Assembly: GCA_022870745.1 (NCBI GenBank)
Contig: CP085323.1
Location: 2,108,001-2,172,000, forward strand
Reading direction: 5' to 3'
Origin: Silvibacterium acidisoli
GTDB taxonomy: Bacteria > Acidobacteriota > Terriglobia > Terriglobales > Acidobacteriaceae
DNA: 64,000 bases
The notes below the pieces were generated by a model, which saw nothing but the letters and a program-made list of their open reading frames with translations, did no database searches and had not been told where the DNA came from. Positions 1 through 64,000 of the stretch are shown in pieces (position 1 is the stretch's first letter; each line of letters begins with the position of its first letter). The translations under genes were made by a program, and so were the position numbers.

Positions 1-1
1 C

Positions 2-1330
2 TTCCTCGAACTGGTACTTTTCCACTTCACCGGGGTGAGTGTCGTTGCCGCCCGTTGCCTGATCCTTGCGGTATTCGCGGCCAACCTTTGGCTCGCTTAT
101 CTTGTTGTGCGCACTCAGGTTAGCCGCTTATGGGCGGCGCTGGCAGTTACCCTGCTCGCGACCAGCGCTTTTCTCTACGCGTTCAGCCGGCTTGCGATTC
201 TCGAGCCCCTGCTCACGACGTTCTGGCTGGCGTCGATGCTGGTCTGTTTACGGCTTCCGGAGCCGTCGAGGCCACGGGCGCGTATAGGGGCTCTGAGCGG
301 TCTTGGCCTGCTGGTCTGCCTCATGATCCTGACCAAGACAACAGCCATTTTTCTGCTGCCATCCATCGTTTTCCTGCTGTGGAACTCCTGTGGAAAAAAG
401 ACAGGCGAAAGTCTTCGCGCACTGTCGGTAACGCTGGTTGTGGCGGTCGTGCCCTTTACCGTCTACTACCTGAGTTTTGTGCGTCCTCGTTACCTCACGG
501 ACTACGAATACCTGTTTACCGCGAACGAATGGCAAAACCCTGTCGGGCTGCGCGGGTATCTCGCAGCGTTCTGGTATGCGGTCCATGGCTTGCTCTGGAT
601 CGACTATCGTCTCTGTGGATTGGTGTTGGTATTGCTGGGGCTGGCCGTTTTTGCAGGACGGTCTTTCTTCCGCAATCCATTGCTGATCGCGTCAGCCCTG
701 GGTGTGGGCGGATTCGTCTTCTTCATCGGCTGGCACAACAACATGCAGCCCCGCTACTACGAGGTGCTGGCGTATCCGATGGTCTTTGCCGTGGTTCTGG
801 CGGTGCAGGCGATCGCTGATTCGGCAAAAGGCCGCCCCTTGAGCCGCTGGCTTGTCACGTCGGCTGCTGTTGCCGGGCTGGTTATAGCTGTCCTTAATCT
901 TCGCGAGGTCGTTTACTGGAACCGGCATCCCCAATACACCTGGGTTACCGCGGCTCGTCGACTGACCGACTATATCGACCAGCATCCCAATGGCAACCGG
1001 TTGCTGCTTTCTATAAGCGGCGACGAGATTACCCTGCTTACCCACCTGCCGGCGATCTGCGATGATTTCGGGACCTGGGATCTGCCCGATCGGGTGGCTC
1101 ACTACCAGCCCGGCTGGTATGCGGCGTGGAATGAACTGGATCCGGGCACGCTCGAAGACATTCACACCGGCTATTTTCTTGAGCAGGTGGCAGCCTTCCG
1201 GGCATTTGACGACGAGGACCGCAATCACCTGGTGCTTTACAAGCTTCATCCCATCGTTCCCGGCCAGCCGGTGAAGGATATTCGTACCCAGGAAGACGAT
1301 AACGGCGAGGGCGGAAGTGACGATCGGTAG
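2..1330 (+). CDS. Membrane glycosyltransferase, GT39/ArnT-like, 5' end outside the window
   Basis: The reading frame is open from base 2, and its first codons encode a hydrophobic segment, so the GTG at 35 is probably internal and the gene is cut by the window edge. The visible 440 or so residues hold about eight hydrophobic helices followed by a soluble C-terminal part of roughly 130 residues. The stretch SRLAILEPLLTTFW matches the luminal-loop region of PMT_2/ArnT-like enzymes, which transfer sugars from polyprenyl-phosphate donors at the inner membrane. The N-terminal catalytic Asp/Glu loop would lie upstream and cannot be seen. The acceptor is unknown. Family placement is by topology and this one motif, so it is moderately sure. 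Confidence 0.7.
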   Translation, partial: FLELVLFHFTGVSVVAARCLILAVFAANLWLAYLVVRTQVSRLWAALAVTLLATSAFLYAFSRLAILEPLLTTFWLASMLVCLRLPEPSRPRARIGALSGLGLLVCLMILTKTTAIFLLPSIVFLLWNSCGKKTGESLRALSVTLVVAVVPFTVYYLSFVRPRYLTDYEYLFTANEWQNPVGLRGYLAAFWYAVHGLLWIDYRLCGLVLVLLGLAVFAGRSFFRNPLLIASALGVGGFVFFIGWHNNMQPRYYEVLAYPMVFAVVLAVQAIADSAKGRPLSRWLVTSAAVAGLVIAVLNLREVVYWNRHPQYTWVTAARRLTDYIDQHPNGNRLLLSISGDEITLLTHLPAICDDFGTWDLPDRVAHYQPGWYAAWNELDPGTLEDIHTGYFLEQVAAFRAFDDEDRNHLVLYKLHPIVPGQPVKDIRTQEDDNGEGGSDDR

Positions 1331-1414
1331 TTCCGAATCGGGCCGGCACCGGTGGGACAGGCAACTTTTGGAACCTGACAAACTGCGCCGGCCAACGGTA
1401 TAAACAAGTCAGGA

Positions 1415-2722
1415 ATGCCCGACCGACCTCCAAGTAAGGCCGCAGCCGCCTTTCTCTCAAGCGACTTCCGTCTCTATCAGCTGGCTCGAGTGATGGTCAT
1501 CATCGGTGCCGAGGCGCAGGCCCTTGCCGTCGCCTGGCAGGTCTACCAGATAACGCACAAGGCCATCGATCTCGGATATACCGGCCTCGCGCTGTTCCTG
1601 CCGGGGCTGCTCTTTCTGCTGCCTGCGGGCCACGCGGCGGATCGCTTCGATCGCCGCCGCGTCATCATCCTCTGCTATTCGCTGCAGTGCGTCTGCACGC
1701 TGATTTTGTTTCTTTTCGCCTGGCATGGGCTCACCCGGATCTGGCCGGTCTACACCGTCCTGTTCCTGATCGGCGTGGGACGCGCCTTCAGCGGCCCGGC
1801 GAGTACCGCGCTCATTCCCCATCTTGTGCCCAAGGAGGATTTCGTTAACGCGGTCACCTGGGGCGCAACCATCTTCCAGATCGCGAATATCAGCGGTCCG
1901 GCGCTGGGCGGCGTTCTTTTTACCCTGCCGCTGCACTCGCGGCTGGCCGGGGCGCCGATCGTTTATCTCTTCACCATCCTGACGCTGATCTGGTTTGTGG
2001 CTCTTATGCTGAAGCTCACCGTGCGTCCTGGACGCATGGAGCATCGCGAGCTCTCGACGGAGGTGATTCTCGCGGGCATCCGATATGTCTCGAGCACACC
2101 GATTCTGCTGGGATCGATTTCCCTCGATCTGTTTGCGGTGCTGCTGGGCGGCGCAACGTCGCTGATGCCGATCTTTGCCCAGGACATTCTCCATGCAGGG
2201 CCGCGCGGCCTGGGCATGCTTCGGGCCGCGCCTGCTATCGGTGCGCTGCTTGTATCGTTCACGCTGACCTGGAAGCCGATCCGGCGGCGTGCGGGTGCGT
2301 TGATGTTTACCTGTGTGGGCATCTTTGGAGCGGCGACGGTGCTCTTCGGCCTCTCGAAAAGCCTGCCTCTCTCGATGCTCGCGCTATTCGTGGTGGGAGC
2401 GTCGGACATGGTCAGCGTGGTTGTCCGGTCGTCCCTGCTCCAGCTTGGCACTCCGCCCGAGATGCGTGGACGCGTCAGCGCGGTCAATTCTCTCTTTCTT
2501 GGAGCGTCGAACGAGTTCGGCGAGTTTGAAAGCGGCCTCACCGCGCAGTGGTGGGGCGCGGTGCGTGCGGTTGTGCTCGGCGGTATCTGTTCGATGACTG
2601 TAACCGGCCTCTGGAGCGTCCTCTTTCCCAAATTGCGGGAGGTCGACAGGCTCGACGCCGAAACGCTGCTCTCTGCCAGGGAGCAGCCGGGCGGCTTGCG
2701 GGTGCAGGAAGACCAGATTTAA
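1415..2722 (+). CDS. MFS transporter, EntS/MFS_3-like exporter
   Basis: A 435-residue protein with about 12 hydrophobic helices. The cytoplasmic loop PAGHAADRFDRRRVIILCYS matches the MFS signature loop (G-x-x-x-D-R-x-x-R-R) between helices 2 and 3. The N-terminal run SSDFRLYQLARVMVIIGAEAQ and the pairing VAWQVYQIT are typical of the MFS_3 exporters that include enterobactin exporter EntS. The inner-membrane location is clear; the substrate is unknown. It follows the glycosyltransferase by 84 bases on the same strand. The start is the ATG at 1415, preceded only by a weak AGGA. Confidence 0.85.
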   Translation: MPDRPPSKAAAAFLSSDFRLYQLARVMVIIGAEAQALAVAWQVYQITHKAIDLGYTGLALFLPGLLFLLPAGHAADRFDRRRVIILCYSLQCVCTLILFLFAWHGLTRIWPVYTVLFLIGVGRAFSGPASTALIPHLVPKEDFVNAVTWGATIFQIANISGPALGGVLFTLPLHSRLAGAPIVYLFTILTLIWFVALMLKLTVRPGRMEHRELSTEVILAGIRYVSSTPILLGSISLDLFAVLLGGATSLMPIFAQDILHAGPRGLGMLRAAPAIGALLVSFTLTWKPIRRRAGALMFTCVGIFGAATVLFGLSKSLPLSMLALFVVGASDMVSVVVRSSLLQLGTPPEMRGRVSAVNSLFLGASNEFGEFESGLTAQWWGAVRAVVLGGICSMTVTGLWSVLFPKLREVDRLDAETLLSAREQPGGLRVQEDQI

Positions 2723-2795
2723 GGGAACCTACCTGGAATTACAACCCGCTCGCATCCAAGCCATAGTCTGAATATTTTTCGAAAGGGATTTGCCA

Positions 2796-3515
2796 ATGAA
2801 GAACTGGCAGAAGATTGGACTTCTGACCCTGCTCGTCCTGCTGATTGCAGGCGTACGTATTTTCCTGCTATGGCGCGAACGCCAGGATGCCGGTGTGCAG
2901 AAGCCGCAACGCGTGGAGCGCAAGCTGACTGACGACGACGTGGTCTCTCCGCGCAAGATGTACATCGACGATATGAAGTCGGCGAAGGCGCTGGTTGGCA
3001 AGACGGTCTGGATACAGGCCGGTTACGAGCTTGAGTATTACCCTTACGCGGGACACGTGGACTACGCGCATAAGGTGGGCATGCTGCCCGGTGCGCAGCC
3101 CATTGAGATCAAGCAGATCACGGAAGCAAAAGCCCCCGCCAGCCTGATGAGCCATACGCCGGTGGGAGACAAGCAGATCCTTGCGGTCTTTACCATGCCG
3201 AACGACACGAAGCAGTACGCCGTGGCCATCGGCTCGGTTCAGGGAACCGACTCGACCTACAACTGCGACCAGATCTTCTACTACGACGATCCACATACGC
3301 TCTACAAGCACTGGCCCGCCGACGTATGGCAGTCCATCGACAAGCACGAGGCGAAGCAGGGCATGAGCGAACTGCAGACGGCAATGGCGCTCGGCGTCCT
3401 GCAGCAGTCGGATTCGTCCTCGTACGGCAACCGCACTGTAACCTACGACCAAAACGGCGCGAAGTGGTCTGTAACCTTCCAGAACGATAAGGCGACTGAC
3501 GTCAAAAAGCAGTAG
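2796..3515 (+). CDS. Membrane-anchored protein with BamE/SmpA-like C-terminal region
   Basis: A 239-residue protein with one N-terminal transmembrane helix (about residues 6-24, IGLLTLLVLLIAGVRIFLLW) and a soluble remainder. The C-terminal 60 residues follow the pattern of the BamE/SmpA fold: a KxGM motif before a short helix (KQGMSELQTAMALG), then three beta strands ending WSVTFQNDKATDV. I see no lipobox, so it is not an obvious lipoprotein. I chose the ATG at 2796 because GAAAGGG lies eight bases upstream; the TTG two codons earlier leaves no room for that site. The function is unknown. The 3' end faces the next gene six bases away. Confidence 0.65.
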   Translation: MKNWQKIGLLTLLVLLIAGVRIFLLWRERQDAGVQKPQRVERKLTDDDVVSPRKMYIDDMKSAKALVGKTVWIQAGYELEYYPYAGHVDYAHKVGMLPGAQPIEIKQITEAKAPASLMSHTPVGDKQILAVFTMPNDTKQYAVAIGSVQGTDSTYNCDQIFYYDDPHTLYKHWPADVWQSIDKHEAKQGMSELQTAMALGVLQQSDSSSYGNRTVTYDQNGAKWSVTFQNDKATDVKKQ

Positions 3516-3521
3516 CCATCT

Positions 3522-4295
3522 CTAGGCGCGCAGCGACAGGTTGCGCGCCTGCTTCCCTCCCAGAAAAACCCGCTTCAGTCGTTCGAGAAAACCCGGTGAG
3601 GGTGTCTGCACCGCTGCCTGGCTGTTTGAAACCGCCAGGGCCGCACCCTGCCCGATGAGCGCGAGCGTGTGCCTCATCTGTTCCCGTAACTGTTCGACTT
3701 CAAGGGCGCACTGCCGCAAATAGGCTGAGGTCGAGATGCCAGCGGCCGAGGCGCGCGCGCGGATCATCGCCTGCTCTGCCGGAGCGAGGCGCAGCGATAA
3801 CGAGACTTGGCGAGCGGATTCCGGTTGGCGCCTGTGGGTCATAGCGGCGGTTGCCGGTTGCGGCGCAACGGTCTCGGCTAACACCTTGCGGAATTCGATC
3901 TCGGGTTTTGCCGCGAGAGGTTTGCGGGCCTGCCTGGTCTCGCCTTTCTCCGGTGCGGCCTGCTGGGTTTTCTTCGCCACGGGGGCTGGTTTTTTGGGGT
4001 GCTTCGAAGGAACTTCTTTCTCGGTGACAGAAGCCGGTGACGGAATCGCGACCGGGAGCACTCCCGGCTCGGCCTTCAACTTGCCGCGCGTAGCCGGCGC
4101 CTTCGCAGCCTGGAAGCGCCGTTGCGTCGACTTCACTGCCTCCTCGTAGGAAAGCTGGCGGACCTCATCTCCTGCGGCTTTGCGGGACGAGGTCCAGGCC
4201 TGAAAGCGGCCGAGAACGGCATCCAGCGCTTCGGAAGTTGGCGGAAAGGACTGTGGGCTGGTCATGGATTGGGCGGGCGATTGTACGGGTGGCAT
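3522..4295 (-). CDS. MobC-like ribbon-helix-helix protein with long disordered N-terminus
   Basis: A 257-residue protein. Residues 1-150 are rich in Pro, Ala, Lys and Ser and look disordered. From about residue 170 the sequence RQVSLSLRLAPAEQAMIRARASAAGISTSAYLRQ resembles the ribbon-helix-helix DNA-binding part of plasmid mobilisation proteins (MobC type): a strand, then helix-turn-helix with AGISTSAYLR. A short coiled coil follows. The start at 4295 has AAGGAG eight bases upstream; longer readings run through the terminator upstream. No relaxase or plasmid gene is nearby, so it is either a chromosomal regulator using the same fold or a relic of a mobile element. Confidence 0.6.
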   Translation of the reverse strand: MPPVQSPAQSMTSPQSFPPTSEALDAVLGRFQAWTSSRKAAGDEVRQLSYEEAVKSTQRRFQAAKAPATRGKLKAEPGVLPVAIPSPASVTEKEVPSKHPKKPAPVAKKTQQAAPEKGETRQARKPLAAKPEIEFRKVLAETVAPQPATAAMTHRRQPESARQVSLSLRLAPAEQAMIRARASAAGISTSAYLRQCALEVEQLREQMRHTLALIGQGAALAVSNSQAAVQTPSPGFLERLKRVFLGGKQARNLSLRA

Positions 4296-4336
4296 GGCGA
4301 AAGCTCCTTCATGCGCCGAGCATAGATCGCAGCACA

Positions 4337-4363
4337 AAGGCCGCGAGAAGAATCTGCGGCCTT
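4337..4363 (-). terminator. Hairpin downstream of ppc
   Basis: A perfect 8-bp inverted repeat (AAGGCCGC / GCGGCCTT) with an 11-base loop lies between the ppc stop and the next minus-strand gene. Read on the minus strand it is followed by TGTG rather than a long T run, so it is a modest terminator candidate. Confidence 0.45.
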
Positions 4364-4439
4364 GGCGTGATGCTGAAACCATTATGGAATCGCGTGGCCG
4401 GACCAGCACCGTTTCCGGAATGCTTGCCCGGCAATGCGG

Positions 4440-7250
4440 TCAACCGGTATTGCGGAGTCCGGCCGAGATGCCGTTGATGGTTCCGGCAATCGCGCGATTG
4501 ACCTCCGGCGTGTCCTCGCCTGCGCGCTTGCGGCGCAGCAGGTCTACCTGGAGCAGGCTCATGGGGTCGACATAGGGGTTGCGCACGCGAATGGAGCGCG
4601 CGAGCACCTGGTTTTTCTCGAGCAGTCCGTTCTGGCCGGTAACGACAAGAACCATGCGCAGCGTACGCTCGAACTCGTCCTTGAACTTTGCGAAGACGCG
4701 CTCGCGCAGTGCCTCGTCAGGAATCAGCGACGCATAGATCGATGCGATACCCATGTCGGCCTTGGCCAGCGCCATCTCCACGTTGCGGATCAGGTCGATG
4801 AAGAGCGGGAACTCGGCCATCATCGCCTTGAGCAGCGCTTCGCCGCCCGGCTGCTTCGCGTAAGCCTCAAGCGCGTGCCCCACGCCGAACCATGCCGGAA
4901 CCAGCAGGCGGCTCTGCGTCCATCCAAAGACCCAGGGAATGGCGCGCAGGGTGTCGAAGCTGGCCTTGCCGCCGCGACGCGAAGGGCGCGAGCCGATCTT
5001 GGCGTGCTCGAGCTCGGCCATTGGGGTTGCGGTCTCGAAGTAAGTCAGGATGTCGGGATCGTCGATGATGTTTTCGCGATAGAAGGTAAAGGCGGAGGCC
5101 GACATCTGGTCGAGCGCCGCTTCCCACTCGGGCAGCAGGATGCCGGTCTGGTGACCATCGGACATCTTTGCGTTGGGACGCGCCAAAGCATCGAGCGAGG
5201 CCGCAATCATCAGCTCGAGATTGCGCTCGGCGAGCACGACGTCGGAGTATTTCCAGTTCAGCACTTCGCCCTGCTCGGTGATGCGTATCTGTCCGTCGAA
5301 TCCGCCGACCGGCTGCGCGTAGATGGAGCGATGGGTTGGGCCGCCGCCGCGGCCAACTGTGCCGCCGCGCCCATGGAAGAGGCGCAGCTTCACACCGCAT
5401 TCGCGGGCTACTTCGTGCAGGGCGCGATGGGCGCGGAAGATCTCCCAGGTGCTGGTGAGCATGCCTCCGTCCTTATTTGAGTCGGAGTAGCCGAGCATCA
5501 CCTCTTGCGTGTTGCCCCAGCTTTCGAGCAGCTTGCGATACTCGGGCATCGACCAGAGTTCGCGGCAGACGTCCGGAGCATTCTGCAGGTCTTCAATGGA
5601 CTCGAAGAGCGGCACCGGCATCAGGCCGGGATCGGCGCCCTTGCCCTCAGGATCGACGCCGCCAAGCCGCGCCAGCCACAGCACGGCGAGCACATCGCCC
5701 GCATTGGCCGCGCCGCTGATCACGTACTGACGAATCGTCTCCGGACTGCAGCCGCTCTTGACCTCGGCAATGGTGCGCATCGTCTCGATTACGTCCTGGC
5801 TGGCAGGACTGAGCGATGCGGGGACCGTCTCGGCCTTCTGCGCGCACCATGCCGACGACTCTTCGAGAGCCTTCTTGTGAATCTTGGCGTGCTGGCGAAC
5901 GTCGAGCGTGTGCAGGTGCAGGCCGAAGGTGCGCACCAGCAGAATGAAGGGATCGACGAGCGTTTGCGCGAGGCGCTGGCCGTTGTTCTCGGCAAGGCTG
6001 CGGCGCAGGATCTCGAGGTCGCCTTGGAACTCGGCTGCCGAGCAATAGGCAGGCAGCGTTCCCAGCTTGGCTTCCATGCTGTCGTCGTCGGGTACGCTGC
6101 TGCCTGCGGTGCGCAACAGGCGGGCATGCATGCAGGCGAGGAAGCGGCGATACAGCTCGAACTGGAAGTGGCTTGGAAAGATCTCTGAAGGCTTGCTGCG
6201 CAGCTGGTCGAGATAGGATTTCAGGCGCGCTTCGAGCTCGGCGCTGATGGGCAGCTTCTGCGCCGAGGTGGTCACCAGATCGATCAGCAGCTGCATCTGG
6301 CGTTGGTAGCAGGCCAGCAGCCGGGTCTTGGCGTCGCTGATGGCGGTGCGCGTGATCTCCGGCACGACGAAAGGATTGCCGTCGCGGTCGCCGCCGATCC
6401 AGGAGCCGAAGCCGAGCAGCAGCGGCAGCTCGTTGATGTCGATATCGAGGCCGTATTCGCTCTTCAGAGCTGCCGACACTTCGATGTAGACACTGGGCAG
6501 CGTTTCAAAGATGGAGACGTCGTAGTAATCGAGCCCCATCTTGATCTCGTCGGTCACCTTGGGGCGGCTGCTGCGGATCTCGTCCGTCTGCCAGAGCGCG
6601 GTGATCTCGGCGATCAGTGCCGCTTCAATGGCGGATAGCTCTTCGTCCGGCACCGGAATGCGGTCAAGATGCTCAAGGAAATCACCGATGCGGCGGCGCT
6701 TGGTCAGCACGGAGCGGCGGGCAATCTCTGTGGGGTGCGCGGTGAAGACCGGCACGATGAAGATCTGCTGGAGCCAGTGCAGCGCTTCCTCTGCTGAAAT
6801 GCCTGCCTTGCGCATGGCGCGAAGCGTTCCGCGGACCGAACCACGCTGGACGGCGCTGTCTCCGCTGAGCTGCATGGAAAGGCGGCGGCGTTTGCGATGG
6901 TTGGTCTCGGCCAGGTTGATGAGCTCGAAGTAGAGGGCAAAGGCGCGGCCCAGCTGATATGCCTGGTCGACCGGCATAATGTTGGCCGCCAGCACCGCCT
7001 GCTGTAAGAGCTGCTCGGCCTCGCGCAGCTCGCCGCTGGACTGTGCCTCGCGGCGGCGAATGGCGTTCTGGCGCAGTTCTTCGACTTTCTCGAAGAGCGC
7101 GGTTCCGGCCTGTTCCTTCAGAACCTCGCCCAGCAGCATGCCAAGCGAGCGAACGTCCCGGCGCAACGGCGCTTCTTTAAGGTCTCCCGATCGCGCTTCC
7201 AGCTCGGCAAGGCGCTCGGCCCAATTCTCAGGTTTCCATAGCGAAGGCAT
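4440..7250 (-). CDS. ppc: Phosphoenolpyruvate carboxylase
   Basis: Carboxylates PEP with bicarbonate to give oxaloacetate, feeding the TCA cycle; cytoplasmic homotetramer in the family. The protein is about 936 residues, the usual length. Visible family motifs are FTAHPTEIARRS (catalytic His), LHLHTLDVRQHAKIHK, the signature VMLGYSDSNKDGGMLTSTW, the catalytic loop LFHGRGGTVGRGGGP, and a C-terminus ending GLRNTG, close to the conserved QNTG allosteric end. An ATG at 7286 in the same frame would add 12 residues (MRPRPESCIIEW); I prefer 7250, where MPSLWKPENW begins. A hairpin follows the gene. It is transcribed alone as far as can be seen. Confidence 0.96.
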   Translation of the reverse strand: MPSLWKPENWAERLAELEARSGDLKEAPLRRDVRSLGMLLGEVLKEQAGTALFEKVEELRQNAIRRREAQSSGELREAEQLLQQAVLAANIMPVDQAYQLGRAFALYFELINLAETNHRKRRRLSMQLSGDSAVQRGSVRGTLRAMRKAGISAEEALHWLQQIFIVPVFTAHPTEIARRSVLTKRRRIGDFLEHLDRIPVPDEELSAIEAALIAEITALWQTDEIRSSRPKVTDEIKMGLDYYDVSIFETLPSVYIEVSAALKSEYGLDIDINELPLLLGFGSWIGGDRDGNPFVVPEITRTAISDAKTRLLACYQRQMQLLIDLVTTSAQKLPISAELEARLKSYLDQLRSKPSEIFPSHFQFELYRRFLACMHARLLRTAGSSVPDDDSMEAKLGTLPAYCSAAEFQGDLEILRRSLAENNGQRLAQTLVDPFILLVRTFGLHLHTLDVRQHAKIHKKALEESSAWCAQKAETVPASLSPASQDVIETMRTIAEVKSGCSPETIRQYVISGAANAGDVLAVLWLARLGGVDPEGKGADPGLMPVPLFESIEDLQNAPDVCRELWSMPEYRKLLESWGNTQEVMLGYSDSNKDGGMLTSTWEIFRAHRALHEVARECGVKLRLFHGRGGTVGRGGGPTHRSIYAQPVGGFDGQIRITEQGEVLNWKYSDVVLAERNLELMIAASLDALARPNAKMSDGHQTGILLPEWEAALDQMSASAFTFYRENIIDDPDILTYFETATPMAELEHAKIGSRPSRRGGKASFDTLRAIPWVFGWTQSRLLVPAWFGVGHALEAYAKQPGGEALLKAMMAEFPLFIDLIRNVEMALAKADMGIASIYASLIPDEALRERVFAKFKDEFERTLRMVLVVTGQNGLLEKNQVLARSIRVRNPYVDPMSLLQVDLLRRKRAGEDTPEVNRAIAGTINGISAGLRNTG

Positions 7251-7468
7251 CCATTCGATTATGCAGGACTCGGGGCGCGGGCGCATCCTGAGGCGGGATC
7301 TTCGGGCGGCAGCCTGAATCCGAGCTCCAGGCGGGGACGCAAGGAGTCAGCTGGGAGGATGGACTCAAACAGCTGTCTTGGTCTGACTTACTGGCGATAC
7401 GCCGACTTATCGCGACCATGGCGGTGGTAAACAGGTGTTTGAATGGGGGAAGATAGAAGCCCCAAGTG

Positions 7469-8278
7469 TTATCCATTTCTGTCTGTGTAAGCAATAGGCG
7501 TATAAACATGCTTCCGGTAGTACAACCAGAAACAAACGGTCGCAGCTAGAGTGCCCAAAAGATAGCCGGTGTAACCAAGGGCCTCAGCCTGCTTCTGAAA
7601 TGCTGGATCGATGACTGCTTGCCAGAACCCAGCAGTTTCCTTCTGGCCCATGAGCCACTGACCGAAGTTGAAAGCGAAATGGATTCCCAAAGGAACGGCG
7701 ATGCCACGGGTGGCCAACGCTGCCATGCCGAACAGTATTGCACCGATGAACGGCCCCAAAAGGGATTGTGACCACGACATGCCACCCGCCAGGTGCTCTA
7801 GCGTAAAGACAATGCCGAGGATCACTAAGGACGTCCACAAGCCGAGTTCAAACTCAAGACGCCTCAGCGGGTACGCGCGAAAGGCGATCTCCTCACGCAG
7901 GGCCAGCAGGAGATACGCTATGAACGCAGGTAAGAGGGACTTCGTCGGCAATACAGCACCAAGCTGAGACCAATGAACATGGCCACTCGCAAAGAGCACG
8001 CTTTCCTGAAACGCTACAAGCGCCGAGCCGACCATGATGCCGAAGAATAAGCGTGGCACGGTCCTTGGGGAGCGCGCCAAGCCGACATCGCTTAATTTCC
8101 AGCCGTCCCAACGCAGAAATAGAACGGTCAGCCCATACGTTACGGCACAGGTGATTGCGCCTACCTTAATTGTGTTCGCAAAAGAAGTTGTCTTCACGAA
8201 GGACGTGGTGACAATCAGCGCGAGCGGACACGCAGCTAAGAACAATAAAGATCGCAGAACGCCCTTCATTTGGTTCAT
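7469..8278 (-). CDS. CPBP family intramembrane metalloprotease (CAAX-protease-like)
   Basis: A 269-residue, very hydrophobic protein with about seven helices. All three CPBP motifs are present: EEIAFR (EExxxR), FTLEH (FxxxH) and HFAFN (HxxxN), the residues that form the membrane-embedded active site in the Rce1/CPBP family. Bacterial relatives act on prenylated-like or peptide substrates, or serve in bacteriocin self-immunity; the substrate here is unknown. The neighbours do not include a bacteriocin gene. The spacing to the next gene and the repeat upstream suggest its own promoter. Confidence 0.85.
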   Translation of the reverse strand: MNQMKGVLRSLLFLAACPLALIVTTSFVKTTSFANTIKVGAITCAVTYGLTVLFLRWDGWKLSDVGLARSPRTVPRLFFGIMVGSALVAFQESVLFASGHVHWSQLGAVLPTKSLLPAFIAYLLLALREEIAFRAYPLRRLEFELGLWTSLVILGIVFTLEHLAGGMSWSQSLLGPFIGAILFGMAALATRGIAVPLGIHFAFNFGQWLMGQKETAGFWQAVIDPAFQKQAEALGYTGYLLGTLAATVCFWLYYRKHVYTPIAYTDRNG

Positions 8279-8358
8279 TTGAGCCCCGCTCTGATCGTGT
8301 TATGTATTTGTTCTTACCAGGTTCCCACTAGAACTGATCCACTTGGCAACGATAAGTA

Positions 8359-8414
8359 ACGATAAACGCCGATAGCGGAATCTGTGACATCCCACTCATA
8401 CCGAGATGAAGCTG
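8359..8414. repeat. Intergenic palindromic repeat, copy A (degenerate)
   Basis: This copy shares the block CGGAATCTGTGACATCCCA with copy C near 15.6 kb, followed by the left arm CTCAT and the core GATGAAGCTG. Its right arm (CATGAGTGGG in copy C) is lost. It lies upstream of the CPBP protease gene. Confidence 0.7.
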
Positions 8415-8470
8415 ACTTATCAGGCTTTTTGCTACCACTTCACTCATCGGTCCGGGTGTCCTTTAGCGAG

Positions 8471-8500
8471 AATGGCGGCCCTGAATTATGGGCCGCCATT
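8471..8500. terminator. Strong bidirectional intrinsic terminator
   Basis: A perfect 11-bp stem (AATGGCGGCCC / GGGCCGCCATT) with an 8-base loop. The minus-strand enoyl-CoA hydratase gene ends 63 bases away, so it can end that transcript. On the plus strand it is followed by a T-rich tract (TGCTTTGCTGCTTTCGTTTT). Confidence 0.7.
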
Positions 8501-8562
8501 TGCTTTGCTGCTTTCGTTTTAAGAGGTCAATGGAAATTGGCTTTGTTTGGAGGGTTTGCTTC

Positions 8563-9348
8563 TTACTTACCCTTAAACTCGATGAATGAGGGTAGCTCGC
8601 CCTTCTTCAATGCTGCGATAGCCGCCGCTGCTCCTTGCTTCCCGTGTTCGCTATCGGCCAGCCCCGAGGCGACCTCCGCATTGATTCCATCGGCCGCACC
8701 AACGCCACCCGATGACCAGGCGCGAAGCAGCGCCTTCATCTTGCCGTATGCGAGGGTAGGGCCGGTTGCGAGGCGCTGAACCAGCTGGTCTGCGGTGCTT
8801 TTGAGATCGGCATCCGCAACGACGTGCGTCGCTATACCCAGGTCGCCTGCAATCTTGCCGGGAATTGGTTCTGACAGGAGCACAAATCGGGTGGCACGCG
8901 CACGGCCAACGCGATCAGCAAGTCGTTGAATGCCGCCAGCGAGCGGCAAACCGGCCACCATTCCCTCCGGGAACAGCAGGAGTGAAGATTCAGCCGCCAC
9001 AAGAAAGTCGCAGGAGAGCAGCAGTTCGAAGCCGCCGCCCAATGCCATTCCTGAGACGGAGGCGACGGTGGGAACGCGCATCTCTTCGATCATGCGATAC
9101 GAGGCCAGCACATCGGCGGCGAACGCTTCGAGCCACGCGGAGCCGCGGGTCAGAATGACAGCAGGATTGTCTGCGACAGCAAAGTTTCCTGACTCCGAAG
9201 AGATGTGGAGGACACGAATGTCGCTTTCGTAGGCCTGCCGGACGCTTGCACGCAGGCTCGCGGGGTAATCGGCGTCGGGTGCGGACGCGTCGCCTATGAG
9301 AGTTAGTTTGCCTACGGAGCCGTGCTGTTCGAAACGAAATGAACTCAT
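8563..9348 (-). CDS. Enoyl-CoA hydratase/isomerase family protein
   Basis: A 261-residue crotonase-fold protein, the usual length. The oxyanion-hole segments are visible: the first glycine region around SESGNFAVADNPAVIL, and VASVSGMALGGGFELLLSCDFLVAAES, which matches the second crotonase signature. Of the two Glu residues of true hydratases, one candidate lies in ALGGGFELLL and the other is not clear, so the exact reaction (hydration, isomerisation, thioester hydrolysis) is open. It is divergent from the AraC-type regulator at 9462, with a palindrome between them, which suggests control by that regulator. Confidence 0.85.
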   Translation of the reverse strand: MSSFRFEQHGSVGKLTLIGDASAPDADYPASLRASVRQAYESDIRVLHISSESGNFAVADNPAVILTRGSAWLEAFAADVLASYRMIEEMRVPTVASVSGMALGGGFELLLSCDFLVAAESSLLLFPEGMVAGLPLAGGIQRLADRVGRARATRFVLLSEPIPGKIAGDLGIATHVVADADLKSTADQLVQRLATGPTLAYGKMKALLRAWSSGGVGAADGINAEVASGLADSEHGKQGAAAAIAALKKGELPSFIEFKGK

Positions 9349-9430
9349 TGGGATTTCCTTTCTGGTGATTCACCAGCAACCACGAGTCTGAAGATAGACG
9401 TTGCCGGTCATACGGTCGATACTGAAAACC

Positions 9431-9448
9431 CCAGAAATGTTATTCTGG
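9431..9448. promoter_or_regulatory. Palindrome between hydratase and AraC regulator
   Basis: CCAGAA-ATGTTA-TTCTGG, a 6-bp perfect inverted repeat with a 6-base spacer, sits 14 bases before the regulator start in the divergent intergenic region. It is a plausible operator for autoregulation; AraC proteins more often use direct repeats, so this is tentative. Confidence 0.4.
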
Positions 9449-9461
9449 CGTCCAAATATCT

Positions 9462-10397
9462 ATGGACCCATTCGTCGACCTGATCCAATTGCTTCGACCG
9501 AAAGCCACGGCCTGGGGCCGCCTGGAGAGTTCCGAGCGGTGGGGGTTCTCGTTTCGTAAGCGGGACGATCTGCTTTTCTTCTGGCTGGCGCGTGGGGAGT
9601 GTCAATTGATTCTTCCTCATGCCGAGCCTTTGCACCTGAAGCAGGACGATCTGATTTTGCTTCGTGCTTCGACACCATTCACGATCGCCTCCGACGCTGA
9701 CGTGCAACCTCGCGATGTTGAAGACGAGGTCAGCAGATCCGGCAGCAACAACCTGATTGTTGGAAATAGAGAGAGAGCGGACGTGATTTTGCATGGGGGC
9801 CGATTCGACTTCGATACGGCAAATGAAGACCTGTTGACGAGCATGCTGCCGCCGCTGGTCCATGTTGCCGCCGAGGACACTTCGTCCTCACGAGTACGTT
9901 CCCTGATGCAGATGAATCATGACGAAAGCGAAGCATCTGGACCGGGCAGCGCGTACATCATCGCGCGACTGATGGAGCTCATCCTGATTGAAATTCTTCG
10001 GGGCGAGTCGTTGCGCGTCGGCAAAGAGCAGATTGGCCTGTTTGCCGGCCTGGCAGACTCGGTCACATCTCGCGCACTTGCCGCCATGCACAGCGAGCCA
10101 GGCCGGAATTGGACGGTAGCCGAATTAGCGCGACTGTCCATGGTGTCGCGATCTACCTTCGCAACAAGATTTCAAAAACGGGTAGGCATGGGACCGATCG
10201 AATATCTGCAACATTGGAGAATGGCTCTGGCGAAAGATGAGCTGAGGCTGGGCCGCCGCAGCATCGGAGAGATCGCGTTAGCCGTTGGCTTCCAGGCATC
10301 GAGCGCTTTCAGCGCAGCATTTACTCGCGCGGAGGGCTATTCGCCAAAGCGGTTCGCCGAGATTGCCCGGACGGCCAAGGACATCGACTCCGCATAA
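9462..10397 (+). CDS. AraC family transcriptional regulator with cupin_6 domain
   Basis: A 311-residue regulator. Residues 1 to about 190 form the cupin-like ligand domain of the AraC_binding_2/cupin_6 type (LLFFWLARGECQLIL, then HLKQDDLILL and VIVHGG-like VILHGGRFDF). The C-terminal 100 residues carry two helix-turn-helix units: WTVAELARLSMVSRSTFATRFQKRVGMGPIEYL, then the second with IGEIALAVGFQASSAFSAAFTRAEGYSPKRF, the AraC signature. Regulators with this layout usually control a neighbouring oxidoreductase or hydrolase gene and sense small molecules. The divergent hydratase gene and the hydrolase downstream are the likely targets. Confidence 0.93.
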   Translation: MDPFVDLIQLLRPKATAWGRLESSERWGFSFRKRDDLLFFWLARGECQLILPHAEPLHLKQDDLILLRASTPFTIASDADVQPRDVEDEVSRSGSNNLIVGNRERADVILHGGRFDFDTANEDLLTSMLPPLVHVAAEDTSSSRVRSLMQMNHDESEASGPGSAYIIARLMELILIEILRGESLRVGKEQIGLFAGLADSVTSRALAAMHSEPGRNWTVAELARLSMVSRSTFATRFQKRVGMGPIEYLQHWRMALAKDELRLGRRSIGEIALAVGFQASSAFSAAFTRAEGYSPKRFAEIARTAKDIDSA

Positions 10398-10467
10398 ATA
10401 CGCATATCGGAACCTGTGCTATCCCACTCATGCCGCGATGAAGCTGCGTCATGAATGGGGCACCCGG
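10398..10467. repeat. Intergenic palindromic repeat, copy B
   Basis: Copy of the family also seen near 8.4 and 15.6 kb. It has CGGAACCTGTGCTATCCCACTCATG, the shared core CCGCGATGAAGCTGCG, and the right arm TCATGAATGGGG with CACCCGG after it. The arms CCCACTCATG and CATGAATGGG can pair into a stem. It starts at the regulator stop codon and lies between two convergent genes, so it could act as a terminator as well. Confidence 0.75.
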
Positions 10468-10491
10468 CTGGAAGAAGGAATACAAGCCTGG

Positions 10492-11376
10492 CTACTCAGC
10501 TTCTCTCATAAATGTGTCGGTAAATACATTGAAGGCATCCGGTGATGTTTGCTGAATGAAGTGATTCGGGGAAGGGATCACAACGTGTTTCGCTCCCATC
10601 ATGCGGGCCATCTCGGCACAACCCGCGTCCTGACCAGCACTGTATCCACCGGAAACAAACGCAACCGGTATGTCTGCCTTCGCCACCGTATCCGCAGCCT
10701 TTCGCATTTCTTCAGGCATAGCGATTTTCGCGCGAAGTACGGCACAACCGAGGGTTTCGGCTTTTTCAGGATGCTTGATAAGCAATTCCGCGGAAGGATT
10801 CGGACCTCCGTTTCCGTCTGTACCGAGACTCTCAGCAAAGGCGACGGCAAAGCCCGCTGGTGTTTCCGCTTTCATGAGAGCTTCACCAACGATCTGTAGC
10901 GCCGCTCGCACTCCGGACTTGAGCAAGAGCAGGGGTTCCGTTGTGAGCATTGGCTGAAGCGCCGGCTCGATGAGGGTAAGTGAACGGACAGCTTCCGGGC
11001 GACGTGCTGCTGCGAGCAAAGCGATCGCACCACCGAACGAGTGACCGATCAGGTGGGAGGCTTCACCTAACTCCTCTGCAACCCAGAGAGAATCACCAAG
11101 CTGATCGTCTGGACCGCGCGAAGCACTTTCGCCAAAGCCCGGTCGATCGGGCAGGCGCAAAAGCCAGCCTTTTTCAGCGAGAGGGCGTTGGCCGGCGAAA
11201 TCGACAGGCCCTCCACCAAGGCCGCCCTGAACTCCCCCATGAATCATTAGAACTGCCGGACCGCCTTGTCCCCATTCTGTGATGTTGATTGAGCCGCTCG
11301 TTCCTGGAGTGGGTTGCCATGGACACTGCTCTAACAATGCTTGCCGCTTCCTGATAACTGCGTCCTTCGTGATCAT
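10492..11376 (-). CDS. Alpha/beta-fold hydrolase
   Basis: A protein of about 294 residues with the alpha/beta hydrolase fold. The oxyanion strand reads VLMIHGGVQGG, the nucleophile elbow is GHSFGG, and the catalytic His is in SPNHFIQQTSPDAF near the C-terminus. The ligand of the acid residue is probably in the segment before it. The substrate is unknown. The ATG at 11376 (MITKDAV) is preceded by GGGGCGGGGA; the longer GTG reading adds 13 residues with no ribosome site. Convergent with the AraC gene. Confidence 0.85.
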   Translation of the reverse strand: MITKDAVIRKRQALLEQCPWQPTPGTSGSINITEWGQGGPAVLMIHGGVQGGLGGGPVDFAGQRPLAEKGWLLRLPDRPGFGESASRGPDDQLGDSLWVAEELGEASHLIGHSFGGAIALLAAARRPEAVRSLTLIEPALQPMLTTEPLLLLKSGVRAALQIVGEALMKAETPAGFAVAFAESLGTDGNGGPNPSAELLIKHPEKAETLGCAVLRAKIAMPEEMRKAADTVAKADIPVAFVSGGYSAGQDAGCAEMARMMGAKHVVIPSPNHFIQQTSPDAFNVFTDTFMREAE

Positions 11377-11689
11377 TCCCCGCCCCTGCAATAAGTATTG
11401 CAAGGACGGGTACACCGGTAAAGGATCGCTCAGGTCGTGGTTAGGATGGGGCGGCCTGACCCGAAAGTTGATCGGGCGAAGCTGTAAAAGCTGGATCGCG
11501 TTTCACCAGGCGCCTTTGTGGATCGATGAGTGCATTGACGATTTGGCACACATCCAGCACGGAAGCGTCAATGCCGGCTAAGCAGAGCCTCCGGGACTGA
11601 AGGCAGAGCCTGAATTTGAAGCTAGACAAGCGCCAGAGGTGGTGGCATATTGGCTGGCGATACCAAGTCGACCTGATTGCGAGGGGATT
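11377..11689. other. 313-base intergenic stretch without a gene
   Basis: Short open frames on both strands look non-coding. It contains CGATGAGTGCATTGACGAT (11524-11542), which recurs with one change at 13215-13233 in the other large gap of this area. The last bases hold the GAGGGG ribosome site of the next gene. Confidence 0.5.
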
Positions 11690-12115
11690 ATGCAATCTTC
11701 GCGGCCCGTACGTCCGATACTTATTCTTGGGTGTTTGTTAATTGGAATCATCGCATCCGTCGTGGCCTACCGCGCCGGAAGCCGATATGGCGATCCGAAG
11801 GTGGTCCTCTATGACGGGACAGACATGGCTGATCCGGGTGCGGAAGCATTTCGCTACAAGCTCTCCGACGGGATTCTGGATGCTCTCGACCATGACCGGG
11901 GGCCCCGAGAGATACTCCGGTTGGTTGGCTTAGGCACAGCAACGACGTTCTCCGTTGGACTCTCAGACGCCAACGCGCAGCAATTCTTCGTGCACGCGCT
12001 CGGCGGTGGCGGCGCTCGCATCATCGTCCGGTCGACGGACGAGAAGCGTCAATTGAGCGGTGGGCTTACGCGCCCTATTGGCAGGGGTGTGGTCTCAACG
12101 ATGAGTCTGTTCTGA
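11690..12115 (+). CDS. 5' part of a frameshifted membrane protein gene
   Basis: A 141-residue frame with an N-terminal transmembrane helix (about residues 8-27, ILILGCLLIGIIASVVAYRAG) and a soluble part. The start ATG at 11690 follows GAGGGG. Just before the stop, the sequence stops looking like protein (GGLTRPIGRGV), while the frame one base back becomes protein-like from about 12055 (ERWAYAPYWQGCGLNDES) and runs without a stop into the next entry. I therefore read this and 12205-12930 as one gene of about 410 codons interrupted by a one-base loss near 12055-12065. The function is not recognised. Confidence 0.55.
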   Translation: MQSSRPVRPILILGCLLIGIIASVVAYRAGSRYGDPKVVLYDGTDMADPGAEAFRYKLSDGILDALDHDRGPREILRLVGLGTATTFSVGLSDANAQQFFVHALGGGGARIIVRSTDEKRQLSGGLTRPIGRGVVSTMSLF

Positions 12116-12204
12116 GTGCCTTACAACCAGGTGAGGTCAGCCGAGTTGAGCCATGTAGTGGAGGATCATATCCCAAATCAGAGGGTATATCCGGTTTTGT
12201 TGAT

Positions 12205-12930
12205 GTGGTGACCGTTCCTTGGGAGACGGAGAACACATGCAAGCATGAAGCTTCATGCATTGAAGAGCGCACACGGACCGTTCTTGGTCGACTCTTTCAA
12301 GAGTTGCAGGCTGATCCGCACCCTCACACGCTCATAATGCCTGCCATTTCCACAGGCCGTGGGTGGGTAAGCCAAGCAGCGTTCTACACGGCTTATGCGG
12401 ATGCCTATTCGGATTTTGCGTTGAAAGCATTTTCTGGCGTGCCGAATGTCATCTTCGGCATCTTCAGCGGAGATTGGAATGGAAACGGTGGTCCGACATC
12501 TCTCGACCAGAGTGATGCGATTCAAGGAGCTCTGAGCCAGTCGCTGCAGAAGATCGCGATCAAGTGGAAGATAGATGCGGAAACTAGGGCGGCGAGTCAG
12601 AGGAAACGAGGGAGGTTCCTGGCAACCTTAGCCGGACTGCTCGTCGCCCTTAGCTTGGTGCTGCCTGCGTTTCCGAACTTTCTGAAATTCGATCGCACAC
12701 TGTTCGGCGCACTGGCCATCTTGGGATACATTCTACTGGCCTTTGCCGTGGCTGAAGCTATCGAGGATCGTTGGGAGGCGCTTGTGCGTCCGCTGCCGAT
12801 GACTGGTGCTGCCTTAATAGGGTGTATTTCGGTGGCTCTTTTCTATATCGTCCACTTAGCGGAAGATATCGCAAGGAATGGTGTCACGCTAGGTCCAAAC
12901 CAGAGCGGTGCTTCAAACGAGTATCCCTAA
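12205..12930 (+). CDS. 3' part of the frameshifted membrane protein gene
   Basis: A 241-residue reading from a GTG, but the same frame is open and protein-like back to about 12055, so the true product would join it to the upstream part. The soluble region has TLIMPAISTGRGW, which resembles the fPaIsTG strand of macro (ADP-ribose-binding) domains; the rest of that domain is not clear. The C-terminal third has three transmembrane helices (FLATLAGLLVALSLVLPAF; FGALAILGYILLAFAVAEAI; TGAALIGCISVALFYIVHLA). The combined protein would have one helix in front of a soluble domain and three behind it, a layout compatible with a membrane-tethered sensor or effector. Function unknown. Confidence 0.55.
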   Translation: MVTVPWETENTCKHEASCIEERTRTVLGRLFQELQADPHPHTLIMPAISTGRGWVSQAAFYTAYADAYSDFALKAFSGVPNVIFGIFSGDWNGNGGPTSLDQSDAIQGALSQSLQKIAIKWKIDAETRAASQRKRGRFLATLAGLLVALSLVLPAFPNFLKFDRTLFGALAILGYILLAFAVAEAIEDRWEALVRPLPMTGAALIGCISVALFYIVHLAEDIARNGVTLGPNQSGASNEYP

Positions 12931-13300
12931 AGTGAGTCAGTCGCAGCTGGCGCTAAACCGATGTGATGTGAGTGTTAAAGCATTTGCAGCTTGAGGCAGC
13001 ATGCGGATTTCGGCGGAAAACCTGCGAGGACCATCGCCGCGCTTCGGCTGTGCTCACCATGCATCCTTAGTGCGTCTGAGTTCCATCTGTCCGCCGCGTC
13101 TGTCCTGATCTGCTTCTTTCCAAGAGATCCAAGTTGTCTCCGTATGCCGGCAAAGCGGAGTTGGAGGTCAAATGGCGATAACAGGCCAATGCACTCTTCC
13201 AACCGTAGCCGCGCTCGATGAGCGCATTGACGATGATGCGCCTCCTGACAAAAGCTGCGTTTATGGGGCCTGGAGGAATGATCGCTCGTTTCAAGAAACA
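12931..13300. other. 370-base intergenic stretch, no convincing gene
   Basis: Open frames on both strands up to 109 codons are present, but none has a ribosome site or a recognisable protein pattern. The 19-base string at 13215-13233 recurs at 11524-11542. It may be decayed coding or mobile sequence. Confidence 0.4.
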
Positions 13301-15100
13301 TCACTTGAATGTACTTGCGACATTGGCCGCATTTGTCTCCATTCGATCAAGTTCAGGTCGCAAGAAGGCTCTCTTATGCGTGAGAACAGCGCTAATGCGG
13401 TCTAGATTGCGAAGATCTTGGAGCGGATTGCCATCGAGCAGGACCAGTTCCGCTCTTTTACCCACGGCTATACTGCCCAGGCTGTCCTCGAGATGAAAGA
13501 AGGCGACTGGATGAGTTGTCGCTGTTTGCAACGCTTGTAGCGGTGTCAGTCCAGCATCAGCCAATAATCTCACTTCATCATGAACACTGGAGCCGGGATA
13601 GATGAAGGGTACGGTCAAGTCGGTTCCGGCTAGCAACTGCACGCCCAACTCCTGCTGCCTCGGTATCTGCTGCAATATCATCTTGTATAACGTTTGGCGC
13701 CACTCCTTATAGGCAGGTGTCGCATATTTCATGATCGGATTTGCAGAAGGCTGCCAGTATGGAAGAGTGCCCGGGTCAATGTACCGCTGGCGCGGGTCCG
13801 CATGGTTCGCCATTTCATCACCATATGTACCCGATCGCCCTGCGACCAGGGTTGGGCACAGATAGGTTCCGTTCTTCGCAAATTCGCGATAGAGATCGTC
13901 GGCGCGTGTTTGACTGAAATGCTTCCGCCAGATCTCACCATCGTGCGCAATACCTTCCGGGATGAGCGTGAAGTTATGCGTTTGCATCGCTTTTTTGAAG
14001 TAGTCGTTTGTCTTTCCGTGCTCAATCAGTTCTTCTTCGGCCGTGGATTCTCCGCGATGCTCGATGCCATGCTCGATACTTCGCTGGCCTGCGTGTACCG
14101 CTTCCAGAATGGTGACTTCGTTCGGCACGTGCCCAGCAAAAGGTAAACCGTCCTTCTTCGATTCTGCCGCGATTGCGAAATACGATTCTCGTGACAGAGC
14201 GTCGTACACCTTCACAAAGTCTGCCCCTCTGGCCTTGAGTGCGTCCACCTCTGTACGAGCCTGATTCGCATCCGCTATAAAGACGCCATAACTTTTCGGC
14301 TCAACGGGGCCACCAGGTCCATCGAGAATTGGGCCGCTCACAAATGCAAGCGGTCCAAGCAACGAACCTTCCTTCAACTTCGCATCCCACGCAAACACCT
14401 TGTCCTGCTCGCCGCCCATGTTGCGAAGACCTAGCACACCATTTGCCAGATAAACGGGGAAGTCGACGTTGGGATGTTTAATATGCGCGTGCATGTCCCA
14501 CAAGCCAGGCATAAGAAATTTTCCGTGGCCATCAATGAATTGCGTTCCTGTCAGAATTTCTCGATGCTCGTGCGGACCGATGGATGTGATTACGCCATCC
14601 ACTACAACGACGTCCCGGTGGGTTGAAACTGCTCCGCTCTCAAGATTGAGAGTCGACACGTCCGTAACGATAACGCGTGAATTTACTTGAGACTCTGCGC
14701 TAGTTTGCGGCGAGATGAGCCGCCACAACGACGATCGCAATTCACTGCCCAACATGGCTCGCATCGGGTCCTCTGCATACCAGAATGCGAACAAGAGTGC
14801 GACGGATAGCAATAACCCTTTGGCCAGTTCATAGGGAGTAAGCGGCGAGGTTAGTGCCATCGCGGGTTGATTTGTGAGAAATGTCGGACTCATCGAAACC
14901 GGCGATCGACCTGCATCGCCGGGGCGAAGCATTTTGAACCACTGTACTGCGAGGGAGAGCGCTGCATCGAGGAGCAGCGTTCGCGATCCGCTTTTCTCCA
15001 GCTCGCAATAATCCAAAAGCATTTCATGTCCGAACTCATCACGAAACGAGTGAGGATGGAGTGCGATGAGAACCTTCAGCACGCGTTGTTCGATGCCCAT
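13301..15100 (-). CDS. Amidohydrolase with permease-like N-terminal membrane domain
   Basis: A 599-residue protein in two parts. Residues 1-60 (VLKVLIALHPHSFRDEFGHEML) resemble the short N-terminal domain of the ADOP ABC permeases of Acidobacteria, and one helix follows at about 93-108 (GLLLSVALLFAFWY). From about residue 140 it is an imidazolonepropionase/prolidase-type amidohydrolase: metal ligands in LWDMHAHIKHP, FAGHVPNEV, SIEHGIEHR and AGTDLTVPF, with the usual N- and C-terminal beta-sandwich strands (VVVVDGVITSIGP; LGSIAVGKRAELVLLDGNPL). The enzyme domain is probably held at the membrane. Only two bases separate it from the PadR gene upstream, so they form one unit. The substrate is unknown; relatives cleave dipeptides or cyclic amides. 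Confidence 0.85.
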   Translation of the reverse strand: MGIEQRVLKVLIALHPHSFRDEFGHEMLLDYCELEKSGSRTLLLDAALSLAVQWFKMLRPGDAGRSPVSMSPTFLTNQPAMALTSPLTPYELAKGLLLSVALLFAFWYAEDPMRAMLGSELRSSLWRLISPQTSAESQVNSRVIVTDVSTLNLESGAVSTHRDVVVVDGVITSIGPHEHREILTGTQFIDGHGKFLMPGLWDMHAHIKHPNVDFPVYLANGVLGLRNMGGEQDKVFAWDAKLKEGSLLGPLAFVSGPILDGPGGPVEPKSYGVFIADANQARTEVDALKARGADFVKVYDALSRESYFAIAAESKKDGLPFAGHVPNEVTILEAVHAGQRSIEHGIEHRGESTAEEELIEHGKTNDYFKKAMQTHNFTLIPEGIAHDGEIWRKHFSQTRADDLYREFAKNGTYLCPTLVAGRSGTYGDEMANHADPRQRYIDPGTLPYWQPSANPIMKYATPAYKEWRQTLYKMILQQIPRQQELGVQLLAGTDLTVPFIYPGSSVHDEVRLLADAGLTPLQALQTATTHPVAFFHLEDSLGSIAVGKRAELVLLDGNPLQDLRNLDRISAVLTHKRAFLRPELDRMETNAANVASTFK

Positions 15101-15102
15101 GA

Positions 15103-15447
15103 CTACATCCCTTCCGCCGCACGGAAGCTTCGCCGCGCGAACTTGATGACTTGAGAGAGACGTTCCGTTTCCGCGCGCAGGACGTCTGAACCCAGTGAGG
15201 TTAGCCGGTACTCGCGCCGATGATCCTGCGCGCTGCTTTTTCCTCGGACCTCAGTCACAAGCCCTTGCGCAAGCAGCTTCTTCAGATTGTCGTAAAGAGT
15301 GCCTGGGCCAATTTTGTAGACGCCAGCTGAATGACGCGCGACCGTGAGCATGATGCCATAGCCGTTAAGATCACCGGCAGTGAGCGCCAACAACACATGC
15401 ATCGTAGCGGGCGAGAGTGGAAGATAGCTTTCACAACTCAGCGCCAT
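15103..15447 (-). CDS. PadR family transcriptional regulator
   Basis: A 114-residue winged-helix repressor of the PadR type: LSPATMHVLLALTAGDLNGYGIM, then VYKIGPGTLYDNLKKLLAQGLV (recognition helix and wing), YRLTSLGSDVLRAE, and a C-terminal dimerisation helix. In Acidobacteria such genes typically precede an ADOP permease gene; here the permease place is taken by the amidohydrolase with an ADOP-like N-terminus. I chose the ATG at 15447 (MALSCESYLPLS) because it gives the family length and lies just downstream of a good promoter. Longer readings run through a dispersed repeat. Confidence 0.88.
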   Translation of the reverse strand: MALSCESYLPLSPATMHVLLALTAGDLNGYGIMLTVARHSAGVYKIGPGTLYDNLKKLLAQGLVTEVRGKSSAQDHRREYRLTSLGSDVLRAETERLSQVIKFARRSFRAAEGM

Positions 15448-15457
15448 GTTTGGAATA

Positions 15458-15486
15458 CGATATGTCGCTTTCCGAGTACCTGTCAA
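15458..15486 (-). promoter_or_regulatory. Sigma-70-type promoter for the PadR-amidohydrolase unit
   Basis: On the minus strand TTGACA (15481-15486) is followed after 17 bases by ATATCG (TATCGT with an 18-base spacer). The PadR ATG begins only about 10 bases beyond the -10 hexamer and no Shine-Dalgarno is visible, so the message may be leaderless. Confidence 0.55.
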
Positions 15487-15603
15487 GAAGCGGAAAGTCG
15501 ATTTCGAGAGGTCGGCATGGCGAAAGGATCGCACCGGCGCTCTCAATTTGCGAGAACTGGCCCAAAGCACGCATCGACCGTTGCCGGAAACGGTGATATT
15601 TTC

Positions 15604-15680
15604 CGATAAACGCCGCTCTCGGAATCTGTGACATCCCATTCATGCCGCGATGAAGCTGCGTCATGAGTGGGCACCCCGGC
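15604..15680. repeat. Intergenic palindromic repeat, copy C (most complete)
   Basis: It has CGATAAACGCCG, then CGGAATCTGTGACATCCCA, the left arm CCCATTCATG, the core CCGCGATGAAGCTGCGT, the right arm CATGAGTGGG, and CACCCCGG after it. The 10-base arms pair with one G-T wobble. Same family as the copies at 8.36 and 10.4 kb. Confidence 0.78.
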
Positions 15681-15704
15681 CCCGGCATCTTGGAGAGTAA
15701 TGTC

Positions 15705-17642
15705 CTAGGCGAACTCCAGCTGCTCCATTAGCTCTTCCCACTCGGTGTTCAGGGCAGAGTGTTTTTCGCGGAGCGATTCGAGCTCTTTTGTCTGTCGCGC
15801 TGTTTCGTCTGCGCTTACAAAGTTACCCAGGGCCTGCTCGGTTTCGCCGATGGCGGCTTCGACCTGTGGGATCTCGGCTTCGACAAACTTTAGCCGCTCC
15901 TGCATCTGCTTCAGCTTGATGGGGTTCACTCGCTTGCGGTCTTTGTCTGCGGCTTCGGCGACGGCTGGAGCGGTCGCGATAGGCATGGCCGTTTCGACTG
16001 CTTCGGCTTTCAGCGTGGCTTCGGCCAGAGCGGCTGAGCCGCCTTCCTTGCGCCAGAGGTAGTCTTCGTAATTGCCGGGGAAGACATGTACCTTGCCGTC
16101 GGCTACCTCGAAGACACGCGTGGCGACGCGGTCGATGAAGTAACGGTCGTGCGAGACGAAGATGACTGTGCCGGTAAAGGCTTGTATGGCTTCGAGCAGG
16201 ACATCCTTCGCGCGCAGGTCGAGGTGGTTCGTCGGTTCGTCGAGCAGCAGGAAGTTGGCCGGGCTGACGAGGATCTTGGCCAGCGCGAAGCGGTTGCGTT
16301 CTCCGCCTGAGAGCACGCCGAGCTTTTTGTAGACGTCGTCGCCGGAGAAGAGAAAGCATCCGAGCAGGCTGCGCAGTTCGGTTTCGGATACCTTCGGCGC
16401 GGTGCGGCCGATGTCGTCGAGCATGCGCGCTTCGTGGTCGAGCACCTTGTACTGATCCTGCGCGAAGTACTCGGCGAGCACATTGTGGCCCAGCTTGAGC
16501 GTGCCGCTGGTCGGCGTGTCTCCGCCCGAAAGCAGGCGCACCAGCGTCGATTTTCCGGCGCCGTTCAGCCCGACGAGAGCGATGCGGTCGCCCCGGTCGA
16601 TGGTGAAGCCCACATTGTTCAGAACGTGCTTCGGTCCGTAGCTCTTCGAGAGATCGTTGACTTCGACGACGGTGCGCCCCGATGCCGGAGGCTGCGGGAA
16701 GGTGAAGTGAATGATCTGCTCTTCGTCAGGAATCTCGATGCGCTCGATCTTTTCGAGTTCCTTGATGCGGCTCTGCACCTGCTTGGCTTTTGTCGCCTGA
16801 TATCGAAAGCGATTGATGAAGGCTTCGAGCTGCTCGATGCGCTCCTTCTGGTTCTTGTACGCCGCTTCGATCTGCACGCGGCGTTCAGCCTTCTGCGTGA
16901 GGTATTTCTCGTAGTTGCCGTGGTAGGTGTGCAGGCCCTTGTTCCAGATCTCGATGATCTTGTTCACGGTTACGTCGAGGAAGTAGCGGTCGTGCGAGAT
17001 GAGGATGTAGCCGTTGGGATAGGTCCGCAGATATTCTTCGAGCCAGTTGCGGGTTTCGAGATCGAGGTGGTTCGTCGGCTCGTCGAGCAGCAACAGGCTG
17101 GGTTTCTGCAGCAGCAGTTTTGCGAGCGCGATGCGCATCTGCCAGCCGCCTGAGAATTCCGAGGTCTGCCGCTTCCAGTCGGTCTTCGAGAAACCGAGGC
17201 CGGTCAGTACGGTGCCCACCTGCGCGTCCAATGCGTAACCGTCATGGGTACGAAAACGCGAGTCGATGTAGGAGTAGCGTTCGGCGACGGCTTCGTACTC
17301 GGCACTCTCCGGATCGAGCTCGGCGAGAGCGGCGGTGAGCGCCTCCATCTCTTTTTCGAGGCCGAGCAGCTCTTCGAAGACTGAGAGGCATTCGTCGAAG
17401 ACGGTGCGGCCGGTCATGAGCAGGCCGTCCTGCGGGAGGTAGCCGATGGTCATGCCGCGGGTGCGCTGAATGTTGCCGTAGTCGAGTCCGTCGACCCCGG
17501 CGAGCACCTTCATCAGCGTGGATTTTCCGGTTCCGTTGGCGCCGACCAGCGCGGTGCGCTCGTCGGGGGTGATCAGCCAGTTGGCTTCCTGGAAAAGTAG
17601 TTTGTGGCCAAATCGTTTGCCGGCGTCGGCGAGTTGCAGCAT
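15705..17642 (-). CDS. ABC-F family ATPase (translation factor/resistance type)
   Basis: A 645-residue soluble protein with two ABC cassettes and no membrane segment. Domain 1 has GANGTGKST (Walker A), FSGGWQMR (signature) and LLLLDEPTNHLDLE; domain 2 has GLNGAGKST, LSGGERNR and LLLDEPTNHLDLR. The linker of about 80 residues contains the helical hairpin (ERRVQIEAAYKNQKERIEQLEAFINRFRYQATKAKQVQSR) that in ABC-F proteins reaches into the ribosome. A C-terminal coiled coil of about 80 residues follows. The layout matches the Uup/YheS/EttA superfamily. The exact subfamily is not assigned. It is the last gene of a minus-strand series with the DUF2252 and sugar-kinase genes. Confidence 0.92.
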   Translation of the reverse strand: MLQLADAGKRFGHKLLFQEANWLITPDERTALVGANGTGKSTLMKVLAGVDGLDYGNIQRTRGMTIGYLPQDGLLMTGRTVFDECLSVFEELLGLEKEMEALTAALAELDPESAEYEAVAERYSYIDSRFRTHDGYALDAQVGTVLTGLGFSKTDWKRQTSEFSGGWQMRIALAKLLLQKPSLLLLDEPTNHLDLETRNWLEEYLRTYPNGYILISHDRYFLDVTVNKIIEIWNKGLHTYHGNYEKYLTQKAERRVQIEAAYKNQKERIEQLEAFINRFRYQATKAKQVQSRIKELEKIERIEIPDEEQIIHFTFPQPPASGRTVVEVNDLSKSYGPKHVLNNVGFTIDRGDRIALVGLNGAGKSTLVRLLSGGDTPTSGTLKLGHNVLAEYFAQDQYKVLDHEARMLDDIGRTAPKVSETELRSLLGCFLFSGDDVYKKLGVLSGGERNRFALAKILVSPANFLLLDEPTNHLDLRAKDVLLEAIQAFTGTVIFVSHDRYFIDRVATRVFEVADGKVHVFPGNYEDYLWRKEGGSAALAEATLKAEAVETAMPIATAPAVAEAADKDRKRVNPIKLKQMQERLKFVEAEIPQVEAAIGETEQALGNFVSADETARQTKELESLREKHSALNTEWEELMEQLEFA

Positions 17643-17697
17643 ATCTTCATTTTACGAGATAGGCAGTATTTCCCCGCCACCGATCCTGATGGCTGCG

Positions 17698-19002
17698 TCA
17701 GGCTGTTCCGCGCGCTGTCTTGAGCTTCTTCCAGTCGGCCTCCGCCTGGTCGGCGTAGGCGTTTGCAAAACCGGTAATCGCCAGATCGAACTTGTCGCCG
17801 GCGCCGAGGTATCCGGCCAGCAGGCAGGCGTCTCCGGAGCGGGCGTGGCCGCGCGCCAGCAGCTCTCCGCAGACCTCGGCGTAGTCGAGCAGCGCTTCGC
17901 CTGCCAGGTCGTTGAAGTCGATGTCGCTCTTGTGGTCGTTGAGCTGTCGAACCTCGTACTGGCGGTGGGCGATTGTTGTCCAGCCGAGAAAAGGATCCGA
18001 TTGAAACTGCATGGCACGCTGGCCGTTCACAACCCGGTGACCCTGGTGGGTCACCGGGCCTGAGGGGCCGAGGTACGGAGCGTATGCAGAACCCGGCTGT
18101 TCTTTGATCTGGAGGAATAAAGGGTCGTTGTGCCCGTTGCCTTCGAAATAGACAACGTAATCGCGCAGGCCGATGGAGCCGGTGCCGACTACCTTGAACG
18201 CCACGTCGACAGGGCGATATTGAGCGAAGAAGTGCTGCCGCTCCGGCTGCAGCGTTTCGATGTAGGACACCAGCGATGCGAGCACCTCGCGGCGCTGCGG
18301 CGCGTTCACCCTGGAAAGCAGCGGCTTCGCTTCGCGGAAGATCCGGGTATGCGGTTCTTTTCCCGGCTCGGTCAGTTGCTCCACAGCATGAGCGGGAGTT
18401 TTGCGTTCGGCTTTGAGGAGTGCCTTCGATACCGGTTCTACTCTTTGCAGGCGATGCACCTGGTAGAGCGCAACCTCGAGCACGGGCATGCGGGCGAAGC
18501 TGTCGATCAGCTTGCGATAGCGGGCCATGCAGCGCATCACGGCTTCTTCGCAGGCATTGCTTTTCTCGCCGTTCTGGCGGCCGGCAAGTATGAGGCTGGT
18601 GGCAAGGCGTTTGGTGTCCCACTCGAAGGGGGCGCGGATCGTTTCGTCGAAATCGTTGATGTCGAAGACCAGCCGGCCATCGGGAGCGGCAAAGGCACCG
18701 AGGTTGGTGACGTGGGCGTCGCCGCAAATCTGATTGACGATATTCGTATTCGGTACCGCGGCAAGATCGGCTGCCATCACCGGAGCGGCACCACGGAAGA
18801 ATCCGAAGGGGGATGCCATCATGCGCTCGTACTTGAGCCCGGCCAGCTGCGGGATCCGCCCACGCATGGAACGCTCAATTACGGTGATGGGATCGAGATG
18901 GCGGTGCGACGGTTTCCACTCGGCAAGCGATTGACGGGTGAGCTGCTTTCGGCGGGATCGGCCAAGCGCGCGGCGCTCCTGCGAGCTGGGAAAGTGAGTC
19001 AT
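17698..19002 (-). CDS. DUF2252 family protein
   Basis: A 434-residue protein. The segment ICGDAHVTNLGAFAAPDGRLVFDINDFDETIRAPFEWDTKRLATS is the DUF2252 signature and looks like a kinase-like catalytic loop: GDAHxxN, then DxNDFD, as in aminoglycoside phosphotransferase and HipA-like folds. The N-terminal RSMRGRIPQLAGLKYERMMASPFGFFRG is also typical. The biochemical role of the family is not established; a phosphotransferase role is inference from GD-H-x-x-N. No signal peptide. It lies 55 bases before the ABC-F gene and 50 bases after the sugar kinase on the same strand. Confidence 0.88.
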   Translation of the reverse strand: MTHFPSSQERRALGRSRRKQLTRQSLAEWKPSHRHLDPITVIERSMRGRIPQLAGLKYERMMASPFGFFRGAAPVMAADLAAVPNTNIVNQICGDAHVTNLGAFAAPDGRLVFDINDFDETIRAPFEWDTKRLATSLILAGRQNGEKSNACEEAVMRCMARYRKLIDSFARMPVLEVALYQVHRLQRVEPVSKALLKAERKTPAHAVEQLTEPGKEPHTRIFREAKPLLSRVNAPQRREVLASLVSYIETLQPERQHFFAQYRPVDVAFKVVGTGSIGLRDYVVYFEGNGHNDPLFLQIKEQPGSAYAPYLGPSGPVTHQGHRVVNGQRAMQFQSDPFLGWTTIAHRQYEVRQLNDHKSDIDFNDLAGEALLDYAEVCGELLARGHARSGDACLLAGYLGAGDKFDLAITGFANAYADQAEADWKKLKTARGTA

Positions 19003-19052
19003 CGAAGGTCAAAGATTAAAGCTTTTCCGGAATGAAGACAAACGGCCGCTTT

Positions 19053-19985
19053 TTATGCGACCGCCTCAATCAGTTGCGTGATCCTGGCGTAGACCTCGTG
19101 ATCGAGCGGAGGCATGGCGCCGGGCTGCGAGGCGACCCAACCGCCCCAGCGATTACCCGCCTCGTTCATGCGCGCCAGCGATGCACCCTGCAGCCAATAG
19201 TGGGTCAGGGCGGCAGTAAAGGCATCGCCCGCGCCCACGGTGTCGGCGACCGGGCCGCGAATGCCTTCGCGCCTGTGGAAGGCCTCGCGCGTTACCAGCA
19301 GGCTGCCATCGCCGCCCATGGTGATAACTACCAGCTTCATGGGATAGCGTTCGAGCAGCCAGCGTGCGCCGGCAATCAGGCCTTCGTCTCCTTGTATGAG
19401 CGGGGTGTCGTTCCCGAGCATGCGCAGGACTTCAGGTACTTCGGCCTCGTTGAGCTTGAAGATGGTGGCCTCGGCCAGCGAGGCCGCGATCAGGGTGCCG
19501 CTGAAGAACGGGGCGCGCAGGTTTACATCGAAGACGCGGGTGCAGTCCGGCCGGGTGGCAGCGAGAAACTGCAGGATGGTTTTGCGGGCCACGGGATGCC
19601 GCTGTCCGAGCGTGCCGAAGCATACGGCGTCCGCCTCCCCGGCAAGCAGGTGCCAATCCGGAGAGAGCTCGAGAAAGTCCCATGCTGCCGGTTGATGGAT
19701 CACATAGTGCGGTTCGCCATTTTTGAACTCCACGCCGACTGTACCGGTAGGTGCCCTGTGATCGTGCTGGAGCAGGCTGGTGTCGGCAGAGAAGTGTGCC
19801 AGGTGTTCGAGTGCTCTTTCGCCGAGGTCGTCGGTGCCCAGGCGGCTGGCGATGACTCCCTGGCTGCCGAGCCGCGACGCCATCACGGCAAAGTTGGCCG
19901 GGGCTCCGCCCAGCCGCTCTCCTTCGGGGAGGAGATCCCACAGCAGTTCGCCCAGTCCTACGATCGTCTTGGTTTCAGCGGTCAT
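19053..19985 (-). CDS. PfkB family sugar kinase (fructokinase-like)
   Basis: A 310-residue ribokinase-fold enzyme that phosphorylates a sugar with ATP. The N-terminal pattern VGLGELLWDLLPEGERLGGAPANFAVMASRLG is typical of fructokinases (GE-x-L-x-D, GGAPxNxA), and the C-terminal signature DTVGAGDAFTAAL holds the catalytic Asp and anion hole. Lid residues such as TGTVGVEF are present. Fructose is the most likely substrate by similarity; other hexoses cannot be excluded. The start ATG at 19985 follows GGTGAGGAA. Confidence 0.9.
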   Translation of the reverse strand: MTAETKTIVGLGELLWDLLPEGERLGGAPANFAVMASRLGSQGVIASRLGTDDLGERALEHLAHFSADTSLLQHDHRAPTGTVGVEFKNGEPHYVIHQPAAWDFLELSPDWHLLAGEADAVCFGTLGQRHPVARKTILQFLAATRPDCTRVFDVNLRAPFFSGTLIAASLAEATIFKLNEAEVPEVLRMLGNDTPLIQGDEGLIAGARWLLERYPMKLVVITMGGDGSLLVTREAFHRREGIRGPVADTVGAGDAFTAALTHYWLQGASLARMNEAGNRWGGWVASQPGAMPPLDHEVYARITQLIEAVA

Positions 19986-20082
19986 TTCCTCACCCTAAAC
20001 TATTCCAGCCGAACAACGAATCGATGGAAACGAGCCTCCTATTAGACTGCGCTTGGGCCAGAGCGGGAACGGAGAATGAAAC

Positions 20083-21747
20083 GTGGCAGAAAGACCGGGG
20101 CCAGAATCCCACTCAGCGTCCTCGAAACCTCGCAGGAGCGGTACGAAACGCTTCTTTTTCGCCCTGGCGATCATACTCTTTGTTCTCGCGGTGACGGCAT
20201 TTACAGGCGTAGCGATCTACTTCCATCGCGCGGAGCCGATCCTTCGCAAGCGTGTCATCGATACTCTGTCTACCCGGTACAACAGCCAGGTGGAGCTGGA
20301 CTCCTTCGGAGTCTCGGCGTGGCGCGGATTTGAAGTCAGTGGCGGCGGCCTTAAGGTCTATCCAAACAACCTGGATATGGATCAACCGCTCTTCTCGGTC
20401 GGCAAATTCTCCTTCCGCATCAACTGGCAGGATCTCTTCCGTTCGCCGATGCATGTGGGCCAGGTACACATTACGGATCTTGGAATCCACCTGCCGCCCA
20501 AAGACCAGCGCAAGAACATGCCGCATCTTCAGAAGAAGGGCGACACCGGCAACGGAAAGATCGAGATTGTCGTAGATGAGTTGCTGATCGACAACGCGAC
20601 GCTGATCCTTGGTACCGACAAGCCGGGCAAGGTGCCGCTCGATTTCGAGATCAGCAAGCTGCAGATGACTTCGGTCGGCGCGGGGCGTCCAATGGACTTC
20701 CATGCCATCCTCACCAATCCCAAGCCGATCGGCGACATCGACTCGCGGGGTACCTTCGGTCCTTATAACACCGGCAGCCCAGGGGATACCCCAGTTACCG
20801 GTACTTATAAATTCAGCCATGCTGACCTGGGAACGCTGAAAGGTATTGGCGGCATTTTGTCTTCGACGGGGAAGTACGACGGTACGCTCGATCACATCGT
20901 TGTCGATGGCACGACGGATACGCCTGACTTCCGGCTGACGATTGCGCAACACCCGGTCCCGCTGCATACCGAGTTCCACGCCATCGTGGACGGTACAAAC
21001 GGCGATACCTACCTTGAGCCGGTGAATGCGCAGATTCTCAATTCCCATATCCTCGCGAAGGGCAAGGTGGTTCGCTCACCGTCTGTTCCGGGCCATTTCA
21101 TCACGCTCGATGTGACGGTTTCGCCTGCCCGTATCGAAGACATGCTGAAACTGGGCGTGAAGACCGATCCGCCGATCATGACCGGCAACCTGATGCTGCA
21201 CACCAAGTTCTTCCTGCCGCCCGGCCAGCAGTCGGTGACCGACAAGCTGCGCCTCGACGGCAACTTCGCTATCAAGGACGCTCACTTCACGACGGAGAGC
21301 ATTCAGAAGAAGGTGGATGAGCTGAGCTTGCGCGGGCAGGGGCATGCGGACCAGGCCAAAGAAGGTGTCCGGCCAAACACGGCCTCGGATATGAGCGGGA
21401 AGTTCAACCTGGGCGCTCAGAAACTGACCATCACTGACCTGAGATACGAGATTCCAGGAGCCCAGGTGGCGATGGACGGTGTCTACTCGCTCGACGGAAA
21501 CCAGTTCGACTTCCATGGCAAGGCTCGGCTACAGGCTCATGTCTCGCAGATGGTTACGGGCTGGAAGTCGTTGTTGCTAAAGCCGGTGGATCCATTTTTT
21601 GCCAAGGACGGCGCCGGGACGGAGGTACCGATCCAGGTGACGGGCACCCGCTCAGAGCCTCATTTTGGCCTCGATTTCGGCCACAAGGATAAGTCGAAGG
21701 ATGATGACAAGAAGGGGCAAGACGGGAGCAACGCTCCGCAGAAATAA
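20083..21747 (+). CDS. AsmA-like inner-membrane-anchored protein
   Basis: A 554-residue protein with one N-terminal transmembrane helix (about 28-48, FFFALAIILFVLAVTAFTGVAIYF) and a long periplasmic beta-rich part. The segment HRAEPILRKRVIDTLSTRYNSQVELDSFGVS matches the start of AsmA/DUF748-type proteins, which form elongated beta-grooves for lipid transfer or outer-membrane homeostasis. The C-terminus is Lys/Asp-rich (KDKSKDDDKKGQDG). Translation starts at a GTG, with GGAG eight bases upstream; the nearby ATG at 20076 is in another frame. Divergent from the sugar kinase. Confidence 0.72.
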   Translation: MAERPGPESHSASSKPRRSGTKRFFFALAIILFVLAVTAFTGVAIYFHRAEPILRKRVIDTLSTRYNSQVELDSFGVSAWRGFEVSGGGLKVYPNNLDMDQPLFSVGKFSFRINWQDLFRSPMHVGQVHITDLGIHLPPKDQRKNMPHLQKKGDTGNGKIEIVVDELLIDNATLILGTDKPGKVPLDFEISKLQMTSVGAGRPMDFHAILTNPKPIGDIDSRGTFGPYNTGSPGDTPVTGTYKFSHADLGTLKGIGGILSSTGKYDGTLDHIVVDGTTDTPDFRLTIAQHPVPLHTEFHAIVDGTNGDTYLEPVNAQILNSHILAKGKVVRSPSVPGHFITLDVTVSPARIEDMLKLGVKTDPPIMTGNLMLHTKFFLPPGQQSVTDKLRLDGNFAIKDAHFTTESIQKKVDELSLRGQGHADQAKEGVRPNTASDMSGKFNLGAQKLTITDLRYEIPGAQVAMDGVYSLDGNQFDFHGKARLQAHVSQMVTGWKSLLLKPVDPFFAKDGAGTEVPIQVTGTRSEPHFGLDFGHKDKSKDDDKKGQDGSNAPQK

Positions 21748-21924
21748 TTAGCGGCCTCCGAGCCCCATCGTACGGTGCAGCGGCAGGGTTGGAGCATCGT
21801 AGGCATCGAGCTCGACGGGTACCCGCTTTCTTGCGATAGCGGCCGTCCTTTCGCGTTTTCCGCCTACCATGGTGGCAACAGTAGTGAAGATGACGGCAGC
21901 GAAAATGGCTGAAAGCAGAAGCAT
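21748..21924 (-). CDS. Small single-pass membrane protein (58 aa)
   Basis: A 58-residue protein that begins with a transmembrane helix (MLLLSAIFAAVIFTTVATMVG), then a basic stretch (GKRERTAAIARKRVP) and a short tail ending HRTMGLGGR. The ATG at 21924 has a strong GGGAAGGA site seven bases upstream, which is why I prefer it to the longer 97-residue reading. Function unknown. Its stop codon directly abuts the stop of the AsmA-like gene (convergent). Confidence 0.6.
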   Translation of the reverse strand: MLLLSAIFAAVIFTTVATMVGGKRERTAAIARKRVPVELDAYDAPTLPLHRTMGLGGR

Positions 21925-22247
21925 GTTGATGTTCCTTCCCTGATCGGATAGCGGTAGTAGCAGTTTCGCGCCGGCGGCACGTCTAAGCCATAGCACTTTT
22001 CGAGCGATGAACGCGGCCGCGGGCGGTAGGACGCTTGACACATCCGTGTTAGAGCGCAGTAAGTTATGGGCTATCTTGTGTTAGAAAAGGCCCCTATTTT
22101 TGTTGTACTTGCAAACTTGTGGCCGGATTGGAAGAGTTATTTCAATCTAAACATGAATCCGGACTAATGTTGTTTCACGTTGTTATGCTATACCCCTGAA
22201 ATTTATTGCTCCATTGGTCGGAGAGGTGCTAGCTTCACCGCCCGTTC
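21925..22247. promoter_or_regulatory. 323-base divergent control region with inverted repeat
   Basis: It is more AT-rich than its neighbours and lies between the small membrane gene and the diguanylate cyclase gene. It contains the inverted repeat CCGGATT (22123-22129) / AATCCGG (22156-22162) with 26 bases between the arms. A TATGCTATAC string near 22184-22193 could be a -10 region for the cyclase gene, but no matching -35 is clear. Confidence 0.4.
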
Positions 22248-23793
22248 ATGCCGAAAAAGGTTCTCAACTCGAACAGCTTCCTGCCTCTCGCGCTCTCTTT
22301 TCTGTGCGTGCAGGCGCTGGTGCTTTGGGTCGCCACCATGGCGGATGCGATGGACTCTGTTTTCGCCATGGGGGCCACGTACGCGCTCCAGCTGCTCGCT
22401 GGGCTGGCTGCGTACTCGGCATGCTGCTGGCGCGCCTGGACGTCGCCGCCGCGTCTCCGCATGAACTGGATCCTGATTTGCGGCAGCATGTTGTTGTGGA
22501 TGACTGGCATGGCGTTGTCTGCCTGGGGCGATATGGTGGTGCACGCCCCGCGTTCGACCGCCTTTATCTCTGACTTTGCCTTTTTCATCTACGGCGTGCC
22601 CATGCTGCTGGCGATCTGCCTGCCCGATCACAGGCAACGCGTATGGTTGCTGGCAGGTATTGACGGCCTGCAGGCGCTCCTGGCCGGCTGCCTGGTTTAT
22701 ATCCGGCTGTTCTCGACGATCCCGTTTATAGGTGCTTTTGCACCGGCCTCGATTCATCTCCTGGTCCAGACCTACCTTGCGGAGAACATTCTGCTGGCGG
22801 TCGCGGTGACGGCACGCCTGCTCTCCTGCCCGCGTAATACCGAGGAGCGCTCTCTCTATCGCACCCTGTCCTTGTTTCTCTGGAGCTACGCGGGCTGCGC
22901 GGAGCTCTTCAACTTTTTCGATATCAGGTCAAAACATGCGGTGGGCTTTCGCAGCATACTCATGGAAGCGCCTTTCCTGCTGCTGGCTCTGGTGTTGCTC
23001 CTGTCCGATGTGCACATTCCAGAGAGCAAAACGGCATTCCGAAAGACCAAGCTTGCTCTCTTCATCGAGACGCTCAGCCCTATCTTTTTCACCCTTGCCC
23101 TCACTGCGCTGGGAGCGTCAATTGTGCGGCGGCATTTCCATTACGGGCTGGCCGCGATCCAGATCGCGCTCGTTCTGTATGCGGTGCGAGCCACGTTCCT
23201 GCAAAACCGCTACATGCAGTCGGAGAAGGAACTCGCCGAAGCGAAAGAGCGCCTGCAGAAGCTCTCCTTCCAGGATGCCCTGACGGGCGTGCCGAACCGT
23301 CGTCATTTCGACGAGATCTTTGAAATGGAATGGAGCCGGGCCGGGCGTGTGATGCAGCCGCTTTCGCTGCTCATGGTGGACGCGGATTACTTCAAGCGCC
23401 TCAACGATCACTATGGCCATCCGGCAGGCGACGAATGCCTGGTGCGGCTTGCCCAGGCTTTAAAGCATTGCCTGCCCCGCAGTGGCGACATGCTGGCTCG
23501 TTACGGTGGTGAGGAGTTTGCCGTTATTCTGCCCACGACCGACCGCCTGGGAGCGGAAAACGTCGCGGTCAGGATGCAGGAGGCGGTGCGGGCCCTTCAC
23601 ATCCAGAACGAATCGCCGGTTGGCGAGTTTGTGACGATCAGTGTCGGGATCTCGACCTATGCGGCGCCGGCGCTGGCGAGAATGCATGAATTGGTCGACG
23701 CGGCCGACCGCGCTTTGTACAAGGCAAAGCAGAATGGCCGGAACCGCATCGAGTTTTGCGAAATGCCAATTGAAACCGAGATCGTCCGCAGTC

Positions 23794-25077
<1,284 letters not shown>

Positions 25078-25108
25078 GCTTCGATTGTATCGCCATGCCC
25101 GGAGGGCA

Positions 25109-25813
25109 TCAGTCGGCTGCCGGAGCCAATTTCGTTCCGCCGGCCGGGCAGATTCTCCATAAGGCCAAAGCCAGCAACAGGATAGCGCCCCACAGGGCAT
25201 GGTTTCCAAAACGCTGCACCAGCAGGGCTCCAGCCGCCGCGCCGAGGAAGAACAACAGGCAGATCACAGCGAAATCCACGATCTGCTGGCGATTCTGTTC
25301 GTTGTGATTGCCCACGAACCAGTCGAAGATGCTGGCGCTCAGGGTACGCAGATTGCCTGTCGTGAAAGTCGAATTGAAGGAAGCCTGATGGACCTTCCGA
25401 AAGGTCTCGACCTGCGCCGATGCGATGAAGGCGATGCTGATGGTGATCCAGAAGTCGGAAATATGCTGAGGCAGGAAGCTTAGCCCGGTGAAGGCTGCGA
25501 TCTCGCAGATCAGCAGGACCCGGCGCGGCCAGCGCAGGATCTTCCATTGTGACCAGAGCAGCGCCTTCGCAGCGGAGACCCCGAGGAAAAAGGCGATGAT
25601 GGGCAACAGATGCCGGAGGCTGTCGCGCCAATCCTTGCCGATAATGTCGATAGCCAGCAGCACAACGTTACCGGTCATGGCGTTGGCGAAGACGTGGCCA
25701 TGGCCGACGTAGGTAAAGCCGTCGAGATAGCCGCCTGCAGTCGCCAGCAGCGCGGCGGTGTCGAGCTGCGAGGCGGAGTGTTCTTCTGAAGCAGGCTCCC
25801 CGAAGGGTGTCAT
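25109..25813 (-). CDS. YoaK/DUF1275 family membrane protein
   Basis: A 234-residue protein with about six helices. The N-terminal pattern [34 protein letters not shown] is the DUF1275 signature (AGxxDA-x-x-Y, F-x-x-x-x-TGN). YoaK-type proteins are inner-membrane proteins of unknown function, suggested to be transporters. It lies five bases after the hydrolase gene and 31 bases before glyA, so it is co-transcribed. Nothing in the neighbours tells its substrate. Confidence 0.88.
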
Positions 25814-25818
25814 GTCGG

Positions 25819-27072
25819 TTATCTCGCGATCAGCTCTGATTTGTGCCGGAGCGCCGATGCGGCGCCATTTTCAGCCCAGAACTTGAAGGCATTGTAGACA
25901 AAAGAGCCGAGGTACCAGCCGTCGATGTACTTGTATGGCGTCTCGCCGGTGGTGTAGTGGCCGCAGGGCAGTATCTTCGAGACGAAGTCGATGCCAAGCT
26001 TCGAAAACGCCTGCAGCACCTCCAGCGAATACTGCTCGAGGAAGGTGAGATCGTACTTTGCGTGCACGACAAGAACCTTTTTATGAGTAGCCGCGAAACG
26101 CTCCATGAAGTTCACCGGGCTGGTCGCGCCGAAGAGGCGGCGCAGGCGTTCCTGTGTGAGGCCGGCGTCTTCAAAGGCCTTGCGGATATGCCGTGTGCTC
26201 TGGCCGGTCCAGACCACGTCGCCGAAGGAAGTCGATGCGTGGTTGAAGGCGTTCACCTTCAGCCGCTCGTCGTGCGCTGAGGCGATGAAGGCGTAGCAGG
26301 AGCCGAGGCTGGTGCCGAGCACGCCGAACTGCTCATAGCCCTGGTCTTCGAGCCAGTCGATGCAGCAGCGGATGTCGACGACAGCCTGCCGGCATGCGGC
26401 GATGTTGCGGCCGATGTTCGAGCTGACGGCATAGTCCGAGCGCTCCAGCTCAGCCGGGCGGCGGATGTCGTGATAGGGCTTGCTGAGGCGCAGCGCCGAG
26501 ATACCGAAGCGGTTGAAGAGCGAGCAGAGCGCGTTGTGGCTGAAGGCATCGGCATTCCACTGCGGCATGACGATGATGGCCTGCTTCGGCTTGCCCTGCT
26601 GTTTTTCGGCAGGCGCCGGGTACCAGCGCGCATTCACGAGATCGTTTTCCGGATACGGCGTGCGAATGGGCGAAGTGAAGCGGAGGAAGTCGGCCTTTTC
26701 AAGCTTTCCGTCGATGGCCTGTTGTTTCAGGTCCGCGTCCTGCTTGAGCGTCTCGGGCCGCACGTTCGTCGGATAGAGCTCGGGGAAGCGCGTTTCGAGA
26801 ACGAAATCCGTGGGCTTCGTGTAGCTGTAGAAATCGGTGCTGCGTACGACGATGGCGTCATTCAGTGCAGCGAGGGCGTCTTCGGCTTCATGCCCCTGCA
26901 GCCGGGAAGGGTCGGCGTTGCCGAAGATCTGCTGACGCAGGCCGGCCGACTCCACAAAGTCGTCGAGCCAGTCGAAGCCCCACTCCACCGGACGCACGAT
27001 GCGATTTTCGTCGCGCGTGGTCAGCACGGTTTCCCAGTGGTACATCCAGCGTGCGTAGAGTTTGTTGAGCAT
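25819..27072 (-). CDS. Alpha/beta hydrolase, ABHD18-like
   Basis: A 417-residue protein. The nucleophile elbow GTSLGS with FGVLGTSLGSCYAFIASAHD, the strand KQAIIVMPQWNADAF before it, and a C-terminal catalytic His in LPCGHYTTGETPYKYIDGWY fit an alpha/beta hydrolase. The long N-terminal part before the fold and the C-terminal GHY motif recall the ABHD18 (DUF2048) group; I hold this assignment loosely. I start at the ATG 27072 (MLNKLYARWMYHW), two bases after the alr stop; the longer reading overlaps alr. Substrate unknown. Confidence 0.75.
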   Translation of the reverse strand: MLNKLYARWMYHWETVLTTRDENRIVRPVEWGFDWLDDFVESAGLRQQIFGNADPSRLQGHEAEDALAALNDAIVVRSTDFYSYTKPTDFVLETRFPELYPTNVRPETLKQDADLKQQAIDGKLEKADFLRFTSPIRTPYPENDLVNARWYPAPAEKQQGKPKQAIIVMPQWNADAFSHNALCSLFNRFGISALRLSKPYHDIRRPAELERSDYAVSSNIGRNIAACRQAVVDIRCCIDWLEDQGYEQFGVLGTSLGSCYAFIASAHDERLKVNAFNHASTSFGDVVWTGQSTRHIRKAFEDAGLTQERLRRLFGATSPVNFMERFAATHKKVLVVHAKYDLTFLEQYSLEVLQAFSKLGIDFVSKILPCGHYTTGETPYKYIDGWYLGSFVYNAFKFWAENGAASALRHKSELIAR

Positions 27073-27074
27073 GC

Positions 27075-28256
27075 TTAATCTATCCTCACACGCGGAACCC
27101 GTGCGGCGATGCCGCACAGAATTTCATACGGAATAGTTTTGGCCAGCCGCGCGTGGCCGGCTGCGGTAATGGCCTCTTCGCCCTGGCGGCCGATCAGCAC
27201 GACCTCGTCACCGGCCTTGGCATCGGGGATCGTCGTGACATCGATGGAGGACAGGTCCATGGAGATGCGCCCCGCGAAGGGCGCGCGCTGGCCGCGCACC
27301 AGGACTTCTCCGCCCGGCGAAAGACTTCGACGCAAGCCGTCGGCGTAGCCGGCCGGCAGAAGAGCGATGCGCGAGTGCCTTGCGGCGCGGAAGCCTTCGC
27401 AGTAGCCGACTGTCTCTCCGGCCTCGATCTCGCGCAGGGAGATGATCCGTGTCTTCCACGAGAGCACCGGCTGGAGCGGATGCGCCGCCGCCGCGACGTT
27501 TCCGGATCTGTCGCCGGGGCCTTCGAAGTCGGGCGAGTAGCCGTAGAGCGAGAGGCCGGGACGGATCATTGCCTTTGCGCCGTGCTGTGTGGCCAGCTCT
27601 TCGAGTTCGGGCATGCCGATGGAGTCGATCACCGATGCGGAATTGCCAGCGTGCAGCCATTCCGGCCGGTGGCCCGCTTCGCAGACCTGCTCGACGCACT
27701 GTGCAAAGACTCTCATTTGCGCAGAGGTCGCCTCGCCGTTCAGGTATTCGGGCGAGTGGAAGTGCGTCATGATGCCGCTGATGTGGATGACCGGCGCATT
27801 CTGGAGTGCCGCCAGTAATGCAGGAAGTCTTTCCGGCTGCACGCCCTGGCGCGACATGCCGCTGTCGATCTCGAGATGCACCTCGACGGATCCACGGTTA
27901 AGCTGCCGTGCTGCATTGTTCAACCAGTCGAAGTGAAAGGGTTCCCACACCACGGGCGTCAGGCGATGTTCGAGCGCGAGTACCGCACCCTCTTCCCAGA
28001 TTCCGCCCATGATCAGGATCGGCGTCTTCGGTGCAACGGCGCGCACGGCGATGCCTTCTTCGACGCTGGTTACGCCGAGCCACGCTGCGTTTGCATGCGA
28101 CAGCACTTCGGCGCAGAGCGTAGTGCCGTGTCCGTAGCCGTTGGCTTTCACAATTGCCAGCAACTCAGCCCGGCCCGCGAGGGAGCGCAGGTGCTGAAAG
28201 TTGTGACGAAGCCTGGTGGTGGAGATTTCAGCCCAGAGGGGACGTGTTGTCATCAT
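27075..28256 (-). CDS. alr: Alanine racemase
   Basis: Converts L-alanine to D-alanine for peptidoglycan; PLP enzyme. The 393-residue protein has the PLP lysine motif AIVKANGYGHG near residue 34, HLEIDSGMSRQGV, the barrel segments IMTHFHSPEY and LHAGNSASVID, MIRPGLSLYGYSP, and in the C-terminal domain VGYCEGFRAARHSRIALLPAGYADGLRR with the catalytic Tyr region, plus GRISMDLSSIDVT. Length and order are normal. It is the second gene of the operon that runs down to glyA. Confidence 0.97.
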   Translation of the reverse strand: MMTTRPLWAEISTTRLRHNFQHLRSLAGRAELLAIVKANGYGHGTTLCAEVLSHANAAWLGVTSVEEGIAVRAVAPKTPILIMGGIWEEGAVLALEHRLTPVVWEPFHFDWLNNAARQLNRGSVEVHLEIDSGMSRQGVQPERLPALLAALQNAPVIHISGIMTHFHSPEYLNGEATSAQMRVFAQCVEQVCEAGHRPEWLHAGNSASVIDSIGMPELEELATQHGAKAMIRPGLSLYGYSPDFEGPGDRSGNVAAAAHPLQPVLSWKTRIISLREIEAGETVGYCEGFRAARHSRIALLPAGYADGLRRSLSPGGEVLVRGQRAPFAGRISMDLSSIDVTTIPDAKAGDEVVLIGRQGEEAITAAGHARLAKTIPYEILCGIAARVPRVRID

Positions 28257-28261
28257 GGCCG

Positions 28262-28882
28262 CTACGACGGGGGCTGGTTGGAGCCCGGCGGCGGAGGAGG
28301 CTGAGACGAATCATCACCCTTGTGGAAGAACGGAACGTGGAAGGGCAGCTCGGCGCTGCTCTTCTTTTGCGTCTTCGGCTTCTGGTCAGGGCCGCCCTGC
28401 TCCACAACCGGAGTGCGCTGCGAGTGGATGCACACCCAGCTGGAGCGCGTGCGCTGATAGGTATGCGTGAAGATGCCGCGTTCTTCGCGCACCACACCGC
28501 TGATCTTGTGCTTCACGATGTAAGTGCCGTCGATGATGGCCACGTCCTCGACAATGCGCACGTTCACGACACGCTGCTCGATGCTCACGAGATCGGGCTG
28601 GCCCTTCGCGAACATGTTGGCCACGAACTGGTTGCGGGTGGAGATGTCGCCGTCGGCAGCGATGTCGAGGAACGAGGGGGACAGCAGGTTCTCGAGGGCG
28701 TACTGGTCCTTGTTCGCAACGGCTGTGCTCCAACCGTCTTCCAGCTTCTGAAACTGGTCAACTTCGGGCGACTGGCTAGACGACTGTGGAGTCGCCGTCA
28801 CCTGCGCGGAGGCGTGGTTTGTAAGGGCAAGCATGGCGGCCAAAATGGGCGCGGCAGAAAGGGCAAAGGATTTCTTGTTCAT
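28262..28882 (-). CDS. Secreted NTF2-like (DUF4440-type) protein
   Basis: A 206-residue protein with a signal peptide (MNKKSFALSAAPILAAMLALTNHASA, cleavage before QVT). The middle part, VDQFQKLEDGWSTAVANKDQYALENLLSPSFLDIAADGDISTRNQFV to a WVCIHSQRTPV strand, follows the SnoaL/DUF4440 NTF2-like fold. The C-terminal 40 residues are Lys- and Pro-rich (FHKGDDSSQPPPPPGSNQPPS). Periplasmic role unknown; the fold can bind small ligands or act in catalysis. It is the first gene of the minus-strand operon, five bases before alr. Confidence 0.8.
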   Translation of the reverse strand: MNKKSFALSAAPILAAMLALTNHASAQVTATPQSSSQSPEVDQFQKLEDGWSTAVANKDQYALENLLSPSFLDIAADGDISTRNQFVANMFAKGQPDLVSIEQRVVNVRIVEDVAIIDGTYIVKHKISGVVREERGIFTHTYQRTRSSWVCIHSQRTPVVEQGGPDQKPKTQKKSSAELPFHVPFFHKGDDSSQPPPPPGSNQPPS

Positions 28883-28979
28883 ACGCAGAACGAATCGCTC
28901 ACTTCCATGATAAAGGTTCGGGATTTTTTGTGGTTCGAAGCCGGAGCGCTTTCATGGTTTTAGCCCATTTTTCATCAAC

Positions 28980-29017
28980 TTCCACAGGGTTCCACAGCTT
29001 CCACAGGAAGATGTGGA
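28980..29017. promoter_or_regulatory. Triple TTCCACAG repeats upstream of dnaB
   Basis: TTCCACAG occurs at 28980-28987, 28990-28997 and 28999-29006, about one helical turn apart, and the inverted half TGTGGA is at 29012-29017. The cluster ends 37 bases before the dnaB start. The core CCACA is shared with DnaA boxes (TTATCCACA), but the match is incomplete, so DnaA control is only a suggestion. Confidence 0.4.
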
Positions 29018-29054
29018 GGACGCTGCGTCCCCCATTGGGTCCTAAACTGAGAAC

Positions 29055-30446
29055 ATGGCCACTCCGGCAGATATTTCGTTTGAGCGCGGCCTGCCCGCTT
29101 CTATAGACGCCGAGCGTTCCATTCTCGGTGCAATTCTCCTTGAAAATCAGGCGTATAACGAGGCAGCGGAAAAGCTGCGCGCCGAGGATTTTGCCCTCGA
29201 TTCGCACCAGCGCATCTTTGCGCGTATGGCCGAGCTGATCGACGCCGGCCGCGCCGTCGACATCGTTACGCTGGCCGAAGAACTGGCCCGCCGCAAGGAA
29301 GTCGAGGCCATCGGAGGCGTCGCCTACCTGGCGTCGCTGACCGAGGGGCTGCCGCGCCGCCTGTCCATCGATGAGTATGTCCGCATCGTTAAGGACAAGT
29401 CGCTGCTGCGCCAGCTGATCAACATCTGCTCGACCTCGATCACGCGCGCAGCCGACCAGGGCGAAGAAGCGCTGGAAATTCTGAATGCAGCGGAAAGCTC
29501 GCTGCTCGAAGTCACGGAAAAAGGCATCACCCGCGGCTTCGCCGGTATTCCGGAGATCGTGCGCGACTCCTTCGGCACGATCGACAACCTCTATAAGGAG
29601 GGCCGCGAAGTCACCGGCCTGGCCACGCACTTTACCGAGTTCGACCGCATGACCAGCGGCCTGCAGAACTCGGAACTGACGATCATCGCCGCCCGTCCTT
29701 CGATGGGTAAGACGGCGTGGGCCATCAACATCGCGCAGAACGCGGCGGTGCGAGGCGGCAACGTGGTCGCCGTCTTCTCGCTCGAAATGAGCAAGGAGTC
29801 GCTGCTGCGACGCATGCTGGCTTCGGAAGCGTTGGTCGACTCGCAGAAGATTCAGAAGGGATTTCTCGGCCGCGACGACCACGAGAAGCTCTCCGCTGCG
29901 CTCGAACGGCTGGTCGAGTGCCAGCTCTTTATCGATGACACACCGGGTATCTCGCTGACCGAGATGCGCGCCAAGGCACGCCGCCTCAAACAGTCCACCG
30001 GCAGCCTCGACCTGATCGTGATCGACTACCTGCAGCTGATGACCGCGAGCAGCGGCGCGGGCAAGAAAGGCCCCGAGAACCGCACGCAGGAAGTCTCTGC
30101 CATCTCGCGCGGACTGAAGGCGCTGGCCAAGGAAATGAACATCCCGGTTATCGCGCTCTCGCAGCTCTCGCGTTCGTCGGAGCAGCGCGGCGGCGACAAG
30201 AAGCCGATGCTCTCCGATCTACGCGAATCTGGCTCGATCGAGCAGGACGCCGACGTAGTCGCGTTCATCCACCGCGAGGCGTACTACAACCGCGACGAGA
30301 ATGGCGAACCCGATCCAGAGACGGCCAACAAGGCCGAGATCATCATCGCCAAGCAGCGTAACGGTCCGACGGGTTCGGTGCAGCTTGCGTACCTCTCGAA
30401 GTGCACGCGCTTTGAGAATCTTGACTACGGTGGTGGCGATTACTGA
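29055..30446 (+). CDS. dnaB: Replicative DNA helicase DnaB
   Basis: The hexameric helicase that unwinds DNA at the replication fork. The 463-residue protein has the N-terminal DnaB domain (LPASIDAERSILGAILLENQAYNEAAEKL) and a RecA-like C-terminal domain with Walker A AARPSMGKTAWAINIA, FSLEMSKESLLRRMLASEA, Walker B LDLIVIDYLQLM, and SQLSRSSEQRGGDKKPMLSDLRESGSIEQDAD, all classic. No intein is present. The start ATG 29055 gives the family N-terminus. It overlaps the convergent hydrolase gene by 7 bases. Confidence 0.97.
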   Translation: MATPADISFERGLPASIDAERSILGAILLENQAYNEAAEKLRAEDFALDSHQRIFARMAELIDAGRAVDIVTLAEELARRKEVEAIGGVAYLASLTEGLPRRLSIDEYVRIVKDKSLLRQLINICSTSITRAADQGEEALEILNAAESSLLEVTEKGITRGFAGIPEIVRDSFGTIDNLYKEGREVTGLATHFTEFDRMTSGLQNSELTIIAARPSMGKTAWAINIAQNAAVRGGNVVAVFSLEMSKESLLRRMLASEALVDSQKIQKGFLGRDDHEKLSAALERLVECQLFIDDTPGISLTEMRAKARRLKQSTGSLDLIVIDYLQLMTASSGAGKKGPENRTQEVSAISRGLKALAKEMNIPVIALSQLSRSSEQRGGDKKPMLSDLRESGSIEQDADVVAFIHREAYYNRDENGEPDPETANKAEIIIAKQRNGPTGSVQLAYLSKCTRFENLDYGGGDY

Positions 30447-31333
30447 GTAATGGCCGTCGAGCCGCGACGGGCTGTCTTTGCTATCGCTTCGATGACTCTC
30501 TCGTAAAGCGCAACCGGCAGGTCATGCCCCATGCCTTCAATCAGCATCAACTCCGCGCCAGGGATCGATGCTGCAGTGTCCACTCCGCATGCGGGAAGAA
30601 CCAGCGGATCGTCTGCGCCATGAATCACCAGCGTTGGCGCAGTGATCTTTGCCAGCTGTGGACGCAGATCGCCAGTGAACGCCAGTGCTGCGATCTGCCG
30701 CGCGAAGCCCTGGGGGTCGTAGCGGCGTCTCACCTCTTCGAGCAGCAGGGACCGATAGGCGGTTTCATCGAATTCATAAGCCGGACTGGAGATTCGCCGG
30801 GCGAAGGCGAGGCCGTGGGCTAGATATCCAGCCTCATCTTCATAGGGAGAAGGTGCTTGCCTCATCATCAGCTCCATTACATCGGGCGCGGCGGAAGGAA
30901 GCGACGGATTCCCTGTGCTCGACATGATCGAGGTCAGCGAGAGAGTTCGCTGCGGGAATTCGCTGGCGACGATCTGCGCAATCATTCCGCCCATCGAGCG
31001 CCCTGCTACGTGGACGCGATCGAGGTGCAGTGCATCGAGCAGAGCAATGGCATCCGCCGCCATTTCACGCAGCGTATAGGGGACCTTGACGGGTATTCCG
31101 CTGCGCGCCTGCGTGATGAATGCCTGCAGGTTCGGCGCGGGCAGTTCAGCCAGATGCGTAGACTCACCACTGTCGCGATTGTCGAAGCGAATGACCTGGA
31201 AGCCTCGCGATACCAGGCCGTGACAGAAAGCATCCGTCCATCGAATCCTCTGCGTTCCCAATCCCGGAATCAGCAGAATTGCTTCATCGTCATTTGAGCC
31301 AAAGCGATCGTAAGCCAGCGGAACAACGTTCAT
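30440..31333 (-). CDS. Alpha/beta hydrolase
   Basis: A 297-residue alpha/beta hydrolase with the pattern ILLIPGLGTQRIRW (oxyanion strand), VHVAGRSMGGMIAQIVASEFPQR (nucleophile elbow), ITAPTLVIHGADDPLV (acid) and EGMGHDLPVALYERV (His). It resembles small-molecule esterases and haloperoxidase-like hydrolases. The hairpin just upstream belongs to the preceding esterase gene, so it likely has its own promoter. Substrate unknown. Confidence 0.88.
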   Translation of the reverse strand: MNVVPLAYDRFGSNDDEAILLIPGLGTQRIRWTDAFCHGLVSRGFQVIRFDNRDSGESTHLAELPAPNLQAFITQARSGIPVKVPYTLREMAADAIALLDALHLDRVHVAGRSMGGMIAQIVASEFPQRTLSLTSIMSSTGNPSLPSAAPDVMELMMRQAPSPYEDEAGYLAHGLAFARRISSPAYEFDETAYRSLLLEEVRRRYDPQGFARQIAALAFTGDLRPQLAKITAPTLVIHGADDPLVLPACGVDTAASIPGAELMLIEGMGHDLPVALYERVIEAIAKTARRGSTAITQ

Positions 31334-31359
31334 GCAGATAGGATAATGTCCCGAATAAA

Positions 31360-31399
31360 GAAGCGCCTCACCGATTGCGGCATGAGTGAGGCGCTTCTG
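31360..31399 (-). terminator. Intrinsic terminator of the carboxylesterase gene
   Basis: A perfect 13-bp stem (AGAAGCGCCTCAC / GTGAGGCGCTTCT) with a 14-base loop, directly after the esterase stop codon. On the minus strand it is followed by TTTATT. Confidence 0.75.
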
Positions 31400-31400
31400 C

Positions 31401-33128
31401 TTATGCTTCCGCGATGGATTTCATCTCCGCAGCGTCGGGGTTCATCGCCATCTCGCAATCATTGTCGAAGATCATGGTCGGTACGGTCTCCGCGGTGAAT
31501 GGCTTCCACTCCGGCAGTCCCGGATGGTTGGGGTTGCCGGTGCGGGCGAAGCGCGTCCACGCGTCACTGACTTTTTCCGCCAGCGCCATGGCATCAGGTC
31601 CGCCGCCTGTCATTGTGTCGCAGCGTTCGGTGTTGAAGAAGACGAATGGAATCTCCGCGCAGTGAAAGGCGCGCGGACGGCCATTGAGAATCGGTGTCTT
31701 CCATTTGAACCAGTAGAGATAGGCGGGAGCCTTGCCGAGCGCGGCCTTTGCCGTCGCCTGTTTGATGGCGTTGCGGCGCATGCGCCCTGCGGCAGCAGCC
31801 TGGGAGTAGATGTCGAAGGGCTTGTTTTTTGCGCCGGCGCGGAAGGCCTCGTAAATCTGCGGTGCGTGATCGCCGTACATCTCGCGCAGCTTGGCCTGGG
31901 CTTCGGCCTCGGTCATGTCTTCATACTCGGGATGATTCATGCCGTTGTTGAATTCGTTGAGCACCGTGCCGATGATCATGGGTACATCGGCGGAGAACTC
32001 CGAAGCCTTCGGGTCGAAGGGATGCGCGGGAATCAGCTCGCCATCGACGACCGGAGACAGGCCGCCGAACTCGGCCAGCCGCGAGGACGGAGTAGCATGC
32101 TGTGGCGGCTGCGGTTCGTGTTGCAGCACGGACTGTGAAGCCTCCAGCAGTTTCTCGAAAGGCACGCTGTGGATGTCGCCAATGTTGGCCTTCGTCAGCT
32201 TGAGCTCTGCGAGAACCTTTTCTGTAAAGGCCTTCGCATTTTCGGGCGAACGGCCACGAAGCGTGGAGCCGCTCTCCACCACGGCGCGATGAAAGAGCCC
32301 CTTCGCCGAAGGCATGCTCATCAGGAAGCTGACCTTGCCGCCTCCGCCTGACTGTCCGAAGATCGTGACCGATCCAGGATCGCCGCCGAAGTTTGCGATG
32401 TTATCCCGCACCCATTCGAGCGATGCGACGATATCCATCATGCCTACGTTGGCCGAATGCTTGTACTCATCTCCGTATGCGGAGAGATCGAGATAGCCAA
32501 GCACGTTGAGGCGATGATTGATCGAGACCAGCACCACGTCTCCGCGGCGTGCGATGCTTTCGCCATCGTAGGCGAGTTGTTCGTTGCCCGACCCGTTCGC
32601 GTAGCCGCCGCCATGCAGCCAGACCATCACCGGGCGCTTTTTATTGTCATTGATCCCCTGCGTCCAGATATTCAAACGCAGGCAGTCTTCATTGGAGCCA
32701 GCCTGGTACTCGCGAGTGATGGCATCGTCCCAGGCGAACATGAAGGCCTCTTCGTCGTTCTTGCCGGAGAGGTTTCGCTGCAACTGCGGAGCGATCGGGC
32801 CGTACTGACGCGAGCTGCGCACGCTTGTCCATGGCCTGGCCGGCTTCGGAGGCATGAAGCGGTTTGCGCCCTCGGTGGTATCGGCATAAGGAATGCCCTT
32901 GAAAGTGAAGATGCCCTTACGAATGTAGCCCGCAACCTTTCCGGATTTGGTTTCGACGACGGCATCGGTGGCAGAGGCAACGACCATCTGTCCGGGTTCC
33001 GGTGCAGGCGGCGCTTCGGCCTGTGCCTTTGCGGGCAGCACGGTATTTACAGCGCCTCCCACAGCCAGTGCTGCGGCGCTCTTCAACAATGTACGGCGTT
33101 CCATAAGGGAATTCATCGAGTCAGCCAT
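31401..33128 (-). CDS. Carboxylesterase type B, Tat-type signal
   Basis: A 575-residue serine esterase. The N-terminus MERRTLLKSAAALAVGGAVNTVLPAKAQA (after a short leader MADSMNSL) is a twin-arginine-like signal, so export is likely. Family motifs are VVETKSGKVAGYIRKGIFTFKGIPYAD, EDCLRLNIWTQ, PVMVWLHGGGYANGSG, the nucleophile TIFGQSGGGGKVSFLMS, and a His region HCAEIPFVFFN near the end. Substrate unknown. The ATG 33128 has GAGGAG immediately upstream, and this decides the start. Confidence 0.92.
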   Translation of the reverse strand: MADSMNSLMERRTLLKSAAALAVGGAVNTVLPAKAQAEAPPAPEPGQMVVASATDAVVETKSGKVAGYIRKGIFTFKGIPYADTTEGANRFMPPKPARPWTSVRSSRQYGPIAPQLQRNLSGKNDEEAFMFAWDDAITREYQAGSNEDCLRLNIWTQGINDNKKRPVMVWLHGGGYANGSGNEQLAYDGESIARRGDVVLVSINHRLNVLGYLDLSAYGDEYKHSANVGMMDIVASLEWVRDNIANFGGDPGSVTIFGQSGGGGKVSFLMSMPSAKGLFHRAVVESGSTLRGRSPENAKAFTEKVLAELKLTKANIGDIHSVPFEKLLEASQSVLQHEPQPPQHATPSSRLAEFGGLSPVVDGELIPAHPFDPKASEFSADVPMIIGTVLNEFNNGMNHPEYEDMTEAEAQAKLREMYGDHAPQIYEAFRAGAKNKPFDIYSQAAAAGRMRRNAIKQATAKAALGKAPAYLYWFKWKTPILNGRPRAFHCAEIPFVFFNTERCDTMTGGGPDAMALAEKVSDAWTRFARTGNPNHPGLPEWKPFTAETVPTMIFDNDCEMAMNPDAAEMKSIAEA

Positions 33129-33463
33129 TTTCTCCTCGGAGTAACTTCCGCTCTGCAAAGTTCTTCAGTGCTTGGCGGAGTATTTCGCCAGTTCGTCAGC
33201 GATTGAAAGTAGAAGGTCATTGAATGCGAGTTCGGCGCCATCGTTTTGGCAGCCGACCAGCCACTTTATTTCGCGGCTTGCACGGCTGGCAACGGGAAAA
33301 CAAGATCCTGCTTTAGAACCCCGAGGAAAAACTGCATAAACCTGCAGCTGGTGAGCATTCCTCAACGAAAAACTTTCAGACGAATTCGCGTTACACCTAT
33401 GCGATTATGCGTGCGAACTGCATTCGCAATATATCTCCGTCCAGTTCCGAGCGAGGTAGACGC
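33129..33463. other. 335-base divergent intergenic region
   Basis: It separates the esterase and GH13 genes. A minus-strand frame of 66 codons (33165-33365) exists but has no clear ribosome site; its tail LAFNDLLLSIADELAKYS is protein-like, so a small gene cannot be excluded. The region is richer in AT near 33300-33420. Confidence 0.35.
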
Positions 33464-35212
33464 ATGGCGGTCGGCTTGATCGCGTGGGGCAGGTTTTTCG
33501 ATGCAGACGGGAACAAGGTGACGGTGCCTGCACCTTCGACCGATCCAGGCAAGCCATGGCTCTGGGACATGCTGCGCTCCCAGGCGGCTGAGATCGGTGC
33601 GACCTTTGACCTTGTTCAGCTGCCTCCGTGGTCGCTCGCGCAGGGTGGCGCAGGCGCGGGATGCGATGGCTATGGAATCTATCAGCGCCGCAATCTCAAC
33701 GGTACCCGCTACGGTTCGCTCGAAAGCCTGATGGCCGCTATTGCCGCGCTCAACGCACACGGCTGCGAGAGTTGGGGAGACATGGTGATGCACCAGTTGA
33801 TTGGCGAGAACGGCGGTCCTGGCGTCTTTCGTTATGCCGGAGCCGATGGCAGCACCATGAACGGGCGCGGCCAGACGACGCCCGGATGGTTTCGTGGCGG
33901 GCTGAATCAGAATGACCCGATTCCGCCATTTTGCCGCGAAGACGACGTACCGGTGCGATCTGACGATATCCCCTTCGGCCGCGAGATCAGCTACCAGCAC
34001 TGCAATCCGCCGGGTGTGACCGAGAACGACGCGAAGGATTACCTTGCCTGGTCGAAGGCGCGCACCGGAGCCAGCGGCTTCCGCTTCGATGACGTGAAGG
34101 GAACGCATGTGCAGTCGGTGCGGCGCATCATGGATGCGGTGCCCGATGCTCCGTTCTACAGCGAGTACTTCGACGGCAACCCTGCAAATCTGAACTGGTG
34201 GGCAACATCCGAGCCGATGAACAGCCGGTCTGCCGTGGCCGACTTCACATTGCACTTCCGCATCCAGGCGGCCTGCAATGGCTTCGACGCAACGCTCTTC
34301 GATGCCGGTGGCGCGGGATATTGGCAGTGGAATCCAGGCCTGGCGGTTGGCTTCGTCGATAACCCTGACACGGATACCAGCCTTGGCGAACAGGTCATTA
34401 CCAACAAGGGCATCGCCTACGCCTATCTGCTTACATTGCCACTGCGCGTGGCGATGGTCTACGGCAAGGATTACTATTCCGGATCGGTGTGGCCAGAAGC
34501 CTATGGACTCAAACCGCTTATCGACAATCTCTGCTGGATCAATCGTACTTTCGCCTTCGGCAACTACGAAGTACGTTGGGTCGATCGCGATGTACATGTG
34601 GCCTCACGTGACGGCAATGGCGGAGCGGTAGGCTGGAGCGGCGGCCTGCTGACCGCGATCAACTTCAACGTGCTCTCGCCCCGCACCATCACCTGTGGAA
34701 CGCCCTTCGGGCCGAATCGCTGGCTGCATGACTATACGGGGCATCATGGAGATATCTGGACCGACGGGAACGGCAATGCGACCTTTACCATTCCGTCGAA
34801 TGCATTCTCTGGCGGACAATCGTATCTCTGCTTCGCACCTGGAGGCGTTGACCAGGCTGTCCCTGAGAAGAGTCGCACGACCACGCAGACGTATTTTGCT
34901 GCGATGGATCTCGATGTGATGCCCGCAACGAACACGGAGCGGAATTTGCCGCAGCGCATTTGCTGTGCCAAGAACACGAAAGTCTCGCCCAGGCTTGCCG
35001 CAAAATTGCCTGAAGGTGCATCGGTGACTGTAACGGTTACAAATTCCGATGATGAAGCCGTCGCTACGGCGCGCATAGGCTCCGGCGCGGAAGTGCGAGC
35101 AGGCGAGACAACATCTTCCGGTTGGCATACCGTCGCCGTAACTGGCGAAGGTCTACCTGCAACCGGCACCGATTTCGAACTCTCCATTACCTACACAGGA
35201 GTTGCAGGATGA
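33464..35212 (+). CDS. Glycoside hydrolase family 13 (alpha-amylase-like)
   Basis: A 582-residue (beta/alpha)8 enzyme predicted to act on alpha-glucans. The catalytic nucleophile lies in GFRFDDVKGTH, the acid/base Glu in FYSEYFDG and the third Asp in GFVDNPDTDT. In most GH13 enzymes the last motif is FVxNHD and the second ends in KH; here the histidines are replaced by Pro and Gly, and region I reads GDMVMHQ. The C-terminal 130 residues look like beta-sandwich domains. No signal peptide is seen from the ATG 33464, which has GAGGT six bases upstream. The stop overlaps the start of the next gene (ATGA). Confidence 0.85.
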   Translation: MAVGLIAWGRFFDADGNKVTVPAPSTDPGKPWLWDMLRSQAAEIGATFDLVQLPPWSLAQGGAGAGCDGYGIYQRRNLNGTRYGSLESLMAAIAALNAHGCESWGDMVMHQLIGENGGPGVFRYAGADGSTMNGRGQTTPGWFRGGLNQNDPIPPFCREDDVPVRSDDIPFGREISYQHCNPPGVTENDAKDYLAWSKARTGASGFRFDDVKGTHVQSVRRIMDAVPDAPFYSEYFDGNPANLNWWATSEPMNSRSAVADFTLHFRIQAACNGFDATLFDAGGAGYWQWNPGLAVGFVDNPDTDTSLGEQVITNKGIAYAYLLTLPLRVAMVYGKDYYSGSVWPEAYGLKPLIDNLCWINRTFAFGNYEVRWVDRDVHVASRDGNGGAVGWSGGLLTAINFNVLSPRTITCGTPFGPNRWLHDYTGHHGDIWTDGNGNATFTIPSNAFSGGQSYLCFAPGGVDQAVPEKSRTTTQTYFAAMDLDVMPATNTERNLPQRICCAKNTKVSPRLAAKLPEGASVTVTVTNSDDEAVATARIGSGAEVRAGETTSSGWHTVAVTGEGLPATGTDFELSITYTGVAG

Positions 35213-37104
35213 AACGCGCTCTAGCATTTTTTGCACTCACCGTTCTGTTCGCAGTGGCCGGTCTCTCAGCGCAGACTATGGTTCCCTGGCTGACGCGCAG
35301 TGCCGATAATGCCCGCAGCGGATGGAATTCACATGAGACGATGCTGACCCAGGCATCAGTAAGCCAGAAGGGAATCAAGCGGACGACGATCATCCCGGTG
35401 ATCGGTGACGCGCGTGGCATGGAAGCGCAACCGTTGATCCTGCCGGACGTCATGACTGCGCAGGGAAAGCGCGACGTGATGGTTCTGCCTTCCATGGCCG
35501 ATGTTGTACGCGGAGTCGATGCGCACGATGGCACGGCTATCTGGCAGGTGACTCTTGGAATGCCAATTAACGGATCGGCAAACATAGACGCCCACGTTAT
35601 CAACGATCATTGGGGATGCCTTTCAACCGGCGTAATCGATGCGGAGCTGCAGAGGCTTTACCAGATCTGCTGGGTTTCTCCCGATAACTCCGGTACTCCG
35701 AAGACTGCGCGCTATTACATGTTTGTCCGCAAGGTCTCGGACGGAAGTGAAGTTGTGCCACCAGTGCTGATTGAAGGCACGAGCAACGGGCAGGATTTCA
35801 ATAAATCGATGCGTAAGCAGCGCTCTTCGCTTGTCGAGACAAATGTGAACGGAGTGAAGACGGTCTTCGCGTGCTCCGGAACGGTCTACGAAACTGCGGG
35901 CGGAGCCTCGGGTTACTGCTTCGCTTTCGATACCTTCACCAACAAGGTGACGGCGATGCTGGCACTTACCGCCGGTGAAGGCGCTGGTGTATGGATGGCA
36001 GGCCAGGGCGCGGCCGCCGACGCCGGCGGCAATCTTTATCTCATCACAGGCAATGGAGACTTCGATGGAGCGTCGCAGTGGGGTGAATCATTTCTGAAGC
36101 TCAAATACACACCGCCGTCGGGCGCAACCGCTGCCACCTTTAAAGTAGTGGACCACTGGACGCCTTACACCGATCTCCAGCGCACGGGGCAGGCTCAGGC
36201 CGCCGCAAATGCCGCCGAGAAGTTGGCGGGCATGAATGCGCCCTCCGAGGCGATCAAGCCGGTAGGCAGTGGCATGAGCATGCCGCTCGATAAAGCGAAA
36301 CTTGTACCGACGCTAAACGAGCGTGGAAAGCCGATGCTGCTTGTCTATCCGCAAATGGCCGCTGGGGCGTGGTCCGATGAGGATTGGGGATCGGCGGGTC
36401 CGGCCTGCATCTTCGCCATAGGTGTGTGCGTGGCAAGCGGCAAGGACGGAATAGGCTACCCGATTAAGACTGCGAAGATGGGCGGAACGACTCTGGCCGA
36501 TCTCAACAATCCAAAAAGCAACTGCGCCAAGCTGGCATCGCCGCCTGTGTGGCTCACGATGAGCCCGGGAAATGTCGACGCCTGCCCTGCCGATCCGCGT
36601 ACGCTGAACTTTTTTCCAGGTGGCGACACAGCACATCTGCATATGACACCGGTGCAGTATTACGATCCTCTATTGAAGTCGTGGACGATCTTTGCATGGG
36701 GCGAGAACGCTCAGCTTCATAAATGGAAGATCAGCGAGTCGGGCAGGCTTGCCTACGTCGCCGAAAGCAACGAGTATGCCAGCGCCGATGTACGCGGCAA
36801 CTCGCCGGGCGGCATGCCAGGTGGTTTCTGCTCCGGTGCAAGCAACGGAGCAGATCCTGACTCGGCTATCCTCGTCTGTACGATTCCGTACGGCGACGCC
36901 AATGCACACGTCGTCGATGGACGCCTGCTTGTTTACGATCCCGTGCATCCCGCTGCAGATGGATCGCTCAACATCCTGTGGGATTCCCAGCGCTGGGGAG
37001 TACAGTTCCTCTTCAACAAGTTCGATCCGCCGGTGATCGATGGCGGCCAGATCTATGTGCCGAACTACAACGGCGGCGTGGATGTTTACACGCTTGCGCA
37101 ATGA
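35209..37104 (+). CDS. Secreted beta-propeller (PQQ-like repeat) protein
   Basis: A 631-residue protein with a signal peptide (MKRALAFFALTVLFAVAGLSA, cleaved before Q). Repeats such as GVDAHDGTAIWQVTLGMPING, NLYLITGNGDFDG and the last LLVYDPVHPAADGSLNILWDS fit a PQQ-like/quinoprotein beta-propeller. The usual PQQ-binding and dehydrogenase residues are not evident, and many Cys are present. It is translationally coupled to the GH13 gene by a 4-base overlap (ATGA), so the pair probably acts on the same carbohydrate, one in the cytoplasm or cell envelope and the other outside. Enzymatic activity uncertain. Confidence 0.75.
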   Translation: MKRALAFFALTVLFAVAGLSAQTMVPWLTRSADNARSGWNSHETMLTQASVSQKGIKRTTIIPVIGDARGMEAQPLILPDVMTAQGKRDVMVLPSMADVVRGVDAHDGTAIWQVTLGMPINGSANIDAHVINDHWGCLSTGVIDAELQRLYQICWVSPDNSGTPKTARYYMFVRKVSDGSEVVPPVLIEGTSNGQDFNKSMRKQRSSLVETNVNGVKTVFACSGTVYETAGGASGYCFAFDTFTNKVTAMLALTAGEGAGVWMAGQGAAADAGGNLYLITGNGDFDGASQWGESFLKLKYTPPSGATAATFKVVDHWTPYTDLQRTGQAQAAANAAEKLAGMNAPSEAIKPVGSGMSMPLDKAKLVPTLNERGKPMLLVYPQMAAGAWSDEDWGSAGPACIFAIGVCVASGKDGIGYPIKTAKMGGTTLADLNNPKSNCAKLASPPVWLTMSPGNVDACPADPRTLNFFPGGDTAHLHMTPVQYYDPLLKSWTIFAWGENAQLHKWKISESGRLAYVAESNEYASADVRGNSPGGMPGGFCSGASNGADPDSAILVCTIPYGDANAHVVDGRLLVYDPVHPAADGSLNILWDSQRWGVQFLFNKFDPPVIDGGQIYVPNYNGGVDVYTLAQ

Positions 37105-37150
37105 GCATCACCCACGACGGTTTTCCTGCAGACTGCACACTCTTGCCTGC

Positions 37151-39193
37151 TCAGCTCTTCAGCACCGGAAACGCAGTGATTCTGAGCTTCGCAGCAGCAT
37201 AGGGCACCAGCGAAAGCTGCTCTTCTTCCTGGTCGCTTGTGACCGGGCTCTGCGGCACCGGCTCGGCAACACCATCCACTGCGCGCCACGAAGGCAGCCT
37301 CCGTCCTTTCACGCCCAGCTTCACTCCCGGAGTCTTCAATGTGAACGGCGTCTCCCCGATCTCTGCTTCTGTTACTTCGATTTCATGTGCATTGTTATCG
37401 CTGACAGCGAGCGCGTAGTTCCATTGCGACGATGGGAAGACCTGCCAGTCAGAAGCTTCCTTGCGATCGCGAAGCTTCACCCAGTCCTCGCCGATGGGAT
37501 ATGAAAAGACAAGCGGTCCGCGATCGATGGAAATAGACTCCTTGAACCCTCGCGCAATGCGCGGCGTCAACGGAAAGCGAATCTCGACAACGTCTCCGGT
37601 TTTCCAAGTGCGTTTTACTGTTGCAAATGAAGCGGCCTGCGGAGCCGGCTGCGCTTCACCATTCACGTGGATGGTCGCAGCGCTTCCTGCCCACTCGGGG
37701 ATTCGTAACCGTAGCGGGAAGTTTAATGCAGAAGCCGGGTTGACGCGCAGACGAATCGCTCCTCGGAAGGGGTACTCGGTCTCTTCCGCAACGTGCACGG
37801 CCGTTCCGCGTACAATCGTGTGCACTTCGCACGGCGCGTATGCAACCGCTGCAAGGCCGTCGTCTTCAGAAGCCATCCAGAGGCTGGCGGTAAGCTTCGG
37901 CCATCCCTGGTGAAAGTTTGCCGTACAGCAACCGAAATTCGGTTCGAGCCCGTAGATGTTCGACTCCGGTCCATCGGTCGTCCATGGCTTGCTGTGCAGG
38001 CTCACCTCGACCTGGTTAGGCTCCTGGTTGTACTGATGCGCCCACATGTTGTCGGTAAACGTGCCCGGTAGCGCGTTGTAAGCCACACGTTCGAGCCGGT
38101 CGCCGATCCACGGCTCGCCAGTGATCGCAAGCGACTGCTCGAGCGAGAACATAGTTTCCACCACCGTGCACAGTTCGCTGCCCTGCGAAGGATTCGGGCC
38201 GCCAAGGTGTTCATCGCAGGAGAACATGCCATTCGGCAGGCCGTGGTATTTGTCGAGCGCGCCCAGCATAACGCGAAGGCCATCGCGATCGCTCTTCTCG
38301 CCTGTTACCTGCGACCATACCGGACCGGTCTTCAGAGCCTGGCCGTTGTTTACTCCGTGCGTGGCCAGTGCAGTATCGCCGAGCCCCTGGCCTTCGTTCA
38401 GCTTGATGAACTCCGGCGTGATGCGCTCGGTGTAGCGGAAGTTCGCGTAGTTCGCCTCCCAGTCAAAGCCCTGCTTGTGCAGCAGCTTTGCCAGGTCGAG
38501 CAGCTTCGCGTCGCCGGTGCGGTTATAAAGCCATATCACGCTCAGCGCATTGTCCTGCCAGCGAAACTTGCCCCAGTCACGCAGTGGACGAGTGGGCAGA
38601 GTTTTCAGTTGACATTCAAAGTAGCGCGACATCAAGGGAATCACGCGTGGGTCGCCGGTGGCTTCTTCATATTGCGTGAGCGCTTTCAGCGCGACCATGC
38701 GCGGCCACCAGTCGTCGTTGCTCGCTGGGCCGAACATGCCGGTTGTGGTCTGGCTGCCGAGCGTCCAGTCAAGATACTTCTGTGCCTTCGCCTTCAGCCG
38801 GGAGTCATCCAGCTGATAAGCCAGTGGAATCAGGCCATCCATGAAGTAAGGCCCGCGCTCCCACGACTCGCCTTTACCACCGAGCCAACCGCTGTTGGGT
38901 CCTACGTCGGCCCAGATTTCATCGAGGTGGCCGCCGAGTCCATTTGCCTGCACTTCCATCTGCGCGCGCAGCCAGCCCGTGGGACGGATCGATCCCAGCG
39001 GCAACGTGGAAAAAGCATTGGGTGCTAACGGCGCACGGTTCTTCACTGCAGGACGAGGCGAAGCAGCCAGCCCGGCGCCAGGCAAAGCCTGAGCGGAATA
39101 GCGTTGCAGTGAAACCGAGGAGACAAGAGCCGCAGCTCCGGCCTGCTTCAAAAAGCGGCGGCGGCTTGTAGGCAAGGATGGACGACGAATCAT
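37151..39193 (-). CDS. GH127-type beta-L-arabinofuranosidase (DUF1680), Tat-exported
   Basis: A 680-residue protein with a twin-arginine signal (SRRRFLKQAGAAALVSSVSL). The body is an (alpha/alpha)6 barrel of the DUF1680/GH127 type. The zinc/cysteine set of that family is present: SELCTVVETM (Glu and Cys ligands) and FGCCTANFHQGWPKL (Cys nucleophile and Cys ligand). The family removes beta-L-arabinofuranose from plant glycans. C-terminal beta domains follow. It is convergent with the beta-propeller gene and may complete its substrate set. The neighbouring XRE operon starts divergently. Confidence 0.88.
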   Translation of the reverse strand: MIRRPSLPTSRRRFLKQAGAAALVSSVSLQRYSAQALPGAGLAASPRPAVKNRAPLAPNAFSTLPLGSIRPTGWLRAQMEVQANGLGGHLDEIWADVGPNSGWLGGKGESWERGPYFMDGLIPLAYQLDDSRLKAKAQKYLDWTLGSQTTTGMFGPASNDDWWPRMVALKALTQYEEATGDPRVIPLMSRYFECQLKTLPTRPLRDWGKFRWQDNALSVIWLYNRTGDAKLLDLAKLLHKQGFDWEANYANFRYTERITPEFIKLNEGQGLGDTALATHGVNNGQALKTGPVWSQVTGEKSDRDGLRVMLGALDKYHGLPNGMFSCDEHLGGPNPSQGSELCTVVETMFSLEQSLAITGEPWIGDRLERVAYNALPGTFTDNMWAHQYNQEPNQVEVSLHSKPWTTDGPESNIYGLEPNFGCCTANFHQGWPKLTASLWMASEDDGLAAVAYAPCEVHTIVRGTAVHVAEETEYPFRGAIRLRVNPASALNFPLRLRIPEWAGSAATIHVNGEAQPAPQAASFATVKRTWKTGDVVEIRFPLTPRIARGFKESISIDRGPLVFSYPIGEDWVKLRDRKEASDWQVFPSSQWNYALAVSDNNAHEIEVTEAEIGETPFTLKTPGVKLGVKGRRLPSWRAVDGVAEPVPQSPVTSDQEEEQLSLVPYAAAKLRITAFPVLKS

Positions 39194-39341
39194 AGAGGCC
39201 CCAGGAGAACGAAGTTCAGACCTAGATATTTTCGTCCCTGCACCGGTTTCGAGCCAAGCTTTCCCGGCTAAAACCTTGCGAATCTTCGAGTTTCAAATTC
39301 ACGCCGATTTCACTTGAAACCTATCGCAATCCGCAATATAG

Positions 39342-39360
39342 TTATTGCGTTTTGCAATAA
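39342..39360. promoter_or_regulatory. Palindrome at the start of the XRE-flotillin operon
   Basis: TTATTGC-GTTTT-GCAATAA is a perfect 7-bp inverted repeat with a 5-base spacer, ending four bases before the regulator ATG. Two more GCAAT half-copies lie just upstream (near 39325-39337). It overlaps the ribosome site, so it fits an autoregulatory operator of the XRE protein. Confidence 0.6.
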
Positions 39361-39364
39361 GGCT

Positions 39365-39955
39365 ATGAAGCTAAGCGATAAATTGCGGTATCTGAGAGAG
39401 GTCGAAGGAAACCTTCGCGGCCTTGGCCGGGCGCTGACGCAGCAGGACATGGTGCGCGCCATCGCCAGCGAGATGGGCGCAACCATCAGCCAGAGTTACC
39501 TCTCGCAGATAGAGAGCGGAGCGCGGCCGCACCTGACCAACACAACACGTCTATTGCTGGCGCGGTTCTTTAAGGTGCATCCGGGTTACCTGCTGGACGA
39601 TCCCGAGGGATATCAGCCAGAGCTGCTCAGCCAGTTGCAGACCACAGAGAATCGCCTGGACATGTGGCTGATTGCCGGTGCTGAGAAGTTTCGTCGCGAT
39701 CCTGATCTGTGCAGGGCGCTCCTGGCAGTTGCGAATCATGAGGACACGCGGGGATGTCTTCTCCTGCTCGAATCCATCATGAAGACGCCCAGCCTCATTC
39801 CGCGGCTCATGGATGCGTTGCGGCCCCAGTCTGCTGCGCCTCCTTCGCAGGATCGCAAACCTGTCGAAGAGAAAGGCCGGGCACGACGGACTGCCGGAAA
39901 TCATTCGCCTGCAAAGCGCACGCGGATGAGCAGGAAGAAAGAGAGGAGCGCCTGA
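39365..39955 (+). CDS. XRE-type HTH transcriptional regulator
   Basis: A 196-residue regulator. The N-terminal helix-turn-helix is MKLSDKLRYLREVEGNLRGLGRALTQQDMVRAIASEMGATISQSYLSQIESGARPHLTNTTRLLLARFFKVHPGYLL, an XRE/Cro-CI fold with an unusual insertion before the recognition helix. The rest is helical, and the C-terminus is very basic (KAHADE-like KRTRMSRKKERSA), which may bind DNA or another partner. It begins the operon with NfeD, flotillin and PspA, two bases before the next start. The ATG at 39365 is chosen because the palindrome would lie inside a longer reading. Confidence 0.8.
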   Translation: MKLSDKLRYLREVEGNLRGLGRALTQQDMVRAIASEMGATISQSYLSQIESGARPHLTNTTRLLLARFFKVHPGYLLDDPEGYQPELLSQLQTTENRLDMWLIAGAEKFRRDPDLCRALLAVANHEDTRGCLLLLESIMKTPSLIPRLMDALRPQSAAPPSQDRKPVEEKGRARRTAGNHSPAKRTRMSRKKERSA

Positions 39956-39957
39956 GT

Positions 39958-40563
39958 ATGTGGAGCGGAGACGCAGTGTATCTGGTCTGTTTCGGGGTGG
40001 GGCTGGCGCTGGCGGTGCTGTCGTTTCTCGGCGGAGCGTTCCATTTTCATGGCGGCCATATTCATTTCGGATCGCATGGACACGGAGCAGCCGCGCATGG
40101 AGGAGGCAAGGCGTCCATAGCGCCGATCAACGGCTTCACGATTACGGCCTTCCTGTGCTGGTTTGGAGGTGTGGGGTTTCTGCTGCATCACTACACTTCG
40201 CTGCTGGTACCGGCGACACTCATGTTGGCGACGGCTGGTGGCCTGGCGGGCGCGGCGCCTATCTTCTGGCTGCTTGCAAGGGTGCTTGCCCCGCATGAAC
40301 GCGAGCTGACGGCAGAAGAAACGCAGATCGTTGGCGTCGCCGGCCGGGTAACCGGGGCGATGCACAGTGGCCTTACCGGTGAGGTTCTGTTTTCGCAGGG
40401 GGGTGCGCTGCGTTCGATTCCGGCGCGCAGTGAAAACGGCGAGCCGCTCGATCGCGGGACAGAGGTTGTTGTTATGCACTATGAGCGCGGAATCGCTTAT
40501 GTGAGGACATGGGACGCGGCGGTCGAGCAGTTGCCGTCCGCCGAACATAGAAGCTTGCAGTAG
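39958..40563 (+). CDS. NfeD-like membrane protein
   Basis: A 201-residue protein. It has one helix at the N-terminus, a His-rich loop (HFHGGHIHFGSHGHGAAAHGGG), two to three further helices, and a C-terminal beta-barrel of the OB-fold NfeD type: GVAGRVTGAMHSGLTGEVLFSQGGALRSIPARSENGEPLDRGTEVVVMHYERGIAYVRTWD. NfeD proteins partner with flotillins. In Bacillus the pair is YuaF-YuaG. The His-rich loop might bind metal, but this is inference. The next gene starts 26 bases on. Confidence 0.85.
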   Translation: MWSGDAVYLVCFGVGLALAVLSFLGGAFHFHGGHIHFGSHGHGAAAHGGGKASIAPINGFTITAFLCWFGGVGFLLHHYTSLLVPATLMLATAGGLAGAAPIFWLLARVLAPHERELTAEETQIVGVAGRVTGAMHSGLTGEVLFSQGGALRSIPARSENGEPLDRGTEVVVMHYERGIAYVRTWDAAVEQLPSAEHRSLQ

Positions 40564-40589
40564 AGGTAGTTAATTCAGGAAAGGATGTT

Positions 40590-42005
40590 ATGTCGAGCAC
40601 TGTTATTGTCGTTATCGGTTTGCTGGTGTTGGCAACGTTGCTGTTGGCAACCGTCATCGCGAAGATGTTTCGCAAGGCTGGTCCGAATGAGGCGTTGATT
40701 GTCTTTGGATTCCGCGGTCCCCGCGTGATCAAAGGTCATGGCACGATGATCTTCCCGATCGTCGAGCATGCGCGCGAGCTGTCACTCGAGCTGATGAGTT
40801 TTGATGTGGCTCCTCAGCAGGATCTCTATACAAAGCAGGGTGTTGCCGTCACGGTCGAAGCCGTGGCCCAGATCAAGGTGCGCAGCGACCAGGAGTCGAT
40901 TCTTACCGCCGCGGAACAGTTCCTCACCAAATCTGCCGATCAGCGCGAAGGATTGATCCGGCTGGTGATGGAAGGCCACCTTCGCGGCATTATTGGCCAG
41001 TTGACCGTCGAACAGATTGTGAAGGAACCGGAAATGGTTGCCGAGCGCATGCGCTCCACCTGCGCCGACGACATGAGCAAGATGGGGCTCGAAGTCGTGA
41101 GCTTCACCATTCGCGAAGTACGCGACAAGAACGAATACATCACCAACATGGGCCGGCCTGATATTGCGCGCATTCGCCGCGACGCGGAAATTGCCGCTGC
41201 GGAAGCCGAACGCGATACGGCCATCAAGCGTGCCAATGCCCTGCGCGAAGCTGCGGTTGCCAAGGCTATCAGTGATCAGGATCGCGTGATCGCTGAGACG
41301 GCATCGCTTGCCAAGCAGGCCGAGGCTGAGCGCGACCTGGCTATCAAGAAGGCGGAGTACACAGAACAGAGCCGCAGGCAGGAAGCCCAGGCAGATAAGG
41401 CTTATGAGCTGCAGACGAACGTGATGCAGCAGAAGGTGGTTGCCGAGCAGGTCAAAGTCATGCAGGTAGAGAAGGAGCAGCAGGTCAAGGTGCAGGAAGC
41501 GGAAATTCTGCGCCACGAGAAAGAGCTGATCGCTACCGTACTGAAGCAGTCTGAGATCGAGCGCCAGCGCATCGAAAACCTCGCCGCAGCCGAACGTGCT
41601 CGCCTGATGGCCGAGGCCGAGGGTAAGGCCGCCGCGATCAGAACGCAGGGTGAGGCCGAAGCCAGCATCATCTTCCAGAAAGGCGAGGCTGAAGCGAAGG
41701 CGATGAACGTGAAGGCCGAGGCTTACCAGGAATGGACGCAGGCCGCAGTGGTCGATCGCTTGATCAGCAACATGGCCGAAGTCGTGCGCGCCATGAGCGA
41801 ACCATTGAGCAAGGTGGACAAGATCACCATCGTCTCTACTGGAGGCGACGGACAGGCTGGAGTAGGAGCGCACAAGCTGACCGGAGAAATGACACAGATC
41901 GCAGCACAGGTTCCGGCCTTGTTTGAAGCGCTGAGCGGCATGAAGATGGCCGATTTGATGAATAACGTGAAACAGATGACACCGCGTGCGCCGGAGGCGC
42001 AATAA
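40590..42005 (+). CDS. Flotillin-family SPFH/band 7 protein
   Basis: A 471-residue protein with an N-terminal membrane segment (STVIVVIGLLVLATLLLATVIA), the SPFH domain (EALIVFGFRGPRVIKGHGTMIFPIVEHARELSLELMSFDVAPQQDLYTKQGVAVTVEAVAQIKV), and a long EA-repeat coiled coil with many AEAE-type segments. This is the FloT/YuaG layout; such proteins organise membrane microdomains and their fluidity. It is preceded by AGGAAAGG and lies between the NfeD and PspA genes, in agreement with a shared membrane-maintenance role. Confidence 0.93.
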   Translation: MSSTVIVVIGLLVLATLLLATVIAKMFRKAGPNEALIVFGFRGPRVIKGHGTMIFPIVEHARELSLELMSFDVAPQQDLYTKQGVAVTVEAVAQIKVRSDQESILTAAEQFLTKSADQREGLIRLVMEGHLRGIIGQLTVEQIVKEPEMVAERMRSTCADDMSKMGLEVVSFTIREVRDKNEYITNMGRPDIARIRRDAEIAAAEAERDTAIKRANALREAAVAKAISDQDRVIAETASLAKQAEAERDLAIKKAEYTEQSRRQEAQADKAYELQTNVMQQKVVAEQVKVMQVEKEQQVKVQEAEILRHEKELIATVLKQSEIERQRIENLAAAERARLMAEAEGKAAAIRTQGEAEASIIFQKGEAEAKAMNVKAEAYQEWTQAAVVDRLISNMAEVVRAMSEPLSKVDKITIVSTGGDGQAGVGAHKLTGEMTQIAAQVPALFEALSGMKMADLMNNVKQMTPRAPEAQ

Positions 42006-42015
42006 AGGAGGCACG

Positions 42016-42690
42016 ATGACTCTGCTGGAACGGGTAACAGTTCTTCTGCGAGCGAACGTGAACGATCTGCTCGACCGGGCAGAAGATCCTGAGAAAACAA
42101 TGAAGCAGCTGGTTCTCGATATGGAGAACCAGCTGCTTCAGCTGAAAACACAGGTGGCAGGCGCAATGGCCGATCAACATATGTTGGAACGGAAGAAGAG
42201 CGAGCACGAAGCGCAGGTTGGCGATTGGAAGTCTAAAGCCGGGGTCGCGATGATCAAGAAGCGCGAAGACCTTGCGCGAACGGCGCTGGAAAGAAGCCTC
42301 AGCCATGCTGAGATGGCGAAGAACTTTGCGGCGCAACTGGAACACCAAACCGCCGAGACGGATCTGTTGCGAAGCTCTTTTCTGCGCCTGCAGCAGAAGC
42401 TGAAGGAGACGCAGGCGGAGTGCGAACTGCTGCTGGCGCAGCATCGCCGTGCCAGGGCGCTCGAGCGCGCGCAGCGTGCCGGCAATGTCGCTGCGGTGAG
42501 TGGCGACCAGAGGTTGAGTTCGGTGCGGCGTCGAGTTCGAGAGCAGGAGGCAAAGAGCCTGGCAGTCAGTAATCTGAGCCGCATTGCGTCAAACGAAGAC
42601 GAACTGGAGCGGCTGGAACGCGACGAAAAGGTGGATGCGCTTCTTGAAGAGATACGCCAGAAGCAGGCGCGTGCACTGCCGCTTGGCTGA
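42016..42690 (+). CDS. PspA/IM30-family protein
   Basis: A 224-residue, almost wholly helical protein: MTLLERVTVLLRANVNDLLDRAEDPEKTMKQLVLDMENQLLQLKTQVAGAMA is the PspA/Vipp1 N-terminal part, with the amphipathic membrane-binding start and helix 1. Long coiled coils follow. PspA proteins form ESCRT-III-like assemblies at damaged inner membrane. A perfect AAGGAG lies five bases before the ATG. It is the last gene of the operon; a GC-rich hairpin follows at 42723-42751 without a T-run. Confidence 0.9.
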   Translation: MTLLERVTVLLRANVNDLLDRAEDPEKTMKQLVLDMENQLLQLKTQVAGAMADQHMLERKKSEHEAQVGDWKSKAGVAMIKKREDLARTALERSLSHAEMAKNFAAQLEHQTAETDLLRSSFLRLQQKLKETQAECELLLAQHRRARALERAQRAGNVAAVSGDQRLSSVRRRVREQEAKSLAVSNLSRIASNEDELERLERDEKVDALLEEIRQKQARALPLG

Positions 42691-42881
42691 TCGTCCGCCG
42701 TTGCCTGGGTTGATCTGACCCTGGGGGAGCCTGCCCGGTGCGGGAGCCCCCTGGGGAGATCCCTGGCTGTCCGCGCCGTCCGTGCGCGTGCCCCTCAGTA
42801 GCTTCCGCTTGTCCATGCCGAGGATCAGGAGTAGCCGAAAGATAGTGCTTTCGACAACACTTCTGGTGCTGTAATGCCGGT

Positions 42882-43061
42882 ATGTCTATCAAAAATCCGG
42901 ACAAGCCTCCGCTATGTTCCTGGTGTTTGAGTCATTTCACGGAGAGAGCACCGAGGAAGCCATGGGAGCGTCTGCTGTGGTGGCTAAGGGCGTATCGATG
43001 CCATGACTGCGACAGGAGGTTTCTCGCAAGAGCGGTCAAGGGTGGCGAATCCGCGGGTTGA
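42882..43061 (+). CDS. Small zinc-ribbon protein (59 aa)
   Basis: An ATG-initiated frame of 59 residues with two CxxC pairs: CSWC at residues 12-15 and CHDC at about 40-43, separated by a hydrophobic/basic spacer (PRKPWERLLWWLRAYR). This is the arrangement of small two-strand zinc ribbons; the RAYRCHDCDRRF end is typical. It is shorter than common cut-offs. Its start lies 191 bases after the PspA stop. The frame of the next gene overlaps its 3' end by up to 59 bases. A role is not known; such proteins often bind RNA, DNA or an enzyme. Confidence 0.6.
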   Translation: MSIKNPDKPPLCSWCLSHFTERAPRKPWERLLWWLRAYRCHDCDRRFLARAVKGGESAG

Positions 43062-43365
43062 ATTCGGGGAGTTTCTTCAACGAAGTTCGGACGAAAGAAT
43101 GGCGATATCAATTCAATTCAGTGCATGGCATGAGGATTCTGCCGACAGGATCATCCGCAGCATCCACGTCGTCGAGTTGAAGAGGCAGTATGTGCTCTTC
43201 GTTACGGATCGACTGGTAGCCTTCCGGGGCAATCTTCCCAACGTTCCGGAACTGGAGCATCCTCGAAACTTCGCAACCGTTGAGCACGCTCATCGGGAAG
43301 CCCGCGAGATCTTCGAAAGCCTTCTTAAACTGGGGTGGAAAGCGTGCAATGAGGAAGGCCGCTGA
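43003..43365 (+). CDS. Hypothetical protein, start uncertain
   Basis: A frame of up to 120 residues. From MAISIQFSAWHEDSADRIIRSIHVVELKRQYVLFVTDRLVAFRGNL onward it looks like a genuine alpha/beta protein (ATG at 43099); the first 32 residues are less convincing and overlap the zinc-ribbon gene in another frame. No ribosome site is strong at either start. I do not recognise the family. Confidence 0.5.
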   Translation: MTATGGFSQERSRVANPRVEFGEFLQRSSDERMAISIQFSAWHEDSADRIIRSIHVVELKRQYVLFVTDRLVAFRGNLPNVPELEHPRNFATVEHAHREAREIFESLLKLGWKACNEEGR

Positions 43366-43565
43366 TGGAAGTCAATCAGTGTCGAGAGTTACTGTTAGAA
43401 ACTGCATGTGAGCAATATCGCAGTGAACGGGCGTAGAGTCTGCACGACCGCAGTCATGGTTTCGCAGTTGGTGTGCCGCGAGGCGAAGGGCAGACCGAGG
43501 TCATCATTCGTTAGGTCTATCTGAACTAACGATTGGAACGGCTGCGCCTCGCCTCGTAATACGTT

Positions 43566-44222
43566 TCACTCCAGGCTAATGCGCATCTTCTTCAGGAACT
43601 GCGTATCCGGGTCGGAGAGCGGCAGGAATACCCCCTCCGCGGATTCCGCTAAAGAAGGTTCTGTCCTGCGAGGCACCCGCGCGTAGCAGACTGAGGTCTC
43701 TTCGGGCGCTGTTTCTCGCGGATGCACATGGGCATATGCCGAGAGGTCAAGGCAGATTCGTAGTTCATAGCCTGCGTTTTCAATCACTTTCGCCATTCTC
43801 TCGAATGCCCCATTGGCTTGCACGGCTTCGCTGATGATCTTTTCGAGATCGCGGCAGTGTGAACTTGCGGCAAGAACGGCCGTGGCTGCGTCCAGCATTT
43901 CCTTCATGAGAGGTTCACTCGTGGCTTGGGTGATTTCCTCGAGGTGGGGAGCATCGGAATGGCCTGACTCCGGATCTTCCAGGGGCAGCGCCATAACGGT
44001 TTCTCCTGTATGTACCTGGATACGTATCCGCGGCTTCAAGGAGGCAAAAACACGCATTCCACGGTCGCGGAACGCACGCATAGCGATTCTTACTTTGCGA
44101 TTACTATCTATCTCGCATTTCAGTACGTGAAGCGCTTCGAGAAAAGATGCATCGGTCGAAAGTGAGATTTGCGCTTCATCTTCCATTTTCTGCAACAACC
44201 AGCGTAATTTGTTACGGTCCAT
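43566..44222 (-). CDS. Hypothetical protein
   Basis: A 218-residue soluble protein without signal or membrane segments. Acidic and helical in the middle (EEITQATSEPLMKEMLDAATAVLAASSHCRDLEKIISEAV) and with a beta-rich part before (RDRGMRVFASLKPRIRIQVHTGETVMALPLED). I do not recognise it. The ATG 44222 (MDRNKLRWLL) has CAGGGA three bases upstream; the longer reading adds 22 residues. A 7-bp hairpin (TCGTTAG / CTAACGA, 43508-43532) follows the gene. Confidence 0.6.
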   Translation of the reverse strand: MDRNKLRWLLQKMEDEAQISLSTDASFLEALHVLKCEIDSNRKVRIAMRAFRDRGMRVFASLKPRIRIQVHTGETVMALPLEDPESGHSDAPHLEEITQATSEPLMKEMLDAATAVLAASSHCRDLEKIISEAVQANGAFERMAKVIENAGYELRICLDLSAYAHVHPRETAPEETSVCYARVPRRTEPSLAESAEGVFLPLSDPDTQFLKKMRISLE

Positions 44223-44591
44223 AGTCCCTGCTTCTGCCTCCACCAACGCACACTCCGAGTCGGGCCCCCGTGGAAGCGGTCGCGGCATGATTGCCGCCTG
44301 GATGCCATCGTGAGAAGCGAATCCGAGTCAGGTAGGAGCCAGACAACCGCTTATCCGTTCTGTAGCGGTTTCAGGTGTGAATACTTCGGATACTTATGCT
44401 TGCCTACACGGATGCGGCCTGATGGTAAGTGGCTGCCCAGCCTCTAACAATTTGAGTTACACAGCTATAAGTCCTTTCATCTGAGCGGGTGAATGTGTAA
44501 CTCAAACTAGTGACTACCCTGGTAACACTGTGGCGGCATAGAATCCGCCCGCGGAGCGTGGAGCCACGGGCACGGCCCAAAGGGGGAAAAC
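44223..44591. other. 369-base control region upstream of gadB
   Basis: No gene is seen. It lies between the divergent hypothetical gene and gadB and contains the long inverted repeat listed separately. The last bases give the gadB ribosome site AAGGGGG. Confidence 0.6.
44451..44506. promoter_or_regulatory. 13-bp inverted repeat upstream of gadB
   Basis: TTTGAGTTACACA (44451-44463) and its perfect complement TGTGTAACTCAAA (44494-44506) are separated by 30 bases, so the arm centres are 43 bases (about four helical turns) apart. This is too long and too far apart for a simple terminator and fits a pair of sites for a dimeric regulator, 86 bases before the gadB start. Confidence 0.55.
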
Positions 44592-45986
44592 ATGGCGGTG
44601 CATTCCAAGCAGGAGATCTTTCCCGCCCTGGACGAGGAAGTATCAGGCGGCAGCTTTCTGGAGCACCCCCTGCCGAAGTACCGGTTTCCTCTTGAGGAGA
44701 CGGAGCCGGCCCCGGCATACCAGCTGGTGCATGATCAGCTCCTGCTGGACGGTAACTCGCGGCAGAACCTGGCTACTTTCTGCCAGACGTGGGTCGAGCC
44801 CGAGGTGCGCCAGTTGATGGACGAGTGCCTCGATAAGAACCTCATCGATCGTGATGAATATCCACAAACTACGGAGCTGGAATCTCGCTGCGTCTACATG
44901 CTTGCCGACCTCTGGCATTGTCCCGATGCAGCCAATACGCAGGGTTGCTCTACGACCGGTTCCAGTGAAGCAGCCATGCTTGGCGGGCTGGCGATGAAGT
45001 ATCGATGGAAGAAGAGGCGGCAGCAGGAGCACAGGCCGACGCATCGCCCTAACCTCATCTGTGGACCTGTGCACACCTGTTGGCCGCGATTTGCGCGCTA
45101 CTTCGACGTGGAATTGCGGCAGGTACCGTGCGTTGGAAACCGGCTGTTGATGTCTCCCGAAGAAGTTCTCAAGCGTTGCGATGAGAACACGATCGGAGTG
45201 GTGCCCACCCTGGGCGTTACCTACACGCTGCAGTATGAGCCGGTGCATGCAATCGCGTTGGCGCTCGATGACTTCGAAGAGGTGCACGGGATCGACATCC
45301 CGATCCATATCGATGCTGCGAGTGGCGGCTTTACCGCACCGTTTCTCCATCCTGCAGTGTCCTGGGATTTTCGCCTTCCGCGAGTGCGTTCGATCAATGT
45401 CTCCGGACATAAGTTTGGATTGTCACCGCTGGGATGCGGATGGATCGTGTGGCGCACCAAGCGCGATCTGCCGGAAGATCTGGTCTTCGATGTGAAGTAT
45501 CTCGGCGGACACATGCGCAGCTTCGCGCTCAATTTTTCGCGCCCTGGAGGACAGGTCGTAGCGCAGTACTACAACTTCATTCGACTGGGTAGAAAAGGCT
45601 ATACAAGGATTGCGAAGAGCTGCCAGGCGGTGGGCTCGTGGTTCGCTGACGAGTTGCGCAAGTTCGAGATCTTCGAGTTGATTTACGACGGAAGAGACGG
45701 CCTGCCCGGCTGTACCTGGAGCATCAAGCCGGGCGAGTACCCGCGATTCGATCTGTACGATCTTGCGGATCGCCTGCGAGGCAAGGGCTGGCAGGTGCCT
45801 GCTTATCCCATGCCGCCGCATCGCACCGATCTGGTTGTACAGCGCATGGTCTCGCGGTTAGGAGTGAGCCGCGACCTGGCCGGCTTATTGATGGACGATC
45901 TCCGCCAGGCGGTTCGATTTCTCAGCAGCAGCCGCGCCAGGCCTTCGGTGGGTGTTGAAGCGGCCAGCGGATATCACCATATATAG
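44592..45986 (+). CDS. gadB: Glutamate decarboxylase
   Basis: A 464-residue PLP enzyme that decarboxylates glutamate to GABA, consuming a proton; a cytoplasmic acid-resistance function in other bacteria. It aligns with GadA/GadB over the full length: ARQNLATF-like [78 protein letters not shown], and the PLP Lys274 in [13 protein letters not shown]. No GABA antiporter (gadC) is next to it. It precedes the unusual gene cluster and is separated by a 126-base gap with two palindromes, so it may share regulation rather than transcript. Confidence 0.95.
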
Positions 45987-46001
45987 AGGGTTCATCTGCC
46001 A

Positions 46002-46019
46002 GTCGCTCATCTGAGTGAC
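46002..46019. promoter_or_regulatory. Palindrome 1 upstream of the repeat-protein cluster
   Basis: GTCGCTCA-TC-TGAGTGAC: 8-base arms with one mismatch. It has the same outer arms (GTCRCT / AGTGAC) as palindrome 2 that follows 28 bases on. Confidence 0.5.
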
Positions 46020-46029
46020 CCGGAATCTG

Positions 46030-46047
46030 GTCACTGCAAAAAGTGAC
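46030..46047. promoter_or_regulatory. Palindrome 2 upstream of the repeat-protein cluster
   Basis: GTCACT-GCAAAA-AGTGAC, perfect 6-base arms. Two similar 18-base palindromes with centres 28 bases apart, 66 and 94 bases from the gene start at 46113, suggest tandem operators. Confidence 0.5.
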
Positions 46048-46112
46048 TGGCGCCGGTCTCGTCTTCCATCTTATTTTCGCTCCGTATGGATCAACCCCAA
46101 GGAGGTTACACC

Positions 46113-47141
46113 ATGGCGGACCTGCATGAGGGCGAACTGGAGATGGAACTGGAAGATGAGTTCCATGAGGGCGAACTCGAAAGCGAAGACGAATCGAGTC
46201 TGGAAGGCGAAGGCTGGCTGGGCGCCATAGGCAACATCGCCGGCAGCCTGCTCGGTGAAGGCGAAGAGGAGCTTGAGGATGAGAGCGCTTTCGAGATGGA
46301 AGACGAGAGTTCGTTCGAGAGCGAAGAAGAGCTCGAGGATGAGTCAAGCCTGGAAGGCGAGGGCTGGCTGGGCGCCATAGGCAATATCGCCGGCAGCCTG
46401 CTCGGTGAAGGCGAAGAGGAGTATGAGTACGAGGCTTTCTTTGAGTCAGAGGATGAAGGTGAGCAATTCTTCGGGAAGATAGGCAGATTTCTAAAGAAGC
46501 TCCCGCTCAAGAACCTGGTCAAGACTGCTCTTCCGCTTGTTACCGGAGCCATCGGCGGTCCGTTTGGTGCAGCATTGGGTGGCCTGGCGACAAAGGCTCT
46601 TGGCGAAGGCGAATTTGAATACGAGGACGAGGCAGAGGGAGAGCGCGAAACGGTTCACGAGATCGCCGCTCACGAGCTCAGCCATCATGAAGCGCTCGCC
46701 GAAATCATGGCGGAAGCCGCTTCGCACGAGGTGCACGAAGGCGAGGCCGAGGCCATGGTGGGTGCGGCCACGATTACGGTCATCTCACCGAGAGACCGTC
46801 GTGCGCTGCGCCGTATCCTTCCACACCTTGTTCGGGGCACTGCGATCCTCACTCGCATCCTGCGCCGCCGGAAGGCGACACGTCCGATGGTTCGCGTGGT
46901 GCCGACGATCATACGTCGCACCGTAAAAGACCTGAAGAAGCAGGCCGGCCGGGGGATTCCGATTACGCGCAGGCGTGCTGCCATAGCGGCTGCAAAACAG
47001 GTGCGCCGCGTGCTCGGCAGCCCGAATGTTTGCGCGGCAGCTATCACTCGCAACGTAAAGGTGAGCAAGGCTTACAAGCGGCCTGCACGCCGCAACACAC
47101 GCACATCCACAGCGCGGCGCCGCCAGGGCGCGCTGCGCTAG
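46113..47141 (+). CDS. Charge-segregated acidic-repeat protein 1
   Basis: A 342-residue protein in three zones. Residues 1-115 are very acidic (ELE, EDE, EGE) and contain two copies of a 50-residue unit with SSLEGEGWLGAIGNIAGSLL; the DNA repeat (46201-46271 and 46351-46421) has two differences in 71 bases. Next is a hydrophobic glycine-rich segment (TALPLVTGAIGGPFGAALGGLATKAL). After an acidic/His stretch the C-terminal 110 residues are strongly basic (RRALRRILPHLVRG, RILRRRKATRP, VPTIIRRTVK, TRRRAA). No signal peptide is present. The start 46113 has AAGGAGG seven bases upstream. I do not recognise a characterised family. The next gene encodes a paralogue. Confidence 0.75.
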   Translation: MADLHEGELEMELEDEFHEGELESEDESSLEGEGWLGAIGNIAGSLLGEGEEELEDESAFEMEDESSFESEEELEDESSLEGEGWLGAIGNIAGSLLGEGEEEYEYEAFFESEDEGEQFFGKIGRFLKKLPLKNLVKTALPLVTGAIGGPFGAALGGLATKALGEGEFEYEDEAEGERETVHEIAAHELSHHEALAEIMAEAASHEVHEGEAEAMVGAATITVISPRDRRALRRILPHLVRGTAILTRILRRRKATRPMVRVVPTIIRRTVKDLKKQAGRGIPITRRRAAIAAAKQVRRVLGSPNVCAAAITRNVKVSKAYKRPARRNTRTSTARRRQGALR

Positions 47142-47187
47142 CATCGGCCCCTGCAGTTTTCGAACATCCGTGGAGGAGGAACCCGTT

Positions 47188-48081
47188 ATGGCATTCGATT
47201 CCGAGGTAATGCACGAGCTGGAAGAGGAGTACTCCGGAGAAGGCGAAGAGGAGTACGAAGACGAATCCAGCTTGGAGGGAGAAGGCTGGCTGGGTGCGAT
47301 CGGCAACGTGGTAGGCAGCCTTCTTGGCGAGTCCGAAGGTGAGGACGAATATGAGTCCGAGAGCGCCTTCGAGGCTGAGGGCGAGCTTAACCCCATGCGT
47401 AAGATCTATCCCGATGCCATGATGGAACACCTGGGTGAGCTGGCGGCCGAGGCAGAGTCTGAAGAAGAGGCTGCTGAGCATTTCCTGCCGCTGATCGGCA
47501 TGGCTGCTTCGAAGCTGCTGCCCGTGGTTGCGAAAGCGATTGCGCCCGCTGCCAGGAAAGCGCTTCCAAAGATCGCCGGTGCAGTCATGAGGTCATCGCC
47601 CAGGCTCACGAAGGGCATTGGCAGTATCGCGAAGACACTGCATCGCAATCCGCAAACGCGCTATCTGTTGAAGACCGTGCCCACGATTGCGCGACGCACA
47701 GTGGGTTCTATTGCGAGGCAGGTTACGCATGGCAGGCAAGTTACTCCGCAACGGGCCGTGCGCACGCTGGCGAACCAGGCGCGATATGTGCTTGGTCACC
47801 CGCAGCATCGCAAGCATGCTTTGCGCCGCCACAACCGCCTGGAGCAGACCTTCCATCGCCGCTTCGCGCGCGGCATGGTTCGCCCCCACGGGCACATCCA
47901 GTACCGGTATCAGGGCCGTCCAGTTCCGGGTCAGACAACTACGTATTACGCAGCCGGAGGTGTACAGGCGCCTGGCAGCGTGACCTATGGACAGCGGACC
48001 AGTACCGGGCAGTGCGCCTGTGGATCCGGTTCCAGTCCAGCGCCTGCCTACTGCCGCTGCTGCGGACAGGTGCTGAGATAG
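47188..48081 (+). CDS. Charge-segregated acidic-repeat protein 2 with Cys C-terminus
   Basis: A 297-residue paralogue of the preceding protein. The N-terminal 60 residues are acidic with one copy of SSLEGEGWLGAIGNVVGSLLGE; a hydrophobic Ala-rich helix region follows (FLPLIGMAASKLLPVVAKAIAPAARKALPKIAGAV); then a basic part that aligns with protein 1 (VPTIARRTV; VTPQRAVRTLANQARYVLGHP). Different from protein 1, the C-terminal 70 residues are Tyr/Gly-rich and end in CACGSGSSPAPAYCRCCGQVLR, five cysteines that could bind a metal. No signal peptide. The ATG 47188 follows GGAGGAGGA by seven bases. Function unknown. Confidence 0.75.
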   Translation: MAFDSEVMHELEEEYSGEGEEEYEDESSLEGEGWLGAIGNVVGSLLGESEGEDEYESESAFEAEGELNPMRKIYPDAMMEHLGELAAEAESEEEAAEHFLPLIGMAASKLLPVVAKAIAPAARKALPKIAGAVMRSSPRLTKGIGSIAKTLHRNPQTRYLLKTVPTIARRTVGSIARQVTHGRQVTPQRAVRTLANQARYVLGHPQHRKHALRRHNRLEQTFHRRFARGMVRPHGHIQYRYQGRPVPGQTTTYYAAGGVQAPGSVTYGQRTSTGQCACGSGSSPAPAYCRCCGQVLR

Positions 48082-48110
48082 GCAAGTCATCTTTTGACGA
48101 GACCAAGACC

Positions 48111-49448
48111 ATGGCGACACTAGTGGAACAAATTCCGATCGCGAAAGAGGACGCGCCGGCCCAGCCATCCAGGACTCAAGCGGCAGCAAGGCCTACAGCC
48201 TTCCTCGCGCCATGGTTGCGATCTCAATCCATTAATGTAAATCGGCATGCTGCTGCGCTGCGGCCATTCAAGGTAGATGAGTTCGGCAGCGGAGCGGAAG
48301 CGCCCACTCCCGGCCATCTGCAGGTGGTCAACGAATTGATCACCCAGCTTCGCGGCGGCCTGCTCAAGATGTCAGGAAAAGTCGGCGATTCTGTCGCTGC
48401 CGCCCTGCAGGAGCCAACCACTGCGCGTTTGCAGGATGTAATGCGTAAGAAGGAACGCGCGCACACCTGGGTGCGAGGGATCGAAAAAATCTGGGACTTT
48501 TATTTCGAGGTGTTTGGCCAACGGCAAAGCCGTTTCGCGAAGTGGCTGCTGAGTTGCGACCGCATCGGTCTCGACTGCTATCGAACGAGCTACCTGGGCC
48601 TGGCGGTTGCGCGTTCAATCCCGGCGCCACCTCCCTTTTCGTATGTAGCGACGGGCTTTTCTCCGGCGACCTTTCGACGCGGCATTCCCTTAAGGCGATT
48701 GGGAAAACAACTCAATCCTTTTCCGCTCATTCAGCTCCCCTACCATCGGCTGGTCAATCCATGGACGCTGGGTGGCGTTCTGCACGAGGTGAGTCATAAT
48801 CTGCAGAACGATCTGGGGCTGGCGCGTGATGTTCCCCGCAGCATCGGGCTCGCGCTGTTGCGCGCGGGAGCCAGCAGGAAGGTCGCACGCATCTGGGTGC
48901 GCTGGAATCGGGAGATGTTCTCCGATATGGCCGGCCTGTTGCTCGGTGGACCGTCCTTCGCGGCATCATCGATGGACATTCTTGCGCGTGGGCCCGAAGC
49001 CACTGTTCACTATAGTTCGCGAGGCCCCCATCCCACGCCCTATCTTCGTATGTTGATCAACGCAGAGCTGCTGAGGCGCATGGGCTTTGAGTCGGAGAGC
49101 AGGCAGATTCGAAATGCGTGGATGCGGATCTATCCCAAACCGTCTTCCGGCAACATTCCGGCTGAGCTGATGAAGACCTTTGCGGAAGCGTGTCCGATCG
49201 CCGTGAATGCGGTGTGCTATCAGCCGTACAAATCGTTGGGCAACCGGAGCCTGTCGAAGGTCATGAGCTTCGGTCACAAGGAGCAACAGATGATCGAGGA
49301 AGCGTCGCGGCGGCTGGCGGCCGGAGTCGACCCGGGAATCATCCCTGAACGCTTCCTCATCGGTGCGGTGCGGCTGGCGCTGGATCGCCGTCATGCCCGC
49401 CCCGAGGTACTGACCAGGAACTTCTTCAAGGCACTCGCGAGTGGATGA
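48111..49448 (+). CDS. Putative gluzincin-type metallopeptidase
   Basis: A 445-residue soluble protein without a signal peptide. GGVLHEVSHNLQNDLGL holds the HExxH zinc motif at residues 225-229, and 43 residues further on WNREMFSDMAGLLLGG supplies a Glu in an ExxSD context (Glu268), the third-ligand pattern of thermolysin-like gluzincins. The surrounding helices are hydrophobic enough for an M4/M48-like core, but overall similarity to a named family is not evident to me. The N-terminal 70 residues are disordered (Ala/Pro-rich). It is 29 bases after the second repeat protein and 3 bases before the next gene. Confidence 0.65.
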   Translation: MATLVEQIPIAKEDAPAQPSRTQAAARPTAFLAPWLRSQSINVNRHAAALRPFKVDEFGSGAEAPTPGHLQVVNELITQLRGGLLKMSGKVGDSVAAALQEPTTARLQDVMRKKERAHTWVRGIEKIWDFYFEVFGQRQSRFAKWLLSCDRIGLDCYRTSYLGLAVARSIPAPPPFSYVATGFSPATFRRGIPLRRLGKQLNPFPLIQLPYHRLVNPWTLGGVLHEVSHNLQNDLGLARDVPRSIGLALLRAGASRKVARIWVRWNREMFSDMAGLLLGGPSFAASSMDILARGPEATVHYSSRGPHPTPYLRMLINAELLRRMGFESESRQIRNAWMRIYPKPSSGNIPAELMKTFAEACPIAVNAVCYQPYKSLGNRSLSKVMSFGHKEQQMIEEASRRLAAGVDPGIIPERFLIGAVRLALDRRHARPEVLTRNFFKALASG

Positions 49449-49451
49449 ACG

Positions 49452-50012
49452 ATGGGAATGAATACCACATTTCGAGAGTTGTGCAGGCAGTTGAAGAGCC
49501 TGAAGGAAACGCTGGATGGGCTTCGCTGCCTGCTGCCCGACGATCCGTTGAATACGGAAGTAGTGTTGATGCGCCATCTGCGGGAGAGTGTGGACAGTGT
49601 GAACGGCTGGCTGGACGATTGCGTCGCCCAGTCGCAGATTGCCTGCGCAGCATTGGAGCAGGCGTCGGACATAAATGATTCGCGGAGAGCTCTGACCCAA
49701 TGCCAGGCCAGTTTTGACGAGGCCGAGCGCGCATCTTCGGCGGAGCTGCTCACTTACGAGAAGTTGCGCGAGGTTGTAAGGCTGGGAGGCCAGCGCAAAG
49801 GGATATGGATCATCTGGTCACAGAACACCAAGAGAGATCTCGAGAGCTGCCGCTATGAACTGTACCTTACGCGTAAAGCGATGACCGCGTGTTGGCAGGA
49901 ACTGGCAGAACACGCTGGGATGAATGGAGCTTTGCGGACTCCCGACGTCAGGCAGCGGATAACAGCCGCGGCATCGGGTATCGGAGATATGGAAGTCGAG
50001 GGCGCTCCGTGA
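49452..50012 (+). CDS. Hypothetical helical protein
   Basis: A 186-residue, mostly alpha-helical protein with coiled-coil character (FRELCRQLKSLKETLDGLRCLL; RALTQCQASFDEAERASSAELLTYEKLREVV) and several Cys. No signal peptide or membrane helix except a short hydrophobic patch GIWIIWSQ. Not recognised. Three bases after the metallopeptidase stop, so very likely co-translated; it might be a partner or inhibitor of that protein. Confidence 0.65.
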   Translation: MGMNTTFRELCRQLKSLKETLDGLRCLLPDDPLNTEVVLMRHLRESVDSVNGWLDDCVAQSQIACAALEQASDINDSRRALTQCQASFDEAERASSAELLTYEKLREVVRLGGQRKGIWIIWSQNTKRDLESCRYELYLTRKAMTACWQELAEHAGMNGALRTPDVRQRITAAASGIGDMEVEGAP

Positions 50013-50105
50013 GCAGCATGAAAGCAAATACGGACGAGTAAAAGGATGCAGCCAGGCTAGAAGGATCGCAACGTCAAGCTTCAGACCGGTGGAAGGAGCT
50101 ACAGT

Positions 50106-52409
50106 ATGCCAACCCAACCGACCGTTTTAAAATGCAGCGCAACGGCCAACACTGTCACGATCACATTCTCCGAGCCGGTGGATGGGGTGAGCGCGAGCGC
50201 GCCTGACAACTACACCATCTACGCTCCGCCGAAGATAACGGCACCAACGCTGCTCTCGAAATTGGATTGGACGGGTCCGGTTGTATCAGCCGATGCTCGT
50301 TCCGTCGTGTTGACTCCCGCTTTGGCTTTGACACCCGGCGGTTTCGTCCTGGTCAACGTAAAGAATGTTATGACGGCTTCGGGCTCGCCCTTTGAAACCG
50401 GCGATGTGTCCGCAGAGGTTCCGCCTGCGGCCGGTCCGGGACGGGTAGTAAGAGATGTGGAAGATGCGATCTCGTATCCCATCCTCACGGAGGAAATCAG
50501 CAACCGCCCTTCCCCGGTCAGCACGCTCCCTGCAGGGAGCGGTATGGGTGGAGGCGGAGGTAGCTCCCCGCTCGGGCAGCTGGCATCGAGGACGGTGACG
50601 GATGTTCTCGGCTGGAAGGTGAACCCCTCCGACCCGAAGGGCTTCGTGGGCGCACTGACCCAGGCTTTTACATTGAGCGACGTGGAAGGCCACGTCGAGG
50701 CGACCTGGAACCCGCAGATGCCGGCCATCCAGACGGATCTTGGCGGCTCGATTACCGGCGCGCAAGCCAGCCTCTACACCCGTGCCAAGGCTGCCATCGA
50801 TCAATCGACTTCCCTGCTGGATACACTCTATCCTCTCGATCCTGAGGCTGATCCGGAATACGTCAAGGCTCTGCGCGAGATGGTACGAAGCCAGATGACG
50901 CAGATCGTGCGGGAGCTGTCGGTGATAGGGCTTCCCTCAGTGCTGCGCATCGACACATACTTCTCCATCCTGCTCGGGCAGAGTCCGGCTACCATCTCAA
51001 CCGGGCAGATAACGTTTGATCCGGATGCGGTGGGTGGCACGATGGGCAAACTGCGCGACACCTATGGAATCCAGTTCGTCGGCAATCCCTTCAACAACTC
51101 CGTGGCAGACGAAATGGTCATCACCAACTTCCGGGTAATTTCCGACTATCTCACGTCGCTGCTGCAGAGCTGGATCTCTAACCGCAGTTTCTTTTACGTG
51201 CTGCCCGATCAGCCTGCCTTCTTTGGAACGCAACTGGTGCTTATCTCGCGGCAGTTCAACGTGATTGCCGAGACGGTGAACGAACTGCGCTTCACGCTGG
51301 ACTCCGTCTTTATCGGGCCAGCTGAGCGGCAATCGCTGCTGCTCATATTTGGAGATCCGGCGCTGCCTCCGAGATTCCTGGAGGGTATGTTGCTTGAGAT
51401 CGAGGCCTTTGTCGGCGATGAGGGTCCGCGTCTTCTCAAGGATGGCGGCAAGATCACCGTTACCAACAATATCCTGCCGGTGGTCAGCGCCCTGCTGAAC
51501 ATGGTGACTAAGGCTCGCAAGCCGACCAACATCAATGAACTGCCTGACGGATTCAAGACGGCACGTGTACGCAATTCGCTGCGTGACCTGCAGGATCAAC
51601 TCAGGCGTCTGGTCGAACTTGTCGAACAGGTGGAACAGGAAGTGCCTGCTTCCGAGTTCAAGCTGTCGGTCTCAAGCATCGTGTCGCAAGGGACTGACGA
51701 CAGCGGTAACGCCACGATCTCTATCTTTGGTGAAGGTTTTGCGCCAGGCATAGAGGCGACGGTCCATTCCACAACACCAATCGTCATTCCGCAGACCCAA
51801 ACGAACTTCTTTTCTGCTGAGCGGGTCGACATCGTATTCAACATAGTCTCTTTCGGCGATGGATTGCATGACATCACCCTGACAAACCCGGACGGCGATT
51901 CCATAACCGTGGCGGATGCCTTCACGCTGGACGAAGGAGTTGTGCAGCCGGATATTGTCAGCCGCAGGCAGGTCTTTTGCAATCCGTTGTTCCGCGTTCG
52001 CGCATCCAGCGCGAAGCAGGACGCAAAGAAAGCCGCTTCTTCGGGGAAAAAGCCCGCCTGGAAGGTAATCGTCAATCCCGGCGCGGGTCATAGCCAAACT
52101 AAAGCAAGCGCTGCGCAGGTAGCCGCGATGTCTACCCACCCTGCTACTCCGCAGTCTTCAAGCTTCTCCAACCCAGTATCGGTTCAGCAGCAGGAAGCAG
52201 CTCAAAAGGATCTGGCGGATCGGGTGCAAAATCATGCGCACAGCATTGCAAATCTTAATCAGAAGATGGAAGAAGGGTTCAAGCATTTGACGAATACCAT
52301 GCACGAACAACTCGGCATGTTGCACGAGAAGCTGGCGCAGCTTACCGGGAAAGGGCCGGGCCAGCAGGATGAAAGTCGTCCGCCGTCTGGGCAGGAGCAG
52401 GGTACGTAA
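50106..52409 (+). CDS. Large Big_5/IPT-domain protein of unknown function
   Basis: A 767-residue protein. Residues 5-105 form a bacterial Ig-like Big_5 domain (TVTITFSEPVDGVSASAPDNYTIY, then RSVVLTPALALTPGGFVLVNVKNV). A glycine-rich linker (GSGMGGGGGSS) leads to a large helical middle part (about 200-500) that I do not recognise. An IPT/TIG-like beta domain is at about 535-620 (ATISIFGEGFAPGIEATVHS; LHDITLTNPDGDSITVADAF). The C-terminal 150 residues are Ala/Gln-rich with a coiled coil (ANLNQKMEEGFKHLTNTMHEQLGMLHEKLAQL). Big_5 and IPT domains are usually extracytoplasmic, yet no signal peptide is present. AAGGAG stands eight bases before the start. Confidence 0.7.
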   Translation: MPTQPTVLKCSATANTVTITFSEPVDGVSASAPDNYTIYAPPKITAPTLLSKLDWTGPVVSADARSVVLTPALALTPGGFVLVNVKNVMTASGSPFETGDVSAEVPPAAGPGRVVRDVEDAISYPILTEEISNRPSPVSTLPAGSGMGGGGGSSPLGQLASRTVTDVLGWKVNPSDPKGFVGALTQAFTLSDVEGHVEATWNPQMPAIQTDLGGSITGAQASLYTRAKAAIDQSTSLLDTLYPLDPEADPEYVKALREMVRSQMTQIVRELSVIGLPSVLRIDTYFSILLGQSPATISTGQITFDPDAVGGTMGKLRDTYGIQFVGNPFNNSVADEMVITNFRVISDYLTSLLQSWISNRSFFYVLPDQPAFFGTQLVLISRQFNVIAETVNELRFTLDSVFIGPAERQSLLLIFGDPALPPRFLEGMLLEIEAFVGDEGPRLLKDGGKITVTNNILPVVSALLNMVTKARKPTNINELPDGFKTARVRNSLRDLQDQLRRLVELVEQVEQEVPASEFKLSVSSIVSQGTDDSGNATISIFGEGFAPGIEATVHSTTPIVIPQTQTNFFSAERVDIVFNIVSFGDGLHDITLTNPDGDSITVADAFTLDEGVVQPDIVSRRQVFCNPLFRVRASSAKQDAKKAASSGKKPAWKVIVNPGAGHSQTKASAAQVAAMSTHPATPQSSSFSNPVSVQQQEAAQKDLADRVQNHAHSIANLNQKMEEGFKHLTNTMHEQLGMLHEKLAQLTGKGPGQQDESRPPSGQEQGT

Positions 52410-52495
52410 TCCTGTGTCAGCGGCAATCGCACGGTAACACGCGACGTTAACAATTTCCTGGGACGAGCGCTGGAGAGCATCGAGGAGGGTCATCC

Positions 52496-53668
52496 ATGGC
52501 GACCGAAAGAGATTATCAAGGTTTATATGACCGTATCGCAGCGTTACGAGAACAGGTAACGAACAAGCTGTCCGCGGACCTGATCGCCAACCCGCAACTC
52601 GCAGATGCGCTTACCAAACAGATCGACGATCTTCTGATCGCGGTGGTCGATGCCGATGCCAAAATCCCTCCTCCACCGGACAAGGGGCTGGCTGCGCTGG
52701 CGGGCGTAGGTCCGGACGCCTCCAGGGAGTTCGGCACTACGCGTGTTCCACCCGGCGTCGAGCCTTATGACGAGACGATCACGTCGGAACGCATCATGGC
52801 CGTCGGTGATATGTACTATCTCTGGCAGCACGAAAAGATTGGCGTCTTCCGTGTGGTACAGAAGCTGCAGGAACTGTTCAAAGCAGGAACCGTAAGGCTT
52901 TCGGGCGGTCCCGGAGCATTCGCGCTCTATCAGTTCGATCGGCGTGACGTGCTTCGCTATACCAAGTCTGACCGGCTATCGGCCTACAAGCGCATCTTCG
53001 GGTATGGTGGCTCGCCGGTGCCCACAGGTTCGCGTGCCAACGCAGACTTTCACAAGCTCTTCGCTCATTTTGTGCACCAGGTCACGCTGTTCTGGCGCGA
53101 TAAGCGTATCTCTGACGTAATTCGCGAGCGCGCTTACGACCCGAGCTTCGGTTCCATCGCCATCGTGCGGCGCGCGGGCCTGGACCTGCGCAACAACCTG
53201 AAATGGCTTTCGTTCGGCCACCTGAATGTGCTGCGTGTGGAAGTGATGCAGTTGCTGGAGGAAGCATTCAACATTCTCAACTCCGACGATGTAAAGCGGC
53301 TCTTCGGCGCCGATAACGCATGGGATGTTGTAGAAGAGGTCCTGATCCGCTACTTCAACGAGCGGCTCGTGACTTCTCCACGCCAACGCATGGGTGTGAC
53401 AGGCAGAGATATTCTGCGCTGGCTCGCGCAGCCGCACATCCTGCAGACAACACGTTCGCAATTCGAAACCCTGCTGCTTGAGATTGCGGAGCAATCAGAA
53501 GAATGGCTCACCAGTGCGCAGGCCATGGGGTTGAGCACGCGGACAGGATCGCATCGCGTGCTGCCCTGGGATCAGACACAGCCTACTCCGGTACGACCGT
53601 CGCACAAGCAAAGGGTAGGAGTCTCGGCAACGCGCCAGCCCGCGCGCGAGTACGAACTTCAGCTCTGA
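52496..53668 (+). CDS. Hypothetical protein of the repeat-protein cluster
   Basis: A 390-residue soluble protein. Mostly helical: the N-terminus has a short coiled coil (YDRIAALREQVTNKLSADLIANPQLADALTKQIDDLL), the middle is aromatic-rich (FGYGGSPVPTGSRANADFHKLFAHFVHQVTLFWRDKRISDVIRERAYDPSFGSIAIVRRAGLDLRNNLKWLSFGHLNVLRVEVMQLLEEAF), the end is Pro/Arg-rich. No signal, no zinc motif. Not recognised. Strong ribosome site (GAGGAGGG). It may be a structural partner of the preceding large protein; this is inference from position only. Confidence 0.65.
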   Translation: MATERDYQGLYDRIAALREQVTNKLSADLIANPQLADALTKQIDDLLIAVVDADAKIPPPPDKGLAALAGVGPDASREFGTTRVPPGVEPYDETITSERIMAVGDMYYLWQHEKIGVFRVVQKLQELFKAGTVRLSGGPGAFALYQFDRRDVLRYTKSDRLSAYKRIFGYGGSPVPTGSRANADFHKLFAHFVHQVTLFWRDKRISDVIRERAYDPSFGSIAIVRRAGLDLRNNLKWLSFGHLNVLRVEVMQLLEEAFNILNSDDVKRLFGADNAWDVVEEVLIRYFNERLVTSPRQRMGVTGRDILRWLAQPHILQTTRSQFETLLLEIAEQSEEWLTSAQAMGLSTRTGSHRVLPWDQTQPTPVRPSHKQRVGVSATRQPAREYELQL

Positions 53669-53770
53669 ACTGCGAAATGATCCTGCGGAATGACCAAACC
53701 TGGTCGTCCGCAGGGTCGCCCGTTTCAACAGATGCTGCACGCAGCCTTGCAAGGAAAGCGGAGACAGAGC

Positions 53771-54022
53771 ATGAACGATCTTTTCACCAGGAGTAGTGCA
53801 GTCAACGGCGCGCGTCCCATTACGGCCTCGCGCTACAACTCGTTCTCAGGCATGAATACCTCGCGCCAGGATAAATTCCAGGCACGAGAGCAACGCCGCT
53901 GGGGAGACTGGGCATACTGGGAGATTCCTGCGCCTGTTCTCTGGCTGGAAACGCCCTACGTGCTGTCGCCCTTCGATGACACCCTGTTTGTTGCGCCTGT
54001 CTTCGTGGATATCTGGGATTAG
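53771..54022 (+). CDS. Small aromatic protein (83 aa)
   Basis: An 83-residue protein whose C-terminal half is rich in Trp, Tyr, Phe and Pro (RRWGDWAYWEIPAPVLWLETPYVLSPFDDTLFVAPVFVDIWD). The N-terminal half is Ser/Arg-rich and probably flexible. The ATG 53771 follows GGAGA at a normal distance; a longer reading to 53690 overlaps poorly coding sequence. No family known to me. It sits seven bases before the next gene. Confidence 0.6.
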   Translation: MNDLFTRSSAVNGARPITASRYNSFSGMNTSRQDKFQAREQRRWGDWAYWEIPAPVLWLETPYVLSPFDDTLFVAPVFVDIWD

Positions 54023-54029
54023 GTGAGCC

Positions 54030-54821
54030 ATGTACCGTAGTACAGAACCTGAACTCGAAGACGAACTCAGCAGCCTGATGGAAGCGCTGGTGAGAACTGA
54101 CCTGGAAGCGGAAGCCGAGGAGTACACGCCGGCTGCTACCGGCCCTCTCTTCGATGTTGCATGCAACGGCTGCGCCGCAGGGCAGTGTGTTGCCTGCCAG
54201 AGCGGAGCATGTACAGCCTGTCCGGTGGCTGGCGGAGGATGCCGGCGGATCGTCTTCGATGCGGTCGTCGAAGCGATCAAGCTCGCTCGCAGCACTGCAG
54301 ACAAGGTGGACGCAGCGACAGCCACATCAGCGGACTCGCGCAATAAAGAGCAGAAGGAAACAGCTCGCCTTTACAGATTCTTTTTCTGTCACGATCCTTC
54401 GTGGTTCATTTCATGGGCTGGCGGCCCGTCAGGCGCTACGGTCTCAACACGGCTCCGTGCCGTGGCAAACGAACTCGATGGAGGACGAAGACTTCTCTTT
54501 GAATGCCGCGCACAAGGCGGCTGCAACGCATTCACGATTCCGGGAGTTCACTCCACCGTATTTCTTTGCCCGCCTTTCTGGGCAACGCAGGGTTTGGCGG
54601 GCCTGCCCGAAGTGAATCGCCGTGCGGGGACCATTATCCACGAGATGTTGCACAACCTCTACGATCTGGACGACAGCCGACGGTTCAATAACCCGGCACA
54701 GCCGACGCCGCGGCGATTCGATGCGCATTGCTACGAGGTGTTTCTCCTTCGTGCCAACGGATACGGCGGAGATCCTACAGACGTAGCCGCATGTGGTCAG
54801 GCGCCTTGCGAGGTCTTTTGA
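54030..54821 (+). CDS. Putative M35-like (aspzincin) metalloendopeptidase
   Basis: A 263-residue protein. The N-terminus is acidic (STEPELEDELSSLMEALVRTDLEAEAEEY), followed by a Cys-rich patch with seven cysteines in 25 residues (CNGCAAGQC, CQSGACTACP). The C-terminal half has IIHEMLHNLYDLDD, an HExxH motif at residues 204-208, and then RFDAHCYEVFLL, which resembles the ADSYEyF-type third-ligand segment (Asp) of Lys-specific M35 peptidases. No signal peptide. The acidic N-terminus recalls the repeat proteins of the same operon and might be a common sorting signal. Confidence 0.65.
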   Translation: MYRSTEPELEDELSSLMEALVRTDLEAEAEEYTPAATGPLFDVACNGCAAGQCVACQSGACTACPVAGGGCRRIVFDAVVEAIKLARSTADKVDAATATSADSRNKEQKETARLYRFFFCHDPSWFISWAGGPSGATVSTRLRAVANELDGGRRLLFECRAQGGCNAFTIPGVHSTVFLCPPFWATQGLAGLPEVNRRAGTIIHEMLHNLYDLDDSRRFNNPAQPTPRRFDAHCYEVFLLRANGYGGDPTDVAACGQAPCEVF

Positions 54822-54853
54822 ACACGTATCTCTGAGCGTGAGCGGGCTACCAG

Positions 54854-56284
54854 ATGACGAAGAATCCCCATCGCGCTATCTCCTATGCACGATCGCATCA
54901 TGCGGAATTCCTTTCAGAGTTGAAGGAGTTTCTCCGCTTTCCAAGCGAGAGTTCGGAACCGAAGCGCGCAGCCGATGTTGGGGCCTGCGCGATCTGGCTT
55001 GCCCGTCATCTCCAGAAGATAGGAATGCGCCGGGTTCGCCTCATTCGCACGCAGGGCCACCCGCTTGTCTATGCATCCTGGCAACAGGCTTCCCGGGCGC
55101 CGGTGCTTCTCATCTACGGACACTACGATGTCGTTCCCGCCGCTCCTCTGGAACAGTGGGAGACGCCGCCCTATCGGCCTACGGTCAGAAATCAGAACCT
55201 GTACGCACGTGGCGCGTGCGACGACAAGGGCCAGCTATTTTGCCATGTGAAGGCCCTTGAGTCTGTTCTGCGCGCGCATCGCGCTCTCCCATTGAATGTG
55301 AAATGCATCTTCGAGGGAGAGGAAGAAATCGGCAGCTGCCATCTTCTCTCCTTCATCGAAAAACACAGGGAGGTGTTACGCGCGGATGTAGCTGTTATCT
55401 CCGACACAAAGATGCTGGACGCGCGAAGGCCGGCAATCAGCTACGCACAGCGAGGTGGATTACGCGCAGAGCTGGAAGTCCGCGGGCCCGGGCAGGAACT
55501 ACATTCGGGCACCTTCGGTGGAGCGGTGCTGAATCCCCTCCAGGCGCTTTGTAAGCTGTTGGCCGGTTTTCATGACGAGCGCGGACGAATCAACATTCCC
55601 GGCTTTTACGACGACGTGCGTAACTGGAGCGACGAGGAGCGTTCCTACATGCAGCAAGTCGGACCAGCAGATCGCAGGATTCTCGACGAGGCGCAAGTAG
55701 AGCATGGCTGGGGCGAGCAGGGATACACCGCCTACGAACGCACCACGATAAGGCCTGCATTGACGCTGAATGGTATCTCGGGTGGTCACGCAGGCAAGGG
55801 AGTGAAGGGGGTTGTGCCGGCAAAAGCCACTGCGAAGTTGAGCTTCCGTCTTGTGCCCGATCAGGATCCTCAGAGAATCGCCAGGATCTTTCGTGAGCAC
55901 ATTGCGCGGGCCTGCCCCTCGGCTGTGCAATGTACGCTGCGTCTGCAGGCACCGACTATGCCGGTGCTGTTCGAGCGCGATCATCCGGCGCTGCAAGCGG
56001 CCTCCATAGCCTACGAAAAAGCCTTTGGCAGTGCGCCTGTCTTTCTGCGCTCGGGCGGATCGATCCCGGTAGCGGGAGCTTTCCAGAAGGTCTTAAATAT
56101 TCCCGTCGTCCTGATGGGCTTCGGGCTTCCGGACGATCGCATTCACGGTCCGAACGAAAAGATGCATCTTCCCAATTTCTATCGTGGTATCGAGACATCG
56201 ATCCGATACATGAACCTGATCTCTGAGGCTATCCATCACGGAAACATCTCCCGGCCCGTCGAGGCAAGCGAGTGGGTCACATGA
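54854..56284 (+). CDS. M20 family metallopeptidase (dipeptidase)
   Basis: A 476-residue zinc exopeptidase of the M20 family. Seen: LLIYGHYDVVPAAPLEQWETPPYRPTV (first ligand His and catalytic Asp), LYARGACDDKGQLFCHVKALE (bridging Asp), IFEGEEEIGS (catalytic Glu and ligand), and VISDTKMLDARRPAISYAQRGGLRAELEV with a dimerisation domain after it (LHSGTFGGAVLNPLQALCKLL). It would hydrolyse dipeptides or acylated amino acids. Cytoplasmic. The stop overlaps the next start by four bases (ATGA), so the two enzymes are translationally coupled. Confidence 0.92.
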   Translation: MTKNPHRAISYARSHHAEFLSELKEFLRFPSESSEPKRAADVGACAIWLARHLQKIGMRRVRLIRTQGHPLVYASWQQASRAPVLLIYGHYDVVPAAPLEQWETPPYRPTVRNQNLYARGACDDKGQLFCHVKALESVLRAHRALPLNVKCIFEGEEEIGSCHLLSFIEKHREVLRADVAVISDTKMLDARRPAISYAQRGGLRAELEVRGPGQELHSGTFGGAVLNPLQALCKLLAGFHDERGRINIPGFYDDVRNWSDEERSYMQQVGPADRRILDEAQVEHGWGEQGYTAYERTTIRPALTLNGISGGHAGKGVKGVVPAKATAKLSFRLVPDQDPQRIARIFREHIARACPSAVQCTLRLQAPTMPVLFERDHPALQAASIAYEKAFGSAPVFLRSGGSIPVAGAFQKVLNIPVVLMGFGLPDDRIHGPNEKMHLPNFYRGIETSIRYMNLISEAIHHGNISRPVEASEWVT

Positions 56285-57126
56285 TCATCGATGCGCATTG
56301 CCACGCAGGAAAGGGTGATTTGATGACAGCGCCCTGGAACACGGATGCGCCGCTTACGGATTACCTGCGCCGTGCCTGCGCCGCCGGCATCAACAGAACG
56401 ATCCTGATGCCAGCCTTCCACACCGACAACTGGCAGGCCAACAGACAGGTCGCGCAGATAGTTGCCCGTCATCCCTCGCGCTTCATCGGCTTCGCTTTCG
56501 TGCACGCAAAGCGCGATGCCGGACGCATCTTTCGCATGGTAAGGCACGCAGTGGTTCGATGGGGCTTTCGCGGAATCAAGGTTCACGGATACGAAGCGAT
56601 GCCAACACGCGAAGTGTGCGAGACGGCGAGAGCTCTTTCGCTTCCAGTACTGGTAGATGTGGCCAGCCGCGCCGAGACAGTGGATATGTTTGCGCCTCAA
56701 TACCCCATGGTGAACTTCATCATTGCTCACCTGGGCAGTTTTACAGACAGTTGGAAGGCCCACGAGCAGGTCATCCATCAGCTGGCACGTTATCCGAATG
56801 TCTACGCCGATACTTCAGGGGTTCGGCAGTTCGATTATTTAGTTAGAGCGGTACAGATCGCGGGGCCGCGCAAGCTGCTATTTGGTTCGGATGGACCCTG
56901 GCTTCATCCCGGACTCGAGTTACACAAAGTGAAGCTGCTGGGCCTCAAGCCTCGGGATGAGGCGCTCGTACTCGGAGGGAACATCTCACATCTGCTCCGC
57001 GTTGCTAGTAGCGCTAGGCAGCTCGCGCCTCGCGTCGCAGGTGTTGGAGAGAACGATTTCGTAAAGACCGATAACGACGATCGGCAAAGGGAGCTGACTG
57101 GAGCGGGAGCGAAGTACAGGCTGTGA
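56281..57126 (+). CDS. Amidohydrolase_2 family metal-dependent hydrolase
   Basis: A 281-residue TIM-barrel hydrolase. MIIDAHCHAGKGD gives the HxH ligands; others are GIKVHGYEAMPT, VNFIIAHLGSFTDSWKAHEQ, VYADTSGVRQFD and LLFGSDGPWLHPGLEL with the catalytic Asp. The family covers decarboxylases and hydrolases of aromatic or imide substrates. The ATG 56281 overlaps the M20 stop. A possible job is further breakdown of the product of the M20 peptidase; this is inference from coupling. Confidence 0.88.
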   Translation: MIIDAHCHAGKGDLMTAPWNTDAPLTDYLRRACAAGINRTILMPAFHTDNWQANRQVAQIVARHPSRFIGFAFVHAKRDAGRIFRMVRHAVVRWGFRGIKVHGYEAMPTREVCETARALSLPVLVDVASRAETVDMFAPQYPMVNFIIAHLGSFTDSWKAHEQVIHQLARYPNVYADTSGVRQFDYLVRAVQIAGPRKLLFGSDGPWLHPGLELHKVKLLGLKPRDEALVLGGNISHLLRVASSARQLAPRVAGVGENDFVKTDNDDRQRELTGAGAKYRL

Positions 57127-57140
57127 CCGGCTGTTTCACG

Positions 57141-57578
57141 CTACCGATGATTCAGGAAGGCGTGGTGCTCTTTTCCAAGTGTGCCAAACTCCAATAGCTG
57201 CGCAACCATTGCGGCTCGCGAGCCTACACCCAGCTTGGCAAAGATACGCCGCAGGTGGGTGCAAACCGTCCAGGTGCTAATGCTCAGTACATCCGCTATC
57301 ACCTTATTGGGATGGCCTTGCGCGACCATTCTTACAATTTCTTGCTCTCGCGGACTTAGCTGCACACGGCCATAGACGGGCGGGTGCATGCGAATCACCA
57401 GGTACCTGAGGCCGTCCACTTCTGTATCTACAAGAACCTGCTCCGCCGCTTCATTCTCGACCTGGGACTGTTCTGTCTTTTCGATCAGGGACAGCAGATG
57501 CCGCATTGCTCTCTGTACAGAGCTTGAGTCGACTTCACGTGCACTTTCCAAGGGCGGGAATGGGGTACAGGTGTACAT
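57141..57578 (-). CDS. LuxR-type HTH transcriptional regulator
   Basis: A 145-residue regulator. The C-terminal half is a GerE/LuxR helix-turn-helix: VQLSPREQEIVRMVAQGHPNKVIADVLSISTWTVCTHLRRIFAKLGVGSRAAMVAQLLEFG. The N-terminal 75 residues form no recognised receiver or sensor domain. The ATG 57578 (MYTCTPFPPL) is preceded by AGGGAA; a TTG 21 bases further up is the alternative. It is convergent with the cluster, 14 bases from its last gene, and is the nearest candidate regulator of the cluster. Confidence 0.85.
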   Translation of the reverse strand: MYTCTPFPPLESAREVDSSSVQRAMRHLLSLIEKTEQSQVENEAAEQVLVDTEVDGLRYLVIRMHPPVYGRVQLSPREQEIVRMVAQGHPNKVIADVLSISTWTVCTHLRRIFAKLGVGSRAAMVAQLLEFGTLGKEHHAFLNHR

Positions 57579-58180
57579 ACAGATGTTCCCTATCTCCAAC
57601 AGGCGGGCCAGCTTCAGCAGGACATCTTACCCTCATGTCGGTTTCATTCTACTCTGTAGTGCTGGTTGTCCCATCCGGCCTTGTGTGTCTGTTAACGAGC
57701 AGAGCTTCGAATTGGGTAAGCCGAAACCGGATGTATAGTATTTTGCCGCTGCTTTGCGGCAATAGTCGCCTTTTCAAGTGACACTCGAACGAGTTTTAAC
57801 TCGCCTGCAACAGATGACTCTCAATCAACCCGCGGCAGTCACTGCTCGATTTGAATTCAGGCGCCGGTAGGTTATGTTCGGGTGCGGCCGATCCCCAGGG
57901 TCTCTCACGAAGAAAGCAACCGTGCGGTCACACCGCAAAGCCGAACGCAGGGCTTGCAGACAAGCGGACTGCAATACCTTGCATACTGCCTGTACCTCTT
58001 TTGGGCCGGAGAGAGATTCGAAGCCTCCGTTAAGCAGTTGAAAACAAAAATAGAAGAGTTTGATCTGAGAACACGAATACCCTCCAGGTCCTGTAACCAC
58101 AGTTTCTCTTCAACACTTCAGCCAGCTTTTTGCAGCCGTTGACATCAAGTTTCCCTGCCGTTTCCCACGCGGGATACTAT
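57579..58180. other. 602-base region with no convincing gene
   Basis: Several short frames of 60-90 codons occur on both strands. The plus-strand frame from a GTG at 57882 to 58142 ends in a helical, protein-like segment (FWAGERFEASVKQLKTKIEEFDLRT) but has no ribosome site, so I leave it unassigned. No tRNA-like structure or repeat is seen. Confidence 0.4.
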
Positions 58181-59698
58181 CTAACGAGCAACGGCTCTTA
58201 GTGTTAGTCCGGGAGCTACTTCGACCGGTTTCACCGTTACTCCCTCACCCGCAAAGTCTGAGATGGCTTGATGGCGTGCGGGCTTTCCGTCAATCTGTAC
58301 AATCCGAGCCGATTCGTGGAATATGGGTTTCCAGTCCAGAGGTGTGTTGCCCTGATTGGTGAACTCAGTGTTGTTGTTGCCATGATGCCTTACGGCGATC
58401 ATGCCACCTGGAACCGGCAAATTACGAATCTCTGCCCAGTCAGACGAGGAATTAAGAGCCGGACGCGTCGCGATCATTGGCTTGAAAGACGCTGATGCGG
58501 TATCGAGGACGTGATCCATAGGTTGAATACTGACTCCCATGAGTCCAGTCACCAGTGCTCCCATGACCGAGTAGGACACCTCAGGGTATTCACGGCGCAC
58601 CCTACCCGCACGGCTAAGGTCCAAAACTTGTTCGTAAGCTTCCCGAGTCCTGCCATATCGATACAGAGTCTCCGCATAGTGCGACTTCGCTTCGACTGCA
58701 TCGTTCGGCTCGGACCGCATTGCATTCAGGAGAGTATCGATTGCACTCGCCGTCTTTGTTCCAGGTTCCGCAGCATCCCGATAGAGAATGTCGGCGCCGG
58801 CTCTTCCAGTGAATTCATGCTGTTTGTTGAAGAATGCGTAGTAATAACCGCCTGCAGAATTCCACCACGTGGTGTTGATAAGCTGTTTGATCTGCCCGGC
58901 GGTTTGAAGTGCATTGGCTGATTTATTCCTGTCCCCGCGAATCATCTGAATCATCGCGTAAGCGCGGAAGGCTGCATACTGCGTTGCCAGCAGATCAACG
59001 CCGACGAGATTATCGCGGCTGCTTTCTTCATACGTCGGATCACCACGGAAGAATGGCGGCTCGTCGATATTGCTGGTGCGCTTCATGATGCGATCTGGAC
59101 TCAGCGACCAGCGGGCTGTGTAGTCAACGATGGTGCGGTCGTAGAAGTTTAAAAAGATCGGATCGTTGAGATAGGATCTGTCACCGGTCCACAAGAACAT
59201 CCGATAGCAGGCATCGAGAATGTCATAGTTTGCAGGCAGGTTGTACCAGAACTGCTTGTCGCTCTTGTAATCGACGGGAGCAGGGCGGTTCAGGCGGTCG
59301 ATCTCCCAGTAGCTGCACCAGTCGCGGGATTCAGAAATATTCTCGGCAAACCGGCGAAGCATGTTGTGGTTCCACCGCGCCAATCCCAGGGCCTGCGCGC
59401 CCTCCGCCTGATGTGCCGTATCGCGCATGCAGAATGCTTGTCGCCCTGGCAAAGCAGCTTCGTACCACGGCCCTACAGGATCATCGTCGAAGACATACGC
59501 GAGAGCCTGCTCCTTCGCCCAGCGGAAGGCGTTGACGATCTGCGGGTCCGAGGAGTAGAGATCGAGCTTCGAATCGCGCTTTGCAGGCAATGCCAATGCC
59601 CTGATGGTTGCGTTCGCAGCAAATGGAGCAAGACCAAGAAGCTTGGTTAGTTGCCGGCGTGTGAATTGGTTTGTTGTCTGCATAGAGTCACGATCCAT
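58181..59698 (-). CDS. Exported six-hairpin glycosidase-like protein
   Basis: A 505-residue protein with a Tat-like signal (FTRRQLTKLLGLAPFAANATIRALA). The helical body, with WAKEQALAYVFDD, FCMRDTAHQAEGAQALGLARWNHNMLRRFAENI, YNLPANYDILDACYRMFLWTGDRSYL and W/Y-rich repeats, fits an (alpha/alpha)6 toroid like those of GH15/GH65/GH78-type glycosidases. MRDTAHQ may hold a catalytic acid. A C-terminal beta domain follows. Family not assigned. The ATG 59698 is used because it avoids overlap with the next gene; 59683 is possible. Third gene of the receptor/glycosidase group. Confidence 0.7.
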   Translation of the reverse strand: MDRDSMQTTNQFTRRQLTKLLGLAPFAANATIRALALPAKRDSKLDLYSSDPQIVNAFRWAKEQALAYVFDDDPVGPWYEAALPGRQAFCMRDTAHQAEGAQALGLARWNHNMLRRFAENISESRDWCSYWEIDRLNRPAPVDYKSDKQFWYNLPANYDILDACYRMFLWTGDRSYLNDPIFLNFYDRTIVDYTARWSLSPDRIMKRTSNIDEPPFFRGDPTYEESSRDNLVGVDLLATQYAAFRAYAMIQMIRGDRNKSANALQTAGQIKQLINTTWWNSAGGYYYAFFNKQHEFTGRAGADILYRDAAEPGTKTASAIDTLLNAMRSEPNDAVEAKSHYAETLYRYGRTREAYEQVLDLSRAGRVRREYPEVSYSVMGALVTGLMGVSIQPMDHVLDTASASFKPMIATRPALNSSSDWAEIRNLPVPGGMIAVRHHGNNNTEFTNQGNTPLDWKPIFHESARIVQIDGKPARHQAISDFAGEGVTVKPVEVAPGLTLRAVAR

Positions 59699-59726
59699 TT
59701 TCCTGAAGCTCTGCTGAAAGTCAGTT

Positions 59727-61277
59727 TCACACGAGTGCGATAACAAGCCCCGGAGCCGAAAGGTCGTCCGGAGTGGCGTGACGAAGCCCTTCAGTTCGAA
59801 TTACGTCTCCCGAAATGTGAAGCATATTGCCGCGAAGATGAACTGCATGGGAAATATCCACCGCGCTATCACCCGCCAGATCCTGCGCCATGACGCGCTT
59901 ACGGGAAACAGGCCTGTCAAAGAGCAACGTGACGCTTCGAGGACTACCGAAGATTCCGAAGGGGCCGCGTGCATCCGATACGTTCAATGTCAGATCGCAT
60001 GCAGGCATATACCACGCTGCCCCAACGCGAGTTCGCTCTTGCGCGGCGATAGCAACCGCGCCATTTGGAAATCGTGTCGCAAAGACAAACGGCTTCTCTC
60101 CTTTGGCCGATACTTCGGGGAGAGGAATATTTCTCGCGATGCGTGCCGGCGCTCCCTGGTGAACGGTGGCGCCGATGAGGTCGGCCTCCCAGGTCTGTGC
60201 TCTAGCAAACGTCCATGTATCGGTCAGGATCTCGGGATCAACAAACACCGTTCCTTCACCTGCAGAAAATGGCGGAGCAATCCGTTGCCAGCGCAGCGCG
60301 CGCACCACTTCATCCAAACGCTTCTTCGTTTGCCGCGGGCCATTGAAGAAGAGATCGGCGTCTGGTCCTGGCCGTTTTCCGTGAAGAGGATGACGCATAA
60401 CACCCATTGTGCAGCCCATGACGGCGGCCACGTAGACTTCATCTTCGACATTGAGCAGGCCTTTGATCTCCGGGTGTCCTTGCGCACCTTCAAGCATGGC
60501 TGCGAGGCGATCGAGCGTCGTCGGCAACGAAAGAATCGATGTCACATCGTAGGTACGATAGACGTCTGTATTGCGCAGGATCGTCATGCGGCGCGAATCC
60601 CACAACTGCGTCCCGAAGCGCCCGTCTTTGCGCCAGTCTCCATTCACCGGCGTCTCGCCGTGAACATGTTCGAGTGTGAGCGGGATGTGATTTTCATTTC
60701 TCACACGCACGAGCCCAAACTCAGGATCGCCGATGTCGATCTTCCAATAGCGAACGCCTGCACGATCGCACATGTCTTCGAGCTGATTCATTCCGCGATC
60801 TTCCGGAGTATTGCGGCACCAGAGAGCCACACCACGCCAGCCTGCATTTTGAATCGAATTGCTCAGCTTGTTCAGGCGCGCTGCAGGATCGCCCTCGAAG
60901 GAGGGAAACTTCCCGGAGTCAAGTTCGAAGGTGGCCGTTCCGCCCTTTTCCCATCCATCGTCGAGAAGTAGATAGAGATCGCGCCGGACTTTGGGATAGA
61001 AAGATTTTGCCCAGCCCTGATCAGAGAGGAGATTCTCTTCCGTCATCGCTGTGCGAGCCAGTTCCGCTCCGGCATCGCCCTCAAGACGCGCCGTATCGAG
61101 GTCTTCCGCATTCTGGCCAAACATGTAATTCTGCAGCGCCCAGGTGCACCAGTAGTTCGGTGCGCCCGACGCTGTTCGAGGCACGAGATTCATCGGCGTT
61201 TGGGCGTAGTCCGGGAAAGCCGAACCGATTGCCGCCGTTGCTGAAAGAGCCAGAAAGCGTCTTCGACTGGATACCAT
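59727..61277 (-). CDS. Exported GH36/GH27-like TIM-barrel glycosidase
   Basis: A 516-residue protein with a Tat signal (MVSSRRRFLALSATAAIGSAFP). The barrel has YLLLDDGWEKGG, GVALWCRNTPEDRG, YWKIDIGDPEFG (likely nucleophile Asp) and LLNVEDEVYVA, like the alpha-galactosidase/raffinose-synthase clan GH-D. The C-terminal beta domain is typical. Substrate unknown; an alpha-galactoside is plausible. The ATG 61277 has AGGA six bases upstream; the longer open frame lies within the terminator of the receptor gene. Confidence 0.75.
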   Translation of the reverse strand: MVSSRRRFLALSATAAIGSAFPDYAQTPMNLVPRTASGAPNYWCTWALQNYMFGQNAEDLDTARLEGDAGAELARTAMTEENLLSDQGWAKSFYPKVRRDLYLLLDDGWEKGGTATFELDSGKFPSFEGDPAARLNKLSNSIQNAGWRGVALWCRNTPEDRGMNQLEDMCDRAGVRYWKIDIGDPEFGLVRVRNENHIPLTLEHVHGETPVNGDWRKDGRFGTQLWDSRRMTILRNTDVYRTYDVTSILSLPTTLDRLAAMLEGAQGHPEIKGLLNVEDEVYVAAVMGCTMGVMRHPLHGKRPGPDADLFFNGPRQTKKRLDEVVRALRWQRIAPPFSAGEGTVFVDPEILTDTWTFARAQTWEADLIGATVHQGAPARIARNIPLPEVSAKGEKPFVFATRFPNGAVAIAAQERTRVGAAWYMPACDLTLNVSDARGPFGIFGSPRSVTLLFDRPVSRKRVMAQDLAGDSAVDISHAVHLRGNMLHISGDVIRTEGLRHATPDDLSAPGLVIALV

Positions 61278-61318
61278 CCAAGGTCCTTTTGATTTGTGAT
61301 CACTCAAATGAAAAGAGG

Positions 61319-61345
61319 GCCGGTGCAGCATGCGGCTGCACCGGC
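61319..61345 (-). terminator. Intrinsic terminator/attenuator after the TonB receptor gene
   Basis: A perfect 10-bp stem (GCCGGTGCAG / CTGCACCGGC) with a 7-base loop, followed on the minus strand by CCTCTTTTC. It lies between the receptor stop and the next gene start, so it may reduce read-through into the glycosidase genes. Confidence 0.75.
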
Positions 61346-61363
61346 TTGGGAGGCAAAGCAACT

Positions 61364-64000
61364 TCAGAAAGTGAACCGTCCACCCAATTGAATCTCGCGC
61401 GGCGTCCCGTTTGTGCTCGTGATCTGGCCAAAGCTCGGATTCTGCGCAGTGCAGCAGGTGGTGTTCGGATTCGCATAGTGAGGCGTGTTCGTTAAGTTGA
61501 AGGCATCGACCTGGAAGCTCGCCGCCATGTGCTCACGGAAGCTCACCGACTTCGAGAGTGAGACATCCGAGTTGCGGTAGCTCGGTCCGCGCACCTTGCC
61601 GACACCAGAGTTTCCAAGCACATACTGTGGCGGCGTGGTAAGGCAGGAGGTATCGAACCACTCCGTTGTCTTTCCGATCTTACGAATCGTATTGCAGGCC
61701 AGGTTCGCGCGATTGGAGAAGCCGCTGTTCAGGTTGTCGTTTGAGATGCCAAATGAAAGCGGCTGGCCTGACTGAAGAATTGTGATGGAACTAAGCTGCC
61801 AGCCTCCGAGCAACAGATCTGTCGTGCGGCCACTGTTCGCCAGCCACTCACGCCCTCTTCCAAACGGAAGCTGGTATACGAAGTTGGCGATGAAGTTCTG
61901 CGGAACATCAGGCGCCTGGCTCGTTCCCGGCGCCCAGTTGTAGCGGTCGTCGAGAGGATAGAAGACATTCATATCGTCCTCTTCTCTCGACCATGTGTAA
62001 GAGATACGGCCCTGCAGGCCATGGGAGAAGTTCTTCGAGATCTCGGCCTGCAACGCGTGATATATGGAACGTCCGTCGGAGGTTGCGTAGTTAATGCTCG
62101 TCACTTCCGGAGCAATGTCGTAATAGGGCCTGCGTGTGGTCAGGTCTCCTGGGCCGGGTACTGGCGTGTCGATGTTGTAATCGCGATAGAGATGGATGCC
62201 GCGGGTTCCAACGTAGCTAAGCCGGAAAGCCGAGGTTGCAGTGAGCTGCTGCTCGACACCCAGGTGCCAGGCGTATGCATTGTCAGGACGGAAGCTTCTG
62301 GGGATCAGGGTCACCGACGAGTTCGGTTGAGGCGTAACCGGTGCATCCGTCGAGATAGGAATAAACCCGGGCAGGCCATTCGTGGTTACGTTCCAGAACG
62401 GTGTGTAAGCGAGTTGCTGGTTCACATAATACTGCTGGAAGAACGGGAAATTACGCTCGAGATTGCCACCGATCGCTCCGAAGTTTCCGGGAAAGGTCGT
62501 CATGCCGAAGGCGCCGCGAATCGCCGTCCTCCCATCGTTCGGCGTATAAGAGAAGCCGACGCGCGGCGCGAAGTTTCCATAGTAGTTGTCGACATTGGGA
62601 GCGCGATTGTCTGAAGTTGCGATATCGAGCAGGCCCGTCTGCAGGTTGAAGTTCGACTGGCGATTGAACTTGTCAATCGCCTGGGTGATCACATCCCAGC
62701 GGAGCGCAAGGTTCAACGTGAGTCCCTTTGCCACATGGTATTCATCCTGTGCGTAGATACCAGCCAGATGCGCTCTCGTGGCCGGGTCGGTATCGACGAA
62801 TCCGCGATAGAGGGACGACGGGATTCCAAGCAGGTAGCTTGCGAAAGCATTGCCGCCTGAGCTCGTGGTGCAGTCCGGCTGGCCGGTGCAACTGCTGGTG
62901 TAATCGGCGTTGAAGGAGAAGCTGCCATTCTGGCTGGCATTCGCGTTGGTCAAAGATGCCTGCAACCTGCGATAGTCTTCGCCAAAGACGAACGTATGCT
63001 TCCCGAGGATCTTCGTGAAGTTATCGGTGATCTGGTACACGTTGGTGATGCGGTGAGAGTTCGTCCAGTCCTGTGACCCGGTCGGAGCGATGTTGCCGAT
63101 GTTGAAGATAGCGAGTCCGGAGGCTCCCGGGAAATCTGCGTTGTTTCCATTAGGAATTCCCAGCGTCGTATTCTCGTTCGTCTGGAAATCGTTACCAAAA
63201 TCCTTCGTGTAGAACCGGTTGAAGCCGAAACGAAGTTCGTTGTTGGTCGTCGCGGAGAAGATATGGTCCCAGCCCACGGCGATGTTGTGGTCGCGCGACA
63301 TGGCATTCACGTCGCCAATCTCAATGAACCGGGTTCCAGGCGATGGTGCAGTCAGATCGCGCCGTTGATAGGATTCGCGCGCAAAGAAGCGATCATTGTC
63401 CCTGAGTTGGTAGTCGACTTTCACATCGAACTGGTGGTTGTTATCCGTCTCCTGCGTATTCGCCTGGTAATTCTGGCTGATGCTGTTTTGATTAGTTGCT
63501 TCCGGCCAGATGCCGGCAGCGCCGACCATCTTGCCTGCGACCGAGTCGAAACGGCTGGAAGGAATCTGATAGGCCGGACCCTGAGGGGTGCTGACGATGG
63601 GAAAAGGATTCCCGGTGGAAGGATCGTAAATCGCTGGAAACTGACTAGTCAGGAAGTAGCCCTGGCGCATGAGATCGGTGGGAACGGTCAGGTTGTAGGC
63701 GATTCCGTTGTTGAGCAGCAATCCCTGGTAATCCACGAAGAAGAAAGCCTTGTTGCGGATGATTGGACCACCGAGAGATCCGCCGAACTCGTTCGATCTG
63801 TACGGAGCTTTGCTCTTCGCCTGCCACTGGATGGCATTCAGGCTGTCATTGCGGAAGTATTCATAGGCGGACCCGTGAAATTCATTCGTACCGGATTTCA
63901 CAAATGCGTTCACCTGCGCCCCGCCATAGGTTCCGACGGTAGCTTCGGCGTTGTTGGTCGAAACCTTGACCTCCTGCAGGGAGTCGAGTGCAGGTGTCAC
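61364..64000 (-). CDS. TonB-dependent receptor, Oar-like, 5' end outside the window
   Basis: The visible 878 residues lack the signal peptide, the carboxypeptidase-regulatory-like domain and most of the plug, which lie beyond base 64000. Present are the end of the plug (LQEVKVSTNNAEATVGTYGGAQVNAFVKSGTNEFHGSAYEYFRNDSLNA), FGGSLGGPIIRNKAFFFVDYQG, and a long beta-barrel with many Tyr/Asn/Gly strands ending in GRFTF with the C-terminal Phe needed for outer-membrane assembly. Such receptors in Acidobacteria import glycans. With the two glycosidase genes downstream it forms a polysaccharide-utilisation-like set. Confidence 0.93.
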   Translation of the reverse strand: MTPALDSLQEVKVSTNNAEATVGTYGGAQVNAFVKSGTNEFHGSAYEYFRNDSLNAIQWQAKSKAPYRSNEFGGSLGGPIIRNKAFFFVDYQGLLLNNGIAYNLTVPTDLMRQGYFLTSQFPAIYDPSTGNPFPIVSTPQGPAYQIPSSRFDSVAGKMVGAAGIWPEATNQNSISQNYQANTQETDNNHQFDVKVDYQLRDNDRFFARESYQRRDLTAPSPGTRFIEIGDVNAMSRDHNIAVGWDHIFSATTNNELRFGFNRFYTKDFGNDFQTNENTTLGIPNGNNADFPGASGLAIFNIGNIAPTGSQDWTNSHRITNVYQITDNFTKILGKHTFVFGEDYRRLQASLTNANASQNGSFSFNADYTSSCTGQPDCTTSSGGNAFASYLLGIPSSLYRGFVDTDPATRAHLAGIYAQDEYHVAKGLTLNLALRWDVITQAIDKFNRQSNFNLQTGLLDIATSDNRAPNVDNYYGNFAPRVGFSYTPNDGRTAIRGAFGMTTFPGNFGAIGGNLERNFPFFQQYYVNQQLAYTPFWNVTTNGLPGFIPISTDAPVTPQPNSSVTLIPRSFRPDNAYAWHLGVEQQLTATSAFRLSYVGTRGIHLYRDYNIDTPVPGPGDLTTRRPYYDIAPEVTSINYATSDGRSIYHALQAEISKNFSHGLQGRISYTWSREEDDMNVFYPLDDRYNWAPGTSQAPDVPQNFIANFVYQLPFGRGREWLANSGRTTDLLLGGWQLSSITILQSGQPLSFGISNDNLNSGFSNRANLACNTIRKIGKTTEWFDTSCLTTPPQYVLGNSGVGKVRGPSYRNSDVSLSKSVSFREHMAASFQVDAFNLTNTPHYANPNTTCCTAQNPSFGQITSTNGTPREIQLGGRFTF

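Follow-up and report, generated by a model that had tools for sequence, protein, structure and literature searches.

A probably mobile gene cluster of Silvibacterium acidisoli with a conserved core and a variable slot for tagged putative cargo enzymes

In a window of 64,000 nucleotides from Silvibacterium acidisoli (contig CP085323.1, positions 2,108,001 to 2,172,000), we analyzed a cluster of ten genes, all on the plus strand (46113-57126), that combines a conserved gene set with a variable slot, an N-terminal tag common to slot proteins, charge-segregated proteins and a metallopeptidase with an intact metal motif. The core consists of P1 to P6, an M20 dipeptidase, an amidohydrolase and a LuxR-type regulator; P7 and P8 lie outside it. 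The cluster travels as a unit and has most likely moved horizontally between distantly related soil bacteria. We tentatively propose, at somewhat less than even confidence, that this operon, under LuxR control, encodes a protein assembly whose tagged enzymes are exchangeable. Partial dependence among the tagged cores lowers our confidence slightly.

Gene content and distribution

The ten plus-strand genes and their tight spacing, as described in an initial annotation of the sequence, were confirmed, with intergenic gaps of -4 to 93 bases and a shared ATGA (56281-56284) where P9 and P10 overlap. A scan for promoters and terminators gave no signal above that of shuffled sequences. Using P6 as the query, we found relatives of the cluster genes together in 23 further loci from Acidobacteriota, Paraburkholderia (on a plasmid), Nevskia, Armatimonadota, Streptomyces and Saccharopolyspora; L010 and L023 are the same contig, as are L011 and L024, and each pair was counted once. 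Gene order is preserved across four phyla, and the Saccharopolyspora loci gave no M20, amidohydrolase or P4 match.

The initial annotation had treated the first eight genes as a unit. This was wrong because P7 (53690..54022), a small protein, and P8 (54030..54821) are variable, with tblastn homologues in one and two of the 23 loci, while P9 (54854..56284) and P10 (56281..57126) are conserved, in 20 and 17. Its inventory had also overlooked a LuxR/GerE-type regulator gene directly downstream, on the minus strand and convergent with the operon (about 57141..57599; Pfam GerE, E 4.8e-17), with homologues in 20 of 23 loci that extend to Streptomyces and Saccharopolyspora. P9 exceeds the cut-off of the M20 dipeptidase equivalog NF006053 of NCBIfam (538 bits against 441), and P10 that of Pfam PF04909 (Amidohydro_2; 78.3 against 26.4), so the M20 peptidase and amidohydrolase named earlier are borne out, P9 as a predicted dipeptidase.

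When 299 genomes of the class were searched, the four with strong matches were the same for P1/P2, P3, P5 and P6. Exceptions to this linkage are G101, where a P5-like match (E 6e-33) stands alone, an additional P1-like gene outside the cluster in G054 and a distant P6 in G209. The initial annotation had staked its reading on the genes travelling together and on their not belonging to unrelated known families; they do travel together, jointly across four phyla, and for P1 to P6 neither Pfam nor NCBIfam has a family scoring above cut-off, nor did PHROGs or PADLOC give a convincing match. Regarding the PADLOC anti-phage defence models, none of nine proteins (all but P7) was matched at E <= 0.01. 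A literature search of titles and abstract openings, with most subscription journals and all preprints outside its reach, returned no description of the cluster.

Charge-segregated proteins P1 and P2

P1 (46113..47141; 17 of 23 loci) is a scaffold-like protein with acidic repeats, two GWLGAIGN..GSLLGE modules, a Gly-rich hydrophobic stretch and an Arg-rich C-terminal domain. The list of open reading frames gives its start at 46086, and an AGGAGG site precedes the start at 46113. Its paralogue P2 (47188..48081; 19 of 23 loci) has one GWLGAIGN module, the Arg-rich domain and a C-terminal Cys cluster. The two were confirmed to be paralogous and charge-segregated. In P1 the net charge is -57 for residues 1-228 and +35 for the remainder (z = 8.0, 60 shuffles); in P2 the parts on either side of a split at residue 97 carry -32 and +32 (z = 6.6, 200 shuffles).

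The fixed proteins P3 to P6

In gluzincins, an HExxH motif is followed by a Glu within an ExxxD motif. In P3 (48111..49448; 19 of 23 loci), the HExxH and the downstream E and D, here in an NRExxxD, do not vary among the 20 proteins aligned. These include the window protein, which had no match in Pfam or NCBIfam. The earlier gluzincin-like assignment is thus upheld, as a prediction at motif level. Six more distant P3 homologues occur in class genomes that have no other cluster genes, and a phylum-wide sample gave three weak ones.

P4 (49452..50012; 16 of 23 loci) is a protein of 186 aa for which Pfam and NCBIfam gave no family above cut-off. P5 (50106..52409; 21 of 23 loci) has an N-terminal S-layer/Big_5-like domain, a long helical core (about 218-507), a TIG-like domain and a C-terminal helix. 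It had been described as a Big_5/IPT protein, and this stands in part: the Pfam Big_5 and TIG matches fall below cut-off, but in an AlphaFold2 model (mean pLDDT 71) the N-terminal domain aligns with an S-layer domain of SbsC (Z 15.7, rmsd 1.7, 100 residues). The fold-search list was filled by Ig-domain matches, so this result covers the Ig domain and not the helical core. The SbsC-like domain is absent from the P5 of L024. Kinship of P5 with the branch-B families was rejected, with hhalign E values of 0.25 and 0.23.

P6 (52496..53668; 390 aa), the most conserved member, occurs in all 23 loci, which it served to find. Its C-terminus alternates Glu and hydrophobic residues (EYELQL) in the window protein and three homologues, and it is related to the P6-family proteins of branch B, known from clusters of Tolypothrix, Burkholderia and G209 (hhalign probability 99.4, E 1e-21). 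An AlphaFold2 model from 23 sequences reached a mean pLDDT of 41. A phage origin of the cluster was considered and rejected: P2 and P6 had no match among 50,697 phage records, a search of viral contigs with two short patterns found no P6, and the PHROGs matches to P1 (E 7e-4, within the acidic repeats) and P5 (E 0.04) were weak and set aside.

A variable slot with a common N-terminal tag

The slot between P6 and the M20 gene holds differing proteins, with M35 aspzincin, trypsin, OmpA, PG_binding_1 and DUF4056 domains, and others without a known family. In the window, P8 exceeds the curated cut-off of PF14521 (Aspzincin_M35; 37.2 bits against 30) and contains HEMLH, an HExxH motif, in agreement with its previous description as M35-like; it is a predicted Aspzincin M35 peptidase and putative cargo. 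P7 has weak homologues among the slot proteins of L015 and L018, and also in L030. The interval between P6 and M20 is shorter than 310 bases in 12 of the 21 loci scanned (window included), one of these holding just a P7-like open reading frame, and in such loci the cargo is absent or encoded elsewhere. Silvibacterium bohemicum S15, a cultured carrier of the cluster (L020), has nothing in its slot.

An acidic, leucine-containing tag of about 30 residues aligns at the N-terminus of nine slot proteins, which are nine of the 14 long ones and come from six of the nine loci having any; the tag model misses the long proteins L022, L017_b, L015_b, L028_b and L028_c. When one cargo group at a time was omitted from training, these held-out models recovered eight of the nine tags at E <= 1.2e-4, with no further sequence of 425 below E 0.08. 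A model whose training set omitted P8 and its two closest relatives still found the first 33 residues of P8 (54030..54128), at E 2.3e-6. Of the tagged proteins recovered by held-out models, the two that clearly differ, L015_d and L015_e, come from a single locus. The tagged cores are partly related: the two M35 groups are distant kin, and several share an OmpA-like part. It is these held-out models that carry weight as a test; a score of acidity and hydrophobicity had its threshold set post hoc.

Across the 299 genomes, the tag model found the slot gene in three cluster genomes, whose tags are in the training set, and two further weak matches, one within an ABC-F ATPase; in the cluster-bearing G132 it found no tagged protein. 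Searched as a strict DNA pattern, the tag had no match in its own genome. P1 and P2, with N-termini of similar look, were rejected as bearers of the tag, which the model misses in both (the full model reached E 7 at best, and one held-out run E 0.08). Judged from sequence, the variable slot and common tag lend support to the peptidase cargo suggested initially, while the placing of P7 and P8 in the core and of P9 and P10 apart from it did not hold.

Proposed mechanism

We infer a physical assembly in which P1 and P2 would be polyampholyte scaffolds, with short hydrophobic modules in their acidic N-terminal blocks and an Arg-rich C-terminal domain. Self-assembly and non-canonical export, both suggested in the initial annotation, may be part of it. 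The metallopeptidase P3, two proteins of no known family and the Ig-like/helical P5 would form a fixed core, to which P5 may supply a surface or adhesive part. Cargo enzymes encoded between P6 and M20 would be recruited through the acidic/leucine tag, which may pair by charge with the Arg-rich domains, and the aspzincin, trypsin-like, OmpA and peptidoglycan-binding modules of this cargo would act on protein and cell wall. The M20 dipeptidase and the amidohydrolase may then process the products, with the LuxR gene as putative regulator of the operon. The whole might work outside the cell, in attack or feeding, or inside it, in ordered proteolysis. The proposal is favoured by the preserved gene order, the co-occurrence in four class genomes, the variable slot, the held-out tag results, the charge segregation and a related layout in G080. 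Against it stand the short P6-M20 intervals of 12 loci, the five long slot proteins without the tag, the kinship among tagged cores, the Saccharopolyspora loci without M20, amidohydrolase or P4 match, and an inventory in which no export gene was recognised. If it holds, the cluster would be an undescribed means to gather or deliver varied peptidases and wall-binding enzymes via one short tag, an enzyme-loading system spread among soil bacteria by horizontal transfer, and its tag might then serve as a simple means of positioning enzymes on a scaffold.

A doubtful but serious alternative is a cytoplasmic condensate or compartment, in which P1 and P2, under LuxR control, would concentrate endopeptidases, the M20 dipeptidase and the amidohydrolase as successive steps. 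Charge-segregated polyampholytes are a sequence type able to phase separate, the last two enzymes belong to the core and, consistent with the lack of signal peptides noted before, a hydropathy scan (a different method from SignalP) showed no signal-like hydrophobic stretch within residues 1-60 of any of the ten proteins. Against this, some of the cargo carries OmpA and peptidoglycan-binding modules and P5 has an S-layer-like domain, features that suggest the cell wall.

We think it unlikely that P3 cleaves P1 and P2, whose hydrophobic or Arg-rich stretches would yield membrane-active peptides, with the remaining peptidases as processing or immunity factors. In favour, the conserved P3 is encoded directly after P1 and P2, a basic/hydrophobic stretch of P1 resembles antimicrobial peptides when judged by eye, and pairs of a zincin and a precursor are known beside conflict systems (PMC7159879). 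Yet P1 and P2, with about 300-350 aa and a conserved Arg-rich domain, are unlike a small, fast-diverging precursor, and P5, P6 and the tagged cargo are left unexplained. P1 to P3 also have no NCBIfam match, which bears on FxSxx-COOH systems only if the library includes such a model.

Far less probable is an acid-stress or glutamate store, in which the Glu-rich proteins would be broken down to glutamate for a neighbouring GadB-like decarboxylase. A GadB-like gene does lie directly upstream (44592-45983), and 7 of the 23 loci contain a homologue. Against this, the remaining 16 loci have no GadB match, at least four of them ending at a contig boundary, three of 41 relatives have a more distant GadB copy (55-59% identity), and P3 to P6 and the tags find no explanation. 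Finally, a loose neighbourhood of unrelated genes brought together by chance, for which we found no supporting evidence, is excluded for practical purposes because the genes keep the same order in four phyla and, among 299 genomes, occur together in one set of four.

Comparison with known systems

The proposed assembly resembles encapsulins and extracellular contractile injection systems (eCIS) in its exchangeable cargo with a short common tag. As stated in the initial annotation, it is not an obvious contractile system such as eCIS or T6SS: sheath, tube, baseplate and loading ATPase are absent among the ten cluster proteins searched in Pfam and the seven in PHROGs, and no export gene was recognised. 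An HK97-fold shell as in encapsulins had no Pfam match among the ten proteins, of which P6 has a model of low confidence. A non-catalytic repeat protein and varied enzymes with one common address module recall the cellulosome; in contrast, the ten proteins and the slot proteins scanned have no cohesin or dockerin match in Pfam, the tag is short, N-terminal and acidic, peptidases take the place of glycosidases and signal-like stretches are lacking. P5 shares the predicted SbsC-domain fold with S-layer proteins (SbsC, Sap), but the cluster proteins have neither an SLH match, SLH being the sole anchor type searched, nor a signal-like stretch by hydropathy.

It is possible, though we hold this more loosely than the mechanism above, that the window cluster belongs, as one subtype, to a superfamily of tag-addressed enzyme assemblies. 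In such a superfamily, a P3-type metallopeptidase would lie beside a P6-type protein and an acidic scaffold, unrelated hydrolases would enter via short common address modules, and the product would be a delivery or surface machine without a part common to known secretion systems. Other subtypes in Acidobacteriota (G080-like ones, and clusters bearing TPF/SPF motifs with a different docking-like stretch) would follow the same logic, with related P3 or P6 clusters in Cyanobacteria, Burkholderia and rhizobial plasmids. On the latter, distant P3 homologues adjoin CHAT and other peptidase or patatin genes, a likeness to the peptidase-bearing NTP-dependent conflict systems (PMC7159879); the window cluster differs from these in having no NTPase match in Pfam. 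Clusters of Tolypothrix, Burkholderia and G209 share the P6 family, a weak TIG match and cell-wall and peptidase enzymes, but at E 0.1 nothing in them matches P3, P5 or the Arg-rich domain, and they carry an S8 peptidase and other unknown families instead. G080 presents a related layout, with an acidic protein, a P3 homologue (E 9e-30) and a P6 homologue (E 6e-4), followed by an OmpA protein.

Gene content and conservation of the cluster

Re-reading the window, we found the ten plus-strand genes of the cluster (P1 to P10, 46113-57126) as described in the initial annotation, which had missed a LuxR/GerE regulator gene on the minus strand, directly after P10. Using Pfam and NCBIfam, we identified P8 as an Aspzincin M35 protein, P9 as an M20 dipeptidase (NF006053) and P10 as an Amidohydro_2 protein. 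Regarding P1-P6, these searches gave no family above the cut-off, PADLOC gave no match at E 0.01, and PHROGs gave weak matches only.

The paralogy claimed for P1 and P2, both acidic and Arg-rich, was borne out by sequence comparison. Charge segregation is strong in the two proteins (z of 8.0 and 6.6, respectively) and ranges from 3.9 to 9.9 across 30 scored homologues; two homologues from locus L017 have a C-terminal part low in positive charge. By eye, we also noticed a C-terminal Cys cluster in P2 (CxC...CRCCGQ, 48007-48081), resembling a zinc site and found at the end of 12 of the 14 P2 rows in the alignment. In the gluzincin-like P3, the H, E and H residues, together with a downstream E and D, are kept in 20 out of 20 aligned proteins, the window's own included. 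The P5 model (mean pLDDT of 71) has a predicted N-terminal domain resembling SbsC S-layer domains (Z 15.7), beyond which it appears to form a long helical core and a TIG-like domain.

The cluster moves between genomes as a unit

A scan for P6 in 84,980 species genomes gave 22 loci, a lower bound because it used just two short peptide patterns, and a plasmid search added a locus from Paraburkholderia PGU19. We queried the 23 loci by tblastn with the proteins of the window and found P6 in all, P5 in 21, P9 in 20, P2 and P3 in 19 each, P1 and P10 in 17 each and P4 in 16, counts that are lowered by L018, L026, L029 and L030, which start within the cluster because their contig ends there. By tblastn, the three Saccharopolyspora loci gave no match to P4, P9 or P10 and a weak or no match to P1, and Streptomyces gave none to P4 or P10. 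Homologues of the LuxR/GerE regulator are found in 20 loci, either upstream or downstream of the operon.

Among 299 genomes of the class, strong matches to P6 were found solely in G000, G054, G132 and G262, and the same four genomes gave the strong matches to P5, P3 and the Arg-rich domain of P1/P2. Weaker matches outside this set were to P6 in G209, P5 in G101, P3 in six genomes and the P1 domain at a second site in G054. This second site, which lies apart from the cluster, encodes a lone P1-like protein whose long central part is rich in Gly and Leu (L072:8731-10017). A phylum-wide search for P3 (297 genomes) gave five matches, two strong (G000 and G054) and three weak. Hence the co-occurrence that the initial annotation had put forward for checking holds in the 23 loci and among the 299 class genomes: the genes travel together. 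In the P6 tree, Nevskia groups with Bryobacteraceae (support 99/99), which is consistent with horizontal transfer, although the Nevskia contig, a 24-kb sequence entitled BOG_genome_mining, could be misplaced.

Loci extended at most 10 kb from P6, so that the putative upstream genes U1-U4 would fall outside and their zero counts are uninformative. Homologues of the flanking genes D1 and D2 were found in none of the 23 loci, and of U5 in two. A GadB-like PLP decarboxylase gene lies directly upstream of the cluster (44592-45983, plus strand); it has homologues in seven of the 23 loci (68-72% identity) and in five of the 41 genomes of the relatives search, counting the window's own. A 240-aa protein without known family (43566-44288, minus strand) has distant homologues in the L015 and L018 cluster loci.

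A variable slot encodes tagged proteins

We scanned the interval between P6 and the M20 gene, here called the slot, in 21 loci, counting the window. Nine have a slot with at least one long protein, and in 12 it is shorter than 310 bases, with a P7-like ORF (P7 being the small slot protein of the window) in L030. The long slot proteins are Aspzincin M35 (window, L015 and L016), M35-like with OmpA (L016 and L024, with a relative lacking OmpA in L018), trypsin with an OmpA-related part (L015), PG_binding_1 (L015 and L017), OmpA with DUF4056 (L025) and proteins without family (L015_d, L022 and L028).

Nine long slot proteins, out of 14, could be aligned at an N-terminal acidic/leucine stretch, or tag (consensus MRxxELELExELExLMxxLxESDLESEAE). 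Models trained without one cargo group at a time recovered the held-out tags in 3/3, 3/3, 1/1, 1/1 and 0/1 cases, missing that of L025, for a total of 8/9. These cases are not fully independent: the two M35 groups share a distant relationship, and the two tagged proteins that differ, L015_d and L015_e, come from a single locus. Among the 425 sequences searched, the models gave nothing else below E 0.08. Besides, an acidity/hydrophobicity score with a threshold picked after the fact was positive for 12 slot proteins out of 19 (all 12 among the 14 long ones) and for 5 out of 115 other proteins, including one encoded immediately upstream of the L028 cluster. In the 299 genomes, the tag model picked out the slot gene of G000, G054 and G262, whose tags had all been used for training, and gave two further matches, one to part of an ABC-F ATPase in G062 (E 2e-4) and one in G015 (E 0.005).

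The reading that best fits a fixed core with variable tagged hydrolases is an address system. P1 and P2 would be the scaffold, P3-P6 the core, and the tag would sit on the cargo enzymes, where it may meet the Arg-rich domain; an assembly would presumably form, acting outside or inside the cell. In the best rival readings, the same proteins might make up a cytoplasmic proteolysis body or a peptide-maturation system driven by P3. The defining features of cellulosomes and of contractile injection systems were looked for in the ten proteins and not found. Of S-layer traits, P5 has the SbsC-like domain, with no SLH match in Pfam; Pfam gave no encapsulin shell match among the ten proteins, and NCBIfam gave no match in P1-P3 that would point to an FxSxx-type system. 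We found no description of the cluster in the titles and abstract openings of the literature searched.

Relatives of P3 and P6 in other clusters

P6-family proteins are also found in clusters of Tolypothrix, Burkholderia and G209, which carry, between them, genes for S8 peptidase, amidase, trypsin and C70 peptidase. Loci L008, L009 and L042 hold a conserved cluster distinct from that of the window, in which P6-family proteins come with up to four copies of a repeated unknown family and, between the three loci, with genes for the same four kinds of enzyme.

P3-family proteins were found in G080, G194, G270, G357 and rhizobial plasmids, among others. The gene order in G080 is acidic protein, P3 homologue, weak P6 homologue (E 6e-4) and OmpA protein. 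Enzymes near P3 in G194 and G270 (trypsin, glucosaminidase and OmpA) have acidic stretches, and some appear by eye to share a docking-like stretch. Also by eye, clusters in L078, L079 and L049 combine a P3-family peptidase with proteins bearing TPF/SPF motifs, and unrelated hydrolases in L078 and L079 seem to have a docking-like stretch in common. Finally, P3-family peptidases in L012 and L013, both rhizobial plasmids, and in L076 adjoin CHAT, S8 or C25 peptidase, patatin or very large proteins.
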